From NCBI GenBank assembly GCA_902582235.1, contig CACHQX010000003.1:62001-126000 (forward strand): a DNA stretch of 64,000 bases, given 5' to 3'. Under the pieces are notes generated by a model that was not told the origin of the DNA, did no database searches, and saw only the letters and a program-made list of their open reading frames with translations. This document shows positions 1-64,000 of this stretch, piece after piece (position 1 is the first letter of the stretch; each line of letters begins with the position of its first letter). The DNA comes from an uncultured Pelagibacteraceae bacterium. Lineage in GTDB: Bacteria; Pseudomonadota; Alphaproteobacteria; Pelagibacterales; Pelagibacteraceae. Position numbers and translations under genes: made by a program.

Positions 1-1047
1 ACCGGTTACCAAGAAATAATTTCAGATCCCTCTTATGCGGGACAAATTATTAATTTTACCTTTCCCCACATTGGAAATGTTGGAACCAATAAGCAAGATA
101 ATGAATCTGAAAAAGTCTGGACTAGAGGTGTGATTTTCAATTCAGAAATAACTAATCCCTCTAACTACAGATCATTAATTGAGTTAGATTTGTGGCTTAA
201 AAAAAATAAAATTGTTGGTTTAACTGGTTTAGACACTAGGGGCTTAACAAATTTTATAAGAGATAAGGGAGCGCCAAGGGGAACAATTTCCCACATAAAA
301 AAAGGTATTTTTCCAGTAAAGAAACTTATTAATAAAACATTAAAATGGCCAGGTCTCAACGGTCTGGATTTAGCAAAAACAGTTTCTACTAAAAATAAAT
401 TTACTTGGAGGGGATTGCAAACATGGACAAAAGAAGATGGTTTTAAAAAAACGAAAAAAAAGAAATTTAGAGTAGTTGCAATTGATTATGGAATTAAAAC
501 AAATATTTTAAGATATTTTTCAAATTTTCATTGTGATGTAATAGTTGTGCCGTGTGATGCTTCAGCTGAATATATCATGACACTTAAACCAAGTGGAATT
601 TTTTTGTCAAATGGCCCTGGTGATCCTGCGGCGACAGGGAAATATGCAATTAAAATTATAAAAAATCTTATAAAAAAAGATTTACCAATTTTTGGAATTT
701 GTCTTGGACATCAATTATTAGCTCTTGCCCTAGGTGGTAAAACAAAAAAAATGAAGCTTGGACATAGGGGCGCGAACCATCCTGTAAAAAACATAAAAAA
801 TAATAAAGTTGAAATAACTAGTCAAAATCATGGATTTGAAGTTACCAAAAATAATTTGCCGCCTAAAATCGAAATTACACATAAATCATTATTTGACAGC
901 AGTATTGAAGGCATCAAGTTAAAAAATAAACCAGTTTTTTCAGTACAGTATCACCCTGAATCAAATCCAGGTCCTCAAGACAGTCATTATCTATTTAATA
1001 ACTTTATTATGGAAGTAAAAAAATATGCCAAAAAGAAAAGACATTAA
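1..1047 (+). CDS. carA: Carbamoyl-phosphate synthase small subunit (partial, 5' end missing)
   Basis: This is the glutaminase subunit that releases ammonia from glutamine for CarB, feeding arginine and pyrimidine synthesis in the cytosol. The frame is open from base 1 and reads through to the TAA at 1045-1047, so the gene begins upstream of the window; a GTG at 130 is internal. The 348 residues present compare with about 380 in the family, so roughly 30 N-terminal residues are missing. The class I glutamine amidotransferase domain is clear: GICLGHQ with the nucleophilic Cys codon at 700-702, and YHPES with His and Glu codons at 952-960. The 3' end overlaps carB by 23 bases, which suggests translational coupling. 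Confidence 0.97.
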
Positions 1048-4000
1048 AAAAATTTTGGTAATTGGTGCTGGTCCAATCATTATAGGTCAAGCATGTGAGT
1101 TTGATTACTCTGGAACTCAAGCATGTAAAGCACTTAAAGATGAAGGCTATAAAGTTGTTTTAGTCAATTCAAATCCTGCAACAATAATGACAGATCCTGA
1201 AGTTGCAGATCAAACATACATTGAACCAATATCCATAGAAGTCCTGGAAGAAATAATTAAGAAAGAAAAACCTAATGCTATTCTACCTACAATGGGTGGT
1301 CAAACAGCATTGAATCTAGCTTTGAAAGCAGAAAAAAATGGATTGTTAAAAAAGTATAATATTGAGTTAATTGGAGCAAATTCTAAAGCAATTGCTAACG
1401 CTGAGGATAGAAAAAGATTTAGAAAAAATATGTCAGACATTGGTATTGATCTTCCAAAATCTGAGATACTAAATAATTTTAAAAATGCATCAAAGTGTTT
1501 AAAAAAAATTGGATTACCAGCGATCATAAGACCTTCATTTACCTTGGGTGGACTTGGAGGTGGAATAGCAAGAACAAAGAAAGACTTTTTTAAGATTGTA
1601 AATGGTGGACTTCACGAGTCTCCTCAAAATCAAGTACTCGTAGAAGAATGCCTTGATGGTTGGAAAGAATTTGAAATGGAGGTCGTTAGAGATAAAAATG
1701 ATAATTGTATAATAGTTTGCTCAATTGAAAATATAGATCCAATGGGAATACATACAGGTGACTCCATTACAATAGCTCCTGCGTTAACACTAACAGATAA
1801 GGAATATCAAGTGATGAGAAACGCTTCGATTGCATGTTTAAGAAAAATTGGTGTTGAAACTGGAGGTTCAAATGTTCAGTTCGCAATTAATCCAAAAAAT
1901 GGAAGGATGGTAATTATTGAGATGAATCCTCGAGTGTCTCGATCATCTGCTTTAGCATCAAAGGCAACAGGATTTCCAATCGCAAAAGTCGCAGCAAAAC
2001 TTGCTGTTGGATACACCTTAGACGAACTTCAAAATGAAATTACAAAAGTTACTCCAGCATCATTTGAACCAACTATAGATTATGTAGTCACGAAAATACC
2101 AAGATTTACTTTTGAAAAATTTCAAGATACTAAAGCAATTTTAGGCACCTCAATGAGATCAGTTGGGGAAGCAATGGCTATAGGCAGAAATTTCAAGGAG
2201 TCGTTTCAAAAAGCACTTGTGTCTCTTGAGATAGGTTTGAGTGGACTAGATAACATTTTTAATTATTCAAAAAAGGAAATAATTAGAAAATTAAGTGAGA
2301 GTATACCTAACAAATTGTTACTGATTGCAGAGGCTTTTAGAAAGAAAGTTTCTTTAGATAAAATTTATAAGTTATCAAAAGTTGATCCTTGGTTTTTAAA
2401 TCAAATTAAAGAAATAGTAGATAATGAAAATAGAATTAAGGTTAATGGTTTACCAAAAACCTATATAGAATTTAATAGAATTAAATCATGTGGATTTTCG
2501 GATAAAAGGTTATCTATACTTACAAAATTAAAAGAGGAAGTTGTTAAAAGAAAAAGGAAAGTTTTGAGAGTGGTTCCTGTTTTCAAAAAAGTTGACACAT
2601 GTGCTGCGGAATTTAAATCATTTACTCCATATATGTATTCGACATACCAAAGAAATTTTGCTCTAAACTCTGAATGTGAAGCTGATCCAAGTAATAAAAA
2701 AAAGATCATTATATTAGGTGGAGGTCCCAACAGAATTGGGCAAGGTATTGAGTTTGACTATTGTTGTTGTCAAGCTAGTTTTTCACTTAAAGATGCAGGA
2801 TATGAAACAATAATGATAAACTGTAATCCCGAGACAGTTTCTACCGATTATGACACAAGCGACAGGCTTTATTTTGAGCCTTTAATAGATGAATATGTGG
2901 AAAATATAATTTTAAAAGAAAAGTCAAAAGGTAATCTATTAGGTATAATTGCTCAATTTGGAGGACAGACTCCCATTAAACTCGCAAAATTTCTTTATGA
3001 AAATAAGTTGCCAATTCTCGGAACTCAATATTCATCAATTGATCTCGCGGAAGATAGAGACAGATTTAGAGATTTATTGATTAAATTAAATTTAAAACAA
3101 GCAGAAAGTGGAATTGCTAAAAGTTTTAACTCTGCAATTAAAATAGCTCGTAAAATTGGTCTTCCAGTAGTCGTACGTCCCTCTTATGTCTTGGGTGGGA
3201 GAGCTATGGAAATTGTTCACGATGAGGATCAATTAAAAAAGTTTATTAAACAGGCTTTTGATGCGTCTGAAAATAATCCAATTTTAATTGATAAGTTTAT
3301 TGATAATGCAATGGAAGTTGATGTTGATGCGATTGCGGATGGAAAAGATGTTTACGTTGCAGGTATTATGCAACATATTGAAGAAGCAGGAATACATTCT
3401 GGAGACTCTGCTTGCTGTTTGCCGCCAGTATCAATTAAAGAGAAAATATTAAAAGAGATAAAGGTTCAAACAAGAAAACTAGCTTTGGCAATGGGAGTTA
3501 AAGGTTTCTTAAATATTCAATTTGCTATTAAAAAAGATCAAATTTTTGTTATAGAGGTGAACCCTCGAGCGAGTAGAACTGTGCCATTTGTTTCAAAAGC
3601 TAATGGTATCCCTTTAGCAAAAATTGCCTCTAGAATAATGGCTGGAGAAAAACTTTCTAAATACAATTTAAAATACAAGAAAAATAAGAGATATGCTGTT
3701 AAAGAAGCTGTCTTTCCATTTAATAAGTTTCCGGATAGTGATGTCCTGCTTGGTCCTGAAATGAAATCGACCGGAGAGGTTATGGGCTTTGATGAGGATT
3801 TTGGAATGGCAGTAGCAAAAAGTCAAATCGCTGCCTCTAATTCTTTGCCGGTAGGAGGTATGGCATTTCTATCTGTGAAAGACTCGCATAAGCAGGAAAT
3901 AATAGGAATAGCGCAAAGATTAAAAAAATTTGGTTTTACTATTTCAGGAACAAAAGGAACTTCAAAAGTTTTGAATAACAACGGTATTAAATGTAAAACA

Positions 4001-4249
4001 ATTAACAAAGTAAGTAGTGGTCGACCACATATCGTTGATGTTTTAAATTCAAAAAAAATTTCTTTGGTAATTAATACTGGAGGAGGAAATAGCGAACACA
4101 GAATTAACGACGCAAAAGCGTTAAGAAGAGGAGCATTGGCAAACAAAATCCCCTATTGCACAAACATGTCAACTGCTTATTCTTTTTTAGAGGCCATTAA
4201 ATCTCTGAAAACTAAAAAGTTAGGCGTTAAATCTATTCAGGATATCTAG
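1025..4249 (+). CDS. carB: Carbamoyl-phosphate synthase large subunit
   Basis: This subunit makes carbamoyl phosphate from bicarbonate, ammonia from CarA and two ATP. At 1074 residues it is full length (E. coli about 1073). It has the duplicated ATP-grasp architecture: both halves open with a GxGPxxIGQ-type nucleotide motif (near residues 14 and 565) followed by an EFDY or EFDYCC stretch, and both carry an EMNPR or EVNPR metal-binding motif. A C-terminal MGS-like allosteric domain occupies roughly the last 140 residues. The ATG lies inside the carA end. The stop codon shares the palindrome CTAG with the stop of the convergent gene downstream. Confidence 0.98.
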
Positions 4250-4908
4250 TCGACTTTCCAGTCAGTTTTAAAAGTTACGTAGTTCACCTGTAGGCATCTT
4301 CTCTCTTTACGAATTTCTTTTTTTTCCATACCATGCCATGTACCTGGACCACTAGTGAAAAAATAACCATAATTATCTTTATAAGGCATTGTCTTTACTT
4401 TTTTCAGGTCGTTATTATAAAAGTCAGTACCTAAGTCTTCACTTTCATTTGTTTTATTAACAAATAGCAAACACGACATTAATTTTTCTTCAATATCACA
4501 ATGAGGTTTTAACCAAAAACCTTTCCTATCACATATGACTTCAACTCTTACATAAGAATTTGACAAATCTTTACCAACAAGTTTAGAGACTTTTTCATGA
4601 GTTTTCTTGCTCTGAAGCTCTTTAATCAATTTCATTAAGTTAGGGAATTCATTTGAATTATCTTTTGTTATGAAGCATCTAAACTTAAGCGCTTGTCCAC
4701 CATGAGACAACCCTTTCCTAAATTCTGGAGCTCCACCATCGATTGCTCTTGTCCCATCATAATTCAAATCATGTTCAATGGGATTTGCAATATCGGCTTT
4801 GACTATTTCGTTAATTTGTTCATCAGTAAGAGGTTTGTCCAATTCCCAATGTAAAAATGGGTCTTCAAATTTCTTCGATTTATTTTCTAGAGAATTTAAA
4901 AATGACAT
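4246..4908 (-). CDS. Putative 2OG-Fe(II) oxygenase-like protein
   Basis: This 220-residue cytosolic protein has no assigned substrate. The C-terminal half has the pattern of a double-stranded beta-helix iron/2-oxoglutarate oxygenase: His136-x-Asp138 in a KPHCD context, a distal His192 in GTWHGM, and Arg203/Arg204 about eleven residues later, where such enzymes bind the 2-oxoglutarate carboxylate. The N-terminal 100 residues are not recognised. The start ATG shares one base with the stop of the upstream ELM1-family gene, so the two probably form an operon. It could act on a peptide, sugar or small molecule; the fold call is moderately sure and the substrate unknown. Confidence 0.6.
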
Positions 4909-5843
4909 TATAATTTCTGTTTTATTAAATTTGCAATTCTATTAGTTTCATCAAGTTTTTCATATTTCCATATTTCTAAACTATTATTTAAATTTCTTAT
5001 AATATTTAATTTACTAAACAAGTCCCTAAATTGCCTAAACCTATGATCGTCTCTTTTTGGTGGTATTTGAGCTACATATATTGGTTTTCCAGTTAAAGCA
5101 GCTTCGGAAATCATCGACGTCGAGTCACAAGTCACCACTAAAAATTTAGCGATGGACAGACCACTTAAATAAGCTTTTTTGTCAACATTTTGAATAACAA
5201 GATTTTCACTTCCAAAGAATTTATTCGCGTAATCAATGGTGTCAGCTGGAGTTCTCATGGAGGGAATTATAATAATTTGAAGATTATTTTTTTCTGCCAA
5301 ACCCTTAATGTTTTCAAAAATCCTACTCAAGTTCTTTTTATCGTATTTGTAGTACTTGTTAGGGCCTCCTAAAATAAGAAGTATTTGTTGTTTATTTTTA
5401 TCAATCTTATCACTTAAGTACTCATGATTTTTTTCAATTTCTTTTAAAGTGAGATAATGCAAAGCACCTTTAGAGCTGATAATATTTTTACCGTTTAAGC
5501 CATCATGCTCAGGAACAATCACATAATCGAAATTTGATAATGATACTTTTGGATCTTGAATATGAATATTTACAATTTTTTTAGTTGAATTCTTTTTAAG
5601 ATATAATGAAGGTATGACACTTTTTCTTCCACAAGAAATTACTAAATCAATTTCTGGTACAGTGAATTTTTTAAAAAATAAATTTGAAACAGGAGTTATT
5701 TTTGGGGGAAGAAGTTTTGCTAACAAGTTTATTTCAACTTTTTGGTGAATGTAATCAATGCCTAATGCTTTAGCCAAACCTTCGACTTGACTTATCATGC
5801 CATGCATTCCCTCTGTTAATAATAACCCTTTTAATTTAGACAT
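4908..5843 (-). CDS. ELM1 (mitochondrial fission) family protein, DUF1022-like
   Basis: This 311-residue protein resembles the ELM1/DUF1022 family, found in alphaproteobacteria and in plants, where ELM1 helps recruit the mitochondrial division dynamin. The bacterial role is not established. The sequence looks like a two-domain GT-B-type fold: an N-terminal LLLTEGMHGMISQVEGLAKAL segment, a central LILGGPNKYYKY motif near residues 157-168, and a VTCDSTSMISEAALTGKPIYVAQI segment near residues 237-260 like the donor-site region of glycosyltransferases. It starts only 21 bp from the divergent trxB and is followed without a gap by the putative oxygenase. A sugar-transfer role is inference from fold resemblance. 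Confidence 0.7.
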   Translation of the reverse strand: MSKLKGLLLTEGMHGMISQVEGLAKALGIDYIHQKVEINLLAKLLPPKITPVSNLFFKKFTVPEIDLVISCGRKSVIPSLYLKKNSTKKIVNIHIQDPKVSLSNFDYVIVPEHDGLNGKNIISSKGALHYLTLKEIEKNHEYLSDKIDKNKQQILLILGGPNKYYKYDKKNLSRIFENIKGLAEKNNLQIIIIPSMRTPADTIDYANKFFGSENLVIQNVDKKAYLSGLSIAKFLVVTCDSTSMISEAALTGKPIYVAQIPPKRDDHRFRQFRDLFSKLNIIRNLNNSLEIWKYEKLDETNRIANLIKQKL

Positions 5844-5864
5844 AAATTACTATATAGCTTTGAT

Positions 5865-6809
5865 ATGAATCAAAATCCAACTAAACACACAAAAGTGTTA
5901 ATAATTGGGTCTGGCCCAGCCGGATATACTGCAGCAGTTTATGCTGCAAGAGCTATGTTGAATCCAATTTTAGTTCATGGAATGGAACCTGGTGGACAAT
6001 TAACTACAACTACAGATGTTGAGAATTATCCTGGATTTGCAAAAGTAATTCAAGGGCCTTGGCTGATGGACCAAATGAAGGATCAAGCTAAAGCTGTTGG
6101 AACTGAAATGATTGAAGATCATATTTCATCTGTTAATTTTAAGTCTAAGCCTTTTGAAGCTATTGGTGAAAGTGGTAAAAAATATACTGCAGATTCAATT
6201 ATCATTTCCACAGGAGCTCAAGCAAGATGGTTAAATCTCGAGTCTGAAAAAAAATTTAGAGGCTTTGGAGTTTCTGCATGTGCTACATGTGACGGTTTCT
6301 TTTTTAAAGAAAAAACTGTTGCGGTAGTTGGAGGTGGAAATGCTGCCGTTGAAGAAGCAATGTTTCTCACAAAATTTGCATCAAAAGTAAAACTAATACA
6401 TAGAAGAGATAAGTTACGGGCAGAAAAAATGCTTCAAAAAAAACTCATGGATAACAAAAAAATTGAAATTATTTGGGACTCAGTCGTTGAAGAAATTGTA
6501 GGAGATGAAAACCCAAAAAATGTTAAAGGCTTAAAAATCAAAAATGTTAAGAATAACAACATAAGTGATTTAAAAATAGATGGATTATTTATTGCGATTG
6601 GTCATGATCCTGCAACTCAACTGTTTAAAGATCAATTAAAAATGGATAAGGAAGGTTATTTGATTACAAAGCCTGACTCCACAGAAACAAATGTTCCAGG
6701 AATATTTGCTGCTGGCGATGTGAAAGACAAAATTTTTAGACAAGCTGTTACAGCAGCAGGTATGGGATGTATGGCTGCTTTAGAGGCTGAGAAATACCTG
6801 GCAAGTTAA
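5865..6809 (+). CDS. trxB: Thioredoxin-disulfide reductase
   Basis: This FAD enzyme passes electrons from NADPH to thioredoxin. At 314 residues it has the usual length. It shows the FAD motif GSGPAG at residues 15-20, the redox-active pair Cys139-Ala-Thr-Cys142 followed by Asp-Gly, the NADPH-binding GGGNAA at 156-161 and the C-terminal FAD motif GIFAAGDV. The 21-bp gap to the divergent ELM1-family gene leaves little room for two promoters, so at least one promoter probably lies inside the neighbouring coding sequence. It converges on the aminotransferase with a 3-bp gap. Confidence 0.97.
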   Translation: MNQNPTKHTKVLIIGSGPAGYTAAVYAARAMLNPILVHGMEPGGQLTTTTDVENYPGFAKVIQGPWLMDQMKDQAKAVGTEMIEDHISSVNFKSKPFEAIGESGKKYTADSIIISTGAQARWLNLESEKKFRGFGVSACATCDGFFFKEKTVAVVGGGNAAVEEAMFLTKFASKVKLIHRRDKLRAEKMLQKKLMDNKKIEIIWDSVVEEIVGDENPKNVKGLKIKNVKNNNISDLKIDGLFIAIGHDPATQLFKDQLKMDKEGYLITKPDSTETNVPGIFAAGDVKDKIFRQAVTAAGMGCMAALEAEKYLAS

Positions 6810-6812
6810 ATA

Positions 6813-8024
<1,212 letters not shown>

Positions 8025-8048
8025 TTATTTTATTACTTTGTTTAATAT

Positions 8049-10223
8049 ATGCAAAATACATATCAAGATTTAATTAACGATTTAGAGGGAAAAAAACCAC
8101 AAATCAGTGGAAAACTTGAGGGAGGTAAGAAGTTTAAAATAATTTCAAATTTTACACCCGCGGGTGATCAACCAGAAGCAATTAAAAAACTGGTCTCTGG
8201 GGCTAATAAAGAACAATTTAATCAAGTTTTATTGGGGGTTACGGGATCAGGTAAAACTTTCACAATGGCAAAAGTTATTGAAGCTACGAATAGACCAGCT
8301 TTAATATTAGCTCCAAACAAAACATTAGCTGCTCAACTTTACGGCGAAATGAAAACTTTTTTTCCTGAAAATGCTGTGGAGTATTTTGTTTCATATTATG
8401 ACTATTATACTCCTGAAGCATATGTGCCAAGGTCAGATACATATATCGAAAAAGAAGCTTCAATAAATGAACAGATTGATAGAATGCGTCACTCAGCAAC
8501 AAGATCTTTACTAGAAAGAGATGACGTACTTATTGTTGCGAGTGTGTCGTGTATTTACGGATTAGGTTCCGTTGAAGCTTATAGTAAAATGACACTGACG
8601 CTCCAAAAAAATTATGAATATAACAGAGAACAAATTATTAAGTCTTTTGTTGCTTTACAATACAAAAGGAATGATCAAAACTTTTATCGAGGCACTTTTA
8701 GAGTAAGGGGTGAAAATCTTGAAGTTTTTCCTTCACATCTAGAAGATAGAGCCTGGAGAATAAGTCTCTTTGGAAATAAACTTGAACAAATAGAAGAGTT
8801 TGATCCTTTGACCAGTGATAAGGTCAGAGATTTAAACTTAATAAAAGTTTATGCAAACAGTCACTACATTACACCAAAGCCTACAGTAGAGCAGGCAGTG
8901 ATAAATATCCGAAAAGAATTGGAGCTTACTCTTAAAAAACATAAATCTGAAAATAAGTTATTAGAGGCACAAAGACTAGAGGAGAGAACAAAGTTTGACT
9001 TAGAAATGATAGAGGCTACTGGATCTTGCGCGGGAATTGAGAACTATTCAAGATTTTTATCTGGTAGAAAACCGGGTGAACCTCCACCGACTCTATTCGA
9101 GTACTTTCCAGATAATGCAATTATATTTGTTGACGAGTCTCATGTAACAGTACCTCAATTAAATGGGATGTATAAAGGAGATAGATCAAGAAAAAGTACA
9201 CTTGCTGAATATGGATTCAGATTACCTTCGTGTATGGATAATAGGCCATTAAAATTTGAAGAATGGGATTTAATGAGAACACAAACCATCTTTGTTTCAG
9301 CAACCCCAGGACCGTGGGAACTAGAGCAGACAAAAGGTAAATACATAGACCAAGTTATTAGACCCACTGGATTAATTGATCCAGAGGTAGAGGTAAGACC
9401 AGCAAAAAATCAGGTAGATGATTTAATGCACGAGTGTAAAAAAGTTGTTGAAAAGAATTATAGAGTTCTAGTTACCACTTTAACAAAAAAAATGGCAGAG
9501 GATTTGACTGAGTATCTCCATGAGAATGGAATTAAAGTTAGGTATCTCCATTCAGATATTGACACACTTGAAAGGATAGAAATTATGCGGGATCTTCGCA
9601 TGGGTGTTTTTGATGTTTTGGTTGGAATAAACTTATTAAGAGAAGGGCTTGATATACCTGAATGTGCATTGGTTGGTATTTTAGATGCAGATAAAGAAGG
9701 GTTTCTAAGATCTGAAACATCTTTAATTCAAACAATTGGAAGGGCTGCAAGAAATGTCGAAGGGAAAGTAATCTTATATGCAGATAAAGAAACAAAAAGT
9801 ATTAAAAAAGCAATACTGGAAACAAAAAGAAGGAGAGAAATTCAATTAGATTATAACAAAAAAAATAAAATTGACGCTAAATCAATTAAAAAAGAAATAA
9901 GCGATATTTTAGAAAGTGTTTACGAAAAAGATTACGTAAAAATTAGTGAGGGATCAAATATAGGTGGCAATTTAAAAAAACACTTGAAGGGTTTAAATAA
10001 AAAAATGAAAGATGCTGCATCTAATTTAGAGTTTGAAGAAGCAGCTAAATTAAGAGATGAAATTAGAAAATTAGAAAGTACTGAACTTGAAATTACTTTA
10101 AATCCTAAAATAAGACAATATGATGTAAAAAATAAGCTTTATCCTAAAGGTAGATCTACTCTAGGAATGCCAGGAACAAAGGTAACTAAAAAAAGAGATA
10201 AAAAGTGGAAGCACAAAAAATAA
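8049..10223 (+). CDS. uvrB: Excinuclease ABC subunit B
   Basis: This is the damage-verifying helicase-like subunit of nucleotide excision repair; it receives DNA from UvrA and recruits UvrC. The 724-residue sequence has Walker A GVTGSGKT at residues 63-70, the beta-hairpin [12 protein letters not shown] that clamps damaged DNA, the DESHVT motif II, helicase motif [11 protein letters not shown], and a C-terminal UVR domain ([12 protein letters not shown]) that contacts UvrC. uvrC lies three genes downstream in the same run, so both may share a transcript. The last 19 bases overlap the next gene. Confidence 0.98.
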
Positions 10224-10960
10224 TAATTACTGGAGGGGCAACTAGAATTGGTGCCGCAATCGCTAGAAGTTTATCTGGAATTAATAAAGATATAGTCATT
10301 CATTATAATAAATCAAAATCGAAAGCTGAAAATTTAAAAAAAGAACTAATAAAAACAGGATCAAAGGTTTATCTTGTTAAGGGTGATTTGGGAAAAGAAA
10401 AAGATGTAAATAAGATAGTAAAATTTGCAAAATCGAAACTAAAATACTTTGATTGTTTGATAAATAATGCATCAATTTTTGAGAACGATAATCTAGAAAA
10501 TTTCAATTCAAGTAGTTGGGAAAAACATTTATCTATTAATCTCAAAGCTCCAGCAATATTATCGAGAGAATTTGGAAAAAATATAAAAGGAAAAAATAAC
10601 AACATAATAAACATAATTGATCAAAGAGTGTTTAAACTTACCCCATTTTTTTTTTCATATACTTTAAGTAAAACAGGTCTTTATACTTTAACTAAAACTA
10701 GTGCCATGAGTCTTGCGCCTCGTGTAAGAGTTAATGGAATAGCGCCTGGACCAACGATTAAAAATAAAAGACAATCAAAAGGTCACTTTAGAAGACAATA
10801 TCTCTCAACCCTTTTAAAAAAACAAGTAGACGTGGAAGAAATATGTAGTGCTGTTGACTTTTTTATCAAAAATAGATCTATTACAGGGCAAGTAATTTCA
10901 ATCGATAGTGGTCAAAGCTTAAACTGGCAAACACCAGATGTCTTGAAAGGTAAGGAATGA
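10205..10960 (+). CDS. SDR-family oxidoreductase, pteridine-reductase / FolM-like
   Basis: This 251-residue NAD(P)H-dependent short-chain dehydrogenase has the Rossmann motif TGGATRIG at residues 9-16, NNAS at 87-90 and the catalytic Tyr152-x3-Lys156 in SYTLSK. The TGGATRIG start and the neighbouring folB point to a dihydropteridine or dihydrofolate reductase of the FolM/PTR1 type, which would help supply reduced folate. The GTG start at 10205 lies within the end of uvrB, and the stop overlaps the folB ATG (ATGA). A run of ten T at 10646-10655 encodes three Phe codons plus the start of a Ser codon. The substrate is inferred from context. Confidence 0.78.
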
Positions 10961-11376
10961 AAAGAAGTAATTTGAAAATAGTAAAAATTAATAAAACTAA
11001 AAAGCTTTTTAATTATGAAAAAAAAGTTCTTATAAAAGAATTACTACTAGATCTTAAAATTGGGTATTTTGACTTTGAAAAAGAAAAAAAACAAAAGGTA
11101 AAATTTTCACTTGAAATAGATTATGTAGATAAAAAACCATCAAGTGATAAGGACATCAAATCAATTGTAAATTACGCAAAAGTTGTAAGATTAATTAAAA
11201 AACTTGTTAAAAAAAAACATTACAATTTTCTTGAAACATTGGCAGAAGATGTTTTTGACGAACTTTTTAAAGATAAAAGAATAGATAAAATAAGCCTTCA
11301 AATAGAAAAACTCGAGATAATGAGAGATTGCTCTTCTGTTGGGATACAAATCTCAAAAAAAAGAAGTCATGATTAG
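10957..11376 (+). CDS. folB: Dihydroneopterin aldolase family protein
   Basis: FolB converts dihydroneopterin to hydroxymethyl-dihydropterin and glycolaldehyde in folate synthesis. The protein has 139 residues, slightly longer than the usual 120 because of a basic N-terminal extension of about 23 residues. Recognisable pieces are the [19 protein letters not shown] start of the fold, the VNYAKVV segment, FLETLAEDV with the family Glu, and a terminal strand with [15 protein letters not shown]. It overlaps the SDR gene by four bases and the uvrC ATG by eight, so it sits inside the repair operon. The match is moderately divergent. Confidence 0.8.
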
Positions 11377-13204
11377 TTCTGAAATTGGAAAAGAAATCAT
11401 AAAGAAAGAGTTGCCTTTAATTCCAAAACTTCCAGGTGTTTACAAAATGCTGAGTGATAAAGATCAAATTCTTTATGTTGGTAAAGCAAAAAACCTGCCT
11501 AACAGACTCAAAAGTTATGTATCGGAAAAAAATCATATTATTAGAACAGAGAGAATGCTATCTCAAACACGAAAAATTGAGATTACAACTACATCAAATG
11601 AAAGTGAGGCACTACTTCTTGAAGCTAATCTAATTAAAAAACACAAACCAAAGTTTAATATTTTACTAAGAGACGACAAATCTTTTCCATTTATTTTTAT
11701 AGGCAATAAAGACAAGTGGTCTCAAATAAAAAGACATAGAGGTAAAAAAACTAAGGAAGGTTTTTATTTTGGTCCTTTTGCATCTGCTGGATCTGCTAAC
11801 TGGACTATAAAAATGATCCAAAAAATATTCCATCTTAGAGTTTGTGATGATACTGTTTTTAAAAATAGAGAGCGACCTTGTATTTTATATCAGATCAAAA
11901 GATGCTCGGGTCCTTGTGTTGGTTATATTGATGAAAGTGAATACAAGAGAACAGTTGATGATGCTATTGAATTTGTCTCCGGTAAATCAAGAAAGATACA
12001 AAAAAATTTATCCGATCAAATGGAAAAAGCTAGCGAGAAACTTGATTTTGAGAAAGCAGGAATTTTAAGAGATAGAATTAAATCGCTTAACATAATTCAA
12101 TCATCTCAAAGAATAAATGAAGCAAACTTAGTTGAAGCTGATGTCATAGCTGCATATAAAGAGTCTGGACAAACTTGTATACAAGTATTCTTTTACAGAT
12201 CTAAACAAAATTGGGGTAATCAAGCTTTTTTTCCAAAACATGATCCTGATGAAAATTTAGGCAATATTTTAAATTCTTTTGTTTCACAATTTTATGAAAA
12301 TAAAAGTGTCCCATCTTCAATTATTCTATCCCAAGAAATTAAAGAGAAAATTTTGATAGAACAGACGCTTTCACAAAAAGAGGGTAAACAAGTGAATATT
12401 TCAGTGGCCAAAAAAGGTTCTAAGTTAAAAGTAATTAATCAAGCAATTAAAAATGCAAAAGATAGTTTAAATAGAAAGCTTCATGAAACTCAAAATAACA
12501 GAGAACTATTTGAGTCGGTTGTCGCAAAATTTAATTTAGAAACGAATATTAATCTTATTGAAGTTTACGACAATAGTCATATTCAAGGAACAAATAGTGT
12601 TGGAGCATTAATTTCTTATGGAGATGAGGGATTTATTAAAAAAAGATATAGGAAATTTAATATAAAAATGAAGAAAAATGAACAAGACGATTATGGTATG
12701 ATGAAAGAAGTACTTACAAGAAGATTCAAAAAAGCAGTGCAAGAAAAAGAAGGTCATCTTTCATTTCCTGATCTTATTTTTGTTGATGGAGGAAAAGGTC
12801 AATATTCAGTAGCAAGAGAGACGTTAAATGAACTTGGACTTCATGATATTCCACTAATAGCGATTGCTAAAGGGAAGTTTAGAAATAGTGGAAATGAAAC
12901 TTTTTTTCATAATGGAAAAGAATATAAGTTTTCAAAAAATGACCCTACTCTATTTTTTCTTCAAAGAATAAGGGATGAGTCCCACAGGTTTGCGATTAGC
13001 GCTCACAGAGCTCGAAGAAAAAAAGGTATAAGTAAATCTTTATTGGATCAAATAGAAGGTATAGGATCAATTAGAAAAAGAGCTTTACTTAACCATTTTG
13101 GTTCAGCAAGAGCAGTGGAGTCTGCTAGTTTGGATGAGATTAAGTCAGTAGAAGGAGTTGAAGAAAAAGTTGCAAAAAAGATATATAATTTCTTCCACGA
13201 ATGA
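11369..13204 (+). CDS. uvrC: Excinuclease ABC subunit C
   Basis: UvrC makes the two incisions around a DNA lesion bound by UvrB. I chose the ATG at 11369 (611 residues) over an in-frame TTG at 11339, because it gives an 8-base overlap with folB and the homology begins just after it. The protein has an N-terminal GIY-YIG nuclease domain ([23 protein letters not shown]), a Cys-rich linker ([15 protein letters not shown]), a UVR motif ([13 protein letters not shown]), an RNase H-like 5' incision domain ([18 protein letters not shown]) and a C-terminal helix-hairpin-helix. Its stop overlaps the pgsA start by four bases. Confidence 0.97.
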
Positions 13205-13782
13205 AAATAAAATTTCCTAATTACTTAACAATCGGCCGAATAATAATTGTCCCGATTTTTGTTTTAACATATTACTTACCTGGTTTTTACGGAGATATAA
13301 TCCCATTTACATTATTTGTTACTGCGTCTTTTACTGATTTTTTGGATGGCCTACTTGCACGATTATACAAAGAGGAGTCTAAACTCGGAGAACTCTTAGA
13401 TCCTATAGCAGACAAAATTATTGTAGCAACAGCACTTATTTTACTCGTAATGGATGGAACAATAAAAAATTATGAGGTAGTTGCAGCAATAATTATTTTA
13501 ACTCGTGAAATTTTAATTTCAGGCCTGAGAGAATTTTTAGCAAAAGGACAAGTGAATTTGCCAGTATCAGGATTAGCTAAATTAAAAACTTTCTTACAGA
13601 TGTTTTCAATATCATTGCTTTTAACTGGTGAAACTGGAAATAAAATAATTAATTTTCAAGATTATAACGCTCAAACTATTGGAATTATATTGTTATGGCT
13701 TTCAGCTTTTATCACTTTGTATACAGCATATGATTATCTGAGAAAAGGCATTGATCATGCAATATCAGAAGACAACAAATAA
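13201..13782 (+). CDS. pgsA: CDP-diacylglycerol--glycerol-3-phosphate 3-phosphatidyltransferase
   Basis: This integral membrane enzyme makes phosphatidylglycerol phosphate, the committed step to phosphatidylglycerol and cardiolipin. The 193-residue sequence has the CDP-alcohol phosphotransferase signature D-x2-DG-x2-AR-x8-G-x3-D-x3-D, visible as DFLDGLLAR followed by GELLDPIAD, and several hydrophobic helices. The ATG overlaps the uvrC stop as ATGA, which suggests co-translation, and uvrC-pgsA adjacency is common in proteobacteria. It ends directly against the stop of the convergent ilvE with no spacer. Confidence 0.95.
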
Positions 13783-14664
13783 TTAAGCTGCAATTTTTTT
13801 TCTAACGAAAGATTGATAACTATCTGATAAATCCATTATTGTTTTGCAAACTTTAAAAGAATAATTTGATATTTTCGAAACAGGTGTTACCTCTGCTGCA
13901 GTACCTGTTAAGAAGCATCCAACAAAATCCTTTAATTCGTTGGGTGAGATTTTTCTCTCAATAACTTTGATATTTTTAGATTTTGCAATTTCAATTACAG
14001 TTCTTCTTGTAATTCCATCTAAGAATGAGTCTGGTACTGGAGTATGTAATTCCCCTTTAGTATCCTTGAAAAAAATATTTGCACCAGTTGCTTCTGCAAC
14101 ATTTCCCTCGTGATCTAACATTAGAGAATCTGTATAGCCTTGTCTTTCTGCTTCGTGTTTTGACAAAGTGCAAATCATATAAAGTCCTGAAGCTTTTGTA
14201 TCCCATGGTATTGAGTCAGGAGAAGGTCTTCTCCAATTTGATATATTTAACTTAATACCTTCAGTTTTAAGTTTAGGGTCGAAATAAGATCCCCACTCCC
14301 AAGTTGCAATAGCTACATGAATTTTTGTTTGTTGAGCTGATATTGCCATCATCTCGCTTCCTCTCCAAGCCACTGGTCTTACATAACCATTTTTTACATT
14401 TTGGGCTGATACAATTTTTTTTGTTGCGATATTTATATCACTTTCAGAATAAGGAATTTCAAAACCCATTCTTTTTGCTGAATAAAAAAATCTTGAAGTA
14501 TGTTCCTCAAGTTTAAAAATATTTCCGTCATAAACTCTTTCACCTTCAAATACACAACTTCCATAATGTAAACCATGACTTAAAACATGTAGCTTTACAT
14601 CAGACCAATCAACTAAGTCTGAATTGTACCATATTTTACCGTCTCTTTTATCGTAAGGAATCAT
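13783..14664 (-). CDS. ilvE: Branched-chain amino acid aminotransferase
   Basis: This fold-type IV PLP enzyme carries out the last step of leucine, isoleucine and valine synthesis, exchanging amino groups with glutamate. The 293 residues include HGLHYGSCVFEGERVY near residues 30-45, the PLP Lys in the DTKASGLYM segment (about 157), the EATGANIFF segment and a conserved TGTAAEVTPV near the C terminus. A near-consensus promoter lies 20-50 bp upstream, interleaved with a promoter candidate for the divergent MarR gene, so transcription of the two may compete. Confidence 0.95.
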   Translation of the reverse strand: MIPYDKRDGKIWYNSDLVDWSDVKLHVLSHGLHYGSCVFEGERVYDGNIFKLEEHTSRFFYSAKRMGFEIPYSESDINIATKKIVSAQNVKNGYVRPVAWRGSEMMAISAQQTKIHVAIATWEWGSYFDPKLKTEGIKLNISNWRRPSPDSIPWDTKASGLYMICTLSKHEAERQGYTDSLMLDHEGNVAEATGANIFFKDTKGELHTPVPDSFLDGITRRTVIEIAKSKNIKVIERKISPNELKDFVGCFLTGTAAEVTPVSKISNYSFKVCKTIMDLSDSYQSFVRKKIAA

Positions 14665-14678
14665 ATTAAAAAGATTTA

Positions 14679-14707
14679 TTTATAAAAAATATATTCCTAT
14701 ATATAAT
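14679..14707 (+). promoter_or_regulatory. Predicted promoter for the MarR / two-component operon
   Basis: TTTATA (14679-14684), a 17-base spacer and a perfect TATAAT (14702-14707) give a transcript starting near 14714, about 16 bases before the MarR ATG. TATAAT-like strings are frequent in DNA this AT-rich, so the spacing and position carry the argument. It overlaps the ilvE promoter face to face. Confidence 0.45.
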
Positions 14708-14714
14708 ATGTCAA
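14686..14714 (-). promoter_or_regulatory. Predicted sigma-70 promoter for ilvE
   Basis: Read on the minus strand, a perfect -35 TTGACA (14714-14709) is followed by a 17-base spacer and -10 TATTTT (14691-14686). Predicted transcription starts about 15 bases before the ilvE ATG. The element is the best -35 box I noticed in the window. A plus-strand promoter candidate for the MarR gene occupies nearly the same bases. Confidence 0.6.
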
Positions 14715-14729
14715 TATAACTTACCAATT

Positions 14730-15173
14730 ATGAAAAATCTTCTTTACCTAAAAGATGAACAATTAAAAGGTTTTATTGAAAAAATCTTTGTTGGTTACAG
14801 GGAAACATTTAACGATTCAAAAAAAGTACTTAAAAAATACAATTTAGGAACTGCTCATCATAAAGCTCTGCATTTGATATCATTTTATGATGGGATAACT
14901 ATTACTCAATTACTTAACAAGCTAAACGTAACAAAACAAAGTTTAAATAGAGTTATAAATGATTTAAAAAAATTAAATTATCTAGAATTTAAAAAGGATA
15001 CTAAGGATACAAGAGTAAAACATATTTTTTTAAATGATAAAGGTAAGAAAATATTTGATGAAATTTTTTTATCCCAAAAAAAAAGGATTTATAAAGCATT
15101 ACTTAACTCAAGTTCGAAAGAAGTAATAAATTTTGAAATAGTTTTAAAAAGAATAATCGATGGAAAGTTTTAA
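14730..15173 (+). CDS. MarR-family winged-helix transcriptional regulator
   Basis: This 147-residue DNA-binding protein has the MarR layout: an N-terminal dimerisation helix, a helix-turn-helix around ITITQLLNKLNVTKQSLNRVINDLKKLNYLEF (about residues 54-86), and a wing rich in Lys, Asp and Arg (KDTKDTRVKHIFLNDKGKK). The ligand and targets are unknown. It is the first gene of an operon whose next two genes are a response regulator and a histidine kinase; its end overlaps the response-regulator start by 14 bases. The short AT-rich gap to ilvE is a likely operator, so it may regulate itself and ilvE. Confidence 0.88.
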   Translation: MKNLLYLKDEQLKGFIEKIFVGYRETFNDSKKVLKKYNLGTAHHKALHLISFYDGITITQLLNKLNVTKQSLNRVINDLKKLNYLEFKKDTKDTRVKHIFLNDKGKKIFDEIFLSQKKRIYKALLNSSSKEVINFEIVLKRIIDGKF

Positions 15174-15837
15174 ATCTCATATTTTAGTAATTGATGATGA
15201 CGAGGGAATAAGATCATTACTTAAACAATTTTTAAATGAAAACGGGTATTTAGTAAATACAGCCTCAAATGCATTGGAAGCGAAAGAAAAGATTTCAATA
15301 ATAAAATTTGATCTTTTGGTCTTGGATATAATGATGCCTGGTAAGAGTGGGTTAGAATTTATTTCTGAAAATAAAAATAATTTAAATGTGCCAATCATTT
15401 TACTTACGGCTAAAGGAGAAGCGAGTGAAAGAGTTGAAGGGTTAGAAACAGGTGCAGATGATTACTTGCCCAAACCTTTTGAACCTAAGGAACTTTTATT
15501 AAGGATTAATAATATCTTAAAAAAAACCAAAAAAGTTAATCTTAAACACGTTCTTGAATTCGGCTCAATTAAAATAGATTTAAATAAGTTGATGATTACC
15601 AATCAAAATAGTAATTTTAAAATTAACAATACTGAAAAAACAATTTTAGAAAAAATGATAAATAATCCTGGTAAAGTATTTTCAAGAATTGATATTGGTA
15701 ATTTGATTAAAATCGATAAAGAAAGATCAATTGATGTAATTATTACTAGGCTCAGAAAAAAAATTGAGACAAATCCAAAAAATCCAAAATACTTACAAAC
15801 AATTAGAGGTTCAGGCTATGTTCTCTGGGTTGAGTAA
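15160..15837 (+). CDS. OmpR/PhoB-family response regulator
   Basis: This 225-residue two-component response regulator has an N-terminal receiver with acidic pocket Asp12-Asp13-Asp14, phospho-acceptor Asp56 in LLVLDIMMPGKSG, Thr83 and Lys105 in LPKPF. The C-terminal winged helix (about residues 125-225) includes RSIDVIITRLRKKIE and ends RGSGYVLWV, typical of OmpR-like DNA-binding domains. It overlaps both the upstream MarR gene and the downstream sensor kinase, so all three are probably translated together. An OmpR/EnvZ-like osmotic or envelope role is likely from the kinase type but not proven. Confidence 0.93.
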   Translation: MESFKSHILVIDDDEGIRSLLKQFLNENGYLVNTASNALEAKEKISIIKFDLLVLDIMMPGKSGLEFISENKNNLNVPIILLTAKGEASERVEGLETGADDYLPKPFEPKELLLRINNILKKTKKVNLKHVLEFGSIKIDLNKLMITNQNSNFKINNTEKTILEKMINNPGKVFSRIDIGNLIKIDKERSIDVIITRLRKKIETNPKNPKYLQTIRGSGYVLWVE

Positions 15838-17131
15838 TTATATCAAAAAGTTACTTCCAAAAAGACTTTTTTATAGAGCATTACTAATTGTAGCTACACC
15901 AATAATAATATTGCAAATTATTATATCGATTGTTTTTTTTGATAGCCTCTGGATAAAAACTAATAAAGGAATGACCAGGGCTTTAATAGGTGAAATTAAA
16001 TTTTTTATAGATGCGTACGAAAATGAGGAATATGAAAAAGATAATTTGATTAACCTATTTAAAGAACATCATAATTTTAATGTGAAGTTTCAGACATTTG
16101 GGGATATTCCAGAGACAGATATGGAAAGATGGTTTAGTCCCATGGATAGAACTTTGAGAAGAGAATTGAAAAATAAATTTAATAATTATTGGTTTGATAC
16201 AACTACATATAAAGAATTAATTGAGTTGAAGATTGAATATCTCAATGGTTACTTTGAGTTTTTAATACCAAAGAACAGAGTTACTAATACATCGGCCAGA
16301 TTATTTGCGTTATGGATAACATTCCCAGCATTTTTGTTAATTACAATCGCTCTAATCTTCTTAAAAAATCAAACTCGTCCAATAATTAATTTAGCAAAAG
16401 CATCAGAAAAATTTGGCAGAGGTGAAGATGTTGAGGAGTTTAGACCTTCGGGTGCTCTGGAGATAAGACAAGCTGGTTTTGAGTTTGAAAGAATGAGAAA
16501 GAGAATATTGAGACACTTAAACCAAAGATCTGAAATGCTTTCAGGTATAAGCCATGACTTGAGAACTCCACTCACTAGAATTAAACTTCAACTTGCTCTT
16601 ATAAAAGACGAAAAGATTTCACGTAAATTATCTGAAGATGTGGAGGATATGGAAAAAATGTTAAATGAATACCTTCAATTTACTAGCTCTACATCATCTG
16701 AAAAAACTGAACTTTTTGATATTTCAAAATTACTAAATCATTCAATTATGAAATATGAGAATAACAATATTACTTCTAATATAGAGCAAGAGATTTTTTT
16801 TAATGGAAGAAAAAGTTTAATAAATAGATGCATAGATAACTTAATTAATAACTCCCTTAAATACTCAAATAAAGTTTTGGTAAATCTAAAAAAGATTCAT
16901 AAAAGCCTGATAATTACTGTTGATGACGACGGTCCTGGAATAGCTGAGAGTGAATATGAAAACGTTTTTAAACCATTTTACAAAATAAATAAAGGAAGAG
17001 GTGATTCTAAGTCTAGTGTTGGCTTGGGTTTATCAATCTCATCAGATGTAGTGAGATCCCACGGAGGTAGTATTACATTAGATAAATCTAGTCTTGGCGG
17101 TTTAAGGGTTAAGATCTCTTTGCCTTTTTAA
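15818..17131 (+). CDS. Membrane sensor histidine kinase, EnvZ-like
   Basis: This is the sensor partner of the adjacent response regulator. I chose the ATG at 15818 (437 residues, overlapping the regulator by 20 bases) over a TTG at 15764, which would bury 74 bases in the regulator. Predicted layout: membrane helix at about 22-42, a periplasmic domain of about 120 residues, a second helix at about 162-182, a HAMP linker, the phospho-acceptor His246 in SGISHDLRTPLTR, and an HATPase domain with N box (CIDNLINNSLKYS), DDDGPGI and GLGLSIS. The 3' end overlaps the convergent UbiK-like gene by 23 bases. Confidence 0.92.
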   Translation: MFSGLSNYIKKLLPKRLFYRALLIVATPIIILQIIISIVFFDSLWIKTNKGMTRALIGEIKFFIDAYENEEYEKDNLINLFKEHHNFNVKFQTFGDIPETDMERWFSPMDRTLRRELKNKFNNYWFDTTTYKELIELKIEYLNGYFEFLIPKNRVTNTSARLFALWITFPAFLLITIALIFLKNQTRPIINLAKASEKFGRGEDVEEFRPSGALEIRQAGFEFERMRKRILRHLNQRSEMLSGISHDLRTPLTRIKLQLALIKDEKISRKLSEDVEDMEKMLNEYLQFTSSTSSEKTELFDISKLLNHSIMKYENNNITSNIEQEIFFNGRKSLINRCIDNLINNSLKYSNKVLVNLKKIHKSLIITVDDDGPGIAESEYENVFKPFYKINKGRGDSKSSVGLGLSISSDVVRSHGGSITLDKSSLGGLRVKISLPF

Positions 17132-17351
17132 TTTTTTTAGACTTCAAGGTTTTGATTTCCTTTTCTAGTTTTTCTATTCGTTTCTTTAATACCTCAGTTT
17201 CCTCTTTTGTAGAAATCTTCATTCTTAAAACAATTTCATCCCTTTGAGATCTTACAATATTGACGATTTCTTCGCTTAAATCTTTATAAGATATAATTCC
17301 TTGTTCAAATAATTTTGCAAATTTTTCAATGATAAATTTAGACTTTGACAT
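17109..17351 (-). CDS. ubiK: UbiK/BMFP-family coiled-coil accessory factor
   Basis: This 80-residue protein resembles the BMFP/UbiK family (E. coli YqiC), small membrane-associated coiled-coil proteins that assist late ubiquinone biosynthesis. Residues 1-45 form amphipathic helices (FIIEKFAKLFEQGI then LSEEIVNIVRSQRDEIVLRM), and 48-75 form a charged heptad-like coil with a very basic end. A 12-base T run on the plus strand (17353-17364) places poly-A right before the ATG on the coding strand. The family call rests on length, helical pattern and charge, not on catalytic residues. Confidence 0.7.
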   Translation of the reverse strand: MSKSKFIIEKFAKLFEQGIISYKDLSEEIVNIVRSQRDEIVLRMKISTKEETEVLKKRIEKLEKEIKTLKSKKIKKAKRS

Positions 17352-17395
17352 ATTTTTTTTTTTTACGATAGTATATCTTATATTTCATTTTTATA

Positions 17396-18160
17396 ATGTT
17401 TGTAAATAATCTAGATCCTGTCGCATTTGAATTTTTGTCCTTTCAAATAAGGTGGTATTCATTAGCATATATTTTTGGTTTTTTAATAGGTTGGTTTTAT
17501 ATCAAAAATTTCTTAATTAAAGATTTGAGGGAAAAAACTTTAGTCGACGATTTTATCACTTATCTAATTTTAGGAGTAATTATTGGTGGAAGGCTAGGCT
17601 ACGTAACTTTTTACAATTTTTTTTATTATTTAAGTCATCCATTTGAAATATTTTTTATTTGGCAAGGTGGTATGTCTTTCCATGGTGGCTTGCTGGGTGT
17701 TTGCTTAGCCACTTATATATTTACTCAAAAATATAATTTAAACTTTTTTAGATATACAGATTTGGTGTCCCTTGCAGCACCGATAGGAATTTTTTTAGGT
17801 AGAGTTGCAAATTTTATAAATTCTGAACTTTACGGCAGAGAAACTGATTTTATTTTTTCAGTTAATTTTAATAAAGTAGATAATCTTTTTAGACATCCTT
17901 CGCAATTATACGAAAGTTTTTTTGAAGGTATTGTTTTGTTCATAATTCTAAATTTACTTTGGAAAAAATTTTCAGAAATTCCTGGAGTAATATCGTCACT
18001 ATTTTTAATTTTTTATTCTCTTTTTAGATTTATAATTGAGTTTACAAGGGAACCAGATGCTCATCTAGGTATCTTAATGAATATTTTTACATACGGGCAA
18101 ATGTTATCAATTGCATTTTTTATTTTTGGAGTAATACTTTTTAAATTAGTAAAAAAATGA
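17396..18160 (+). CDS. lgt: Prolipoprotein diacylglyceryl transferase
   Basis: Lgt transfers diacylglycerol from phosphatidylglycerol to the lipobox Cys of prolipoproteins in the inner membrane. The 254-residue protein has multiple hydrophobic helices, the HGG motif at His96, and the Lgt signature GRVANFINSELYGRET near residues 135-150 with its Arg, Asn and Glu residues. The start is the ATG at 17396. The last four bases overlap the next gene (ATGA). The lgt-midA-pgeF order recurs in alphaproteobacteria. Confidence 0.97.
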   Translation: MFVNNLDPVAFEFLSFQIRWYSLAYIFGFLIGWFYIKNFLIKDLREKTLVDDFITYLILGVIIGGRLGYVTFYNFFYYLSHPFEIFFIWQGGMSFHGGLLGVCLATYIFTQKYNLNFFRYTDLVSLAAPIGIFLGRVANFINSELYGRETDFIFSVNFNKVDNLFRHPSQLYESFFEGIVLFIILNLLWKKFSEIPGVISSLFLIFYSLFRFIIEFTREPDAHLGILMNIFTYGQMLSIAFFIFGVILFKLVKK

Positions 18161-19206
18161 TCACTAAAGCTCAATCACTTGATAATTTTATTGATAAATC
18201 GCTTTATGAAAAAAATAAAGGTTATTATCAAAGAAAAATGGAATTTGGTCGAAGAGGAGATTTTATTACATCTCCAGGAATTTCAAAACTTTTTTCTGAA
18301 ATGATTGCAATTTGGATTGTATCATTTTGGGAAAATTTAAATAAACCAGAAAAAATCAATTTAGTAGAATTGGGTGCAGGAAGTGGGGAACTCATAGAAG
18401 TCTTAATTAATACATTGAATAAATTGGAAATTGTAAAAGATAAATTCAAATTTTTTATTTTTGAAAAAAGTATGTCTCTAAAAAAATTACAAAAAAAAAA
18501 ATTTTCAAAAAGAGTTAAGTGGTTGGATAATTTTGATAAATTGCCAAATTCTCCAACTATATTTTTGGCTAACGAATTTTTTGACGCTTTGCCAATAAAG
18601 CAGTTTATTAAAATGAAAGAAGAATGGTATGAAAATTTTGTATTATTAAATAAAAGTGGAAAATTCTCTCTTGAGAAGAAAAAAGTTAATAAAAAAAAGA
18701 TGGAGAAAATTTTTAATCAAGGGATCGACAAAAATCAAAATTTTATAGAATTTTCACCCTTAATGGTCAAATATCTAAAAAGTATTTGTAAAAAAATCAA
18801 ATCTTCTGCGGGAGGTATTTTATTAATTGATTATGGCACCTCTGACAAAAAAATGTACGATAGTTTACAAGGGATTAAAAATCATAAAAAAGTAAATATT
18901 TTTGATGACTACCAAAATATTGATATAACTCATCATATAAATTTTAACTTTATCGAACAAATTGTTAATTTAAATGGATTAAAAGTTGGTGGTATTACTA
19001 ATCAAGGAAGTTTTTTAAAAAACATGGGAATAGATTTAAGAGCTGAAATAATATCGAAAAAAATGAGTTTCCTAAAAAAAACGGATCTTTACACAAGAAT
19101 AAGAAGGCTTACACACAAAGATGAGATGGGTGAATTGTTTAAAGTAATGTTTGTAACCACGAAGGACAACAATTTTAAGATAGGGTTTAATGACATTAAA
19201 ATCTAA
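18157..19206 (+). CDS. SAM-dependent methyltransferase, MidA/NDUFAF7 (DUF185) family
   Basis: This 349-residue protein belongs to the DUF185 family whose eukaryotic member NDUFAF7 methylates an Arg of a complex I subunit during assembly; the bacterial substrate is likely similar but unproven. Visible features are GRRGDFITSPGISKLFSE near residues 30-47, the SAM-binding LVELGAGSGELI near residues 68-79, LANEFFDALP near 135-144 (family catalytic region) and LLIDYGTSD near 223. An A11 tract at 18491-18501 sits in frame. It overlaps lgt by four bases and pgeF by 17. Confidence 0.9.
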   Translation: MITKAQSLDNFIDKSLYEKNKGYYQRKMEFGRRGDFITSPGISKLFSEMIAIWIVSFWENLNKPEKINLVELGAGSGELIEVLINTLNKLEIVKDKFKFFIFEKSMSLKKLQKKKFSKRVKWLDNFDKLPNSPTIFLANEFFDALPIKQFIKMKEEWYENFVLLNKSGKFSLEKKKVNKKKMEKIFNQGIDKNQNFIEFSPLMVKYLKSICKKIKSSAGGILLIDYGTSDKKMYDSLQGIKNHKKVNIFDDYQNIDITHHINFNFIEQIVNLNGLKVGGITNQGSFLKNMGIDLRAEIISKKMSFLKKTDLYTRIRRLTHKDEMGELFKVMFVTTKDNNFKIGFNDIKI

Positions 19207-19945
19207 AAAATTAGTAAAGTTTAAAAATATTTCACATGGTTTTTTTGGAAAAAAAGGAGGAGTATCAAATGGAATTTATAGTGCCTTAAATTGTGGACCC
19301 GGTTCTAATGATAAAATTTCTAATGTTAAAAAAAATTTAAAAATTGTCTCGAAAAAGTTTAAAGTTTCTCCAAAAAACTTAATATTGCTTAAACAAATAC
19401 ATAGTAACAAATGTCACTTTATTTTGAAAAGACCCTCAAAAAAACTTGTCGGCGACGGCTTGATTACAACAAAGAAAAATTTAGCTTTAGGTATTTTAAC
19501 TGCTGATTGTGCACCAGTTCTTATTTATGACAAAAAATTGCCAATGATTGCAGCTATACATGTTGGCTGGAAGGGCGCTTTTAAAAATATTCTAAAAAAG
19601 TGTGTAAAATTTATGATTAAAAAAGGCTCTGAAAACCAAAATATATCTGCGGTCATAGGTCCATCAATATTTAGAGAAAACTATGAGGTAAAGAGGAATT
19701 TCATGAAAAAATTTTTACACCTTAATAGTCGAAATCGTAAATTTTTTTACTTTAAAAAAAGTAGAATTTTTTTTAATTTAAAAGAATTCATCAAATCTCA
19801 GTTAAGATCATTAAAGATTAATAATATAGATATAATTAACAAAGATACTTTCAAAAATAGGACTGAATTCTTTAGTGCAAGGAGAGCTTTAAAAAATAAA
19901 GAGAATGATTATGGTAGAAATATATCTATAATTATGCTTAAGTAA
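19190..19945 (+). CDS. pgeF: Peptidoglycan editing factor PgeF / multicopper polyphenol-oxidase-like (DUF152)
   Basis: This family (YfiH, LACC1-like) removes wrongly incorporated residues from peptidoglycan precursors in E. coli and has purine nucleoside-handling activity in animals. The 251-residue protein keeps the metal-site triad: His71 in LLKQIHS, Cys107 in TADCAPV and His124 in HVGWKGA. It is strongly basic. The start ATG lies inside the end of the MidA-like gene. Family membership is firm; the exact reaction here is inference. Confidence 0.92.
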   Translation: MTLKSKKLVKFKNISHGFFGKKGGVSNGIYSALNCGPGSNDKISNVKKNLKIVSKKFKVSPKNLILLKQIHSNKCHFILKRPSKKLVGDGLITTKKNLALGILTADCAPVLIYDKKLPMIAAIHVGWKGAFKNILKKCVKFMIKKGSENQNISAVIGPSIFRENYEVKRNFMKKFLHLNSRNRKFFYFKKSRIFFNLKEFIKSQLRSLKINNIDIINKDTFKNRTEFFSARRALKNKENDYGRNISIIMLK

Positions 19946-19958
19946 CTTTTTCTAAAAA

Positions 19959-20891
19959 ATGAAAATTCTCACAGGAAACAGCAATAAAAATCTCAGTTCA
20001 AAAATTGCAAAATATTTAAAAGAAAAACTTGTAAATTCTAATATAAGAAAATTTAAAGACGGTGAAATTTATGTAGAGATAAACGAAAATATAAGAGGTA
20101 ATAACATTTTTTTCATTCAGTCAGTTTCTTCCCCAGCAAATGACAATTTAATGGAAATGTTGCTTTGTATAGATGCTCTCAAAAGATCATCTGCTAAAAA
20201 TATCACAGCAGTAATTCCTTATTTTGGTTACGCAAGACAAGATAGAAAAGTGGTTCCTAGAACTTCTATTTCTGCAAAACTAGTTTCAAATTTAATTACA
20301 AAAGCAGGAGCAGATAGAGTTGTTACTGTAGATTTGCACGCTGGTCAAATTCAAGGTTTTTTTGATATTCCAGTAGATAATCTTTTTACAACACCGTTAT
20401 TTGCAAGACATATTAAGAAAAAAATTAAAAGTAAAAATATAATTTGTGTTGCGCCTGACGTCGGAGGAGTTGAGCGAACAAGGGCTCTAGGAAGAAATTT
20501 AAATGTAGGGCTTGCAATTATTGACAAGAGAAGACCAAAGCCTGGCCAATCTCAAGTCATGAATGTAATTGGAGATGTAAAAGGAAAAACTTGCATAATA
20601 AATGATGACATAATTGACTCTGGTGGAACAATTATAAATGCTGCTAAGGCTCTTAAACAAAGAGGTGCAAAAGACGTTTATGTTTATATTACTCACGGTG
20701 TTTTAAGTGGAGATGCTGTGAAAGCTATTAAAAATTCTCCAATCAAAAAACTTGTAATTACAGACACAATTAATAATGAGAATAAAGTAAGATCCGCTAA
20801 AAATATTGAAATTTTGTCAATTTCTAACTTAATGGGTGAAGCAATTAGAAGAATATCAAATTCTACATCTGTTTCATTTTTGTTTAAATAA
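19959..20891 (+). CDS. prs: Ribose-phosphate pyrophosphokinase
   Basis: Prs makes PRPP from ribose 5-phosphate and ATP for nucleotide, histidine and tryptophan synthesis. At 310 residues it has normal length. Class I features are FKDGEIYVEI near the N terminus, the flexible-loop YARQDRK, the VDLHAGQIQGFF segment with the catalytic metal-binding His, and the PRPP loop in IINDDIIDSGGTI. A 45-bp gap containing a small inverted repeat separates it from rplY; prs-rplY-pth-ychF is a common proteobacterial order. Confidence 0.97.
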   Translation: MKILTGNSNKNLSSKIAKYLKEKLVNSNIRKFKDGEIYVEINENIRGNNIFFIQSVSSPANDNLMEMLLCIDALKRSSAKNITAVIPYFGYARQDRKVVPRTSISAKLVSNLITKAGADRVVTVDLHAGQIQGFFDIPVDNLFTTPLFARHIKKKIKSKNIICVAPDVGGVERTRALGRNLNVGLAIIDKRRPKPGQSQVMNVIGDVKGKTCIINDDIIDSGGTIINAAKALKQRGAKDVYVYITHGVLSGDAVKAIKNSPIKKLVITDTINNENKVRSAKNIEILSISNLMGEAIRRISNSTSVSFLFK

Positions 20892-20904
20892 TTTACTTGT
20901 TTTA

Positions 20905-20922
20905 TTAACTAACTTGAGTTAA
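20905..20922 (+). promoter_or_regulatory. Small hairpin in the prs-rplY gap
   Basis: TTAACT and AGTTAA form a 6-bp inverted repeat around a 6-base loop, followed within 10 bases by a T-rich stretch (cgctttttcttt) just before the rplY ATG. It could be a weak terminator or attenuator between prs and rplY, or chance; the stem is almost all A-T. Confidence 0.25.
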
Positions 20923-20936
20923 AACGCTTTTTCTTT

Positions 20937-21677
20937 ATGAATACGATAGATGCGAGTTTAAGAAATACCAAAACTTCTGGTGAAGTAAATAAACTAAGAT
21001 CAGAAGGTAATGTTCCTGGTATAGTCTATGGTGGAAAATCTGAAACTCAAAAAATATCTATATCAAAAAAATTATTGAAAAATTTAATTGAGAAAGAGAA
21101 CTTTTTATCAAGTATATTAAATTTAAAAATTGACGGTAAGGATGAAAATGTTTTACCTAAAGAAATTGCTTACGATATCTTAACTGACGATCCAATTCAT
21201 ATTGACTTTTTAAGAATTGTAAAAGGTTCAAGTGTAATAATTGAAATACCAGTAAATTTTATCAACACAGAAAAATCTCCTGGTTTGAAAAGAGGTGGTG
21301 TATTAAATATAGTTCGTAGGAAAGTAGAACTAAAATGTCCATCTGAAAACATTCCAAGTGAACTAGTTGTTGATTTAGATGGAGTTGATATAGGACATTC
21401 TTTTAAAATTTCTTCAATTAAACTTCCTGAAAATGTTGAACCAACTATTCGTGGAAGAGACTTTGTGATCGCAACTGTGGCAGCACCAACAGTTATTAAA
21501 GAACCAGAAAAACCAGCAGAGACAGAAGAAGGAGCAGAAGGTGCGGAAGCAGCTGCTGCAACTGGTGAAGGAGCTGCAGAAACTGGTGATGCAAAAGATG
21601 CTAAAGGGGCTGAGGGTGAGAAAAAAGAAGCTGATAAAAAAGAGGACCCAAAAAAAAGTCAGCCAGAAAAAAAATAA
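20937..21677 (+). CDS. rplY: 50S ribosomal protein L25/general stress protein Ctc, with acidic-basic tail
   Basis: This is a CTC-type L25 that binds 5S rRNA. Residues 1-95 form the L25 domain (SGEVNKLRSEGNVPGIVYGGK, HIDFLRI) and about 100-183 the TL5/CTC beta domain. Residues 184-246 are a low-complexity tail rich in Ala, Glu, Gly, Lys and Asp with no large hydrophobics apart from a Val and an Ile at its start; it ends in alternating Lys and Glu/Asp. That tail is clearly more G-rich at the DNA level than its surroundings. Tails of this kind occur in alphaproteobacterial L25 proteins and are probably disordered. Confidence 0.95.
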   Translation: MNTIDASLRNTKTSGEVNKLRSEGNVPGIVYGGKSETQKISISKKLLKNLIEKENFLSSILNLKIDGKDENVLPKEIAYDILTDDPIHIDFLRIVKGSSVIIEIPVNFINTEKSPGLKRGGVLNIVRRKVELKCPSENIPSELVVDLDGVDIGHSFKISSIKLPENVEPTIRGRDFVIATVAAPTVIKEPEKPAETEEGAEGAEAAAATGEGAAETGDAKDAKGAEGEKKEADKKEDPKKSQPEKK

Positions 21678-21704
21678 TTTACAATTGAAGAATTTAATTA
21701 AATA

Positions 21705-22265
21705 ATGTTACTTTTTGTTGGCCTAGGAAATCCTACACCGAATTCTGAAAATAATAGACACAACATCGGTTTTAAAATTATTGATGCAATAAACAATAAA
21801 TTTAAGTTATCAAAACAAAAACCAAAATTTAAAGGTCTTCTTACAACCGGAAACATCAATAATAAAAAAGTTTATGCAATAAAACCTCTAACCTTTATGA
21901 ATAATTCAGGAATATGTATCAGAGAATTAATGGAATACTTTAAAATTGATGCAGAGGATGTAATTGTTTTCCATGATGATTTAGATATTGATTTTGGGAA
22001 AGTTAAAGCAAAGTTTGGGGGCTCAGATGCAGGACATAATGGTATTGCCTCAATTGATAAGTTTATAGGAAAAGAATATTCAAGAGTTCGAATTGGTATT
22101 GGCAAACCAAAAAATAACATAGCAGTAAATGACCACGTCCTGAAAGATTTTGACGATGATGAGAAAACAGAACTTGAATCAATAAAAGAAAATATCACAG
22201 ATAATCTATCAATTCTGATTGAAAAAAAACTGGACTTATTTTCAAGTACCGTAAACAATAAATAA
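21705..22265 (+). CDS. pth: Peptidyl-tRNA hydrolase
   Basis: Pth frees tRNA from prematurely released peptidyl-tRNA in the cytosol. The 186-residue protein has GLGNP at residues 6-10, the catalytic His19 in NNRHNIGF, FMNNSG, and the HDDLDIDFGKVK segment with the catalytic Asp, followed by GGSDAGHNGI. It sits 27 bp after rplY and 4 bp before ychF, the usual order. Confidence 0.97.
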   Translation: MLLFVGLGNPTPNSENNRHNIGFKIIDAINNKFKLSKQKPKFKGLLTTGNINNKKVYAIKPLTFMNNSGICIRELMEYFKIDAEDVIVFHDDLDIDFGKVKAKFGGSDAGHNGIASIDKFIGKEYSRVRIGIGKPKNNIAVNDHVLKDFDDDEKTELESIKENITDNLSILIEKKLDLFSSTVNNK

Positions 22266-22269
22266 TTAA

Positions 22270-23343
22270 ATGGGTTTTAAATGCGGTATCGTAGGTTTGC
22301 CTAATGTTGGAAAATCAACTTTATTTAACGCATTAACAAATTCTACCAAAGCACTTTCTGGAAATTTTCCTTTTTGCACAATCGAACCTAATGTTGGCAT
22401 GGTACCTGTTGTAGACACAAGGCTCGATAAACTTGTTCAGATTTCAAAATCCAAAAAAAAAATTTATACAAGTATTACTTTTGTGGACATCGCAGGACTT
22501 GTAAAAGGAGCCTCGAAAGGTGAAGGTTTAGGAAATAAATTTTTATCCCATATAAGAGAAGTTGATGCGATTATACATCTTTTAAGATGTTTCGACTCCA
22601 CTGATATTCAAAACGTTAATCCTAACGTTAATCCAATTAGAGATTTAGAAATTATAGAGACTGAAATGAAATTAGCAGATTTAGAGTCAATTCAAAAAAG
22701 AATTGATAAAAAAAATAAAAAAAATTTAAATGAAAAAGAATTTGAATTACTTAATCAAGCATTAGAATTAATTAATAATGATAAGCCAATTGATAACTTA
22801 AAGCAGAATTTCGATAAAAATGAGATATCCTCCTCTGGTCTTCTCTCATTAAAACCAAAGTTATACGTATGCAATGTTGATGAAGACAGTATACAAAATG
22901 GTAATAAATATACTGAACAAGTAAAAAAATCTGTAAATATAGAAAATGTTTTAATTATATCAGCTGATATCGAAAATCAAATTAATCAACTAAATAATGA
23001 TGAAAAAGAAAATTTTATGAAAGTTATGGGAATTAAAACAACAGGTTTAAATAACCTCATTAATAAAGGTTATAAATTGTTAGAATTAAATACTTTTTTT
23101 ACATCAGGCCCTGAAGAAAGTAGAGCTTGGACAATTGAAAAAAATAGTTTAGCGCCCACTGCTGCAGGAAAAATTCATACAGATTTTGAAAAAGGTTTTA
23201 TTAGAGCTGAAACTGTCTCGTATGATGATTTTTTAGATAATGATGGTTGGGTCAATTCTAAAAATAATGGTAAAATGAGGTTAGAGGGAAAGGATTATAT
23301 TGTAAAAGACGGTGATATTTTAAACATTCGTTTCAACTCTTGA
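22270..23343 (+). CDS. ychF: Redox-regulated ATPase YchF
   Basis: YchF is an Obg-related P-loop protein that prefers ATP and associates with ribosomes. At 357 residues it has the usual length. Motifs are G1 GLPNVGKST (about 8-16), the G3-like DIAGLVKGASKGEGLGN, and a C-terminal TGS domain (about 275-355). Its last 24 bases overlap the 3' end of convergent petC, so the transcripts form a short antisense pair. Confidence 0.97.
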   Translation: MGFKCGIVGLPNVGKSTLFNALTNSTKALSGNFPFCTIEPNVGMVPVVDTRLDKLVQISKSKKKIYTSITFVDIAGLVKGASKGEGLGNKFLSHIREVDAIIHLLRCFDSTDIQNVNPNVNPIRDLEIIETEMKLADLESIQKRIDKKNKKNLNEKEFELLNQALELINNDKPIDNLKQNFDKNEISSSGLLSLKPKLYVCNVDEDSIQNGNKYTEQVKKSVNIENVLIISADIENQINQLNNDEKENFMKVMGIKTTGLNNLINKGYKLLELNTFFTSGPEESRAWTIEKNSLAPTAAGKIHTDFEKGFIRAETVSYDDFLDNDGWVNSKNNGKMRLEGKDYIVKDGDILNIRFNS

Positions 23344-24102
23344 CCATATTTTTTTCATACTAAAATAGACTAGCACAGTTAGTATGATCAAATAAACGAT
23401 TGCTCTAAATCCTGTTTTGTGCCTTTGCTCTAAATGAGGTTCTGCAGTCCACATAAGAAAACTCGTAACATCTTTTGCCATTTGTTCTTCAGTAGCATTT
23501 GTCCCGTCAGAATATTCTACAAGACCATCAGAAAGTTGTTTAGGCATCTTGATTTTGTTTCCGTACATGTATTTGTTGTAATAAACCCCATCATCTAGTT
23601 TTATATTTTCTGGTGGGTCCACATAGCCTAGTAAAACTGAGTATATATAATCTGCACCGCCTGCTCTTGCCTTCACTAAAACAGACATATCTGGTGGATA
23701 AGCACCTCCATTAGCTGATTTAGCTTCCTCTTCATTGCTGTATGGCATCACAAATTTATCAGAAAGTTTGGCTGGTCTTGTAAACATTTCACCGTCTTGA
23801 TTTGGACCATCAGTAATTTCAAAGCTTGCAGCAATGGCTTTTGCTTCTTTTACAGAAAATTCAGGCCCACCTTTTTCAGACAAGTTTCTATATGAAACAT
23901 ATTTTAAAGAGTGACAAGAAGCACAGACTTCATTATAAACTTGATAACCTCTTTGAAGTGAAGCTCTATCGAATTTACCGAATGGACCTTTGAAAGACCA
24001 GTCAGTTGTCAATAATTTACTTGTGTTTTCTGCAGATATTGAATTTGCAAAATTTGTATTCAAAATTAAAAGGAAAAAAAGAATTTTAAATATTCTTTGC
24101 AC
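23320..24102 (-). CDS. petC: Cytochrome c1 of the bc1 complex
   Basis: Cytochrome c1 carries electrons from the Rieske protein to cytochrome c on the periplasmic face. The 260-residue protein has a signal peptide (about 1-23), the heme c motif Cys60-Ala-Ser-Cys63-His64, a candidate axial Met in the DMSVLVKAR segment, and a single C-terminal anchor helix (about 233-250). Its start overlaps the petB stop by one base. It is the last gene of petABC and converges on ychF with a 24-bp overlap. Confidence 0.97.
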   Translation of the reverse strand: MQRIFKILFFLLILNTNFANSISAENTSKLLTTDWSFKGPFGKFDRASLQRGYQVYNEVCASCHSLKYVSYRNLSEKGGPEFSVKEAKAIAASFEITDGPNQDGEMFTRPAKLSDKFVMPYSNEEEAKSANGGAYPPDMSVLVKARAGGADYIYSVLLGYVDPPENIKLDDGVYYNKYMYGNKIKMPKQLSDGLVEYSDGTNATEEQMAKDVTSFLMWTAEPHLEQRHKTGFRAIVYLIILTVLVYFSMKKIWSRVETNV

Positions 24103-25370
24103 TATAACTTCTCTTTTCTTACATCCGTATTTTTTGCCATTGCAAGATCTGCCGATCCTCCTAAAACTGGACTAGTAATACTTAAAGGTAAAGGTGTTGT
24201 TTTTTCAATTTTACCCAAAATTGGAAGTATCAATAAAAAATGTAAAAAGTAATATGCGGTAGCTACTCTTGCAATTAATAAATATAATCCCTCTGCTGGC
24301 ATTGCCCCTACATAACCTAATATTAAAACATCGATTACAAGTATCCAGTAAAATTGTTTGTATAACGGTCTAAATACTGCTGATCTTACTTTTGAAGTGT
24401 CTAACCATGGTAATGCCGCTAAAATAAATATCGCTGATAACATTGCAACAACTCCTAATAGCTTATCAGGAATTGATCTTAGGATTGCGTAAAATGGTAA
24501 CAAATACCACTCTGGTACAATATGAGCTGGGGTTACTAACGGGTTCGCTTCTATATAATTGTCTGCATGTCCAAGAATATTTGGAGAGTAAAATACAAAG
24601 AAGGCAAATACAATCATAAATAAAAGTAATGCAAATAAATCTTTTATTACAATGTAAGGATGGAAAGGCACAGTATCTTTAGAGGGCTTTTGAATATCTA
24701 TACCTACAGGATTATTATTACCTGGAACATGAAGTGCCCAAATGTGTAAAACAACCAGACCCAAAATCAAAAAAGGTATAAGATAGTGTAGTGTAAAAAA
24801 TCTTGTCAACGTTGGATTGTCCACTGAGTAACCGCCCCATAACCATGTAGTTATACTTTCACCAACTAAAGGAATAGCACTAAACAAATTAGTAATAACT
24901 GTAGCACCCCAAAAACTCATTTGTCCCCAAGGTAATACATAACCCATAAAAGCTGCGGCCATCATTAATAAGTAAATCATAATTCCCAAAATCCATATAA
25001 TCTCTCTTGGGGCTTTATAAGACCCGTAAAACAAAGATCTAAATATGTGAATGTAAACTGCTAGGAAAAACATTGAAGCTCCGTTTGCATGAATATATCT
25101 TATGAGCCATCCATAGTTTACGTCTCTCATAATGTGTTCAACGCTACTAAAAGCTAAGTCTGCATGAGCTATGTAATGCATAGCCAAAACAAGACCTGTT
25201 ATAATTTGAGTAATTAAACAAAATGTTAAAATACCCCCAAACGTCCACCAATAGTTCAAATTTTTAGGAGTTGGGTAATCTGTTAAATGATTTGCTAGAG
25301 TCAGCAAAGGTAACCTATCATTAAACCATTTTCCAAATTTTGATGATGGTGTGTAATTGTGATCGCTCAT
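24102..25370 (-). CDS. petB: Cytochrome b of the bc1 complex
   Basis: This is the membrane core of quinol:cytochrome c oxidoreductase, holding hemes bL and bH. The 422-residue protein is of the full-length bc1 type, with eight expected helices. It has the heme-ligating His pairs (HYIAHAD and RYIHANGAS on one side, [20 protein letters not shown] on the other) and the Qo-site PEWY in [15 protein letters not shown]. It begins one base after petA and ends one base into petC. Confidence 0.98.
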
Positions 25371-25371
25371 T

Positions 25372-25884
25372 TTAACCTATCTTAATCGTGTTACTGTTTA
25401 CAAATTCGTACTTTGGAATTTCTAAATTGGTTGGGGCTGGACCTTTTCTTATTCTTCCAGATGTATCATAATGTGAACCATGACATGGGCAAAACCAGCC
25501 ACCATATTCACCTTTGTCACCAAGTGGCACACATCCTAAATGAGTACAAACACCTAACATAACTAACCACTCTGGATTTTTCGCTCTGTCCTCATCTTTC
25601 TCAGGATGTTTTAAATCAGAAATGATTACGTTTCTTGCTTCGTTAATTTCATTTTCTGTTCTTCTTTTTATAAATACAGGTTTGCCTCTCCACAAAACAG
25701 TAACTGACTGGCCTGGCTGCAAACTACTTACATCTACTTCTGTACTAGCAAGGGCCTTGACAGAGGCATCTGGATTCATTTGATCTATTAAAGGCCACGC
25801 CGCAGCTCCCGCACCAACTGCTCCTACAGCAGCTGTAGCTGTAAAAATAAAGTCTCTTCTATTAGGTTTTTTTTCGTCTGACAT
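25372..25884 (-). CDS. petA: Rieske iron-sulfur protein of the bc1 complex
   Basis: This subunit takes the first electron from ubiquinol. The 170-residue protein has a twin-arginine motif (RRDF at residues 9-12) before an Ala/Gly-rich membrane helix, as expected for Tat-inserted Rieske proteins. The 2Fe-2S ligands are Cys113-Thr-His115 and Cys132-Pro-Cys134-His135, with Cys118 as the disulfide partner of Cys134. It is the first gene of petABC. Its predicted promoter overlaps a perfect 22-bp palindrome, suggesting specific control. Confidence 0.98.
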
Positions 25885-25900
25885 TAATACTTAATTTATT

Positions 25901-25922
25901 TATTATATGATTTCATATAATA
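25901..25922. promoter_or_regulatory. Perfect 22-bp palindrome, candidate operator between petA and trmL
   Basis: The arms TATTATATGA and TCATATAATA are exact reverse complements separated by two T. The element covers the predicted petA -10 and start site, where a repressor would block transcription, and lies 27 bp before the trmL ATG. It does not match operator consensuses I know. A hairpin or terminator role is less likely, since it precedes both genes. Confidence 0.5.
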
Positions 25923-25947
25923 TAAAAGTGGAATTTTTCTATAGCAA
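25919..25947 (-). promoter_or_regulatory. Predicted sigma-70 promoter for petABC
   Basis: On the minus strand TTGCTA (25947-25942), a 17-base spacer and TATATT (25924-25919) form a good promoter. Predicted transcription starts near 25912, about 28 bases before the petA ATG. The -35 lies directly before the trmL start, and the -10 overlaps the 22-bp palindrome at 25901-25922. Confidence 0.5.
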
Positions 25948-25949
25948 GA

Positions 25950-26408
25950 ATGACACATAATAACACAAAATTAACAGCTAAAATTGCTCTCTATCAGCCT
26001 GACATTCCTCAAAATACTGCATCCATAATAAGAACTTGCTCATGTTTGGGTGTAAAATTGGAGATTATTGAACCATGTGGCTTCACTTTTCATGACAAGC
26101 GTTTTAGAAGAGTGGTAATGGACTATTTAGATGAAAAAATGATTAAAATTTACGAGAATTCAGATCAATTTTTTGAAGCTAAGAAAAACTCAAGAGTGGT
26201 ACTAATGACTACTAAAGCTAAAGATTCGTTCAAATCATTTAAAATAAAAAAAAATGATACTTTTTTATTTGGTAGAGAAAGTGCAGGTGTTCCAAAGAAT
26301 ATTCATCATGAAGTAGACAAAAGAATAAAAATACCTCTTCTTAAAAAAAAAAGATCATTAAACTTATCGACAACTGTATCTATGGTGGTGTCGAAATTAA
26401 TATTATAA
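25950..26408 (+). CDS. trmL: tRNA (cytidine(34)-2'-O)-methyltransferase, SPOUT family
   Basis: TrmL methylates the wobble ribose of certain leucine tRNAs using SAM. The 152-residue protein has the knotted SPOUT features: IALYQPDIPQNTASIIRTC at the N terminus, LFGRESAGVP near residues 110-119, and the C-terminal LNLSTTVSMVVSKL. It diverges from petA across 65 bp and is followed after 12 bp by hemF, probably in one transcript. Confidence 0.93.
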   Translation: MTHNNTKLTAKIALYQPDIPQNTASIIRTCSCLGVKLEIIEPCGFTFHDKRFRRVVMDYLDEKMIKIYENSDQFFEAKKNSRVVLMTTKAKDSFKSFKIKKNDTFLFGRESAGVPKNIHHEVDKRIKIPLLKKKRSLNLSTTVSMVVSKLIL

Positions 26409-26420
26409 TCAAATTAATCT

Positions 26421-27248
26421 ATGGAAGAAAATATTAGAAAAAAGTTAGCGCGAAATTGGTTTTTAACAATTCAAGAATTAATTTGCCACGAAATTGAGAA
26501 TATTGAAAATGGATCCTCTTATTTTAAAACGAAGGCGTGGTCTAGAAGCGAAACAAAAGATGAAGGAGGTGGAAAATCAAAGCTTCTTAAAAACGGAAAA
26601 GTTTTTGAGAAAGTAGGTGTAAATTTTTCTGAAGTATATGGAAATTTTTCAAATGAATTTAAAAAAAAAATACCTAGATTTAACAATAGTAAAGATTTTT
26701 GGGCATCAGGAATATCAATTGTTATGCATATGAAAAATCCTTATATCCCAGCAATGCATTTTAATACGAGATACATAATTACAGATCATGGGTGGTTTGG
26801 TGGAGGGATGGATTTTACTCCGTGCTTTAAAGACTCAGCGCTAGAAAAAATTGTTGAGAAAAAATTAAAAATGATGTGCAATAAACATGGCAAAAATTAT
26901 TACAAAAAATATAAAAAATGGTGTGATGATTATTTTTATTTACATCATAGGAATGAACCGAGAGGAATTGGAGGAATATTTTTTGATTATAAGAAGGAAA
27001 ATTGGGACAGAGATTTTGCTTTTGTAAGAGACGTAGGTATAGTTTTTTCATATTTATTTAAAGAAATAATTGCAAAGAAATTTAAAAAAAGATGGAAAAA
27101 AAAGGACAAACTAATTCAAAATAAAAAAAGGGGTAGGTACGTTGAATTTAATTTGCTACATGATAGAGGTACAAAATTTGGATTACAAACTGGAGGAAAT
27201 GTAGAAGCCATTTTGATGTCTTTACCTCCTACAGCTAATTGGGAATAA
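26421..27248 (+). CDS. hemF: Oxygen-dependent coproporphyrinogen III oxidase
   Basis: HemF converts coproporphyrinogen III to protoporphyrinogen IX with O2, late in heme synthesis. At 275 residues it is slightly shorter than the E. coli enzyme (about 299). Conserved stretches are MHMKNPYIPAMHFNTRYI, WWFGGG-like GWFGGGMDFTPCF, HHRNEPRGIGGIFFDY, and the C-terminal GRYVEFNLLHDRGTKFGLQTGG. It suits an obligately aerobic host, and heme serves the nearby bc1 and oxidase genes. Confidence 0.97.
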   Translation: MEENIRKKLARNWFLTIQELICHEIENIENGSSYFKTKAWSRSETKDEGGGKSKLLKNGKVFEKVGVNFSEVYGNFSNEFKKKIPRFNNSKDFWASGISIVMHMKNPYIPAMHFNTRYIITDHGWFGGGMDFTPCFKDSALEKIVEKKLKMMCNKHGKNYYKKYKKWCDDYFYLHHRNEPRGIGGIFFDYKKENWDRDFAFVRDVGIVFSYLFKEIIAKKFKKRWKKKDKLIQNKKRGRYVEFNLLHDRGTKFGLQTGGNVEAILMSLPPTANWE

Positions 27249-27256
27249 ATTAATTT

Positions 27257-27730
27257 ATGAAAGAGCCGATAACAGTTAATGGACTAACTAAACTTAAAGA
27301 AGAATTAGTTTTTTTAAAAGAGAAAAAAAGGCCAGAAATAGTATCTGCTATTTCGGAAGCTAGGTCACATGGTGATTTAAAAGAAAATGCTGAATATCAT
27401 GCAGCCAAAGAACAACAGTCACATAACGAAGGTCGTATTCAGCAGATTGAGGATATTATTGCAAGGGCAAATGTTATTGACGTAACTAAAATTGAAAATA
27501 TTGGAAAGGTAATATTTGGTTCAACTGTTTACCTAAAAGATTTAGATTCTAATGAAAAATTAACATATAAAATTGTTGGCAAAGATGAAGCTGATCTTAA
27601 AAAAAACCTAATTTTTTTTCAATCACCAATAGGAAAAGGGTTAATAGGAAAAAATAAAAACGATTTAGTTGAAATAAAAACTCCTTCTGGTGAAAAAAAT
27701 TTTGAAATTGAAGATGTCAAATATCTTTAA
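27257..27730 (+). CDS. greA: Transcription elongation factor GreA
   Basis: GreA rescues backtracked RNA polymerase by stimulating transcript cleavage. The 157-residue protein has an N-terminal coiled coil (about 10-75) whose tip carries the acidic pair in [16 protein letters not shown], then a C-terminal FKBP-like domain with [10 protein letters not shown]. Its TAA overlaps the stop of convergent cca in the palindrome TTAA. Confidence 0.97.
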
Positions 27731-28998
27731 TTAAGAACAATTTTCTTAATTTCTTCTTTAGAGATTTTAAAATCATTATCAACCCAAAGTGTCTCTAGTT
27801 CTTTAAGTTTTTTTCCCATTTTTTTTCCAGGTTTGTAATCAAAATTTTTAATTAAAAAATCTGCATTATAAGGAAATTTTGGCAAATCAGTTTTTTTAGT
27901 AATTTTAATCAGATCATTAAGTGCTTTCTCGTTTTTATGAAAAATTAATAATTGCAAAGTTATAAGATCTAAAAGACTTTCTTTTTCACCAAAATATATT
28001 CTTTTTTTCAACTCTCTATCAAAAAAACTTTTCTCTAAACTCATTTGATAATTATCGTGAATATAAAGAAGTCTCTGTTTATCTTGGTTAGAAAAATTGA
28101 ACTTATAAAGTAAATAATTAATATTATTTAAATCTTTGATCATCATAGCACTTAACAATACAATGAAATTCTTGTTTAATTGTATATCCTCAATAAGAAG
28201 TTTGTTTTTGTCAGTTAAAAATGAAGTATTATTTAAACTTGGGAAAACAAGTTCAAGAATTTCTTTTGAAAAATCGTCCTTTTTAAGATTTATGAACCCT
28301 TTGGAAAAAATGATCTTTTTTAATTCATCCATTAATCTTTCTTTAGAAATTTTAAGCAAGCCATCTAAATTTTGTTTGATAATTTTTTTTATTTTTGGCT
28401 CGTGGTCTTTTTTTGAATAGTTTAAGAAAAATCTTATATATCTGAGTATTCTAAGGTAATCTTCTTTGATGCGTCTTGACGGATCTCCAATAAACGTGAC
28501 ACAACCATTTTCTAAATCTTTTCTTCCATTAAAAGGATCAAACACCTCACCATAAATGTTTGAGTATATTGAGTTAAAAGTAAAGTCCCTTCTCTCCGCA
28601 TCTTCTCTCCAATCTTTTGAAAATAATACTTCCGCGTGTCTTCCATCGGTAGATATGTCCTTCCTTAAAGATGTAATTTCAAATTTCTTGTCATCAATAA
28701 TTGCAGTTATTGTCCCATGATTTTTTCCGGTTTCATAAAAGGAAATATTATTTTTCTTTAACGATAGTATAACTTCGTCAGGATTTATGTTTGTTGCCAA
28801 ATCAATATCATCCACAAGCTCATAGCAAAAAATCTTCCTAACACATCCTCCCACATAATAAACATCACTTTCATCTGAAATAGACTTAATTGCATCAAAT
28901 ATTTTTTTTACTGGAAAATTTTTCTGAATATCCAATGTATTCTTTTTAAATAAATCGTTTTTACTGTGGTTAAAAAAGTTATTAATTAATTTAAACAT
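27727..28998 (-). CDS. cca: CCA tRNA nucleotidyltransferase / poly(A) polymerase family
   Basis: This class II nucleotidyltransferase adds or repairs the 3' CCA of tRNAs. The 423-residue protein has [12 protein letters not shown] (GG..R motif, about 47-58), the metal-binding DDIDLATN (Asp-x-Asp, about 64-71), [12 protein letters not shown] (about 131-142) and the RILRYIRFF motif. The C-terminal half is helical and Lys-rich. It lies just downstream of tRNA-Gln on the same strand. That tRNA already encodes CCA, so the enzyme would act mainly in repair on it. Confidence 0.92.
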
Positions 28999-29001
28999 AA
29001 C

Positions 29002-29076
29002 TGGCTGGGGCGCTAGGATTCGAACCTAGGAATGGCGGTACCAAAAACCGCTGCCTTACCACTTGGCTACGCCCCA
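29002..29076 (-). tRNA. tRNA-Gln (anticodon UUG)
   Basis: Read on the minus strand, 75 bases fold as a cloverleaf. The acceptor stem TGGGGCG pairs with CGCCCCA, discriminator G is followed by an encoded CCA. The anticodon stem GCGGT/ACCGC encloses the loop TTTTGGT with anticodon TTG, and the T arm contains GGTTCGAATCC. It lies 33 bp downstream of ispE and 3 bp upstream of cca, so it may be cut from a longer transcript. It is the only tRNA I found in the window. Confidence 0.96.
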
Positions 29077-29109
29077 AAATTAAATTCTTATAACACAACT
29101 AATCGAAAA

Positions 29110-29940
29110 TTATATAGTTTTAGACATTACAGACCAATATTTTTTGTATTTATTGGTGAATAATTTAGACGCATTTAGTAAGTTTTTTTTAGACTTACAA
29201 TAGGCAACAAAGCTAGAACCAGACCCTGTCATTCTTACAAATTCTATCCCTTTTAAGCTTTTCAAAAAAAATAGTGGTTTGCTAATATTTCTAAATTTTT
29301 TTAATACAATTGGCTCCAAATCATTCTTTTTATTATTTAATTTAAGCAAATTTTTTTTATTTGAAGGTATTTTCTTTGAAAAATTTTTAAATTTTGAAAA
29401 AATATGTTTTGTAGAACATCCAATTTTTGGTTTAAATATAAGCAAATGATAACTCAATCCTTTTTTTAATGATTGAATTGAATTGTTTGAGTTCAAAAAA
29501 ATTGGACCCTTATATAACCCTATTTTTACGTCATTACCTACCATCTCACAAACCTCCAAAATTCTTTTTTTATTTAAAATTATAATTTTTCTTTTTAAAA
29601 AAAAATTTAGAATTGAGGCAGCATTCATAGAACCTCCTCCCATACCTGACTTTTGAGGAATATTTTTTGTAACTTTGATATAGTATTTTTTTTTAATTAG
29701 TCCTTTCCGGTCTAAAATTTTAAGTAAAGTAGAAATAGAATTTTTTTTACTTATTCCTTTAGAGAATTTTCCATCAAATTTTATAAAATGTTTTTTACGA
29801 TTAATTGTCGATATTTCTATTCTATCATGTAGGTCAATAAAGCTAAAAAGAGACTGGATTCTATGAAATTTTTTTTTTTTTGAAACTACGTTTAAAAAAA
29901 GATTAATTTTTGCAAAAGACTTTATTACTTTTCTGTGCAT
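29110..29940 (-). CDS. ispE: 4-(cytidine 5'-diphospho)-2-C-methyl-D-erythritol kinase
   Basis: IspE phosphorylates CDP-methylerythritol in the MEP isoprenoid pathway. The 276-residue GHMP kinase has SFAKINLFLNV at the N terminus with the catalytic-site Lys, the ATP-binding PQKSGMGGGSMNAA (about 90-103), GNDVKIGL with the catalytic Asp, and MTGSGSSFVAY near the C terminus. The protein is extremely basic. Codons 20-24 contain a run of 13 A on the coding strand (plus 29869-29881), a slippage-prone tract in an essential gene. Confidence 0.95.
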   Translation of the reverse strand: MHRKVIKSFAKINLFLNVVSKKKKFHRIQSLFSFIDLHDRIEISTINRKKHFIKFDGKFSKGISKKNSISTLLKILDRKGLIKKKYYIKVTKNIPQKSGMGGGSMNAASILNFFLKRKIIILNKKRILEVCEMVGNDVKIGLYKGPIFLNSNNSIQSLKKGLSYHLLIFKPKIGCSTKHIFSKFKNFSKKIPSNKKNLLKLNNKKNDLEPIVLKKFRNISKPLFFLKSLKGIEFVRMTGSGSSFVAYCKSKKNLLNASKLFTNKYKKYWSVMSKTI

Positions 29941-29947
29941 GTGAAAT

Positions 29948-31621
29948 TTAGGTTTTTTCTATACCATAAATAATCTTTTTTTTAACATCAATTTTCATTT
30001 CATCGTCTGTTTCATCTAAATTTAATACATTGTTCCAAAAATATCTTGCTTGTATTTTTCTGTTTAACATCCAAAGTATGTCCCCGTAATGATCATTCAC
30101 TATCGGATCATATGGCATTAATTCCACAGCTTTCTTCAAATATTTTTCTGCATTCTCAAAATCGTTTATTAAATAATATCCCCATCCCAAAGAGTCTGTT
30201 ATATAAGGATCATTCTTTCTTAAATCATATGCTTCTTTTAACATTTCCATCGAAAGTTCAATTTTATAGTTTCTCTCCAACCAACTATATGCAAGGTAAT
30301 TTAATACGTAAGGATTCTCTCGAGTAATATTTAAAGATTCTAATAAATCTTTATCAGCAGTTTCGTAATCTCCAATCCTTTCAAAGCTGCCTCCCCGCCT
30401 ATATAAAATATCAGCATAAGCTTTTGATCTGTTGTCTAACAAGTCTAATAATTTAGAGTAAATTTTTATCGCCTCATCATATTTTTCAAAACTTTTGTAA
30501 ATTCCACCCATGTCATACAAAATTTTTATATTATTAGTTCTTAATCCATCAAATTTTTTTTCTAAAAAATTGAGTGCTGCTACTTCATTTTCTTGTTTCT
30601 TGATAATTGAAGATTTTTTTTTATTTTTATACCAACTAAAAATAAGATCTTCCTCTGAAATAAAATTCAAAGATTTTAAAGCTAAGTCGAATTTCTTATT
30701 AATTATGTAATTTTCAGCTAATAAACTATTATTAAAATTAAATTCAGGGTTCAAATAATTTGATAAATGAATATAAAAATTTGACTTTTTAAAAAGTTCT
30801 TGTGAAGAATATAAATTAGAAATCAAAAACAAGAATTCGGATATAATATGATGTTCATTTTTACATGAGAACGCTGAAGTAATTTTGTCGTATCTTTTAT
30901 TTTCAATCCACTGTTTTGCTTGAGCAATTAAAATGCTGCTATTCGTATAATCAATTTTATTTTGTAACTCGTTTATTTTATTGAAATCTTTGATTTGAGC
31001 TAAATAATTAACGTAAAAAAAAATATACCTTGAAAAATCTTCAGTATCTTTAATTACAAGCTCTTCAAATAAAAGATCTGTGTTCTCTTTGCCTAAGTAA
31101 CAAGACTGAAAAATCTTTTTTATTTTATCTATTTCACCGAACTGGACATCTTCGTTTTTGTCCATCTTTTTAAATATGATTGTATCTAAATAGTCTTTTA
31201 ATGTCTCTTTGATGATAAGCTCAAGAGTATCAAGCGGAACTTCATCCATTTTCTCCAAGATTAACATCGCATTTGAAAAATCTTTTTTGTTTATCGAATT
31301 TAAAGCTAACAGTACTTTTGCCTCAAAAAAATTTGTTTCGTTAGCTTTTAATTGAATAGCTTTATTAAAAGCGATATCAATTTTATTGTTTAGAACTAAT
31401 GAGATAAGATAGTTTTCCAAATAACTCTCATGAGTTTTAACAAGACTTTTCGTGTTATTTAAATATTTTAACGAATCTTTATCGTCTTGATTATTAATGG
31501 ATATTATTGCTGAAAAATAATTTGATAAATACTTGTGGTTGAATTCAATATTTTCAGTTGTTTTAGCGTAGGAAAAAGTTTGATATAAAAAAATTATTAA
31601 AAAAAAACAAATTTTTTTCAT
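29948..31621 (-). CDS. Secreted or membrane-anchored tetratricopeptide repeat protein
   Basis: This 557-residue protein starts with a signal peptide or anchor (KKICFFLIIFLYQTFSYA), so it probably works in the periplasm. The C-terminal 190 residues contain at least four TPR units, for example ILYDMGGIYKSFEKYDEAIKIY, YAYSWLERNYKIE-like, ITDSLGWGYYLINDFENAEKYL and VNDHYGDILWMLNRKIQARYFW. The N-terminal part is helical with weaker repeats. Proteins of this layout in alphaproteobacteria have no settled function; TPRs suggest a scaffold for envelope complexes. It sits just upstream of ispE on the same strand. Confidence 0.8.
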   Translation of the reverse strand: MKKICFFLIIFLYQTFSYAKTTENIEFNHKYLSNYFSAIISINNQDDKDSLKYLNNTKSLVKTHESYLENYLISLVLNNKIDIAFNKAIQLKANETNFFEAKVLLALNSINKKDFSNAMLILEKMDEVPLDTLELIIKETLKDYLDTIIFKKMDKNEDVQFGEIDKIKKIFQSCYLGKENTDLLFEELVIKDTEDFSRYIFFYVNYLAQIKDFNKINELQNKIDYTNSSILIAQAKQWIENKRYDKITSAFSCKNEHHIISEFLFLISNLYSSQELFKKSNFYIHLSNYLNPEFNFNNSLLAENYIINKKFDLALKSLNFISEEDLIFSWYKNKKKSSIIKKQENEVAALNFLEKKFDGLRTNNIKILYDMGGIYKSFEKYDEAIKIYSKLLDLLDNRSKAYADILYRRGGSFERIGDYETADKDLLESLNITRENPYVLNYLAYSWLERNYKIELSMEMLKEAYDLRKNDPYITDSLGWGYYLINDFENAEKYLKKAVELMPYDPIVNDHYGDILWMLNRKIQARYFWNNVLNLDETDDEMKIDVKKKIIYGIEKT

Positions 31622-31663
31622 ACTTAAAGAATATGATTTTTTTTTTTAAATAAAAGAAATAAA

Positions 31664-32320
31664 ATGCAAAAATACGACTTTATCAAATCTACTTTTGACT
31701 TCTCAAATGCTCCTATTAAAAGATTTGTTAAAATCGAAAAAAAGGAGGATTTACTTAAAAAACTTAAGGACGAAATCTCTAATATTGAAAATTGCACTCT
31801 AAAAAATAATTCAAACAATTTAGTTTTTGCTGATGGTGATCATGACAGTAGTATTATGTTGATAGGTGAAGGCCCTGGTCAAAAAGAAGATGAACAAGGA
31901 AAACCTTTTGTGGGCGATGCAGGCTTACTTTTGAATAAAATGTTAGCTGCAATAAATATTAAACGAAATAAAGTTTATGTAACAAATATAGTAAATTACA
32001 GACCACCTGGAAATAGAAAACCTAATGAAGTTGAGATTAATACTTATGCTCCTTTTATAAAAAAACATATTTCAATTATAAACCCCAAGTTAATAATATT
32101 ATTGGGAAGCACTGCTATGGAGGCTTTTTTTGGAAATAAGGAGAAAATTTCTAAATCAAGAGGATTTTGGAAAGAACTAATTGTTAATAACAAAACTTAT
32201 TTAACTATGGTTACCTTCCACCCTGCTTATTTGTTAAGACAGCCAGATCAAAAAAAATTTTCTTGGGCAGATTTAAAAGAAATAAGAAATAAAATTGAAG
32301 AATTGAAAATTGGAATATAA
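31664..32320 (+). CDS. Uracil-DNA glycosylase, family 4-like, lacking the usual Fe-S cysteines
   Basis: This 218-residue protein would remove uracil from DNA. It has the family-4 motifs: GEGPGQKEDEQGKPFVGDAG (68-87), VTNIVNYRPPGNRKP (106-120), LGSTA (147-151) and HPAYLLRQP (186-194). Family-4 enzymes normally hold a 4Fe-4S cluster through four Cys, yet only Cys44 is present here; the positions after VTNIV and before PFI are Tyr112 and Tyr128. The cluster is therefore probably absent. The 3' end overlaps the rnhB TTG start by 11 bases. The family call is good; activity is inferred. Confidence 0.85.
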   Translation: MQKYDFIKSTFDFSNAPIKRFVKIEKKEDLLKKLKDEISNIENCTLKNNSNNLVFADGDHDSSIMLIGEGPGQKEDEQGKPFVGDAGLLLNKMLAAINIKRNKVYVTNIVNYRPPGNRKPNEVEINTYAPFIKKHISIINPKLIILLGSTAMEAFFGNKEKISKSRGFWKELIVNNKTYLTMVTFHPAYLLRQPDQKKFSWADLKEIRNKIEELKIGI

Positions 32321-32894
32321 ATCTCAAAAAAGTGTAGCTGGGGTGGATGAGGTCGGTAGAGGTAGTCTTATTGGGCCTGTATATGCAGCGGCAGTAGTTT
32401 TTAAAAAAGGTTTTGATAAAAAGAGAGTAAAAGACTCAAAAAAATTATCTCCTAAGGAGAGAGAATTTTTGGAAAATTACATAAAAAAAAATTCTTATTG
32501 GGCTATTGGGACTGCTTCAAAGAAAGAAATTGAAAAAATTAATATTTTAAATGCATCTCTTTTGGCGATGAAAAGATCAATTTTAAAATTAAAATTCAAA
32601 CCACAAATAGTAAAAGTTGATGGAAATAAAAAACCTAATATTAATAACTTAAATATAAAATCAGTTGTTAGAGGTGACCAGAAAATTCCTGAAATTTCTG
32701 CAGCGTCTATTTTAGCAAAAGTCTCAAGAGACCGATTGATTAGAAAGATATCAAAAAAATTTAAAGCTTATTTGTGGGATAAAAATGTAGGCTACGGGAC
32801 TAGAGATCATCTTTCAGCAATTAAAAAATTTGGAATTACAAAACATCATAGAAAAACATTCAAACCAACACACAATATATTGAGTCCCAAATAA
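32310..32894 (+). CDS. rnhB: Ribonuclease HII
   Basis: RNase HII removes ribonucleotides and RNA primers from DNA. The 194-residue protein starts at a TTG (32310); no ATG lies upstream of the conserved AGVDEVGRGSLIGPV, which holds catalytic Asp13 and Glu14. Further motifs are DSKKLSP and PEISAASILAKVSRD with the remaining acidic residue region. It begins 11 bases inside the UDG gene and is followed by the methylation-site-rich ccrM promoter region. rnhA is also present at 48154. Confidence 0.95.
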   Translation: MEYKSQKSVAGVDEVGRGSLIGPVYAAAVVFKKGFDKKRVKDSKKLSPKEREFLENYIKKNSYWAIGTASKKEIEKINILNASLLAMKRSILKLKFKPQIVKVDGNKKPNINNLNIKSVVRGDQKIPEISAASILAKVSRDRLIRKISKKFKAYLWDKNVGYGTRDHLSAIKKFGITKHHRKTFKPTHNILSPK

Positions 32895-32932
32895 TCGAAG
32901 GCACAATTAATCAAAATTAATTCAATCATGAG

Positions 32933-32961
32933 TTGACCTGGACTCCGACCTAGAGTCTAAT
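32933..32961 (+). promoter_or_regulatory. Predicted ccrM promoter containing two GANTC methylation sites
   Basis: TTGACC (32933-32938), a 17-base spacer and TCTAAT (32956-32961) each match the sigma-70 boxes at five of six positions. GACTC at 32941-32945 lies just after the -35, and GAGTC at 32953-32957 runs into the -10. A third GANTC is at 32882-32886. The downstream gene encodes the enzyme expected to methylate GANTC, so autoregulation by methylation is plausible. The predicted start is about 7 bases before the ATG. Confidence 0.6.
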
Positions 32962-32974
32962 TGTTTCTTTTAAA

Positions 32975-34054
32975 ATGAGAGAGTTAGATTTAAAAAACAA
33001 AATTATTAACGGAGACAGTCTTAAAGAATTGAAAAGAATTCCAGATGAGACTTTCGATTTAGTTTTTGCAGATCCGCCTTACAACCTTCAACTAAAAAAT
33101 AAACTAACTAGACCAGATAGATCAAAAGTTAATGCAGTAAATGATAAATGGGATCAATTTGAAAGTTTTAAGAAATATGACGAATTCACATATGCGTGGT
33201 TAAGTGAGTGTAAAAGAATTTTAAAAAAGAATGGAGCAATCTGGGTTATAGGAAGTTATCATAATATATTTAGAGTTGGTACAGCTATTCAAAATTTAGG
33301 GTTTTGGATTTTAAATGATGTAATTTGGAACAAAAAAAATCCAATGCCAAATTTTAGAGGGACAAGATTTACTAATGCTCATGAAACTTTAATTTGGGCT
33401 TCAAAATCAGAGAATTCAAAATATACTTTTAATTATCAATCATTAAAATGTTTGAATGATGATTTACAAATGAGATCTAATTGGGATTTGCCCATTTGCA
33501 ATGGAACAGAACGTTTAAAAAAAAATGGAAAGAAGGTTCATTCTACACAAAAACCAGAAGCTTTACTTCATAGAATTTTATTAGCAACTTCAAATAAAGA
33601 TGATTTAATTCTTGATCCATTTTTGGGATCAGGCACAACTGCAACGGTTGCAAAAAAATTGAGTAGAAATTATTACGGTATAGAAAAAGAAAAATCCTAT
33701 TTCAAAGCTGCCGAACAAAGATTGAAAAATACAAAACCAATAGAAGATCATTATTTAGATACACTTAAAAACAATAAATCCAAACCAAGAATACCTTTTG
33801 GTTCACTGGTTGAATTGGGAATAATTAAGCCTGGCACTATTATTTTTGATAATAAAAAGAAAATCAGTGCAAAAATTATGGTTGATGGGAGTATCAAACA
33901 TGCTCAAACTGAAGGTTCAATTCATAAGGTTGCAGCTACAATTTTAGGAGCAGAAAGCTGTAATGGATGGACTTATTGGCATTGCGAATTAGGAAATACT
34001 TTCGTGCCAATAGATAATTTAAGACAAAAATTCTTGTCAAAAAGTTACCTATAA
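32975..34054 (+). CDS. ccrM: CcrM-type adenine-N6 DNA methyltransferase (GANTC)
   Basis: CcrM methylates adenine in GANTC and controls cell-cycle genes in alphaproteobacteria. The 359 residues match the Caulobacter enzyme in length. The order is that of beta-class methyltransferases: DPPY at residues 33-36 (FADPPYNLQL), then the target-recognition region, then the SAM-binding DPFLGSGTTATVAKK (about 213-227). A C-terminal domain of about 80 residues (IPFGSLVELGIIKPG onward) is the RAMA-like extension typical of CcrM. No restriction enzyme is adjacent, which fits a solitary regulatory methylase. GANTC specificity is inferred from family. Confidence 0.94.
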   Translation: MRELDLKNKIINGDSLKELKRIPDETFDLVFADPPYNLQLKNKLTRPDRSKVNAVNDKWDQFESFKKYDEFTYAWLSECKRILKKNGAIWVIGSYHNIFRVGTAIQNLGFWILNDVIWNKKNPMPNFRGTRFTNAHETLIWASKSENSKYTFNYQSLKCLNDDLQMRSNWDLPICNGTERLKKNGKKVHSTQKPEALLHRILLATSNKDDLILDPFLGSGTTATVAKKLSRNYYGIEKEKSYFKAAEQRLKNTKPIEDHYLDTLKNNKSKPRIPFGSLVELGIIKPGTIIFDNKKKISAKIMVDGSIKHAQTEGSIHKVAATILGAESCNGWTYWHCELGNTFVPIDNLRQKFLSKSYL

Positions 34055-35187
34055 ATTTTTCCTAAATAACTTTCTAAAAACTTTTTATTTTTTACTAATT
34101 TTTTTAAAAAAATATTTCTAAGATATACAGTTAAAGGATTTGATAGATGAAAAGCAAACTGATTCAATTTTGATCTATTATTTACCATTTTTGTTTTATT
34201 AACCCTATTTTTAAAAAAGTTAGCATTGGAATTATTTTCTATACTAGCAAATAGTTCATGTGCGCCCTCTATAGACTGAGATGCGCCTTGTGCAAATGAT
34301 GGTGGAAAAGCAAAAAAAGCATCTCCTATTAAATAAATGTTCTTATTTTTTACTTCAAAAAAATTATCACTAACAAACACAGGAAATATTTTTAATTCTT
34401 TAAGATTATTAAAAAATTCCTTGTTCTCTTGAGGAATATTTTCCAAAATTTTTTGTATAAATAATCTATCATTAAACAATGAGTAATTTTTCTGTTCATC
34501 TGCTGAAAGTTTATATTTCATTATAGCTATTAAGTTTAAATCTCCACCTGGAGAAATAGGATAAATTACATGATGAAAATCAGAGCCTAAAAATAACAAA
34601 ATATTCTTTTTATCAATTATATTTGAATTTGCCGGTATCGTTCCCCTTATAGCTAAAGTATTATTATATTTTGGTTGAACTTGTTTATTTGAAACAAGAT
34701 TTCTACTTTTTGAAAAAACCCCTTCAGAAATAATTAGATAATCAAATTCGTGAGTTTCTTTATTTTCAAAAGTAAGTTTTATTTTTTCTTGCTCTTGATC
34801 AATTTTCGATACACTATAATTTGTTTTGATCAAATCCTCTAAATCTTTTTTAAGAAAATTGATCAAAGTAGATCTTTTCAAAGTAGTATACTTACAATCA
34901 TTTGAGTTAAATTCAGATATATCTAGTTCACATATTTTATCTTCATCTTTTTTTGAATAAAAATTTATTTTTTCTGGATTAAATTTTTCGTTTTTTTCTA
35001 ATTTGTTAAATCCAATTTCATTTAAAAGTTTGACACTGTTTGTAGATAATTGTACGCCGTACCCCTCATCTAGATTAAGAGAGTTTTTTTTATCAAAAAT
35101 TGATACTTGATATTTAGGGTTTTTTTTAAAAAGATTAGCTATGTATAATCCTGATATCCCTGCTCCGATAATTCCAATTTTTTTCAT
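34045..35187 (-). CDS. FAD-dependent monooxygenase, UbiH/salicylate-hydroxylase-like
   Basis: This 380-residue flavoprotein has the FAD motif GIIGAGISGLYIAN at residues 5-18, a GYGVQLSTNSVKLL segment, and the second FAD motif GDAFFAFPPSFAQGASQSIEGAHEL (about 291-315), with PP-x4-GAS placing it among group A hydroxylases. It may hydroxylate the ubiquinone ring, as related Ubi/Coq6 enzymes do, or another aromatic compound; neighbours do not decide. It overlaps the 3' end of ccrM by 10 bases and the stop of mutY by four. Confidence 0.82.
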   Translation of the reverse strand: MKKIGIIGAGISGLYIANLFKKNPKYQVSIFDKKNSLNLDEGYGVQLSTNSVKLLNEIGFNKLEKNEKFNPEKINFYSKKDEDKICELDISEFNSNDCKYTTLKRSTLINFLKKDLEDLIKTNYSVSKIDQEQEKIKLTFENKETHEFDYLIISEGVFSKSRNLVSNKQVQPKYNNTLAIRGTIPANSNIIDKKNILLFLGSDFHHVIYPISPGGDLNLIAIMKYKLSADEQKNYSLFNDRLFIQKILENIPQENKEFFNNLKELKIFPVFVSDNFFEVKNKNIYLIGDAFFAFPPSFAQGASQSIEGAHELFASIENNSNANFFKNRVNKTKMVNNRSKLNQFAFHLSNPLTVYLRNIFLKKLVKNKKFLESYLGKIYR

Positions 35188-36173
35188 ACATTACTTGAAG
35201 CTACTCTAAATAATTTTTTTGTAAAAGATGGTATTACTTCACTTACTATTTTTTTTCGGTTTAAAATTAAGCCTTTATTTGTTGATTTAATTTTATTTTT
35301 ATTAATTACAATATTCATATCTATATTAGATATCTTAATTTTTGTTTTTACTTTTGGTGAAGAGTTAAATTTTGACTTATCTATTTCGTTCATCGGAAAG
35401 ATTAATAAATTTTTAAGAAAGTTAAATTTATTATTTCTAACCAATAACATTTTATTTTCATTCATATAAATATTTGCCTCAAAATATTTGATCTTATTTT
35501 TTTTTGTTTTTTTTATTAAAGAAAAATCTTTTCGTTTATATGAAATACAATTTATTCTTATTGGACACTTGTCGCATAACGGAGAAGTGGGCCTGCATAC
35601 TAAAGCACCTAATTCCATTATAGCTTGAGCGTAATCACTTGCTCTTTCTGATAAACCAAAAAATTTTTTTGAAATTTGCATATTTTCTTTTGATATAGCT
35701 TTTTCGCTTCTAAGGTATAGAACCCTTTTAAGAATTCTTTCAACATTTCCATCCAAAGGAATAAATTTTTGATTGAAAGCAATAGCCATTATTGCAGTAG
35801 ACGTATAGTCACCAACTCCAGGCAAAGATTTTAAATCTTCAATATTTGATGGTAAAGTTCCACCAAATTTACCATTGATCATTATCGCAGATTTTTTTAG
35901 ATTTCTAGCTCTAGAGTAGTAACCCAGTCCTTCCCACAACTTCATTAGTGTTTGGTCATTTGCTTTGGACAACTTTTTAAAGTTTGGGATTTTTTGCACA
36001 AATCTTTTGAAATAAGGAATTACAGTTGAAACTTGAGTTTGTTGCAACATAAACTCACTAACCAACGTGAAATAAAGTTTTTGTTCCTTAGAATTATTTT
36101 TTCTCCATGGGAGAATTCTCTTATTATTATCGTACCAAAATAAAATTTTTTTTGATATAATTGATTTAGTCAT
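35184..36173 (-). CDS. mutY: A/G-specific adenine glycosylase
   Basis: MutY removes adenine mispaired with 8-oxoguanine. The 329-residue protein has catalytic Glu40 (SEFMLQQTQV), the HhH motif LPGVGDYTSTA, catalytic Asp141 (LDGNVERIL) and a complete 4Fe-4S loop Cys193-x6-Cys200-x2-Cys203-x5-Cys209. The C-terminal 100 residues are a shortened, Lys-rich version of the NUDIX-like recognition domain. The start codon overlaps the start of the divergent DUF721 gene in the tetranucleotide CATG, so its promoter and ribosome site must lie inside that gene. Confidence 0.95.
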   Translation of the reverse strand: MTKSIISKKILFWYDNNKRILPWRKNNSKEQKLYFTLVSEFMLQQTQVSTVIPYFKRFVQKIPNFKKLSKANDQTLMKLWEGLGYYSRARNLKKSAIMINGKFGGTLPSNIEDLKSLPGVGDYTSTAIMAIAFNQKFIPLDGNVERILKRVLYLRSEKAISKENMQISKKFFGLSERASDYAQAIMELGALVCRPTSPLCDKCPIRINCISYKRKDFSLIKKTKKNKIKYFEANIYMNENKMLLVRNNKFNFLKNLLIFPMNEIDKSKFNSSPKVKTKIKISNIDMNIVINKNKIKSTNKGLILNRKKIVSEVIPSFTKKLFRVASSNV

Positions 36174-36639
36174 GAAATTTAATTCTAATCAGAGATTTAA
36201 AGTCATTCAAGGATTAAGATCTTTTAAAGACACTTTGCCCACAAAGGTAAAAAAGTTATTGAAACAAAAAGGAGAGGTTTATTCTGAACTTATAGAAAAT
36301 TGGAGAATGTTTGTCGGTGATGAGCTATTTTCTTTAAGTTATCCAAAAAAATATTTGAGTTCTAATAAATTTAGAAAATCCGTATTGGAAGTAATGGTTA
36401 AGAGAGGTCACGAAGTCGAGTTAGAGTATTCGAAAAAAAATATAATAGATAAGATCAATTCTTTTTTTGGATATGATTTAATTTCAACATTAAAAGTGTA
36501 TACCTTTGACAGGAAAGATGAAAAAATAAAAAGTGTTAAAAAAAGTAATTCCAAATATAATTTAGGGGAAATTAAAAATAAAAAAATTGAAAATTCTTTA
36601 AAAGAATTTGCTAAAGTGTATAGAGAAAAAAATGATTAA
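36172..36639 (+). CDS. DUF721 / DciA-like protein
   Basis: This 155-residue protein has the DUF721 domain: KKLLKQKGEVYSELIENWRMFVGDELFSLSYPKKY near residues 24-58, then strands such as KSVLEVMVKRGHEVELEYSKKNIIDKIN. DciA proteins with this domain load the replicative helicase DnaB in bacteria lacking DnaC. The rest is basic. Whether this one loads helicase is inference, though it is a reasonable candidate. Its ATG shares two bases with the mutY ATG on the other strand. The end overlaps the DsbA-like start by eight bases. Confidence 0.78.
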   Translation: MKFNSNQRFKVIQGLRSFKDTLPTKVKKLLKQKGEVYSELIENWRMFVGDELFSLSYPKKYLSSNKFRKSVLEVMVKRGHEVELEYSKKNIIDKINSFFGYDLISTLKVYTFDRKDEKIKSVKKSNSKYNLGEIKNKKIENSLKEFAKVYREKND

Positions 36640-37210
36640 GAAAATTTTTTTACTAATAATTTTTGTTCTATTTCAGACAAATATTAACGCATCTTCCTTC
36701 AAACCAATAATTGAGGGAAGAGAAGATGCAAAAATTAAACTAATAATTTACGAGTCTCTTACTTGTTCATTCTGTGCAGATTTTCATAATAAAGTTTACC
36801 CTGAATTAAAAAAAGAATTTATTGATACTGGTATTATAAATATTGAATTTAGAAATTTCCCATTAGACATGGCAGCATTAAATGCATCTAAACTGGCTCA
36901 TTGTAACAATGATGGCAAATCAGACTTACTACATTTTTTATATTCTAACCAAAAAAAGTGGGCTAAAGGATCAACAATTGAAGAACTTAATTCAAATTTG
37001 TCTTCAGTTATAAAATTATTTGGAAAACCTCTAGATGAAGAAAAGTGTTTTTCTAACACTGAGTTAGAGGCCTTTATCTTAAACGAGCGAATCGAGGGTG
37101 TAAAAGAATTTGATATAAATTCAACCCCTACACTTATTTTAAACGACCAAAAGTTTGAAAAAACGCTATCGTTTAAAAATTTAAAAAAAGCTATAGAAAA
37201 ACTGTTATAA
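36632..37210 (+). CDS. DsbA-like periplasmic thiol:disulfide oxidoreductase
   Basis: I chose the ATG at 36632 (192 residues) over an in-frame start at 36608, because it directly precedes a signal peptide (MIKKIFLLIIFVLFQTNINA) and gives an ATGATTAA overlap with the previous gene. The mature part is a thioredoxin fold with inserted helices: Cys45-Ser-Phe-Cys48 in ESLTCSFCADFH, a ...RNFPLDM segment, and the cis-Pro loop NSTPTLIL. It would form or shuffle disulfides in the periplasm. It is followed after 7 bp by smc. Confidence 0.88.
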   Translation: MIKKIFLLIIFVLFQTNINASSFKPIIEGREDAKIKLIIYESLTCSFCADFHNKVYPELKKEFIDTGIINIEFRNFPLDMAALNASKLAHCNNDGKSDLLHFLYSNQKKWAKGSTIEELNSNLSSVIKLFGKPLDEEKCFSNTELEAFILNERIEGVKEFDINSTPTLILNDQKFEKTLSFKNLKKAIEKLL

Positions 37211-37217
37211 TTCCTTA

Positions 37218-39614
37218 ATGGAATTTAAAAAAATTCAACTAAACGGTTTTAAATCTTTCGCAGATAAAACAAGTTTACTTATTGAGGACGGTCTAACTGG
37301 AATAGTTGGTCCAAACGGTTGTGGTAAATCAAATATCGTTGAGTCTTTAAGATGGTGCATGGGTGAAACATCAGCAAAAAGTATGAGAGGCTCAGGTATG
37401 GAAGATGTAATTTTTTCCGGTACTTCAAACAAACCTTCCAAAAATATAGCTGAGGTAATTGTAAACCTATCGAATGATGGAAGTTTAGGATCACACAATT
37501 ATAAACACATTCCCGAAATAGAAATTAGAAGAAAGATTGAAAAAGATAAGGGATCAAAGTTTCATATAAATGGGAAAGAAGTAAGGGCAAAAGATGCTCA
37601 AATGTTTTTTGCTGACCTTTCAACTGGGGCTCACTCTCCATCATTAATAAGCCAAGGTAGAATTGGATCGTTAGTAACAGCAAAACCGAGTGATAGACGG
37701 GCAATTCTTGAGGAGGCTGCGGGAATTTCTGGTTTACATGCTAGAAGACATGAAGCTGAAGTAAGGTTAAATGCTGCAGAAAATAATTTAAAAAGAGCAG
37801 ATGAATTAAGGAGACAACAAGAGAAACAACTAGCAAATTTACAAAAACAAGCAGAAGAAGCTGGGAAATATAAGATGATCTCAGAAGAGATTAAAAAAAT
37901 CGAGGCTGGATTATATTTTCTCAAATTGCAGGAGATAGATAAAGAAATTACTTTAGAAAAAGAAATTAATAAAGACTCTGATCAGGAATTTGAGAATATT
38001 TCAAATAAAATAAATGAAATTGAAAAAAATATAGAAAGTGAAAATGCAACAAATAATCCAATCAAAGAGAAAAATTTTGAAATACTTTCTAAAATCCAAA
38101 GATTAAACTTGGAACTTAAAAGTTTGGATGAGGAAAATGATAGAATACAAAAAGAGATCGAAAATTTTAAAAATAGCCTTGTTGAAATCGATAATGATTT
38201 AGATAGAGAAAAAAGTATTACGATCGATGCTAATTCTAATGAAAAAAGATTAAAAGAAGAAAAAAATGATTTAATCGATATTGATACAAAATACTACGAT
38301 ACTGAAAAAAAATCTAATGACGATCTTTTTTCCGTAAAAGATAAACTTAAAAATAATCTTGAAAATGTAAAGACTTTAATCAGTCAGAACCAAAATGATG
38401 ATGCTATAAAAGCTATTGAAGAATGTAAAAACATAATTGAAGAATATGCTGAAAGCTACAGTAAAAATCAAAACATAAAAAACGATTCTATTAAAAGAAA
38501 AGAAAGAATAAAAATTATTGATACTGAAATTGAAAGTTGGAAAAACCTACTTGAAAACTCCGACAAATCAATAAAACAACTTAATGAAAGAAGACAAAAA
38601 TCATCTAGTCAATTAAATCTATTAGAAAATAAACCAAACACCCAAGCAGAAAAAAAAGGGCAATTAACTGAAAATTTAAGACTTTCTGAAATTGAGAAAG
38701 AGGAGAATGAAAAATTAATTGAAATATCAGATAAAAAATCAAACGCCTTAAATCTTGAGCTTTCAGAGATCAGAGAAAATTCTATAGAAATCAGAGAAAG
38801 AAAAGCGAGTTCAACAGCAACAATTGATGGTCTGTCAAAAAGAAGAATTGATTTGTTAGAGAGAATTGAAAATGAATTAAATCTTGCAGAAAAAGATGTT
38901 TTTGAATTCTCAAACTTGAAAGATCAAAGTGATCTCCCGGACGCACTCACACAAGAAGAATTGCTTGATGAAAAGAAAAGAGAGAGAGACAAACTAGGAT
39001 CAGTAAATCTAAGAGCAGATGAAGAAACAAGTAAATACGAAATTGAAATTAAAAAAATGGAAAAAGATCGATCAGACTTAGTGACAGCTATTGTCAAACT
39101 TAAAGAAAGTATTAGTGAACTTAATCAAAAAGGTCGAGAAAGACTCCTTGAGGCCTTTGAAAAGGTTAATAGAAAGTTTAATGAAGTTTACACAAAATTA
39201 TTTAACGGTGGAAGCGCGAAACTGGAATTAGTTGACTCTGATGATCCGCTTGATGCAGGTTTAGAAATGTTGGTAAGTCCTCCAGGAAAAAGACTTCAGT
39301 CAATTACTCTTCTTTCAGGTGGAGAGCAAGCACTCACTGCTTTATCTTTAGTCTTTGCAGTTTTCTTAACTAACCCTTCACCAATATGTGTTCTTGATGA
39401 AGTAGATGCACCTTTAGATGACGCAAACGTTACTCGTTTTTGTAATCTCTTGGATGAACTCATAAAAATTACTAAAACAAAATTTATTATTGTTACCCAT
39501 CACGCCCTTACGATGTCAAAAATGAATAGACTTTATGGTGTAACCATGCCAGAGAAAGGCATAAGCCAGCTAGTTTCAGTTGACCTTGAAAAAGCTGAGA
39601 GTATGGTTGCCTAG
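37218..39614 (+). CDS. smc: Chromosome segregation protein SMC, unusually short
   Basis: SMC proteins organise chromosomes as ATP-driven clamps. The head is complete: Walker A GPNGCGKSN at 31-39 with MRGSGMEDVIFSG after it, signature LSGGEQAL from 699, Walker B ICVLDEVDAPLDD at 723-735 and the His-switch VTHHALTM. The coiled-coil arms span about 170-650. At 798 residues the protein is some 350 shorter than typical bacterial SMC (about 1150-1200), and the middle (about 330-460) is charged helix without a recognisable Gly-rich hinge. The stop abuts the atpI ATG with no gap. Confidence 0.9.
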   Translation: MEFKKIQLNGFKSFADKTSLLIEDGLTGIVGPNGCGKSNIVESLRWCMGETSAKSMRGSGMEDVIFSGTSNKPSKNIAEVIVNLSNDGSLGSHNYKHIPEIEIRRKIEKDKGSKFHINGKEVRAKDAQMFFADLSTGAHSPSLISQGRIGSLVTAKPSDRRAILEEAAGISGLHARRHEAEVRLNAAENNLKRADELRRQQEKQLANLQKQAEEAGKYKMISEEIKKIEAGLYFLKLQEIDKEITLEKEINKDSDQEFENISNKINEIEKNIESENATNNPIKEKNFEILSKIQRLNLELKSLDEENDRIQKEIENFKNSLVEIDNDLDREKSITIDANSNEKRLKEEKNDLIDIDTKYYDTEKKSNDDLFSVKDKLKNNLENVKTLISQNQNDDAIKAIEECKNIIEEYAESYSKNQNIKNDSIKRKERIKIIDTEIESWKNLLENSDKSIKQLNERRQKSSSQLNLLENKPNTQAEKKGQLTENLRLSEIEKEENEKLIEISDKKSNALNLELSEIRENSIEIRERKASSTATIDGLSKRRIDLLERIENELNLAEKDVFEFSNLKDQSDLPDALTQEELLDEKKRERDKLGSVNLRADEETSKYEIEIKKMEKDRSDLVTAIVKLKESISELNQKGRERLLEAFEKVNRKFNEVYTKLFNGGSAKLELVDSDDPLDAGLEMLVSPPGKRLQSITLLSGGEQALTALSLVFAVFLTNPSPICVLDEVDAPLDDANVTRFCNLLDELIKITKTKFIIVTHHALTMSKMNRLYGVTMPEKGISQLVSVDLEKAESMVA

Positions 39615-39881
39615 ATGGATAAAGAACGGCTAAAAGATCGCCTAAAAAATGCACGTAAAAAGATAAAAGTAGAAAAAGAAAATCCCCAAACATCTAATAT
39701 TGGACAAGCTTTCAAATTGAGCACTGAATTAGTAGCGGCTGTATTAGTAGGGACAATTATAGGGTTTATTTTAGATAATTGGTTTGATACTAAACCATGG
39801 TTAATAATAATATTTTTTTTTGTTGGTGTAGTTGCGGGTATATTCAATGTAATCAGGTCAGCAAAAAAACTACAGAATTGA
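39615..39881 (+). CDS. atpI: ATP synthase protein I (AtpI family)
   Basis: AtpI is a small membrane protein thought to help assemble the c-ring or supply Mg2+. The 88 residues have a charged N-terminal helix (about 1-30), then two hydrophobic helices (about 38-58 and 66-82) joined by DNWFDTKPW, with the family pattern LVAAVLVGTIIGFILDNWF. It starts immediately after the smc stop and 4 bp before atpB, placing the F0 operon on a transcript continuous with smc unless an internal promoter lies in smc. Confidence 0.88.
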   Translation: MDKERLKDRLKNARKKIKVEKENPQTSNIGQAFKLSTELVAAVLVGTIIGFILDNWFDTKPWLIIIFFFVGVVAGIFNVIRSAKKLQN

Positions 39882-39885
39882 TTTT

Positions 39886-40620
39886 ATGGCAGCAAATCCG
39901 ATGTACCAATTTAATGTTTATAGAATTGGTCCAGAAATTAAAATAGGGGAAATAGATTTATCCTTTACTAATGCTAGTTTATTTATGGTCATAAGCTCAT
40001 TAGCAATATTGATAATTTTTAATTTAGGTGCACAAAAGAAAAATATAATTCCTGATAAAATACAATTGCTCTCAGAACTTAGTTATACATTTGTGTCTAA
40101 GATGATAAGTGATACAGCTGGTTCGAAAGCAAAACCATATTTTTCATTTATATTTTCACTTTTTATGTTTGTTCTTTTTTGTAACATGTTCGGTATGATC
40201 CCCTATTCTTTTACAGTAACAAGCCACATAATCGTAACATTTGTTTTAGCAGCATTTATTTTCATTGGAGTGACAATTATTGGATTTATTAAACATGGAT
40301 TTGGCTATTTAAAACTTTTTGTACCCAGCGGAGTGCCAGCTGTCTTGTTGCCACTAATAGTAGTTATAGAAATTATTTCTTATTTAAGTAGGCCCATCAG
40401 TTTATCTGTAAGATTGTTTGCAAATATGATGGCGGGACATACAATGATGAAAGTATTCGGAGGCTTTGTAGTAAGTCTTGGAATTGTCGGTGGATGGCTT
40501 CCACTGAGTTTTTCAGTTGCATTAACAGGTTTGGAGATATTAGTTGCTTTTCTTCAAGCTTATGTTTTTGCAATTTTAACATGCATTTATTTAAATGATG
40601 CATTAAATTTACACCATTAA
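39886..40620 (+). CDS. atpB: ATP synthase F0 subunit a
   Basis: Subunit a forms the proton half-channels next to the c-ring. The 244-residue protein has five to six hydrophobic helices and the essential Arg in LSVRLFANMMAGHTMMKVF (about residue 176), plus the C-terminal ALTGLEILVAFLQAYVFAILTCIYLNDAL helix with its conserved Gln. It ends 16 bp before atpE, a gap filled by a strong ribosome binding site. Confidence 0.98.
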   Translation: MAANPMYQFNVYRIGPEIKIGEIDLSFTNASLFMVISSLAILIIFNLGAQKKNIIPDKIQLLSELSYTFVSKMISDTAGSKAKPYFSFIFSLFMFVLFCNMFGMIPYSFTVTSHIIVTFVLAAFIFIGVTIIGFIKHGFGYLKLFVPSGVPAVLLPLIVVIEIISYLSRPISLSVRLFANMMAGHTMMKVFGGFVVSLGIVGGWLPLSFSVALTGLEILVAFLQAYVFAILTCIYLNDALNLHH

Positions 40621-40624
40621 TCAT

Positions 40625-40631
40625 AAGGAGG
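40625..40631 (+). promoter_or_regulatory. Strong Shine-Dalgarno site for atpE
   Basis: AAGGAGG ends five bases before the atpE ATG and is the clearest ribosome binding site I noticed in a window where most genes have weak or none. Subunit c is needed in about ten copies per enzyme, so strong initiation here fits stoichiometry. Confidence 0.8.
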
Positions 40632-40636
40632 ATAAT

Positions 40637-40864
40637 ATGGAGTTAGAAGCAGCAAAAATGATTGGAGCGGGATTAGCGGCAATTGCTCTAGCAGGAGCAG
40701 GAGTAGGAATAGGTATTATTTTTGGTAACTATCTATCTGGCGCTATGAGAAATCCATCTGCAGCTCAAAAACAATTTCCAAATTTACTTTTAGGTTTCGC
40801 ATTAGCTGAGGCCACTGGGTTGTTTGGACTTGTTGTAGCTTTGATAATTTTATTTGCTTTTTAA
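40637..40864 (+). CDS. atpE: ATP synthase F0 subunit c
   Basis: This 75-residue proteolipid forms the rotor ring. It is a two-helix hairpin: helix 1 is Gly/Ala-rich (AGLAAIALAGAGVGIGIIFGN), the loop is RNPSAAQ, and helix 2 holds the proton-binding Glu58 (LAEATGLFGLV). The residues around Glu58 do not show an obvious sodium-binding set, so proton coupling is expected. The start has a near-perfect Shine-Dalgarno sequence. Confidence 0.98.
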   Translation: MELEAAKMIGAGLAAIALAGAGVGIGIIFGNYLSGAMRNPSAAQKQFPNLLLGFALAEATGLFGLVVALIILFAF

Positions 40865-40870
40865 GTAATT

Positions 40871-41458
40871 GTGAAAAAAATTATTTTACTTAATATTTTT
40901 TATTTCTCGTTCTGCACTGTAGCAGTGAAAAGTGCAGAAAAAGGAGGAATGCCTCAATTGGATCCTGAATTTTGGGTATCGCAAATTTTTTGGTTAACCA
41001 TAACTTTCGGTACCCTTTTTTTAGTCCTTTCTAAATTTATCTTGCCTAGAATAAGTAAAAACCTAGAACAGAGAAGATTGCAAATTTTAGAAAATATTGA
41101 GACAGCTGAAAAGCAAAGAAAACAAAGTGAAAAAAATCTCAAAGAATTTGATGAGATAATTTTGAAAAGTAAAAACAAAGCTAAAGAAGTAATGTTAGCC
41201 GCAAGAGAGAAGGTTGTCTCTGAAATAACAAAAAAAAAAATGAAACTTGATGAAGACTTAAATTCAGAAATTCAAAATGTTGAAAAAGAAATAATCGAGT
41301 TAAAATTATCTTCACCAAAAAAGATAAATTCAATAGCTTCTAATATAACCAACGAAGTCATAAAAAGATTAATTGGAACTGATGTAAATGAAAGCAGTGT
41401 TTCTGCTTTAGTTGAAGAAGAACTTAAAAAATTGAGCAGGAGCACAAATGGAATTTGA
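40871..41458 (+). CDS. atpF': ATP synthase F0 subunit b'
   Basis: Alphaproteobacteria and cyanobacteria carry two different b subunits that form the peripheral stalk as a heterodimer; this is the b' copy. It starts at a GTG, has a leader-like segment (KKIILLNIFYFSFCTVAVKSA), a membrane helix around WVSQIFWLTITFGTLFLVLSKFILP (about 34-58), then a long charged helix. The 195 residues are longer than many b' proteins because of the N-terminal leader. It overlaps atpF by 11 bases. Confidence 0.93.
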   Translation: MKKIILLNIFYFSFCTVAVKSAEKGGMPQLDPEFWVSQIFWLTITFGTLFLVLSKFILPRISKNLEQRRLQILENIETAEKQRKQSEKNLKEFDEIILKSKNKAKEVMLAAREKVVSEITKKKMKLDEDLNSEIQNVEKEIIELKLSSPKKINSIASNITNEVIKRLIGTDVNESSVSALVEEELKKLSRSTNGI

Positions 41459-41948
41459 TTCAACTTTTTGGGTAGCTATATCTTTTGTTATTTTTTTTGG
41501 AGTTCTAATTTATTTCAAGATCCCAAGAAAAATAAATGAGGCTTTAGACACAAAGATCTCTGAGATAAAAAATGAATTAGATGAAAGTGAAAAGTTAAGA
41601 ATAGAAACAAAAAAATTATTAGAAGACTCTCAATCAAAATTAAGCTCAGCCGTGAAGGAAAGTAAAAAAATTATAGATCAAGCAAAAAATGACTCTGAAA
41701 AAATGGTGAGTGAATTAGAGCTTAAGTTTGAGAACTCGGCTAAAATTAAAAAAGAACTATCTTTAAGCAAAATTAAACAAATGAAGGATGAAGCTGTTAG
41801 AGAAATTAAAAATACTTCAGTAGATGTTGCATTCTCTGCTTCAGAAAATTTAATTAAAAATTCAATTGAAAAATCAAAGCTCGACAATTTATTTCAAAAA
41901 AATTTAGAAGATGCTAAAGATGCTTTGAAAAAAGCTGGCTCAAATTAA
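41448..41948 (+). CDS. atpF: ATP synthase F0 subunit b
   Basis: This is the second peripheral-stalk subunit. The 166-residue protein has one N-terminal membrane helix (about 6-24, FWVAISFVIFFGVLIYF), then KIPRKINEALDTKISEIKNELDESEKLR and a continuous charged helix to the end. It is the last gene of the F0 cluster; the F1 genes are not in the window. The carotenoid operon starts 43 bp downstream on the same strand. Confidence 0.94.
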   Translation: MEFDSTFWVAISFVIFFGVLIYFKIPRKINEALDTKISEIKNELDESEKLRIETKKLLEDSQSKLSSAVKESKKIIDQAKNDSEKMVSELELKFENSAKIKKELSLSKIKQMKDEAVREIKNTSVDVAFSASENLIKNSIEKSKLDNLFQKNLEDAKDALKKAGSN

Positions 41949-41954
41949 AATAAA

Positions 41955-41983
41955 TTCTTACATTTTTAGAAAAAAAATATAAA
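41955..41983 (+). promoter_or_regulatory. Possible promoter for the crt-blh operon
   Basis: TTCTTA (41955-41960), a 17-base spacer and TATAAA (41978-41983) fit a weak sigma-70 promoter in the 43-bp gap after atpF. Predicted transcription would start about two bases before the crtI ATG, giving a nearly leaderless message. The -35 matches only half the consensus, so read-through from the atp genes is equally possible. Confidence 0.3.
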
Positions 41984-41991
41984 TTATTGTT

Positions 41992-43449
41992 ATGAAATCC
42001 ATAGTCATAGGTTCAGGTTTTGGTGGTATATCTGCAGCTCTTAGGCTGAGAGCAAAAGGCCACGAGGTGACCTTAATTGAAAAACAAAATGATTTAGGTG
42101 GTAGAGCAAGAATTTTTAGAAAGAATGGGTTTTCATTTGATGCTGGACCGACAGTAATTACCGCACCTTATTTGATATATGAGTTGTTCGAATTATTTGG
42201 AAAAGATCCAAAAGACTATTTAAACATAAAACCTTTAAATATTTGGTATCAATTCGTTTTTGAAGATGGAACAAAATTCAATTACTCAGGAAATGAAGAA
42301 GAAATGGAAAAGCAAATATCTGCAATTTCTCCAGATGATGTGAAAGGTTATATCAAATTAGTAAATTTCACAAAAAAAATTTTTGAAAAGGGGTATTTAG
42401 AACTTTCAGATGTTCCCTTTACGAAACCTTTTTTCATGATGAAACAAATTCCATCTTTATTAAAATTAAAAAGTTATAAATCTGTTTATTCTCTTGTGTC
42501 CTCATATGTTAAACACGAAAAACTAAGAAGAATTCTTAGCATGCATCCTCTACTTGTGGGTGGTAATCCTTTCACAACAACTTCGATTTATGGCTTAATA
42601 CTTTATTTAGAAAAGAAATGGGGAATTCATTACTCAATGGGGGGAACCGGAAATATAATTAAGGGTCTTGAAACATTAATGAATGAGGAAAATATAAAAA
42701 TAAAAAAAGGCTTTGAGGTAAACAAAATTATTTCAAATGGAAAAACAATTAAAGGTATTCGACTAGAAAACGGTGATGAAATTTCTGCAAATAATGTGGT
42801 TTGTAATGCTGATCCGCCTGATGTCTATGAGAGATTATTAAATAAAAAAGACCTGAATTTTTTTTTCAACTTTAAGAGAAAAAGAATGGATTATTCAATG
42901 GGTTTATTTGTTTATTATTTTGGAACTAAAAAAGTTTACAAGGATGTCGCTCACCATACGATTAAATTTGGTAACAAATATAAAGAACATTTGGATGATA
43001 TTTTTGATAAAAAGAAACTTAACGATGATATAAGCTATTATCTGCATCGACCTACAGCAACAGATAATTCGATGGCACCCGATGGATGTGATTGTTTTTA
43101 TGTTCTAGTCCCAGTTCCTAATAATCAATCAAATATAAATTGGTCGGAGAGCGGTGAAAAAATTAAAAATTTAGTAATTGATAAAATGGAAAAGGATTTG
43201 CTTCCAAATTTAAGAGAAAACATAATAGAGGATTTCTACTTAACGCCCGACTACTTTGAAAAAGATCTTAACACAAAATTTGGATCAGGCTTTTCAATTC
43301 AACCAAAATTTACGCAATCTGCTTATTTTAGATTTCACAATAAGTCTGAAATTTATGATGGATTATATTTTGTTGGTGCTGGAACACATCCTGGTGCTGG
43401 TGTGCCTGGAGTTTTATCATCGGCAAAAGTTTTAGATAAAATTCTTTAA
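41992..43449 (+). CDS. crtI: Phytoene desaturase
   Basis: CrtI introduces the double bonds that turn phytoene into lycopene. The 485-residue FAD protein opens with the dinucleotide motif VIGSGFGGISAALRLRAKGHEVTLIE (4-29), followed by GGRARIF and FDAGPTVIT, and ends with the carotenoid-desaturase signature YFVGAGTHPGAGVPGVLSSAK. It is the first gene of crtI-crtB-crtY-blh, and its stop overlaps the crtB ATG as TAATG. Confidence 0.97.
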   Translation: MKSIVIGSGFGGISAALRLRAKGHEVTLIEKQNDLGGRARIFRKNGFSFDAGPTVITAPYLIYELFELFGKDPKDYLNIKPLNIWYQFVFEDGTKFNYSGNEEEMEKQISAISPDDVKGYIKLVNFTKKIFEKGYLELSDVPFTKPFFMMKQIPSLLKLKSYKSVYSLVSSYVKHEKLRRILSMHPLLVGGNPFTTTSIYGLILYLEKKWGIHYSMGGTGNIIKGLETLMNEENIKIKKGFEVNKIISNGKTIKGIRLENGDEISANNVVCNADPPDVYERLLNKKDLNFFFNFKRKRMDYSMGLFVYYFGTKKVYKDVAHHTIKFGNKYKEHLDDIFDKKKLNDDISYYLHRPTATDNSMAPDGCDCFYVLVPVPNNQSNINWSESGEKIKNLVIDKMEKDLLPNLRENIIEDFYLTPDYFEKDLNTKFGSGFSIQPKFTQSAYFRFHNKSEIYDGLYFVGAGTHPGAGVPGVLSSAKVLDKIL

Positions 43450-44297
43450 TGGTGAATAATCTTTTATCAATTCATGCAAAGTCTTTTAGCTGGGCTGGAT
43501 TTTTCTTGCCTAACGATGTTTATAAAAATGGATCTGACCTGTATGATTTTTGTAGAGTATTAGACGATATTGCTGATGAAGAAATATCATTAGAGATTAA
43601 AAAGAAGAAATTCCTTAACTATAAAAATGACTTTATTAACCACAACTTCGAAAACGATAGTATCAAAAAGATACATCGCATTATTAAAAACTTCGATGTA
43701 TCAGAAAAAATTGTTCTCGATCTTTTTGATGGCATTGAGTCTGATCTAAAAGAAAAAATAGAATTTAAATCTAAAAGAGAGCTACTTGTATATTCTTATA
43801 GAGTGGCTGGAACGGTAGGTTTGATGATGGCAAAAATTCTTAGAGTAAAATCTAAAACAGCTCTGAAATCTGCAATTGATTTAGGGATAGCGATGCAGCT
43901 TACAAATATCTCTAGAGATGTAATAGAAGATAGAGAGAAAAATAGAGAATATATTAAGCATGATATTTCAAATATAAAAAATACAATTACTACTGCAGAT
44001 TTGTTTTATAATAGTTGTTTTAATTCAATCAGAGAAATTCCAATTAGGTGCCGTTTCGCTATATTAGTCGCTCGCAGAGTTTATAGGGAGATTGGTTATA
44101 AAATCATTAAGAAAAGAGACATTGAGGAATATAATCAATCTGGAAAAATTTATGTTACTAAATCTGGCAAAATCGTTCAAACTATTTTAAGTATTTTTGA
44201 TTTTTTTAGATTATTATTTATTCAATCAGATAATTATTACAGAAATGAAGAGCATAATGAGATTGGTTTAGAAATTAATATAGATGAAAGAATTTGA
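43449..44297 (+). CDS. crtB: Phytoene synthase
   Basis: CrtB condenses two geranylgeranyl diphosphates to phytoene. The 282-residue protein has both Mg2+-binding Asp motifs: Asp39-Asp40-Ile-Ala-Asp43 in RVLDDIADEE, and the second in LTNISRDVIEDREKNREY. It overlaps crtI by one base and crtY by 14. The supply gene crtE (GGPP synthase) is not in the window. Confidence 0.96.
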   Translation: MVNNLLSIHAKSFSWAGFFLPNDVYKNGSDLYDFCRVLDDIADEEISLEIKKKKFLNYKNDFINHNFENDSIKKIHRIIKNFDVSEKIVLDLFDGIESDLKEKIEFKSKRELLVYSYRVAGTVGLMMAKILRVKSKTALKSAIDLGIAMQLTNISRDVIEDREKNREYIKHDISNIKNTITTADLFYNSCFNSIREIPIRCRFAILVARRVYREIGYKIIKKRDIEEYNQSGKIYVTKSGKIVQTILSIFDFFRLLFIQSDNYYRNEEHNEIGLEINIDERI

Positions 44298-45342
44298 TTA
44301 TACAATAATTGGTGGCGGTTGCGCTGGCCTCTCCTTAGCTTACGAGCTTGAAATCAATAACAAGTTAAGTGATAAAACCTTAGCTATTATTGAGCCTAGG
44401 ACTGAATACCAACGAGATAAAACATGGTCTTTTTGGAAAACATTTCCACATAATTTTGAAGATTGTGTGATTAAAAGTTGGGATTCTTTTTCAATTAATA
44501 TTCCCAATAAATCAAAGCAGGTTGAGTGTGAAAGTCTACCGTATCAATCTGTTGACAGTGGTCTATTTTACAGAAAAACTTTAAACAGACTTAAAGCAAA
44601 TAAAAATATTCATTTCTTCAGAAATAAGGAGGATGTGAATACAGAAAATTCGTACGTATTTAATAGTGTTCCTAAAATAAATTCAAATGAAAATGATCTT
44701 TGGCAACATTTTGGAGGTTATGAAATTGAAACGGATAAGAATATATTTGACGATTCTATAATTAATTTAATGGATTTTGATTGTGACCAAAAAAATAGCG
44801 TTCATTTTTTTTACACTCTTCCGTTTTCAAAAAATAAAGCTTTAATTGAAACAACTTGGTTATCAAATATGAAAGATCCTTCAGAAAAAGACTATGATTT
44901 TCAGATTAAGGAATATATTGAAAATATTCTTAAGATTAAAAATTACAAAATTATTTATAAAGAAAAAGGACAAATTCCATTATTTTATCCTACAAATTTA
45001 AACGGTAAAAAAAAAATTAATATCGGAACAGCAGGTAAAATGACGAGATTAAGTACTGGATACACTTTTTTAAATATTCAAGAACATTGTAAATATATTG
45101 TTAAAAATTTAGATAATTTAAAAACTTACAATATCGGAAAAAAATATGAAATTCTTGATAAAATATTTTTAAAAGTGTTGAAAAGGAATGCAAAAAGAAT
45201 GCCAAATATTTTTTTTGAAATCTTTAATTCTAGCGCAGAAACAAGTGTAAAATTCCTCTCAAATAAAAGTAATATTTTTCAAGACTTATCAATAATATCA
45301 AAAATGCCAAAGTGGCCTTTTATAAAGGCTTTATTCAATTAA
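44284..45342 (+). CDS. crtY: Lycopene beta-cyclase
   Basis: CrtY closes the ends of lycopene to make beta-carotene. The 352-residue flavoprotein opens with DYTIIGGGCAGLSLAYELE (FAD motif near residues 9-14) and RTEYQRDKTWSFW, with FFYTLPFSKNKALIETTW in the middle and GTAGKMTRLSTGYTF near residue 250, all typical of bacterial CrtY. The stop overlaps the blh ATG (TAATG). Confidence 0.93.
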   Translation: MKEFDYTIIGGGCAGLSLAYELEINNKLSDKTLAIIEPRTEYQRDKTWSFWKTFPHNFEDCVIKSWDSFSINIPNKSKQVECESLPYQSVDSGLFYRKTLNRLKANKNIHFFRNKEDVNTENSYVFNSVPKINSNENDLWQHFGGYEIETDKNIFDDSIINLMDFDCDQKNSVHFFYTLPFSKNKALIETTWLSNMKDPSEKDYDFQIKEYIENILKIKNYKIIYKEKGQIPLFYPTNLNGKKKINIGTAGKMTRLSTGYTFLNIQEHCKYIVKNLDNLKTYNIGKKYEILDKIFLKVLKRNAKRMPNIFFEIFNSSAETSVKFLSNKSNIFQDLSIISKMPKWPFIKALFN

Positions 45343-46256
45343 TGGATTTATATAAAATAAATAAAAAATATTCGTTTTTTTTACTTCTATTCAACATTAT
45401 TTTTTTAATTTCAATTTCAAAATATTTTGAAAATAAGCAAATAGAATTTCAATATCAAACTATCATCTGTTTCTTTTTAATATCTATCATAGGTGTTTCT
45501 CATGGAGCTCTTGATCACCTAAAAGGTTATAAATTAATGAAAATCTATAAAGTTGAAAATAAGTCATACTTTTACTTAGCTTATATAGCTGTCTCGTTGA
45601 TAGTAATTTTTACTTGGATGATAGTTCCAGAAATTGTTTTAATAATTTTTTTAATGGTTGCTTCATATCATTTTGGTAAAGAAGATAGTTGCGTAGGTCA
45701 AAACATAAAAAGTTTAGTTAACGATTTTCTATATTTGTTTAAAGGAAGTGTAATCATTATTGCACCCCTTCTATTTCATAATGAAAAGACCAATGAAATT
45801 TTTCAAATCTTAAACTTAGACTTAGGTTTTTTAAGCAGTAAATTTTTAATACTTATGATATTTCTTAGTTTTATTGCAAACATTATTATAACAGTTCAAT
45901 CAAACAATGGTGGATTCTTAATTGCAGATTGGACAAATATTATATTGCTTAATGTTTTTCTCTCTCCATTAATTGCTTTCACAATTTATTTTTGTTTTTT
46001 ACACTCTGTAAGACATTCTCTTTCTCTAATATATGAAATTGATAGTAATGATTTTAAAGTTGGTTTTTATAAGTTTATAAGAAAAGCATTACCGCTTACA
46101 TTAATGACTTTATTACTATTTATAATAAGTCTTTATTTTTTAGCTAAATATTATGTTTTTGACGATGCAATTTTAAAAGTAATATTTATAGGTTTGGCGT
46201 CTTTGACCTTTCCGCATATATTATTGGAGTATCTTATTGAAAAAAATGAAAAATAA
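45342..46256 (+). CDS. blh: Beta-carotene 15,15'-dioxygenase, Brp/Blh family
   Basis: Blh splits beta-carotene into two retinals, the rhodopsin chromophore. I chose the ATG at 45342 (304 residues), which overlaps the crtY stop, over an upstream in-frame start at 45312. The integral membrane protein keeps the conserved His set: His54 and His59 (SHGALDH), His110 (SYHFG), and His221/His225 (HSVRHS), likely iron ligands. No rhodopsin gene is present in the window, so the opsin must be encoded elsewhere. The 3' end overlaps ispH by 11 bases. Confidence 0.94.
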   Translation: MDLYKINKKYSFFLLLFNIIFLISISKYFENKQIEFQYQTIICFFLISIIGVSHGALDHLKGYKLMKIYKVENKSYFYLAYIAVSLIVIFTWMIVPEIVLIIFLMVASYHFGKEDSCVGQNIKSLVNDFLYLFKGSVIIIAPLLFHNEKTNEIFQILNLDLGFLSSKFLILMIFLSFIANIIITVQSNNGGFLIADWTNIILLNVFLSPLIAFTIYFCFLHSVRHSLSLIYEIDSNDFKVGFYKFIRKALPLTLMTLLLFIISLYFLAKYYVFDDAILKVIFIGLASLTFPHILLEYLIEKNEK

Positions 46257-47190
46257 AGATTTAAAAATATATTTAGCTGCTCCAAGAGGGTTTTGTGCTG
46301 GAGTTGATCGAGCAATAGAAATTGTAAAAAAAAGCATAAATAAATTTGGGTCACCAGTTTATGTGCGACATGAGATAGTTCACAATAAGCACGTAGTCGA
46401 AAATTTAAAAAAAATTGGTGCAATATTTGTAGAAGAAATTAGTGAAATTAAGGACAAAACTAGACCAGTAATTTTTTCAGCTCATGGAGTTCCAAAAAAA
46501 GTTCCAAAAGAAGCTCAAGATTTAAAAATGGAATATATAGATGCTACTTGTCCTTTGGTTTCTAAAGTACATAGAGAAGCTGAAAATTTAAATAAAGCCG
46601 GTTTCCATATCTTTTTAATTGGTCACAAAAATCATCCTGAAGTAGTTGGCACTATGGGTCAAATTCCAGAAGGATCAATAGAATTAGTTGAAACGATTGA
46701 TGATGTTAAGGATATTGATATTCTATCAAATAAAAAATTAGCTTTTGTAACTCAAACAACTCTTTCTGTTGATGATACAAAAGATATTATTGATGCTTTA
46801 AAGAAAAAATTTCCACAAATTAAAGAGCCAAATAAAGAGGACATCTGTTATGCCACGACTAATAGACAAGCAGCCGTTAAACATATTGCATCAAAGTGTG
46901 ACATGTTCTTTGTAATTGGGAGTAGGAATTCATCTAATTCAAAAAGACTCGTGGAGGTAGCCAATAAAGCAGGATGTAATTATTCAGAGTTAATACATTC
47001 TGAAAGTTCAGTTCCATTAGAAAAAATTTCTCAATGTAATACTATAGGTATTTCATCAGGTGCATCAGCGCCTGAAGTTTTAGTTCAGAATTTTATAGAA
47101 AAAATTAAAGAAAAATTTAATGTCGAAATTCAAGAAGTCGAAATAGTAAAGGAAAACGTAAATTTTAAAGTTCCAGGAAAACTCAATTAA
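46246..47190 (+). CDS. ispH: 4-hydroxy-3-methylbut-2-enyl diphosphate reductase
   Basis: IspH makes IPP and DMAPP in the last MEP-pathway step using a 4Fe-4S cluster. I chose the ATG at 46246 (314 residues) over a TTG nine bases earlier. The three cluster ligands lie in PRGFCAGVDRA (Cys17), DATCPLVSK and EDICYATTNRQ, and HGVP, HKNHPE and the terminal SSGASAPE motif are present. Its overlap with blh ties isoprenoid supply to the retinal operon, although ispH-thrB-rnhA is also a wider alphaproteobacterial gene order. Confidence 0.97.
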   Translation: MKNKDLKIYLAAPRGFCAGVDRAIEIVKKSINKFGSPVYVRHEIVHNKHVVENLKKIGAIFVEEISEIKDKTRPVIFSAHGVPKKVPKEAQDLKMEYIDATCPLVSKVHREAENLNKAGFHIFLIGHKNHPEVVGTMGQIPEGSIELVETIDDVKDIDILSNKKLAFVTQTTLSVDDTKDIIDALKKKFPQIKEPNKEDICYATTNRQAAVKHIASKCDMFFVIGSRNSSNSKRLVEVANKAGCNYSELIHSESSVPLEKISQCNTIGISSGASAPEVLVQNFIEKIKEKFNVEIQEVEIVKENVNFKVPGKLN

Positions 47191-48161
47191 TGGCTGTATT
47201 TACAAAGTTAAATCAAGCTGACATTTATAATGTCCAAAATATTTTTGGATTTAAAAAAATCACAAGCTTTAAGGGTATTAAAAAAGGAATAGAGAATACA
47301 AATTATACTGTTGCCACAAAAAATAAAAAATACGTCTTAACGATTTTTGAAAGTAGAGTTAATAATAAGGATTTGCCCTACTTTATGAAGTTGATGGATG
47401 CACTTTCAAAAAAAGGTATTAAATGCCCATCTCCAATCAAAAATAAATTTGGAAAGTACATATTTAATTTAAAAACAAAAAAGGCTTGTCTAGTTTCCTT
47501 CTTAGAGGGTGACGATAAAAAAAAGCTTTTGGAAAAAGATTTATTAGTCATTGGAAAAAAAATTGGTTTAATGCATAAAAAATTAACAAAGATAAAACTT
47601 AAAAGAAAAAATAGCTTTTCACCCCTCAAAATAAATAGTCTTATAAATAAAATTAACTTAAAAAATTCGAAGTTACCTAAGAATCTTAAAGAAGAAATGA
47701 AGGAAAGTTTTCGTGATATCAGCAAAAAATGGCCAAAAAGAATACCAAGTAGTGTAATTCATGGTGACTTATTCATTGACAATATTTTTTTTCATAAGGG
47801 AAAATTCGGGGGGTTTATTGATTTTTATTTTTCAGCTTATGATTTTCAAGCTTATGAACTTGCTGTTTGTATAAATTCTCTTTGTTTTAATAAAACAAAA
47901 AATAGATTTAAGTTTGATAAGAAGAAAGCTTCTAAGCTTTTCAAGGGTTATGAAAGTATAAGAAAACTTAAACCAGAGGAAAAAAGGAGTATGAAAATTC
48001 TTTGTAAAGGATCTGCCTTAAGATATCTGGCAACAAGAGCTTATGATTACGTAAATACTCCTAAAAATATTTTAATAAAAAAAAAGGATCCATCAGAATA
48101 TATACAAAAACTTAGGTTTCATGACTCTATAGAAAAATTTGAGGAATACTTAAATGATTAA
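47190..48161 (+). CDS. thrB: Homoserine kinase, APH-like (ThrB type II)
   Basis: This enzyme phosphorylates homoserine for threonine synthesis; it belongs to the aminoglycoside-phosphotransferase fold rather than the GHMP type of E. coli. The 323 residues include GIENTNYTV at the nucleotide loop, the catalytic-loop VIHGDLFIDNIFF and the metal-binding GGFIDFYFS. The start overlaps ispH (TAATG), and the end overlaps rnhA by eight bases. Threonine synthase lies just beyond rnhA on the opposite strand, so the two final threonine enzymes are close. Confidence 0.95.
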   Translation: MAVFTKLNQADIYNVQNIFGFKKITSFKGIKKGIENTNYTVATKNKKYVLTIFESRVNNKDLPYFMKLMDALSKKGIKCPSPIKNKFGKYIFNLKTKKACLVSFLEGDDKKKLLEKDLLVIGKKIGLMHKKLTKIKLKRKNSFSPLKINSLINKINLKNSKLPKNLKEEMKESFRDISKKWPKRIPSSVIHGDLFIDNIFFHKGKFGGFIDFYFSAYDFQAYELAVCINSLCFNKTKNRFKFDKKKASKLFKGYESIRKLKPEEKRSMKILCKGSALRYLATRAYDYVNTPKNILIKKKDPSEYIQKLRFHDSIEKFEEYLND

Positions 48162-48576
48162 AATTTATACTGACGGGTCCTGTTTAGAAAATCCTGGCAA
48201 TGGTGGATGGGCAGCAATAATTATAAACAATGGACAAAAAACTAATATTAAAGGAAGTAAAAAGAATACTACAAATAATCAAATGGAGTTGCTAGCTCCT
48301 ATTGAAGCATTAAAAAAAATTCCCAAAGGAAGTAAAGTTCAAATTTTTACAGACTCTAAGTATGTAAAGTCAGGAATTACAGAGTGGATTTATAACTGGA
48401 AAAAAAATGGATGGAAAACCGCAAATAAGCAAGAAGTTAAAAATAAAGATCTTTGGACAGAGCTAGATATTTTAGCCAATGAATTTGAAATAAGTTGGAA
48501 TTGGGTAAAAGCGCACTCAACTGACGAGTTAAACAATGAAGTTGATTTAATTGCTAAAGAAGCTGCAAACTTATAA
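48154..48576 (+). CDS. rnhA: Ribonuclease HI
   Basis: RNase HI degrades RNA in RNA:DNA hybrids. The 140-residue protein has the usual catalytic set: IYTDGSCLENPGNGG (first Asp), NNQMELLAPIEAL (Glu), IFTDSKYVKSGI (Asp) and the late His/Asp region WVKAHSTDELNNEVD. It overlaps thrB by eight bases and the 3' end of convergent thrC by six. Confidence 0.97.
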   Translation: MIKIYTDGSCLENPGNGGWAAIIINNGQKTNIKGSKKNTTNNQMELLAPIEALKKIPKGSKVQIFTDSKYVKSGITEWIYNWKKNGWKTANKQEVKNKDLWTELDILANEFEISWNWVKAHSTDELNNEVDLIAKEAANL

Positions 48577-49941
48577 AATTTTGCTTTTAATAAATTTTTT
48601 TACTTCATCCGTACTATTCTTTAGTATTTGAAAATTCTCATTTTTATTAAGTACGTGCTGAAGTTCTTTTGGTAGTTTTTCATGTTTATTAATCGCATTG
48701 TTTGTGGCGTCTGGAAATTTACACGGATGTGCAGTTGATAAAACTACACAATCATTCAAAGATAATTTTTGTGCAGCGCCCACTCCAATGGCTGTATGTG
48801 GATCTAAAACCACACCATTTTCCTCGTAATTTTTCTTAATAATTCCTAAAGTTTCTTTTTCATTGCAGCTTTCTGATAAAAAATCTTTTTGAATTATATC
48901 TAAATCTCTCTTTTCAATTTTATAAGAATTCTTTTTCACTTTTTTCATAATTTCTGCTGTTTTTTCAGAATTGGAATTATTCACGTAGTAAATTAATCTT
49001 TCAAAGTTACTTGCTAATTGGATATCCATACTAGGGGATAATGTTTCTCTAACTTCTTTAGAAATATAATCTCCTTCTGTAATGGCTCTATGCAAAATAT
49101 CGTTTTCATTTGTTGCAACAATTAATTTATCAATTGGTAATCCCATTTTTTTTGCAAGATATCCTGCAAAGACATCTCCAAAATTTCCTGTTGGAACTGA
49201 AAAAGAGATATTGTCTTTTTCTAATTTAAAATGTGCATAAAAATAATATACCGCTTGAGCAATTATTCTCGCCCAATTTATTGAGTTTACCCCTGACATA
49301 TTTATAGATTTTGAGAACTCAAGATCAGAAAACATTTGTTTTACAATATTTTGACAATCATCAAAGTTTCCATCAATTGCAATATTAAAAACATTTTTTT
49401 CCTCTACTGTAGTCATAATTTTTCTTTGAACAGAGGAAATTCTATTATTTGGATGTAAAACAAATATATTTAAATTAGATTTTCCTTTAATTGCATCAAT
49501 GGCTGCTGCACCAGTATCTCCGGATGTTGCAACAACTATATTTATAGTTTCATTATTTGATTTTAAAAGATGCTCATACATATTTCCAATTAACTGCATT
49601 GCAATATCTTTAAAGGCTAGAGTGGGTCCATGAAACAATTCCAAGATTTTTAATTGATTTAGCTCAACTATTTTGACAACATCCTCTTCTCTAAAATTAG
49701 AATATGATTTTTTTACAATTTCATTTAATTCTTTTTTGCTTAAAAAATCACCTGTGTATAAATAAATAATTTCAGTAGCTAAATCTATATAATTTAATTT
49801 TTTTAGAGAGTTCATTTTACTCTCATCAAATTTTTTAATATTCAACGGTATAAAAAGGCCTCCGTCATCAGCAAGACCTTTGAGAAATACTTCACTGAAG
49901 GAAAATTTCTTATTATCACCTCTTGTACTTATATATTCCAT
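48571..49941 (-). CDS. thrC: Threonine synthase
   Basis: ThrC converts O-phosphohomoserine to threonine with PLP. The 456-residue protein is of the E. coli/yeast type, with YISTRG at the N terminus, PLP Lys111 in FHGPTLAFKDIAMQ, the VATSGDTGAAAIDA phosphate-binding segment (about 137-150) and FSVPTGNFGDVFAGY. Its start overlaps the SURF1 stop by one base, so it appears to be the final gene of the cytochrome oxidase operon, as in several other alphaproteobacteria. Confidence 0.97.
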   Translation of the reverse strand: MEYISTRGDNKKFSFSEVFLKGLADDGGLFIPLNIKKFDESKMNSLKKLNYIDLATEIIYLYTGDFLSKKELNEIVKKSYSNFREEDVVKIVELNQLKILELFHGPTLAFKDIAMQLIGNMYEHLLKSNNETINIVVATSGDTGAAAIDAIKGKSNLNIFVLHPNNRISSVQRKIMTTVEEKNVFNIAIDGNFDDCQNIVKQMFSDLEFSKSINMSGVNSINWARIIAQAVYYFYAHFKLEKDNISFSVPTGNFGDVFAGYLAKKMGLPIDKLIVATNENDILHRAITEGDYISKEVRETLSPSMDIQLASNFERLIYYVNNSNSEKTAEIMKKVKKNSYKIEKRDLDIIQKDFLSESCNEKETLGIIKKNYEENGVVLDPHTAIGVGAAQKLSLNDCVVLSTAHPCKFPDATNNAINKHEKLPKELQHVLNKNENFQILKNSTDEVKKFIKSKIL

Positions 49942-50597
49942 TAATAATTCTTTTTTCTAAAATATAGATATATCAAAAGAATTGATATCGCTATTGAAAA
50001 CCATGTTAAAGAGTATTTAAGGTGATTATTAGGCAGATCTGATGAAATTTTTTTTGGTATTGGAAAAGAGTTTGTTTGTTCTCCATTTTGGATAAAAATT
50101 ATAAAAGGTGAAAATGTTTTACCAGTATGTTTTTTTAAATCTATATCATCAAGTTTAAACCAATAATTTTTTATTAAATCGTTATTAGGTTTGAAATAAT
50201 TTTTACTTGATTTTAACTTTGTAATTCCAAAGTATTCTGATTGTTTTAGATCAAATGAATTACCTTTCAAATCTCTTGGTATCCATCCTTGATTAATTAA
50301 AAAGTTTTCTCCTTCAATATCAACTTCTTTAATTATATTAAAACCTGGTTCCCCATTATCGCTGAGTCCATATAAATAAATTAAATTCTTATTATTGATT
50401 TTTCCTTTGAATTTAATTTTTTGAAAGTTTCTTATTTTCTGAGCCTCAAATTTTACTGGATTGTTCATGAGAGAAGAATTAATTTCTTCAATTAGATTGT
50501 TTTTCCAATTAAGTCTGTATAGTTGCCAAAATCCAAGAGCAAGAAAAAGGGTAATAAAAAAAGAAACAAATATTGTGAAAAGAAACTTATATCTCAA
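49941..50597 (-). CDS. SURF1-family cytochrome oxidase assembly protein
   Basis: SURF1 assists heme a insertion into cytochrome c oxidase. The 218-residue protein has one membrane helix at each end (about 6-24 and 197-213) around a periplasmic domain, with the family LGFWQLYRLNWKNNLI at the start, LINQGWIPRDL near the middle and NNHLKYSLTWFSIAI near the end. It lies five bases downstream of coxC and overlaps thrC. Confidence 0.92.
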   Translation of the reverse strand: MRYKFLFTIFVSFFITLFLALGFWQLYRLNWKNNLIEEINSSLMNNPVKFEAQKIRNFQKIKFKGKINNKNLIYLYGLSDNGEPGFNIIKEVDIEGENFLINQGWIPRDLKGNSFDLKQSEYFGITKLKSSKNYFKPNNDLIKNYWFKLDDIDLKKHTGKTFSPFIIFIQNGEQTNSFPIPKKISSDLPNNHLKYSLTWFSIAISILLIYLYFRKKNY

Positions 50598-50602
50598 TTA
50601 AA

Positions 50603-51394
50603 TTAGCTTCCCCAAACGTAGATTGCTGCAAATAAAAACAACCAAACTACATCAACAAAATGCCAGTACCATGCTGCAGCTTCAAATCCAAAATGATGAT
50701 CTTTATTAAAGTGACCAAGTTTTCCTCTCCACAAACAAACAGCTAAAAAGATAGTTCCAATTACCACATGAAAGCCATGAAAGCCTGTGGCCATATAAAA
50801 TGTTGCGCCGTATATGTGCCCTGAAAAATCAAAACTCGCATGTTGGTACTCATAAATTTGAAGAAGTGTAAAAAAGAAACCTAGTAGAACTGTTGCCCAA
50901 AGACCTTGTATAAAACCTTTTCTGTCATCTTCTAATAAAGAGTGGTGAGCCCATGTAACAGTTGTTCCGGACAATAATAAAACTAGAGTGTTGATTAATG
51001 GAATGTCCCACGGGTTAAAAACTTCAATATCTTTAGGCGGCCAAACTCCACCAACAAAAGCGCTTGGATACAAACTAGCATCAAAGTAAGCCCAAAACCA
51101 AGCAACAAAAAACATTACTTCAGATGCTATAAACAATGTCATTCCATAACGATGATGTATCTGAACAACTGGTGTATGGTGACCTTGATGTTCAGCTTCA
51201 TTAACAACATCTCTGAACCACATGTATGCCCCATAAATTAAAAGAGCGAAACCAAGTAGCATAGCCCACATAACTTTTGAGTGAAAATAGTAAACTGATC
51301 CCACAGCAGTAATTAAAGTAGCAAAAGATGTATAGATTGGCCACGGACTTGGATCAACTAAGTGGTAGTCATGTTTTTGATCTTTAGAGCTCAT
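50603..51394 (-). CDS. coxC: Cytochrome c oxidase subunit III
   Basis: This is the third core subunit of the aa3 oxidase. The 263-residue protein has seven hydrophobic helices with typical sequences: HDYHLVDPSPWPIYTS, LFIASEVMFFVAWFWAYFDASLYP, and GFHGFHVVIGTIFLAVCLWR, ending AAAWYWHFVDVVWLFLFAAIYVWGS. It follows ctaG after 2 bp. Confidence 0.98.
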   Translation of the reverse strand: MSSKDQKHDYHLVDPSPWPIYTSFATLITAVGSVYYFHSKVMWAMLLGFALLIYGAYMWFRDVVNEAEHQGHHTPVVQIHHRYGMTLFIASEVMFFVAWFWAYFDASLYPSAFVGGVWPPKDIEVFNPWDIPLINTLVLLLSGTTVTWAHHSLLEDDRKGFIQGLWATVLLGFFFTLLQIYEYQHASFDFSGHIYGATFYMATGFHGFHVVIGTIFLAVCLWRGKLGHFNKDHHFGFEAAAWYWHFVDVVWLFLFAAIYVWGS

Positions 51395-51396
51395 AA

Positions 51397-51942
51397 TTAA
51401 TTAACCTTTGATTGTTTGTAATAGTCAGAAGAAAAAAATGTATATGACATTGTAATATCGTCAATGTTTTTAGTTTTTGGATCATTTACCATTTCAGGAT
51501 CTAAATAGAAAGTTAAAATATAACTCATTTTTTCCCCACTTTTAAGAGTTTGCTTTTCAAAACAAAAACATCCTAGTTTATTAAAATATTGTCCAAAAGT
51601 TGATGGAGATACATTGTAACTTGCAACTCCACTTGAAGGTTCTTTTCCAAAGTTTTCTACTTCAAACTCAACTTTATATACTTTGCCTGGTTTAATATCA
51701 TATAAAGATTTACTTGCTTTAAAATTCCAAGCCAAGTCTGTTTGAACATTTGTGTCAAATCTTACTCTAACGGGTTCATCTATAACTATTTTTGGAGCTT
51801 CTTTTGAGATTTGAGTAGTGCCCCCAAATCCTGTGACTCGGCAAAATAAATCATACAGTGGAACAGCGGCAAATGATAATCCTAGCATTAGAAAGAATAT
51901 TAAAGATAAAATTAATGGCGTTAGGTTTTTTTTACTAATCAT
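51397..51942 (-). CDS. ctaG: Cytochrome c oxidase assembly protein CtaG/Cox11
   Basis: Cox11/CtaG delivers copper to the CuB site of subunit I. The 181-residue protein has one N-terminal membrane helix (about 8-28), Cys34 in DLFCRVTGFGG, and the copper-binding Cys125-Phe-Cys127 in KLGCFCFEKQ on the periplasmic side. The ATG overlaps the stop of the small ORF upstream (ATGA), consistent with tight coupling. Confidence 0.97.
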   Translation of the reverse strand: MISKKNLTPLILSLIFFLMLGLSFAAVPLYDLFCRVTGFGGTTQISKEAPKIVIDEPVRVRFDTNVQTDLAWNFKASKSLYDIKPGKVYKVEFEVENFGKEPSSGVASYNVSPSTFGQYFNKLGCFCFEKQTLKSGEKMSYILTFYLDPEMVNDPKTKNIDDITMSYTFFSSDYYKQSKVN

Positions 51943-52061
51943 ATGACTCTTTCAAAAACTCCAACATTGTAAAGTGTAAAAACAAAAAGCAACAAGATAA
52001 ATACTATTAGTCCAATAGCAGTAAATATATTCTTTTTTTTAATTTTTTTGTCGACTTCCAT
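51939..52061 (-). CDS. Small single-pass membrane protein between ctaB and ctaG
   Basis: This 40-residue ORF is too short for many gene finders but is well supported by position. Its ATG shares one base with the ctaB stop (TAATG), and its TGA overlaps the ctaG start, so it fills the 118-bp gap exactly. It has a basic N terminus (MEVDKKIKKK), one hydrophobic helix (IFTAIGLIVFILLLFVFTLY, about 12-31) and a short outer tail. Small membrane proteins at this spot (sometimes called CoxF) occur in other alphaproteobacterial cox operons; their role in oxidase assembly or stability is unproven. Confidence 0.8.
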   Translation of the reverse strand: MEVDKKIKKKNIFTAIGLIVFILLLFVFTLYNVGVFERVI

Positions 52062-52972
52062 TAGAATAATTTATCAATTAAAAATAAAACAAAAATAAAG
52101 AACAAGTAAAAGATTGAATAACCAAAAACTCTTTTAGCTTTTTGCAAATCAAAGGAGTCTTTTTTTGTTTTTAATAAAGCATAGCATAATAAAATATAAT
52201 AAATTGTTAGACCAAAAGTGCTAACAAGGAATAATTCTCCAACAAAACCTATTACATAAGGTAGAGCCAACGTTGGGAGCATTAAAAGTGAGTATACAAA
52301 AATATTTTTTTTTGTATTTTCTATACCATTAGTGACTGGTAACATTGGAATTTTGGCCCTTTTGTAGTCACCTACTTTATACAAGCTTAAAGCCCAAAAA
52401 TGTGAAGGTGTCCAAAAAAATATTATCAAGAAAAATGAAAGTGCTTCCAAACTTAAAGAATTAGTAACAATTGTCCATCCGATTACAGGAGGCAACGCAC
52501 CAGATGCTCCACCAATTACTATATTTTGTGGCGTTCTTCTTTTAAGCCAAATTGTATAAACAAATAAATAAAAACTAATTGTAAAAAGCAAAACTAAAGC
52601 AGATAGCAGGTTTGAAAAATAGTAAAGTCCTAAAACTGAAACTACTGATAGGACTATTCCAAAAATAAGCGCATGTTTCTTTTTTAGTTTTCCTGTTGGG
52701 AGTGGCCTCAAACATGTTCTGCTCATTAGTTTGTCTAAATCTGCCTCATACCACATATTAAGAGCCCCTGCTGCTCCAGCACCAAGTGTCACAAAAAAAA
52801 TGTTTGTTATTGATTTAATAAAACTGATTTCACCCGGGGCAGTTAATAAACCAACCGCACAGGTAAATATCACCAATGACATTACTCTAGGTTTCATCAG
52901 TCTTAGTAGTTCTAAGAAAATTGATGTATCCAATAGTGAAATACTTTTTGCTCTAGAATTATAAGTTGTCAT
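52061..52972 (-). CDS. ctaB: Protoheme IX farnesyltransferase (heme O synthase)
   Basis: CtaB attaches a farnesyl group to heme B, making heme O on the way to heme A for the oxidase. The 303-residue UbiA-superfamily protein has many membrane helices, the Asp-rich NMWYEADLDKLMSRTCLRPLPTG motif and the second motif around WALSLYKVGDYKRAKIPMLPV. It lies 13 bp downstream of coxA. Confidence 0.97.
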   Translation of the reverse strand: MTTYNSRAKSISLLDTSIFLELLRLMKPRVMSLVIFTCAVGLLTAPGEISFIKSITNIFFVTLGAGAAGALNMWYEADLDKLMSRTCLRPLPTGKLKKKHALIFGIVLSVVSVLGLYYFSNLLSALVLLFTISFYLFVYTIWLKRRTPQNIVIGGASGALPPVIGWTIVTNSLSLEALSFFLIIFFWTPSHFWALSLYKVGDYKRAKIPMLPVTNGIENTKKNIFVYSLLMLPTLALPYVIGFVGELFLVSTFGLTIYYILLCYALLKTKKDSFDLQKAKRVFGYSIFYLFFIFVLFLIDKLF

Positions 52973-52985
52973 TTAATGCCAATAA

Positions 52986-55437
<2,452 letters not shown>

Positions 55438-55449
55438 TTTTATTTCGTT

Positions 55450-55477
55450 TTTATACAGTTTTTAATTCAATTAACAA
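55450..55477 (-). promoter_or_regulatory. Predicted promoter for the cytochrome oxidase operon
   Basis: On the minus strand TTGTTA (55477-55472), a 16-base spacer and TATAAA (55455-55450) make a reasonable sigma-70 promoter. Transcription would start near 55443, only about six bases before the coxB ATG. The -35 sits at the junction of two direct repeats (55464-55487). Confidence 0.45.
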
Positions 55478-55487
55478 ATTCAATTAA
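55464..55487. repeat. Perfect 11-bp direct repeat upstream of coxB
   Basis: AATTCAATTAA occurs at 55464-55474 and again at 55477-55487, a period of 13 bp in the 58-bp gap between rsmE and coxB. The repeats bracket the predicted -35 box. Such a layout fits a binding site for a regulator, but could be chance in AT-rich DNA. Confidence 0.6.
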
Positions 55488-55495
55488 TGCGACAA

Positions 55496-56206
55496 TTATG
55501 AATTGAAATAGACGAAATTCACTAATGAAATAGCGGTTATAACGGCAGTATCTGACCTTAAAATATTCTTAGATATAGTAAAAGATTTCACATCTGGAAC
55601 TTTCAAAATCGACTCGCGTTCAGCTGGTGAAAAATCACCTTCGGGTCCTATCAAAACACTTAAAGCTCCTCCTTTTTTAATGTTATCATTTTTTAAAACA
55701 TTTTGAGAATTTACATCGGCAAATAATAGTTTGGTGGAACTATCTAAGTTTTTTAGAAAGTCTTTAAGTTTTTTAACCTCTGAAATTTCTGGGGGATTTA
55801 ATTGATTGGATTGTTCTGTAGCTTCAATAACAATTTTTCTTGCTCTTTCATAGTTTAAGTCTTTAACTTCTGTTCTCTCCGAAACAATTGGTGTTATTTT
55901 ACTCACACCTAGTTCAGTAGACTTTTGTAAAATAGTTTCCATTGGAGTTTTTTTGACTAAACAAATAGCAAGTTCAATTTCAGATGAGTTGTTTGCTTGT
56001 TTTATTTTTTTTATAAATTTTACTTCAACCTTATCTTTTTGAATAAAAGTTACTTCACTTTCCCATTCTCCATTTTTATTAAAAAAATTTATACGGGAAC
56101 CTAATTTAAGTCTCATTACGTTTGCTACATAATGACTATGTTCCTTTGAAAGCAACTTAGTTGTATTTTCGACTATACTGTTTGGGTGATATAATCTAAT
56201 ATTCAT
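55496..56206 (-). CDS. rsmE: 16S rRNA (uracil(1498)-N3)-methyltransferase
   Basis: RsmE methylates U1498 of 16S rRNA in the decoding region. The 236-residue protein has an N-terminal PUA-like domain (HYVANVMRLKLG) and a SPOUT knot domain with LAICLVKKTPMETILQKSTELGVSKI, ERTEV, EQSNQLNPPEI and the SAM-loop LIGPEGDFSPAE. It lies upstream of coxB on the same strand, but the latter has its own predicted promoter. Confidence 0.95.
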   Translation of the reverse strand: MNIRLYHPNSIVENTTKLLSKEHSHYVANVMRLKLGSRINFFNKNGEWESEVTFIQKDKVEVKFIKKIKQANNSSEIELAICLVKKTPMETILQKSTELGVSKITPIVSERTEVKDLNYERARKIVIEATEQSNQLNPPEISEVKKLKDFLKNLDSSTKLLFADVNSQNVLKNDNIKKGGALSVLIGPEGDFSPAERESILKVPDVKSFTISKNILRSDTAVITAISLVNFVYFNS

Positions 56207-56241
56207 GAAATATAGTATAATATAAAAAATTAAATTTAAGT

Positions 56242-56901
56242 ATGGATTTTAAAGCAATAGTATTTGATGCTTATGGAACATTATTTGACGTAAATTCAGC
56301 GGCAGAGAAATGTAAACATAAAATAGGAGATAGATGGGAAGCCTTTGCAAATTTTTGGCGAACTACACAACTTGAATATACTTGGTTGAGAAGTTTAATG
56401 AAAAGACATAAAGACTTTTGGCAAATAACTGAAGATAGTTTGGATAAATCTATGAATGTTTTTAACATAGATACAAGCATGAAAAATGAATTACTTAACC
56501 TTTATAAAGTTTTATCCCCTTACCCAGAGGTAAAAGAGGTTTTAACAGATTTAAAAAAGAAAAATCTTAAGCTCGCGATACTTTCAAATGGCACTCCGGA
56601 TTTGATTAATGAATTAGTAAACACCAATAAATTAAACACTTCTTTTGATGATTTTTTTTCAATTGAGGAAGTGAAAATTTACAAGCCTGACTCAAGGGTC
56701 TACGATCTTCCGGTGAATAAATATAAAATTCAACCTAAAGAAGTTGTTTTTTTGAGCGCTAATACTTGGGATGTATCAGGTGGTGGTAATTTTGGTTACA
56801 ACGCTGTCTGGGTAAATCGTAACAACTCTCATTTTGATAATCTTGATTATAAACCAAAAAAAGAAATTAAAAATTTAAAAGGACTACTTGAAATAGTTTG
56901 A
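56242..56901 (+). CDS. (S)-2-haloacid dehalogenase-like HAD hydrolase (type II)
   Basis: This 219-residue HAD-superfamily enzyme has the nucleophile Asp9 in VFDAYGTLFDV, the LSNGTPDL motif II, the KIYKPDSRVY Lys motif and LSANTWDVSGGGNFGYNAVWVNR. The last stretch, S-x-N-x-W-D, is the hallmark of haloacid dehalogenases rather than generic phosphatases. It would remove halide from short 2-haloacids, plausible in seawater, though marine members may have other substrates. It is followed by pirin and a quinone oxidoreductase on the same strand. Confidence 0.88.
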   Translation: MDFKAIVFDAYGTLFDVNSAAEKCKHKIGDRWEAFANFWRTTQLEYTWLRSLMKRHKDFWQITEDSLDKSMNVFNIDTSMKNELLNLYKVLSPYPEVKEVLTDLKKKNLKLAILSNGTPDLINELVNTNKLNTSFDDFFSIEEVKIYKPDSRVYDLPVNKYKIQPKEVVFLSANTWDVSGGGNFGYNAVWVNRNNSHFDNLDYKPKKEIKNLKGLLEIV

Positions 56902-56921
56902 AACATAATTAAATTAAAACC

Positions 56922-57764
56922 ATGTCAAATATTGAAATCAAAAAAATTGTTAAATCTATTGAAACATCAGATGGCGCGGGTGTAAAACTTAAAAGAAGTA
57001 TAGGAACACCAGAGGCAAATTATATTGATCCTTTTTTAATGTTGGATGAATTTGGTTCAGAAAATAAAGATGATTATGTTGCAGGTTTTCCGCCTCATCC
57101 TCACAGAGGTATTGAAACAGTCACTTATATGCTAAAAGGAAAATTTGAACATGAGGATAGCACTGGTGCTAAAGGAATAATGTCATCAGGAGATGTGCAG
57201 TGGATGAAAACTGGAAGAGGAATAATACATTCTGAAATGCCTGCCATGTCTGATGGTCAATTACTTGGGTTTCAATTGTGGATTAACATGCCCGCAAAAT
57301 TAAAAAAAAATAAACCCGAATATATTTATATTAAAAACAAAGAGCTTGGAACTTATAGTGATGATGAAAAAGTAGTTAAAGTAATTGCTGGAAAGTACAA
57401 AGATGTTGAAGGTCCCGAAAAAAACCATAATGTTGAACCAATCTATTTTCATATTGTATTAAAAAATAGGAAGGAATTCTCTTGCGAGGTTCCAGAAGGA
57501 CATAATTCATTTATTTATTTGCTTAAAGGTCAAATAAAAGTTGGTAAAATTAATCACGAAAAAACAAATGACTCAAATTTAATATTGTTAAAACAAGGTA
57601 AGAACCTTCAAGTTACAGCTGATAAAGATAGCGAATTTTTATTTATTGCAGGTAAACCAATTGGCGAACCCATAGCTAGAGGGGGTCCATTTGTAATGAA
57701 TACAAAAGCCGAAATTGTTGAAGCAATAAATGATTATCAAAATGGAACTTTTGCAAAATATTAA
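56922..57764 (+). CDS. Pirin family protein
   Basis: Pirins are bicupin iron proteins, some with quercetin dioxygenase activity and others acting as regulators. The 280-residue protein has the metal site His59, His61, His103 and Glu105 in FPPHPHRGIETVTYML and GRGIIHSEMP, with a second, metal-free cupin at about 170-260. It abuts the next gene, and the HAD gene is 20 bp upstream, so the three may share a transcript. Its role here is unknown. Confidence 0.93.
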   Translation: MSNIEIKKIVKSIETSDGAGVKLKRSIGTPEANYIDPFLMLDEFGSENKDDYVAGFPPHPHRGIETVTYMLKGKFEHEDSTGAKGIMSSGDVQWMKTGRGIIHSEMPAMSDGQLLGFQLWINMPAKLKKNKPEYIYIKNKELGTYSDDEKVVKVIAGKYKDVEGPEKNHNVEPIYFHIVLKNRKEFSCEVPEGHNSFIYLLKGQIKVGKINHEKTNDSNLILLKQGKNLQVTADKDSEFLFIAGKPIGEPIARGGPFVMNTKAEIVEAINDYQNGTFAKY

Positions 57765-58736
57765 ATGTATTCTATAAATTTTTCAAAAACTGGTGGTCCT
57801 GAAGTTTTAAAATATGAAAAGCTTTCTATCTCAGAACCTAAGGAGAGTGAAGTATTAATAAAGCATTCTGCTATAGGTTTAAACTTTATAGATACATATC
57901 ATAGATCGGGACTATATCCTGTACCACTTCCATCAGGAATTGGAGTTGAGGGTGCAGGGATTATAGAAAAAGTTGGGCCAGGTGTTAAAAATTTTAAAGA
58001 GGGTGATAAAGTAGCTTACGCAGCTGCGCCTCTTGGTTCGTACTCAACACATAGAATTTATCCAACAAAAAATTTGGTAAAAGTACCAGATGGAATAGAT
58101 CTTGAGATTGTAGCTTGTTTAATGACCAAAGGTTTAACAACTTTTTATCTACTCTACAAAACGTATCCAGTTAAAAAAGGTCAAACAGTTTTATTTCACG
58201 CTGCAGCTGGTGGAGTTGGTCAAATTTTTTGTCAATGGGCTAAAAGTTTAGGCTGCAAAGTGATAGGAACAGTAGGATCAGACGAAAAAATTAAACTAGC
58301 AAAAAAATACGGATGTGATGAAGTAATAAATTACAATAAAGAAAATTTTAAAGATAAAGTTTTAGAATTAACAAATAATGAGGGTCTGCCAGTAGTGTAT
58401 GATGGGGTAGGAAAAAATACTTTAGAAAATTCATTAGGTTGTTTAAAAATGCGTGGGACAATGGTTTCATTTGGAAATGCATCCGGAAAATTAGATCCTG
58501 TTGACGTTGGAAAACTTATAGCACCAAAAGGGTTGTATTTAACGAGACCTAGTATTGCGCACTACACATCTACAAGGGAAGAGCTAGACGAAGCATCAAA
58601 TAAACTTTTTGAAATGGTAAAATCAGGTTCGGTTAAAGTTGAAATATTTAAAAAATATTCTTTAAAAGATGCATCGATCGCTCATCATGATTTAGAAGGG
58701 AGAAAAATTTTAGGACCTGCAATAATTACTCCTTAA
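57765..58736 (+). CDS. qor: NADPH:quinone oxidoreductase, zinc-free MDR family
   Basis: This 323-residue medium-chain reductase/dehydrogenase has the QOR pattern: GLNFIDTYHRSGLYPVPLP, GVEGAGIIEKVG, and the NADPH-binding LFHAAAGGVGQIFCQWAKSLG (about 145-165). The catalytic zinc ligands of alcohol dehydrogenases are absent, which supports the quinone or enone reductase assignment. It starts right after pirin and overlaps the convergent DUF2721 gene by 11 bases. Confidence 0.92.
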   Translation: MYSINFSKTGGPEVLKYEKLSISEPKESEVLIKHSAIGLNFIDTYHRSGLYPVPLPSGIGVEGAGIIEKVGPGVKNFKEGDKVAYAAAPLGSYSTHRIYPTKNLVKVPDGIDLEIVACLMTKGLTTFYLLYKTYPVKKGQTVLFHAAAGGVGQIFCQWAKSLGCKVIGTVGSDEKIKLAKKYGCDEVINYNKENFKDKVLELTNNEGLPVVYDGVGKNTLENSLGCLKMRGTMVSFGNASGKLDPVDVGKLIAPKGLYLTRPSIAHYTSTREELDEASNKLFEMVKSGSVKVEIFKKYSLKDASIAHHDLEGRKILGPAIITP

Positions 58737-59133
58737 ACTGTACATCCATGTCTGAAATATGCAATTTGAGAGCTTTTGTAGAAATTTGAATTTCTCTTAT
58801 AAAAAAAACTATGGACACCATCATTGAAAGACAACAAGATCCAAAAATAATTCTTGCTACTAATATTTTATCCAAATAGAGAGCAAAGACAGTAAGCATA
58901 TTGAATAAAAAACCAAAAGCTGAAAACATAATTGTAAGCTTTAACACGCTTATTCTATCATTTAAATTTATTAATTGATTTTTCCATTCAGGAGGAGTGT
59001 GCTTTTCAAATACATGCTCATCATGTATTTTTCTTATCAGGTTACTTAATGTATGAAATCTGTTACTGTAAACACCCATTATAAGTGGTATTGCGGGAAA
59101 CATTAGCGCCGTGACTGTGTAATCAATATCCAT
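58726..59133 (-). CDS. DUF2721 membrane protein
   Basis: This 135-residue protein fits DUF2721, a family of unknown function. It begins with a hydrophobic segment (TALMFPAIPLIMGVYSNRF), has a hydrophilic middle with RKIHDEH and RISVLKL, then two close membrane helices (about 67-87 and 91-112). The N-terminal NRFHTLSNLIR pattern is the part I recognise. It diverges from ubiA across 53 bp holding two small inverted repeats. Confidence 0.72.
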   Translation of the reverse strand: MDIDYTVTALMFPAIPLIMGVYSNRFHTLSNLIRKIHDEHVFEKHTPPEWKNQLINLNDRISVLKLTIMFSAFGFLFNMLTVFALYLDKILVARIIFGSCCLSMMVSIVFFIREIQISTKALKLHISDMDVQFKE

Positions 59134-59186
59134 AACGAATCAATTTGATTATGAAACGATGCTTTGTTATTTACAAGTAAATTATC

Positions 59187-60053
59187 ATGAAAAATTTTGA
59201 AATATTTTTAAGTCTGACACGATTAAATAAACCAATTGGTTTTATGTTATTATTTTGGCCATGCCTATGGGGATTAACAATAGCGCACGATTTCTCAGAA
59301 AATAATTCAATATTCTTTAAATTCTCTTTTTTGTTTTTTTTAGGAGCGATATTAATGAGATCAGCTGGTTGTGTTGTGAATGACGTCTTAGACAGAAAAA
59401 TTGATCTTATGGTTGAACGGACAAAAAATCGACCTGTTGCTTCGGGGCAAATATCCGTAAAAAAGGCTTTAATGTTAAGTGCGATACTTTGTTTATTCGC
59501 TTTTTTTGTGTTAATGCAATTCAATCAAAAAACTATAATCTTAGGTTTGGCATCAATGCCCTTTGCTTTTTCTTATCCATTGATGAAAAGGTTTACATAT
59601 TGGCCTCAATTATTTCTTGGATTTACATTTAATTATGGATTGATTATGGCCTGGGTCTCACTAAATGATAATTTGAGTTACTATCCAATTGTTTTTTATC
59701 TAGGGGCCATATTTTGGACACTAGGTTACGACACAATATATGGATTTCAAGATATTAAAGATGATGAAATTATAGGAGTAAAATCAACATCAATTAAGTT
59801 TAAAAAAAACCCAAAAATTTTTATATTTTCATGTTACTTTTTTTTCTACCTATCTCTTATATTTGTTGGATTGTTGATGGCATTTAGTAAGTTCTATTTT
59901 ATTTTCTCGCTAATATTGCTTTTGCAACTATTTTTTTTTCAAGTTTACTCCTTGAATGTGAATAAACCTGAAGATTGTATTAAAAGGTTTAAAAGCAATA
60001 ACATTTTAGGTTTCTTAGTTTTTATAAATATCTTAGTAGGAAAAATTTTATAA
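59187..60053 (+). CDS. ubiA: 4-hydroxybenzoate polyprenyltransferase
   Basis: UbiA attaches the polyprenyl tail to 4-hydroxybenzoate in ubiquinone synthesis, in the membrane. The 288-residue protein has about eight hydrophobic helices and the two Asp motifs NDVLDRKIDLMVERTKNRPVASG (about 67-90) and YGFQDIKDDEIIGVKSTSI. It starts the msbA-waaA-lpxK run; its stop is directly followed by the msbA ATG. Confidence 0.95.
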   Translation: MKNFEIFLSLTRLNKPIGFMLLFWPCLWGLTIAHDFSENNSIFFKFSFLFFLGAILMRSAGCVVNDVLDRKIDLMVERTKNRPVASGQISVKKALMLSAILCLFAFFVLMQFNQKTIILGLASMPFAFSYPLMKRFTYWPQLFLGFTFNYGLIMAWVSLNDNLSYYPIVFYLGAIFWTLGYDTIYGFQDIKDDEIIGVKSTSIKFKKNPKIFIFSCYFFFYLSLIFVGLLMAFSKFYFIFSLILLLQLFFFQVYSLNVNKPEDCIKRFKSNNILGFLVFINILVGKIL

Positions 60054-61796
60054 ATGACAAACATTGAAATATTAAAGAGGTTATATAGAGAATATACAAA
60101 AAAGTACCTAACTAAAATTTTAATAGCTTTTTTGTTTTCTTTGGTTTTGGCTGGCAGCACATCATCTATCGCTTACTTATTAGATCCGGCAATAGAAAAA
60201 ATTTTTATTAATAAAGATCAAACTCTAATTATAATAATTCCAGTTGTAATAATCATTGCATTTGCAGCAAAGGGAATATCGCTCTATGGGGCAAAAGTAA
60301 TCATGATAAGTATTTCTGAAGAAATTCGTAAGACTTTGCAAATGGATATGATGAAATCATTAATTAAAGCAGATACAGATTTCATTGAAAAAAGACATTC
60401 TGGAAAAATTATAGTAAATCTTCTTAATGATGTAAATTTTATGACGGGACTTGTGAGTGTTGCAATTTTAAATTTATTTAAAGACACTTTGACTTTAATT
60501 GGTCTTATGTCGGTTATGTTTTATCAGAATTGGAAATTGTCTATTGTAGCTATTATTATGATACCTCTTGCTAGTTTTTTTGCCAGACTATTGGGTAAAA
60601 GAATTTCAAAAGTAACTACGCAAACGATGGATAAAGCTTCAGAAATTTTTACGTATCTAATTGAGATTTTTAAAAATCATAAATTAATAAAAATTTTTCA
60701 AAAAGAAACATATGAAACTTCAAGAGCGGACAAGGCATTAGAAGGTCATAAGGATAGAGCAAAAAAACTTCAAGTAATTTACGCGAGATCGTCTCCTATA
60801 ATGGAGGTTTTAACAGGTATCATGATCGCAATACTAATATATTACTCTGGAAATTTAATTATAAAAGATGAGCTGGGTATTAATAATTTTTTTTCATTTT
60901 TAGCAGCTATGATGCTTGCTTACCAGCCAGTGAGATCTCTTGCTACTTTAAATATTACTATCAATCAAGGTTTAGCAGGTGCTAGAAGAATATTGCCAGT
61001 TATTGATTTAAAAGAGAAAATTTTTGAGGACAAAAAATTAGATGATATCAATTTAAAGGATGCAAACATTGAATTTTCAAATGTTAGCTTCAATTATGGC
61101 GGGGAAACAAAAGTAGTTCTCAAAAATATAAATTTAAATATTTCTGGCGGTAAAATGACATCGCTAGTTGGACTAAGTGGTGCAGGAAAGTCTACAATTT
61201 TAAATTTAATTCCAAGATTTTATGATCCTATAGATGGTGATATAAAAATTGATAATCAATCAATTTATACAAAAAAACTTTCTTCATTAAGAAAAAACAT
61301 TTCACTTGTAAGTCAAGAAACTACTCTCTTCGATGATACCGTGCTCAATAATATTAAATATGCAAATTTAGACGCCACAAACGAGGAAATTACAGAAGCT
61401 GCTAAATTATCATACTCATCAGAATTTATAGACAATTTACCTAAAAAAATTAACACTTTTATTGGTGAAAATGGTGTCAGGCTTTCAGGTGGAGAGAAAC
61501 AAAGAATTTCTATTGCTCGAGCAATTTTAAAGAAAAGTAAGATTATTTTACTTGATGAGGCAACATCTTCTTTAGATGCTGAAACTGAGAACAAAATTCA
61601 AGATGCAATAAATTTTTTGACCAAAGGGAGAACTACACTTGTAATAGCTCATAGGCTTTCAACAATATTAAACTCTGATAAAATATATGTAATAGATGGC
61701 GGTAAAGTCATAGGTGACGGAAAACATGAAGATCTATTAAAGAATTCTGAAACTTATAAAAATTTCTACGAAAAACAAATCCAAAAGAATTCATGA
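60054..61796 (+). CDS. msbA: Lipid A export ABC transporter MsbA
   Basis: MsbA flips lipid A-core across the inner membrane. The 580-residue protein fuses a six-helix membrane domain (about 1-320) to an ATPase domain with Walker A GLSGAGKST, a Q-loop (VSQETTLFDDTVLNNI), signature LSGGEKQR, Walker B IILLDEATSSLD and the switch His in VIAHRLST. The following waaA and lpxK genes support lipid A as the substrate. It overlaps waaA by four bases. Confidence 0.92.
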   Translation: MTNIEILKRLYREYTKKYLTKILIAFLFSLVLAGSTSSIAYLLDPAIEKIFINKDQTLIIIIPVVIIIAFAAKGISLYGAKVIMISISEEIRKTLQMDMMKSLIKADTDFIEKRHSGKIIVNLLNDVNFMTGLVSVAILNLFKDTLTLIGLMSVMFYQNWKLSIVAIIMIPLASFFARLLGKRISKVTTQTMDKASEIFTYLIEIFKNHKLIKIFQKETYETSRADKALEGHKDRAKKLQVIYARSSPIMEVLTGIMIAILIYYSGNLIIKDELGINNFFSFLAAMMLAYQPVRSLATLNITINQGLAGARRILPVIDLKEKIFEDKKLDDINLKDANIEFSNVSFNYGGETKVVLKNINLNISGGKMTSLVGLSGAGKSTILNLIPRFYDPIDGDIKIDNQSIYTKKLSSLRKNISLVSQETTLFDDTVLNNIKYANLDATNEEITEAAKLSYSSEFIDNLPKKINTFIGENGVRLSGGEKQRISIARAILKKSKIILLDEATSSLDAETENKIQDAINFLTKGRTTLVIAHRLSTILNSDKIYVIDGGKVIGDGKHEDLLKNSETYKNFYEKQIQKNS

Positions 61797-63031
61797 GAGT
61801 AATCTATAATTTTTTGGTATATATTGTTTTAATAATCTCTCCATTAATAATCATCTATAGGATATTTAAAAAGAAAGAAAATCCTAAAAGATTTTTAGAG
61901 AAGTTTTCTCTACAAAAAGATAAAAGAAAGGTGGGTAAATTAATTTGGTTCCATTGTTCAAGTGTTGGTGAACTTTTAAGCATTGTACCATTGATTCAAG
62001 AGTTAGAAAAAAAAAAAAATTTAAAACAAATTTTAGTTACAACCTCAACATTAAGTTCATCGAAAATATTTGAAAAATTTAAATTTAAAAAAACTTTGCA
62101 TCAGTTTTATCCTTTAGATAACATTTATATAATCAATAATTTTTTGAATTATTGGGAACCATCTTCTGTCATTTTTGTAGAGTCTGAAATTTGGCCTGCA
62201 ATGATCTCTGAATTAAAAAGAAGAAAAATTAAACTTGTATTAATTAATGCAAGAATGAGTAAAAAATCTTTTAAAAGATGGTCATCTATAAAATATTTTG
62301 GTAAAAATATTTTTGAAAAATTTGATTATATATTTCCTCAAAATAAAGAAACATTTTTATATTTTAAAAAATTAGGATTAAAAAAAACCAAATTTCTTGG
62401 AAATCTTAAATTTATAGATACACACAATGATAAATTTAAGAAGATAAATAAAAAATACTTTAAAAATAAAACGATTTTATGCATCGCAAGTACTCACCAC
62501 AATGAGGAGGAAATTTTTGCCAACCTGCATATTAAATGTAAAAAAAAGATTCCTAATTTAATAACAATTATCATTCCAAGACATATTGAAAGGACTAATG
62601 AAATTGCACAAATGTTAGATAAGAAAAAATTGAGATTTAATCGACATAGTGAAAATAAAAAAAACTTCAAAAATTGTGATGTTTATATAGTTGATAGTTA
62701 TGGAGAAAATAAATCGTTTTACAAAATAAGTAATGTTGTCTTTTTGGGTGGTTCTTTAGTTTCAAAAGGAGGGCAAAATCCATTAGAAGCCTTAAGGTTT
62801 GGTTGTAATATTTTGCATGGAAATTATACTTTTAATTTTAAGGATGTGTACAAAATGCTAGAAAAAGAAAAACTGTCCTTAAAAGTTTATAATAATAAAG
62901 ATTTAGAAAAAAAGACACTAAACTTATTTAAAAATAAAAAAAATAATTATAATAAAGTTAGAAAGCTCAAAAAAATTGGAAATGTAATCTTAAAAAAAAA
63001 TTTAACTGAGTTAGAAAAAATTATTTCATGA
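61793..63031 (+). CDS. waaA: 3-deoxy-D-manno-octulosonic acid (Kdo) transferase
   Basis: WaaA adds Kdo to lipid A precursors at the inner membrane. The 412-residue protein has an N-terminal anchor helix (about 5-22), the FHCSSVGELLSIVPLI motif with its catalytic Glu, VESEIWPAMI, LINARMS, and a C-terminal GGSLVSKGGQNPLEAL donor-site motif. A run of 13 A at 62007-62019 encodes Lys codons in ELEKKKNLK and may be prone to slippage. ATGA overlaps link it to both neighbours. Confidence 0.96.
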   Translation: MRVIYNFLVYIVLIISPLIIIYRIFKKKENPKRFLEKFSLQKDKRKVGKLIWFHCSSVGELLSIVPLIQELEKKKNLKQILVTTSTLSSSKIFEKFKFKKTLHQFYPLDNIYIINNFLNYWEPSSVIFVESEIWPAMISELKRRKIKLVLINARMSKKSFKRWSSIKYFGKNIFEKFDYIFPQNKETFLYFKKLGLKKTKFLGNLKFIDTHNDKFKKINKKYFKNKTILCIASTHHNEEEIFANLHIKCKKKIPNLITIIIPRHIERTNEIAQMLDKKKLRFNRHSENKKNFKNCDVYIVDSYGENKSFYKISNVVFLGGSLVSKGGQNPLEALRFGCNILHGNYTFNFKDVYKMLEKEKLSLKVYNNKDLEKKTLNLFKNKKNNYNKVRKLKKIGNVILKKNLTELEKIIS

Positions 63032-63966
63032 AACTTCATAAACCAAAATTTTGGGACAATAGAGGAAATATTTCTATATTTTCAATATTATTATTACCGA
63101 TATCGCTAATAACTATAATCAAAAACTATTACGAAGATAGTAAAATAAAAAAAAATTATTATGATTTTAGAACAATTTGTGTAGGAAACATTTATATTGG
63201 TGGAACCGGAAAAACACCACTTGTAAATAATTTAGCAAGTTATTTTAAAAAAAAATTTAAAACATTTATTATTAAGAAAAATTATACATCACATATAGAC
63301 GAGAAAAAACTTTTGGAAACAAAGCACAAAGTAATTTTTGAAAAAACTAGAGAACTATCTTTAGCAAAAGCTGCGCAAGAAAAAGCAAAAATAGTGATAT
63401 TTGATGATGGTTTACAAGAGAAAAAGATTAATTATGACTTAAAGATAGTTTGTTTTAACTCTGTTAAATTAGATGGGAATGGACTTGTTATTCCAGCTGG
63501 GCCTTTACGAGAAAATTTAAAAAGTATTAAAAGTTACGACATAGTTTTTATTAACGGAAATGTTAACAAAGAAACAAAGAATTTTATAAATAAGATTAAA
63601 GATATAAATCCGGATATAAAAATTTTTATGGGGAAATATAATCCAAAAAATTATTCTAAATTAAAAAAAAAGAAGTTTCTAATATTTAGTGGTATAGGTA
63701 ATCCACATACATTTTTTGACACTCTCAAAAGTTTAAAAATAAAATTTTATGAGTATGTAAAATATCCTGATCATTACGAGTATAAAGAATCAGATTTACT
63801 GAAATTAAAAGAATTAGCTAAACTCAAAAATTGTGAGTTGTTAACAACTGAAAAAGATTATTTTAGAATAAAAAAATCATTGAGAAAAAATATTAATTTT
63901 TTAAAGGTTGAATTGTCAATTGATAATGAAAAACAATTTTATAAATATTTAAATCAGAAATTATGA
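63028..63966 (+). CDS. lpxK: Tetraacyldisaccharide 4'-kinase
   Basis: LpxK phosphorylates the lipid A disaccharide at the 4' position. The 312-residue membrane-associated P-loop kinase has KPKFW at the N terminus, a membrane-interacting helix (about 15-33), and Walker A in VGNIYIGGTGKTPLVNNLA (GGTGKT at 58-63). Further motifs are FDDGLQ and LLTTEKDYFRI. It overlaps waaA by four bases and the next gene by four. Confidence 0.96.
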   Translation: MKLHKPKFWDNRGNISIFSILLLPISLITIIKNYYEDSKIKKNYYDFRTICVGNIYIGGTGKTPLVNNLASYFKKKFKTFIIKKNYTSHIDEKKLLETKHKVIFEKTRELSLAKAAQEKAKIVIFDDGLQEKKINYDLKIVCFNSVKLDGNGLVIPAGPLRENLKSIKSYDIVFINGNVNKETKNFINKIKDINPDIKIFMGKYNPKNYSKLKKKKFLIFSGIGNPHTFFDTLKSLKIKFYEYVKYPDHYEYKESDLLKLKELAKLKNCELLTTEKDYFRIKKSLRKNINFLKVELSIDNEKQFYKYLNQKL

Positions 63967-64000
63967 GAATTATAAGATATTTTTTTGAATATATTGCAAT
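63963..64000 (+). CDS. Start of the next gene in the lipid A run, possibly a lysophospholipid/lauroyl acyltransferase (partial)
   Basis: An ATG overlapping the lpxK stop (ATGA) opens a frame that runs out of the window, giving only about 12 residues (MRIIRYFFEYIA). A basic start followed by aromatic residues fits the membrane-anchored N terminus of an LpxL/HtrB-like acyltransferase, which often follows waaA-lpxK, but too little is present to identify it. Confidence 0.45.
   Translation, partial: MRIIRYFFEYIA

Follow-up and report, generated by a model that had tools for sequence, protein, structure and literature searches.

How might a SAR11 bacterium time the production of a likely GANTC methyltransferase whose predicted promoter carries the target of the enzyme itself? 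What is known of ccrM control comes mainly from Caulobacter, in which the gene is driven by CtrA. The locus considered here lies in a window of 64,000 nucleotides (the whole stretch of DNA that was analysed), part of a SAR11 genome with a 995 kb assembly, in which it occupies 62001-126000 of contig C3. The nearest named relatives of the window by CcrM, among the best 80 of 581 relatives, are Pelagibacteraceae. An initial annotation had assigned the driven gene to the GANTC methylases, and this assignment is borne out by the Pfam domains N6_N4_Mtase and RAMA and by a match to a PDB chain named CcrMI (6pbd) at E 7e-137, which place the product among the CcrM-type enzymes. GANTC sites in the promoters of Caulobacter ccrM and other cell-cycle genes are already known (PMC2217572), and GANTC is reported to be enriched between genes (PMC3973325). 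In a further study, methylation control reportedly could not be derived from counts of GANTC in 500-bp upstream windows, and the wording there suggests that the group holding Pelagibacter also lacks CcrM and GcrA (PMC2877005). That apparent absence does not hold for the genome of the window, which encodes both proteins.

The predicted ccrM promoter

A predicted core promoter, TTGACC-N17-TCTAAT, is found at 32933-32961 between rnhB and ccrM, in agreement with the initial annotation, and its 17-base spacer occupies 32939-32955. The parts of the promoter and its surroundings are as follows, with conservation counts that refer to 106 distinct promoters from genus g1 and a set of named loci.

32310-32894, forward strand: rnhB (ribonuclease HII), the upstream neighbour of ccrM, by open reading frame and Pfam
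32882-32886, forward strand: third GANTC (GAGTC), within the last bases of the rnhB coding region; not fixed in position among relatives
32921-32936, forward strand: TTCAATC and the half-dyad TTCAA-N7-TTGA, overlapping the -35 hexamer; TTCAATC in 104 of 106 promoters
32933-32938, forward strand: predicted -35 hexamer TTGACC; GTTGAC in 106 of 106
32941-32945, forward strand: core GANTC site 1 (GACTC), in the -35/-10 spacer, at +8 from the first T of TTGAC
32953-32957, forward strand: core GANTC site 2 (GAGTC), at +20 from TTGAC, overlapping the -10 box
32956-32961, forward strand: predicted -10 hexamer TCTAAT; found in 106 of 106
32975-34054, forward strand: ccrM, predicted GANTC adenine methyltransferase of 359 aa (Pfam N6_N4_Mtase and RAMA)

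Site 1 had been described as following the -35 box immediately; the site is present, although two bases separate it from the hexamer. The described overlap of site 2 with the -10 box is exact, as the last two bases of GAGTC are the first two of TCTAAT, and the third GANTC also exists, with 46 bases rather than 47 bp between it and TTGACC. The hexamer TCTAAT is still there in L049 and L072, two named loci without site 2, and an alternative -10 box for ccrM may be TAATTG at 32958-32963. Between the -10 box and the first ATG lie only 11-15 bases in the 106 promoters (13 in the window, 32962-32974), from which a ccrM leader of about 6 nt is predicted. The same gap, in 22 genomes of the class-wide sample described below, spans 6-11 bases in eight and at least 22 in the other 14.

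The register of site 2 bears on the quality of the -10 box. All 22 genomes of the class-wide sample with site 2 at +19 have A at +24 and T at +28, which with a 17-base spacer would give a -10 box of the form CANNNT, where the C at -12 is the C of GANTC by construction; site 2 appears there as if fused to the -10 box. The genus of the window places site 2 one base further on, at +20, and its box TCTAAT keeps the T at -12 and loses the A at -11. Judged from these letters, either register would give up one key -10 base to the methylation site.

The TTCAATC block is one base off in each of the two remaining promoters of the 106. The motif as such is not enriched in the window (6 against 4.2), and TTCAATC with TTCAA-N7-TTGA could possibly be the site of a second regulator. 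NtrX is a conceivable candidate for TTCAA-N7-TTGA, although the seven-base spacing does not fit CAAN2-5TTG, its site as given in PMC9223101. By eye, genera g2, g3, g4, g8 and g10 instead carry a TTCAA-N7-TTGAA dyad near the -10 box or the start.

Chance, conservation and specificity

GANTC, which the initial annotation had expected to be rare from base composition, is avoided in the window: 87 sites are present against a shuffle mean of 178, an approximately two-fold under-representation, and 100 of 100 shuffles hold at least 87. The further claim, that three sites within 76 bp are statistically striking, did not survive. When 87 sites are placed at random, at least one triple within 76 bp arises in 30% of placements (P about 0.30), and 60% contain one or more pairs whose starts are no further than 12 bp apart, by which significance from local density alone is ruled out. 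The arrangement exceeds chance because it is conserved at fixed positions, and not because of the count.

This conservation was followed through 159 distinct ccrM upstream regions of Pelagibacterales (171 before identical ones were removed), a set weighted such that 106 of the 159 come from genus g1 and the named loci, the latter being the best 80 of 581 relatives. Both core sites are present in 113 regions, one in 33 and none in 13; thus, 146 of 159 keep at least one. The gap between the two sites is six bases in 89 regions and seven in 24, equivalent to 11-12 bp from start to start, or about one helical turn. Site 1 leaves its N free (GAATC, GACTC, GATTC and GAGTC all occur) and slides from +7 to +10, while site 2 is held at +19 or +20. 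The 106 promoters of g1 and the named set can all be anchored on TTGAC and TAAT, and contain three invariant or near-invariant blocks, namely TTCAATC, GTTGAC and (G)AGTCTAAT. Among sampled genomes of the sister family f2, whose ccrM is 57-62% identical, the layout is the same in other letters, as exemplified by TTGACCTC-GATTC-TATTTT-GAATC-ATATTA. The two core sites are therefore conserved beyond the neighbouring sequence in this alignment of SAR11 ccrM upstream regions, an outcome on which the initial annotation had staked its proposal.

Departures from the pattern are also found. One core site is kept in genus g16 (3/3) and others, and among the named loci two lack site 2 only (L049 and L072) and three lack site 1 only. 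Genus g9 has neither core GANTC in all eight sampled genomes (L145, L150, L151, L154 and L156-L159), each of which has ccrM and gcrA and keeps TTGAC with a TAGTCTATTCT-like box (TAGTTTATTCT in L159); g9 is thus a natural control without core GANTC. A quick ccrM tree with 81 rows, one for the window and the others for the 80 named loci, requires at least six changes of site-1 state and two losses of site 2, and with so few changes much of the agreement may reflect shared descent. The third GANTC, which had been counted with the core, is loose in position over the 159 regions: in 23 instances a GANTC starts 51-54 bases ahead of TTGAC, and in 73 the distance is 23-25 bases. For a further GANTC, the start is exactly 24 bases from TTGAC on the upstream side in 69 instances within the same set of regions.

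Beyond this order, the layout was sought in the class, identified as Alphaproteobacteria by the named relatives. A ccrM match was obtained in 179 of 241 class genomes, and the sample comprises 60 genomes of 59 other families (two from one family), chosen from those with listed coordinates. Approximately 400 bp upstream of ccrM were fetched per genome, and the tests covered a 301-base slice from every one. Of the 60 slices, 48 contain TTGAC, against a shuffle mean of 15. Site 1 (+7 to +10) occurs in 29, site 2 (+19/+20) in 26, both in 19 and either in 36, compared with means of 0.29, 0.125, 0 and 0.415 and maxima of 2, 2, 0 and 3, respectively, in 200 shuffles that preserve dinucleotides, though not phylogeny. 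Site 2 lies at +19 in 22 genomes and at +20 in four. Twenty of the 60 fit a strict form of the dual pattern, for which 300 shuffles gave 0.017 on average, and 24 of the 60 have neither site in register. GANTC is concentrated at a third place as well, 14-17 bases ahead of TTGAC (21 instances). Because 19 of 60 genomes of other families have the layout in front of ccrM, it is not a SAR11 oddity; it is a widespread ccrM promoter architecture, and the suggestion of a special, minimal SAR11 device is not sustained.

The strict dual pattern occurs somewhere in 173 of the 241 class genomes. Among 150 listed matches, 94 fall in 43 genomes where the place of ccrM is known, and 22 of these, each in a different genome, precede the ccrM match by 30-146 bp. 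Other matches among those listed lie just upstream of DivIC/FtsB-like genes (L318, L323, L324, L327, L328 and L344; Pfam was searched with three of the six proteins, and one of them fell below the cut-off). These promoters resemble that of ccrM in having TTGAC and two GANTC sites 6-7 bases apart, and differ in the second site, which is at +21/+22. By eye, the strict pattern also lies near two ctrA-like genes of other class genomes (L340 and L341, among the matches listed).

The whole genome of the window contains a single match to the strict dual pattern, to which the ccrM promoter conforms. The looser form TTGAC-N0-20-GANTC is not enriched genome-wide (38 matches, compared with 92 for the reversed control), such that the genome gives no sign of a larger regulon built in this way. 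A genome-wide promoter class was rejected: among 30 of the 38 loci looked at, ccrM alone lies outside an open reading frame with a gene close downstream. One other match (L208) is doubtful, being 74 bases ahead of a gene and inside a 113-aa antisense open reading frame, and another (L206) is in no open reading frame of at least 90 aa and has no gene within 150 bases downstream. The motif GAGTCTAAT occurs nine times and its control seven times; of the nine, the copy at ccrM is alone in having TTGAC in the preceding 70 bases. The 150 bp upstream of gcrA (L001) contain no GANTC in this genome, in contrast to the gcrA promoter of Agrobacterium, for which six in 250 bp are reported.

How the sites may be read

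GcrA, the established reader of methylated GANTC in promoters, had no place in the initial annotation. Several features of GcrA/CcrM-dependent sigma70 promoters come together at this locus. GANTC lies in the -35/-10 region of a predicted promoter of the sigma70 type, and the genome encodes CcrM as well as a GcrA (E 1.7e-39) with DNA-binding and sigma-interacting domains. This GcrA contains the stretch GGVTRNAVIGK, identical to that of the PDB GcrA 7ye1 and which we take to be the recognition helix, and its C-terminal sigma-binding part aligns. Of 197 family genomes, many of them incomplete, 172 yielded a gcrA match. The window sites, GGACTCC and AGAGTCT, do not match the extended Caulobacter motif YGAKTCG (or YGAKTCK); GcrA targets in Brevundimonas are likewise reported without the extension (PMC7987155), and thus YGAKTCG does not define the GcrA family across the class.

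Our preferred explanation, to which we assign a probability of roughly 0.5, is that the two in-register core GANTC sites constitute a replication-coupled switch read by GcrA, through which CcrM limits its own transcription, in line with the methylation-sensing autoregulatory switch that the initial annotation had suggested. The -10 box has two key bases on its upstream side; with one of them yielded to GANTC, RNA polymerase would need help at this promoter. Passage of the replication fork would leave the promoter hemimethylated, whereupon GcrA, held to sigma by its C-terminal domain, would dock on methylated site 1 and transcription would start. CcrM would then remethylate both sites, including adenines inside or next to the -10 box, and the promoter would become poor again, whether by wider GcrA coverage, direct hindrance of sigma or both. 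The outcome would be a short pulse of CcrM per replication, with CtrA not required.

Studies of related systems lend this explanation its shape. In Caulobacter, GcrA is reported to be a dimer in solution and to bind methylated GANTC, covering ctrA P1 from -35 to -10 and beyond when the DNA is fully methylated, and only about 12 nt near -35 when it is hemimethylated on one strand (PMC3667746). Caulobacter ccrM, for its part, is reported to be transcribed only from hemimethylated DNA (PMC2217572). Cultured Pelagibacter had 3477 of 3482 GANTC sites fully methylated, and growing cultures displayed an origin-terminus methylation gradient, the direction of which is worded inconsistently in the source and is interpreted there as lower near the origin (PMC9516812). 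Together, the footprints, the hemimethylated Caulobacter ccrM and the Pelagibacter gradient suggest a promoter that is open while hemimethylated and closed after remethylation. We observe the sites, how they are kept in register and conserved, and a gcrA gene; we infer that the ccrM promoter is active, that its sites are methylated, that GcrA binds there and in which direction the response goes. One timing class of Caulobacter promoters is reported to be marked by a GANTC placed between -10 and -35 (PMC4287350). The unstructured linker described between the DNA-binding and sigma domains of GcrA (PMC7403470) fits a sliding site 1 with a fixed site 2. The explanation is weakened, however, by genus g9, which has gcrA and ccrM but neither site in 8/8, by the 24 of 60 class genomes without either site in register, and by the poor fit of the window sites to YGAKTCG. 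It is weakened further by Caulobacter ctrA P1 and CCNA_00697, which are reported to stay fully active with GANTC mutated despite GcrA binding (PMC3667746).

These active mutated promoters, along with sites that persist where GcrA was not detected, make a direct effect of methyl-adenine a serious rival, albeit one that we consider unlikely on balance. Methylation at site 2 would itself hinder sigma70, and CcrM would repress its own gene without GcrA. The rigidity of site 2 relative to the boxes in the class sample agrees with such sensing. The Agrobacterium gcrA promoter in E. coli expressing CcrM is a reported precedent (PMC11514494), and in Brevundimonas 14 presumed direct CcrM targets are up without ccrM, all of them outside the GcrA regulon (PMC7987155). 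Eight genomes of the class sample of 60 gave no GcrA, since a search relaxed to E 10 returned matches below the family cut-off only (best E 0.02). Of these eight, three retain both sites and one more has site 2, compared with 16 of 52 genomes with GcrA that have both and 32 of 52 that have either, and no association is apparent in these counts. The three cast doubt on a strict need for GcrA, but the six-frame search behind these counts can miss divergent proteins, and gcrA and ccrM are reported to be generally co-present or co-absent (PMC3885167). Direct sensing would also leave site 1 and the sites further upstream unexplained. The placement of site 1 in the spacer, like that in GcrA-dependent Caulobacter promoters (PMC4287350), is accommodated by plain positive feedback, in which methylated sites recruit GcrA, ccrM stays on and a methylated cell stays methylated. 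When GANTC was changed to GCNTC, several Caulobacter promoters that depend on GcrA reportedly lost 60-80% of their activity, and without CcrM neither MipZ nor PodJ accumulates (PMC3667746). Such feedback has no off step and no tie to replication, and the published timing of Caulobacter ccrM is hemimethylated-on (PMC2217572); we regard it as improbable.

It is less probable still that the GANTC words are retained for some other reason, such as the site of a third protein or a sigma preference, with methylation incidental. TTCAATC before the -35 box is more invariant than site 1, as this would allow, but site 1 keeps G, A, T and C, frees N and slides by 1-3 bases, which is the signature of a methylase target, and GANTC is otherwise avoided in the window. 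Least probable of all is a CtrA-driven promoter as in Caulobacter and Sinorhizobium. CtrA is reported to bind and activate the ccrM promoter of S. meliloti (PMC4433202), and the window does have TTAA-N6-TTAA at 32907-32920, but this form is found in only five of the 106 promoters of g1 and the named set (the window included), and PMC2877005 reports Pelagibacter to be without ctrA. The CtrA box proper, TTAA-N7-TTAA, was rejected, being absent from all 106 and rare in the class (4/60), and CtrA control of ccrM is unlikely here.

Known systems and biological meaning

The Caulobacter sigma70 promoters that depend on GcrA (mipZ, podJ and ctrA P1) likewise have GANTC within or next to the -35/-10 region in a genome that encodes GcrA and CcrM. 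The present promoter differs from them in that the target is ccrM itself and that two sites with starts 11-12 bp apart are involved, the second overlapping the -10 box. The ccrM promoters of Caulobacter and Sinorhizobium serve the same gene, and the former shares the hemimethylated state proposed here for transcription; they are activated by CtrA, whereas here there is no conserved CtrA box and the GANTC pair is inside the core promoter. At the Agrobacterium gcrA promoter, six GANTC sites in 250 bp similarly cluster at a gene of the methylation circuit and methylation represses, although the gene is a different one and the reported effect occurs without GcrA (PMC11514494). The open literature searched yielded no description of ccrM core promoters with a GANTC pair at fixed positions, although earlier notice of it is possible.

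A broader and more tentative proposal, which we hold to be possible and well short of probable, is that the ancestral alphaproteobacterial ccrM promoter was a band-pass switch that reads replication. GANTC would have crippled its -10 box, GcrA on the spacer GANTC would have rescued it only during the hemimethylated interval behind the fork, and CcrM would have shut it off; in SAR11 ccrM control would still consist of nothing more than this bare core, and CtrA in Caulobacter would be a later layer.

If the target sites of the methylase are held in register with the -35 and -10 boxes in many families, direct feedback by methylation would be both ancient and general in this epigenetic system. The promoter is also compact enough for site-by-site measurement of the effects of un-, hemi- and full methylation. 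For SAR11, hugely abundant marine bacteria reported to lack CtrA, it provides a testable answer to how DNA methylation could be timed. If the switch is true, CcrM would throttle its own production according to the re-methylation state of freshly copied DNA.
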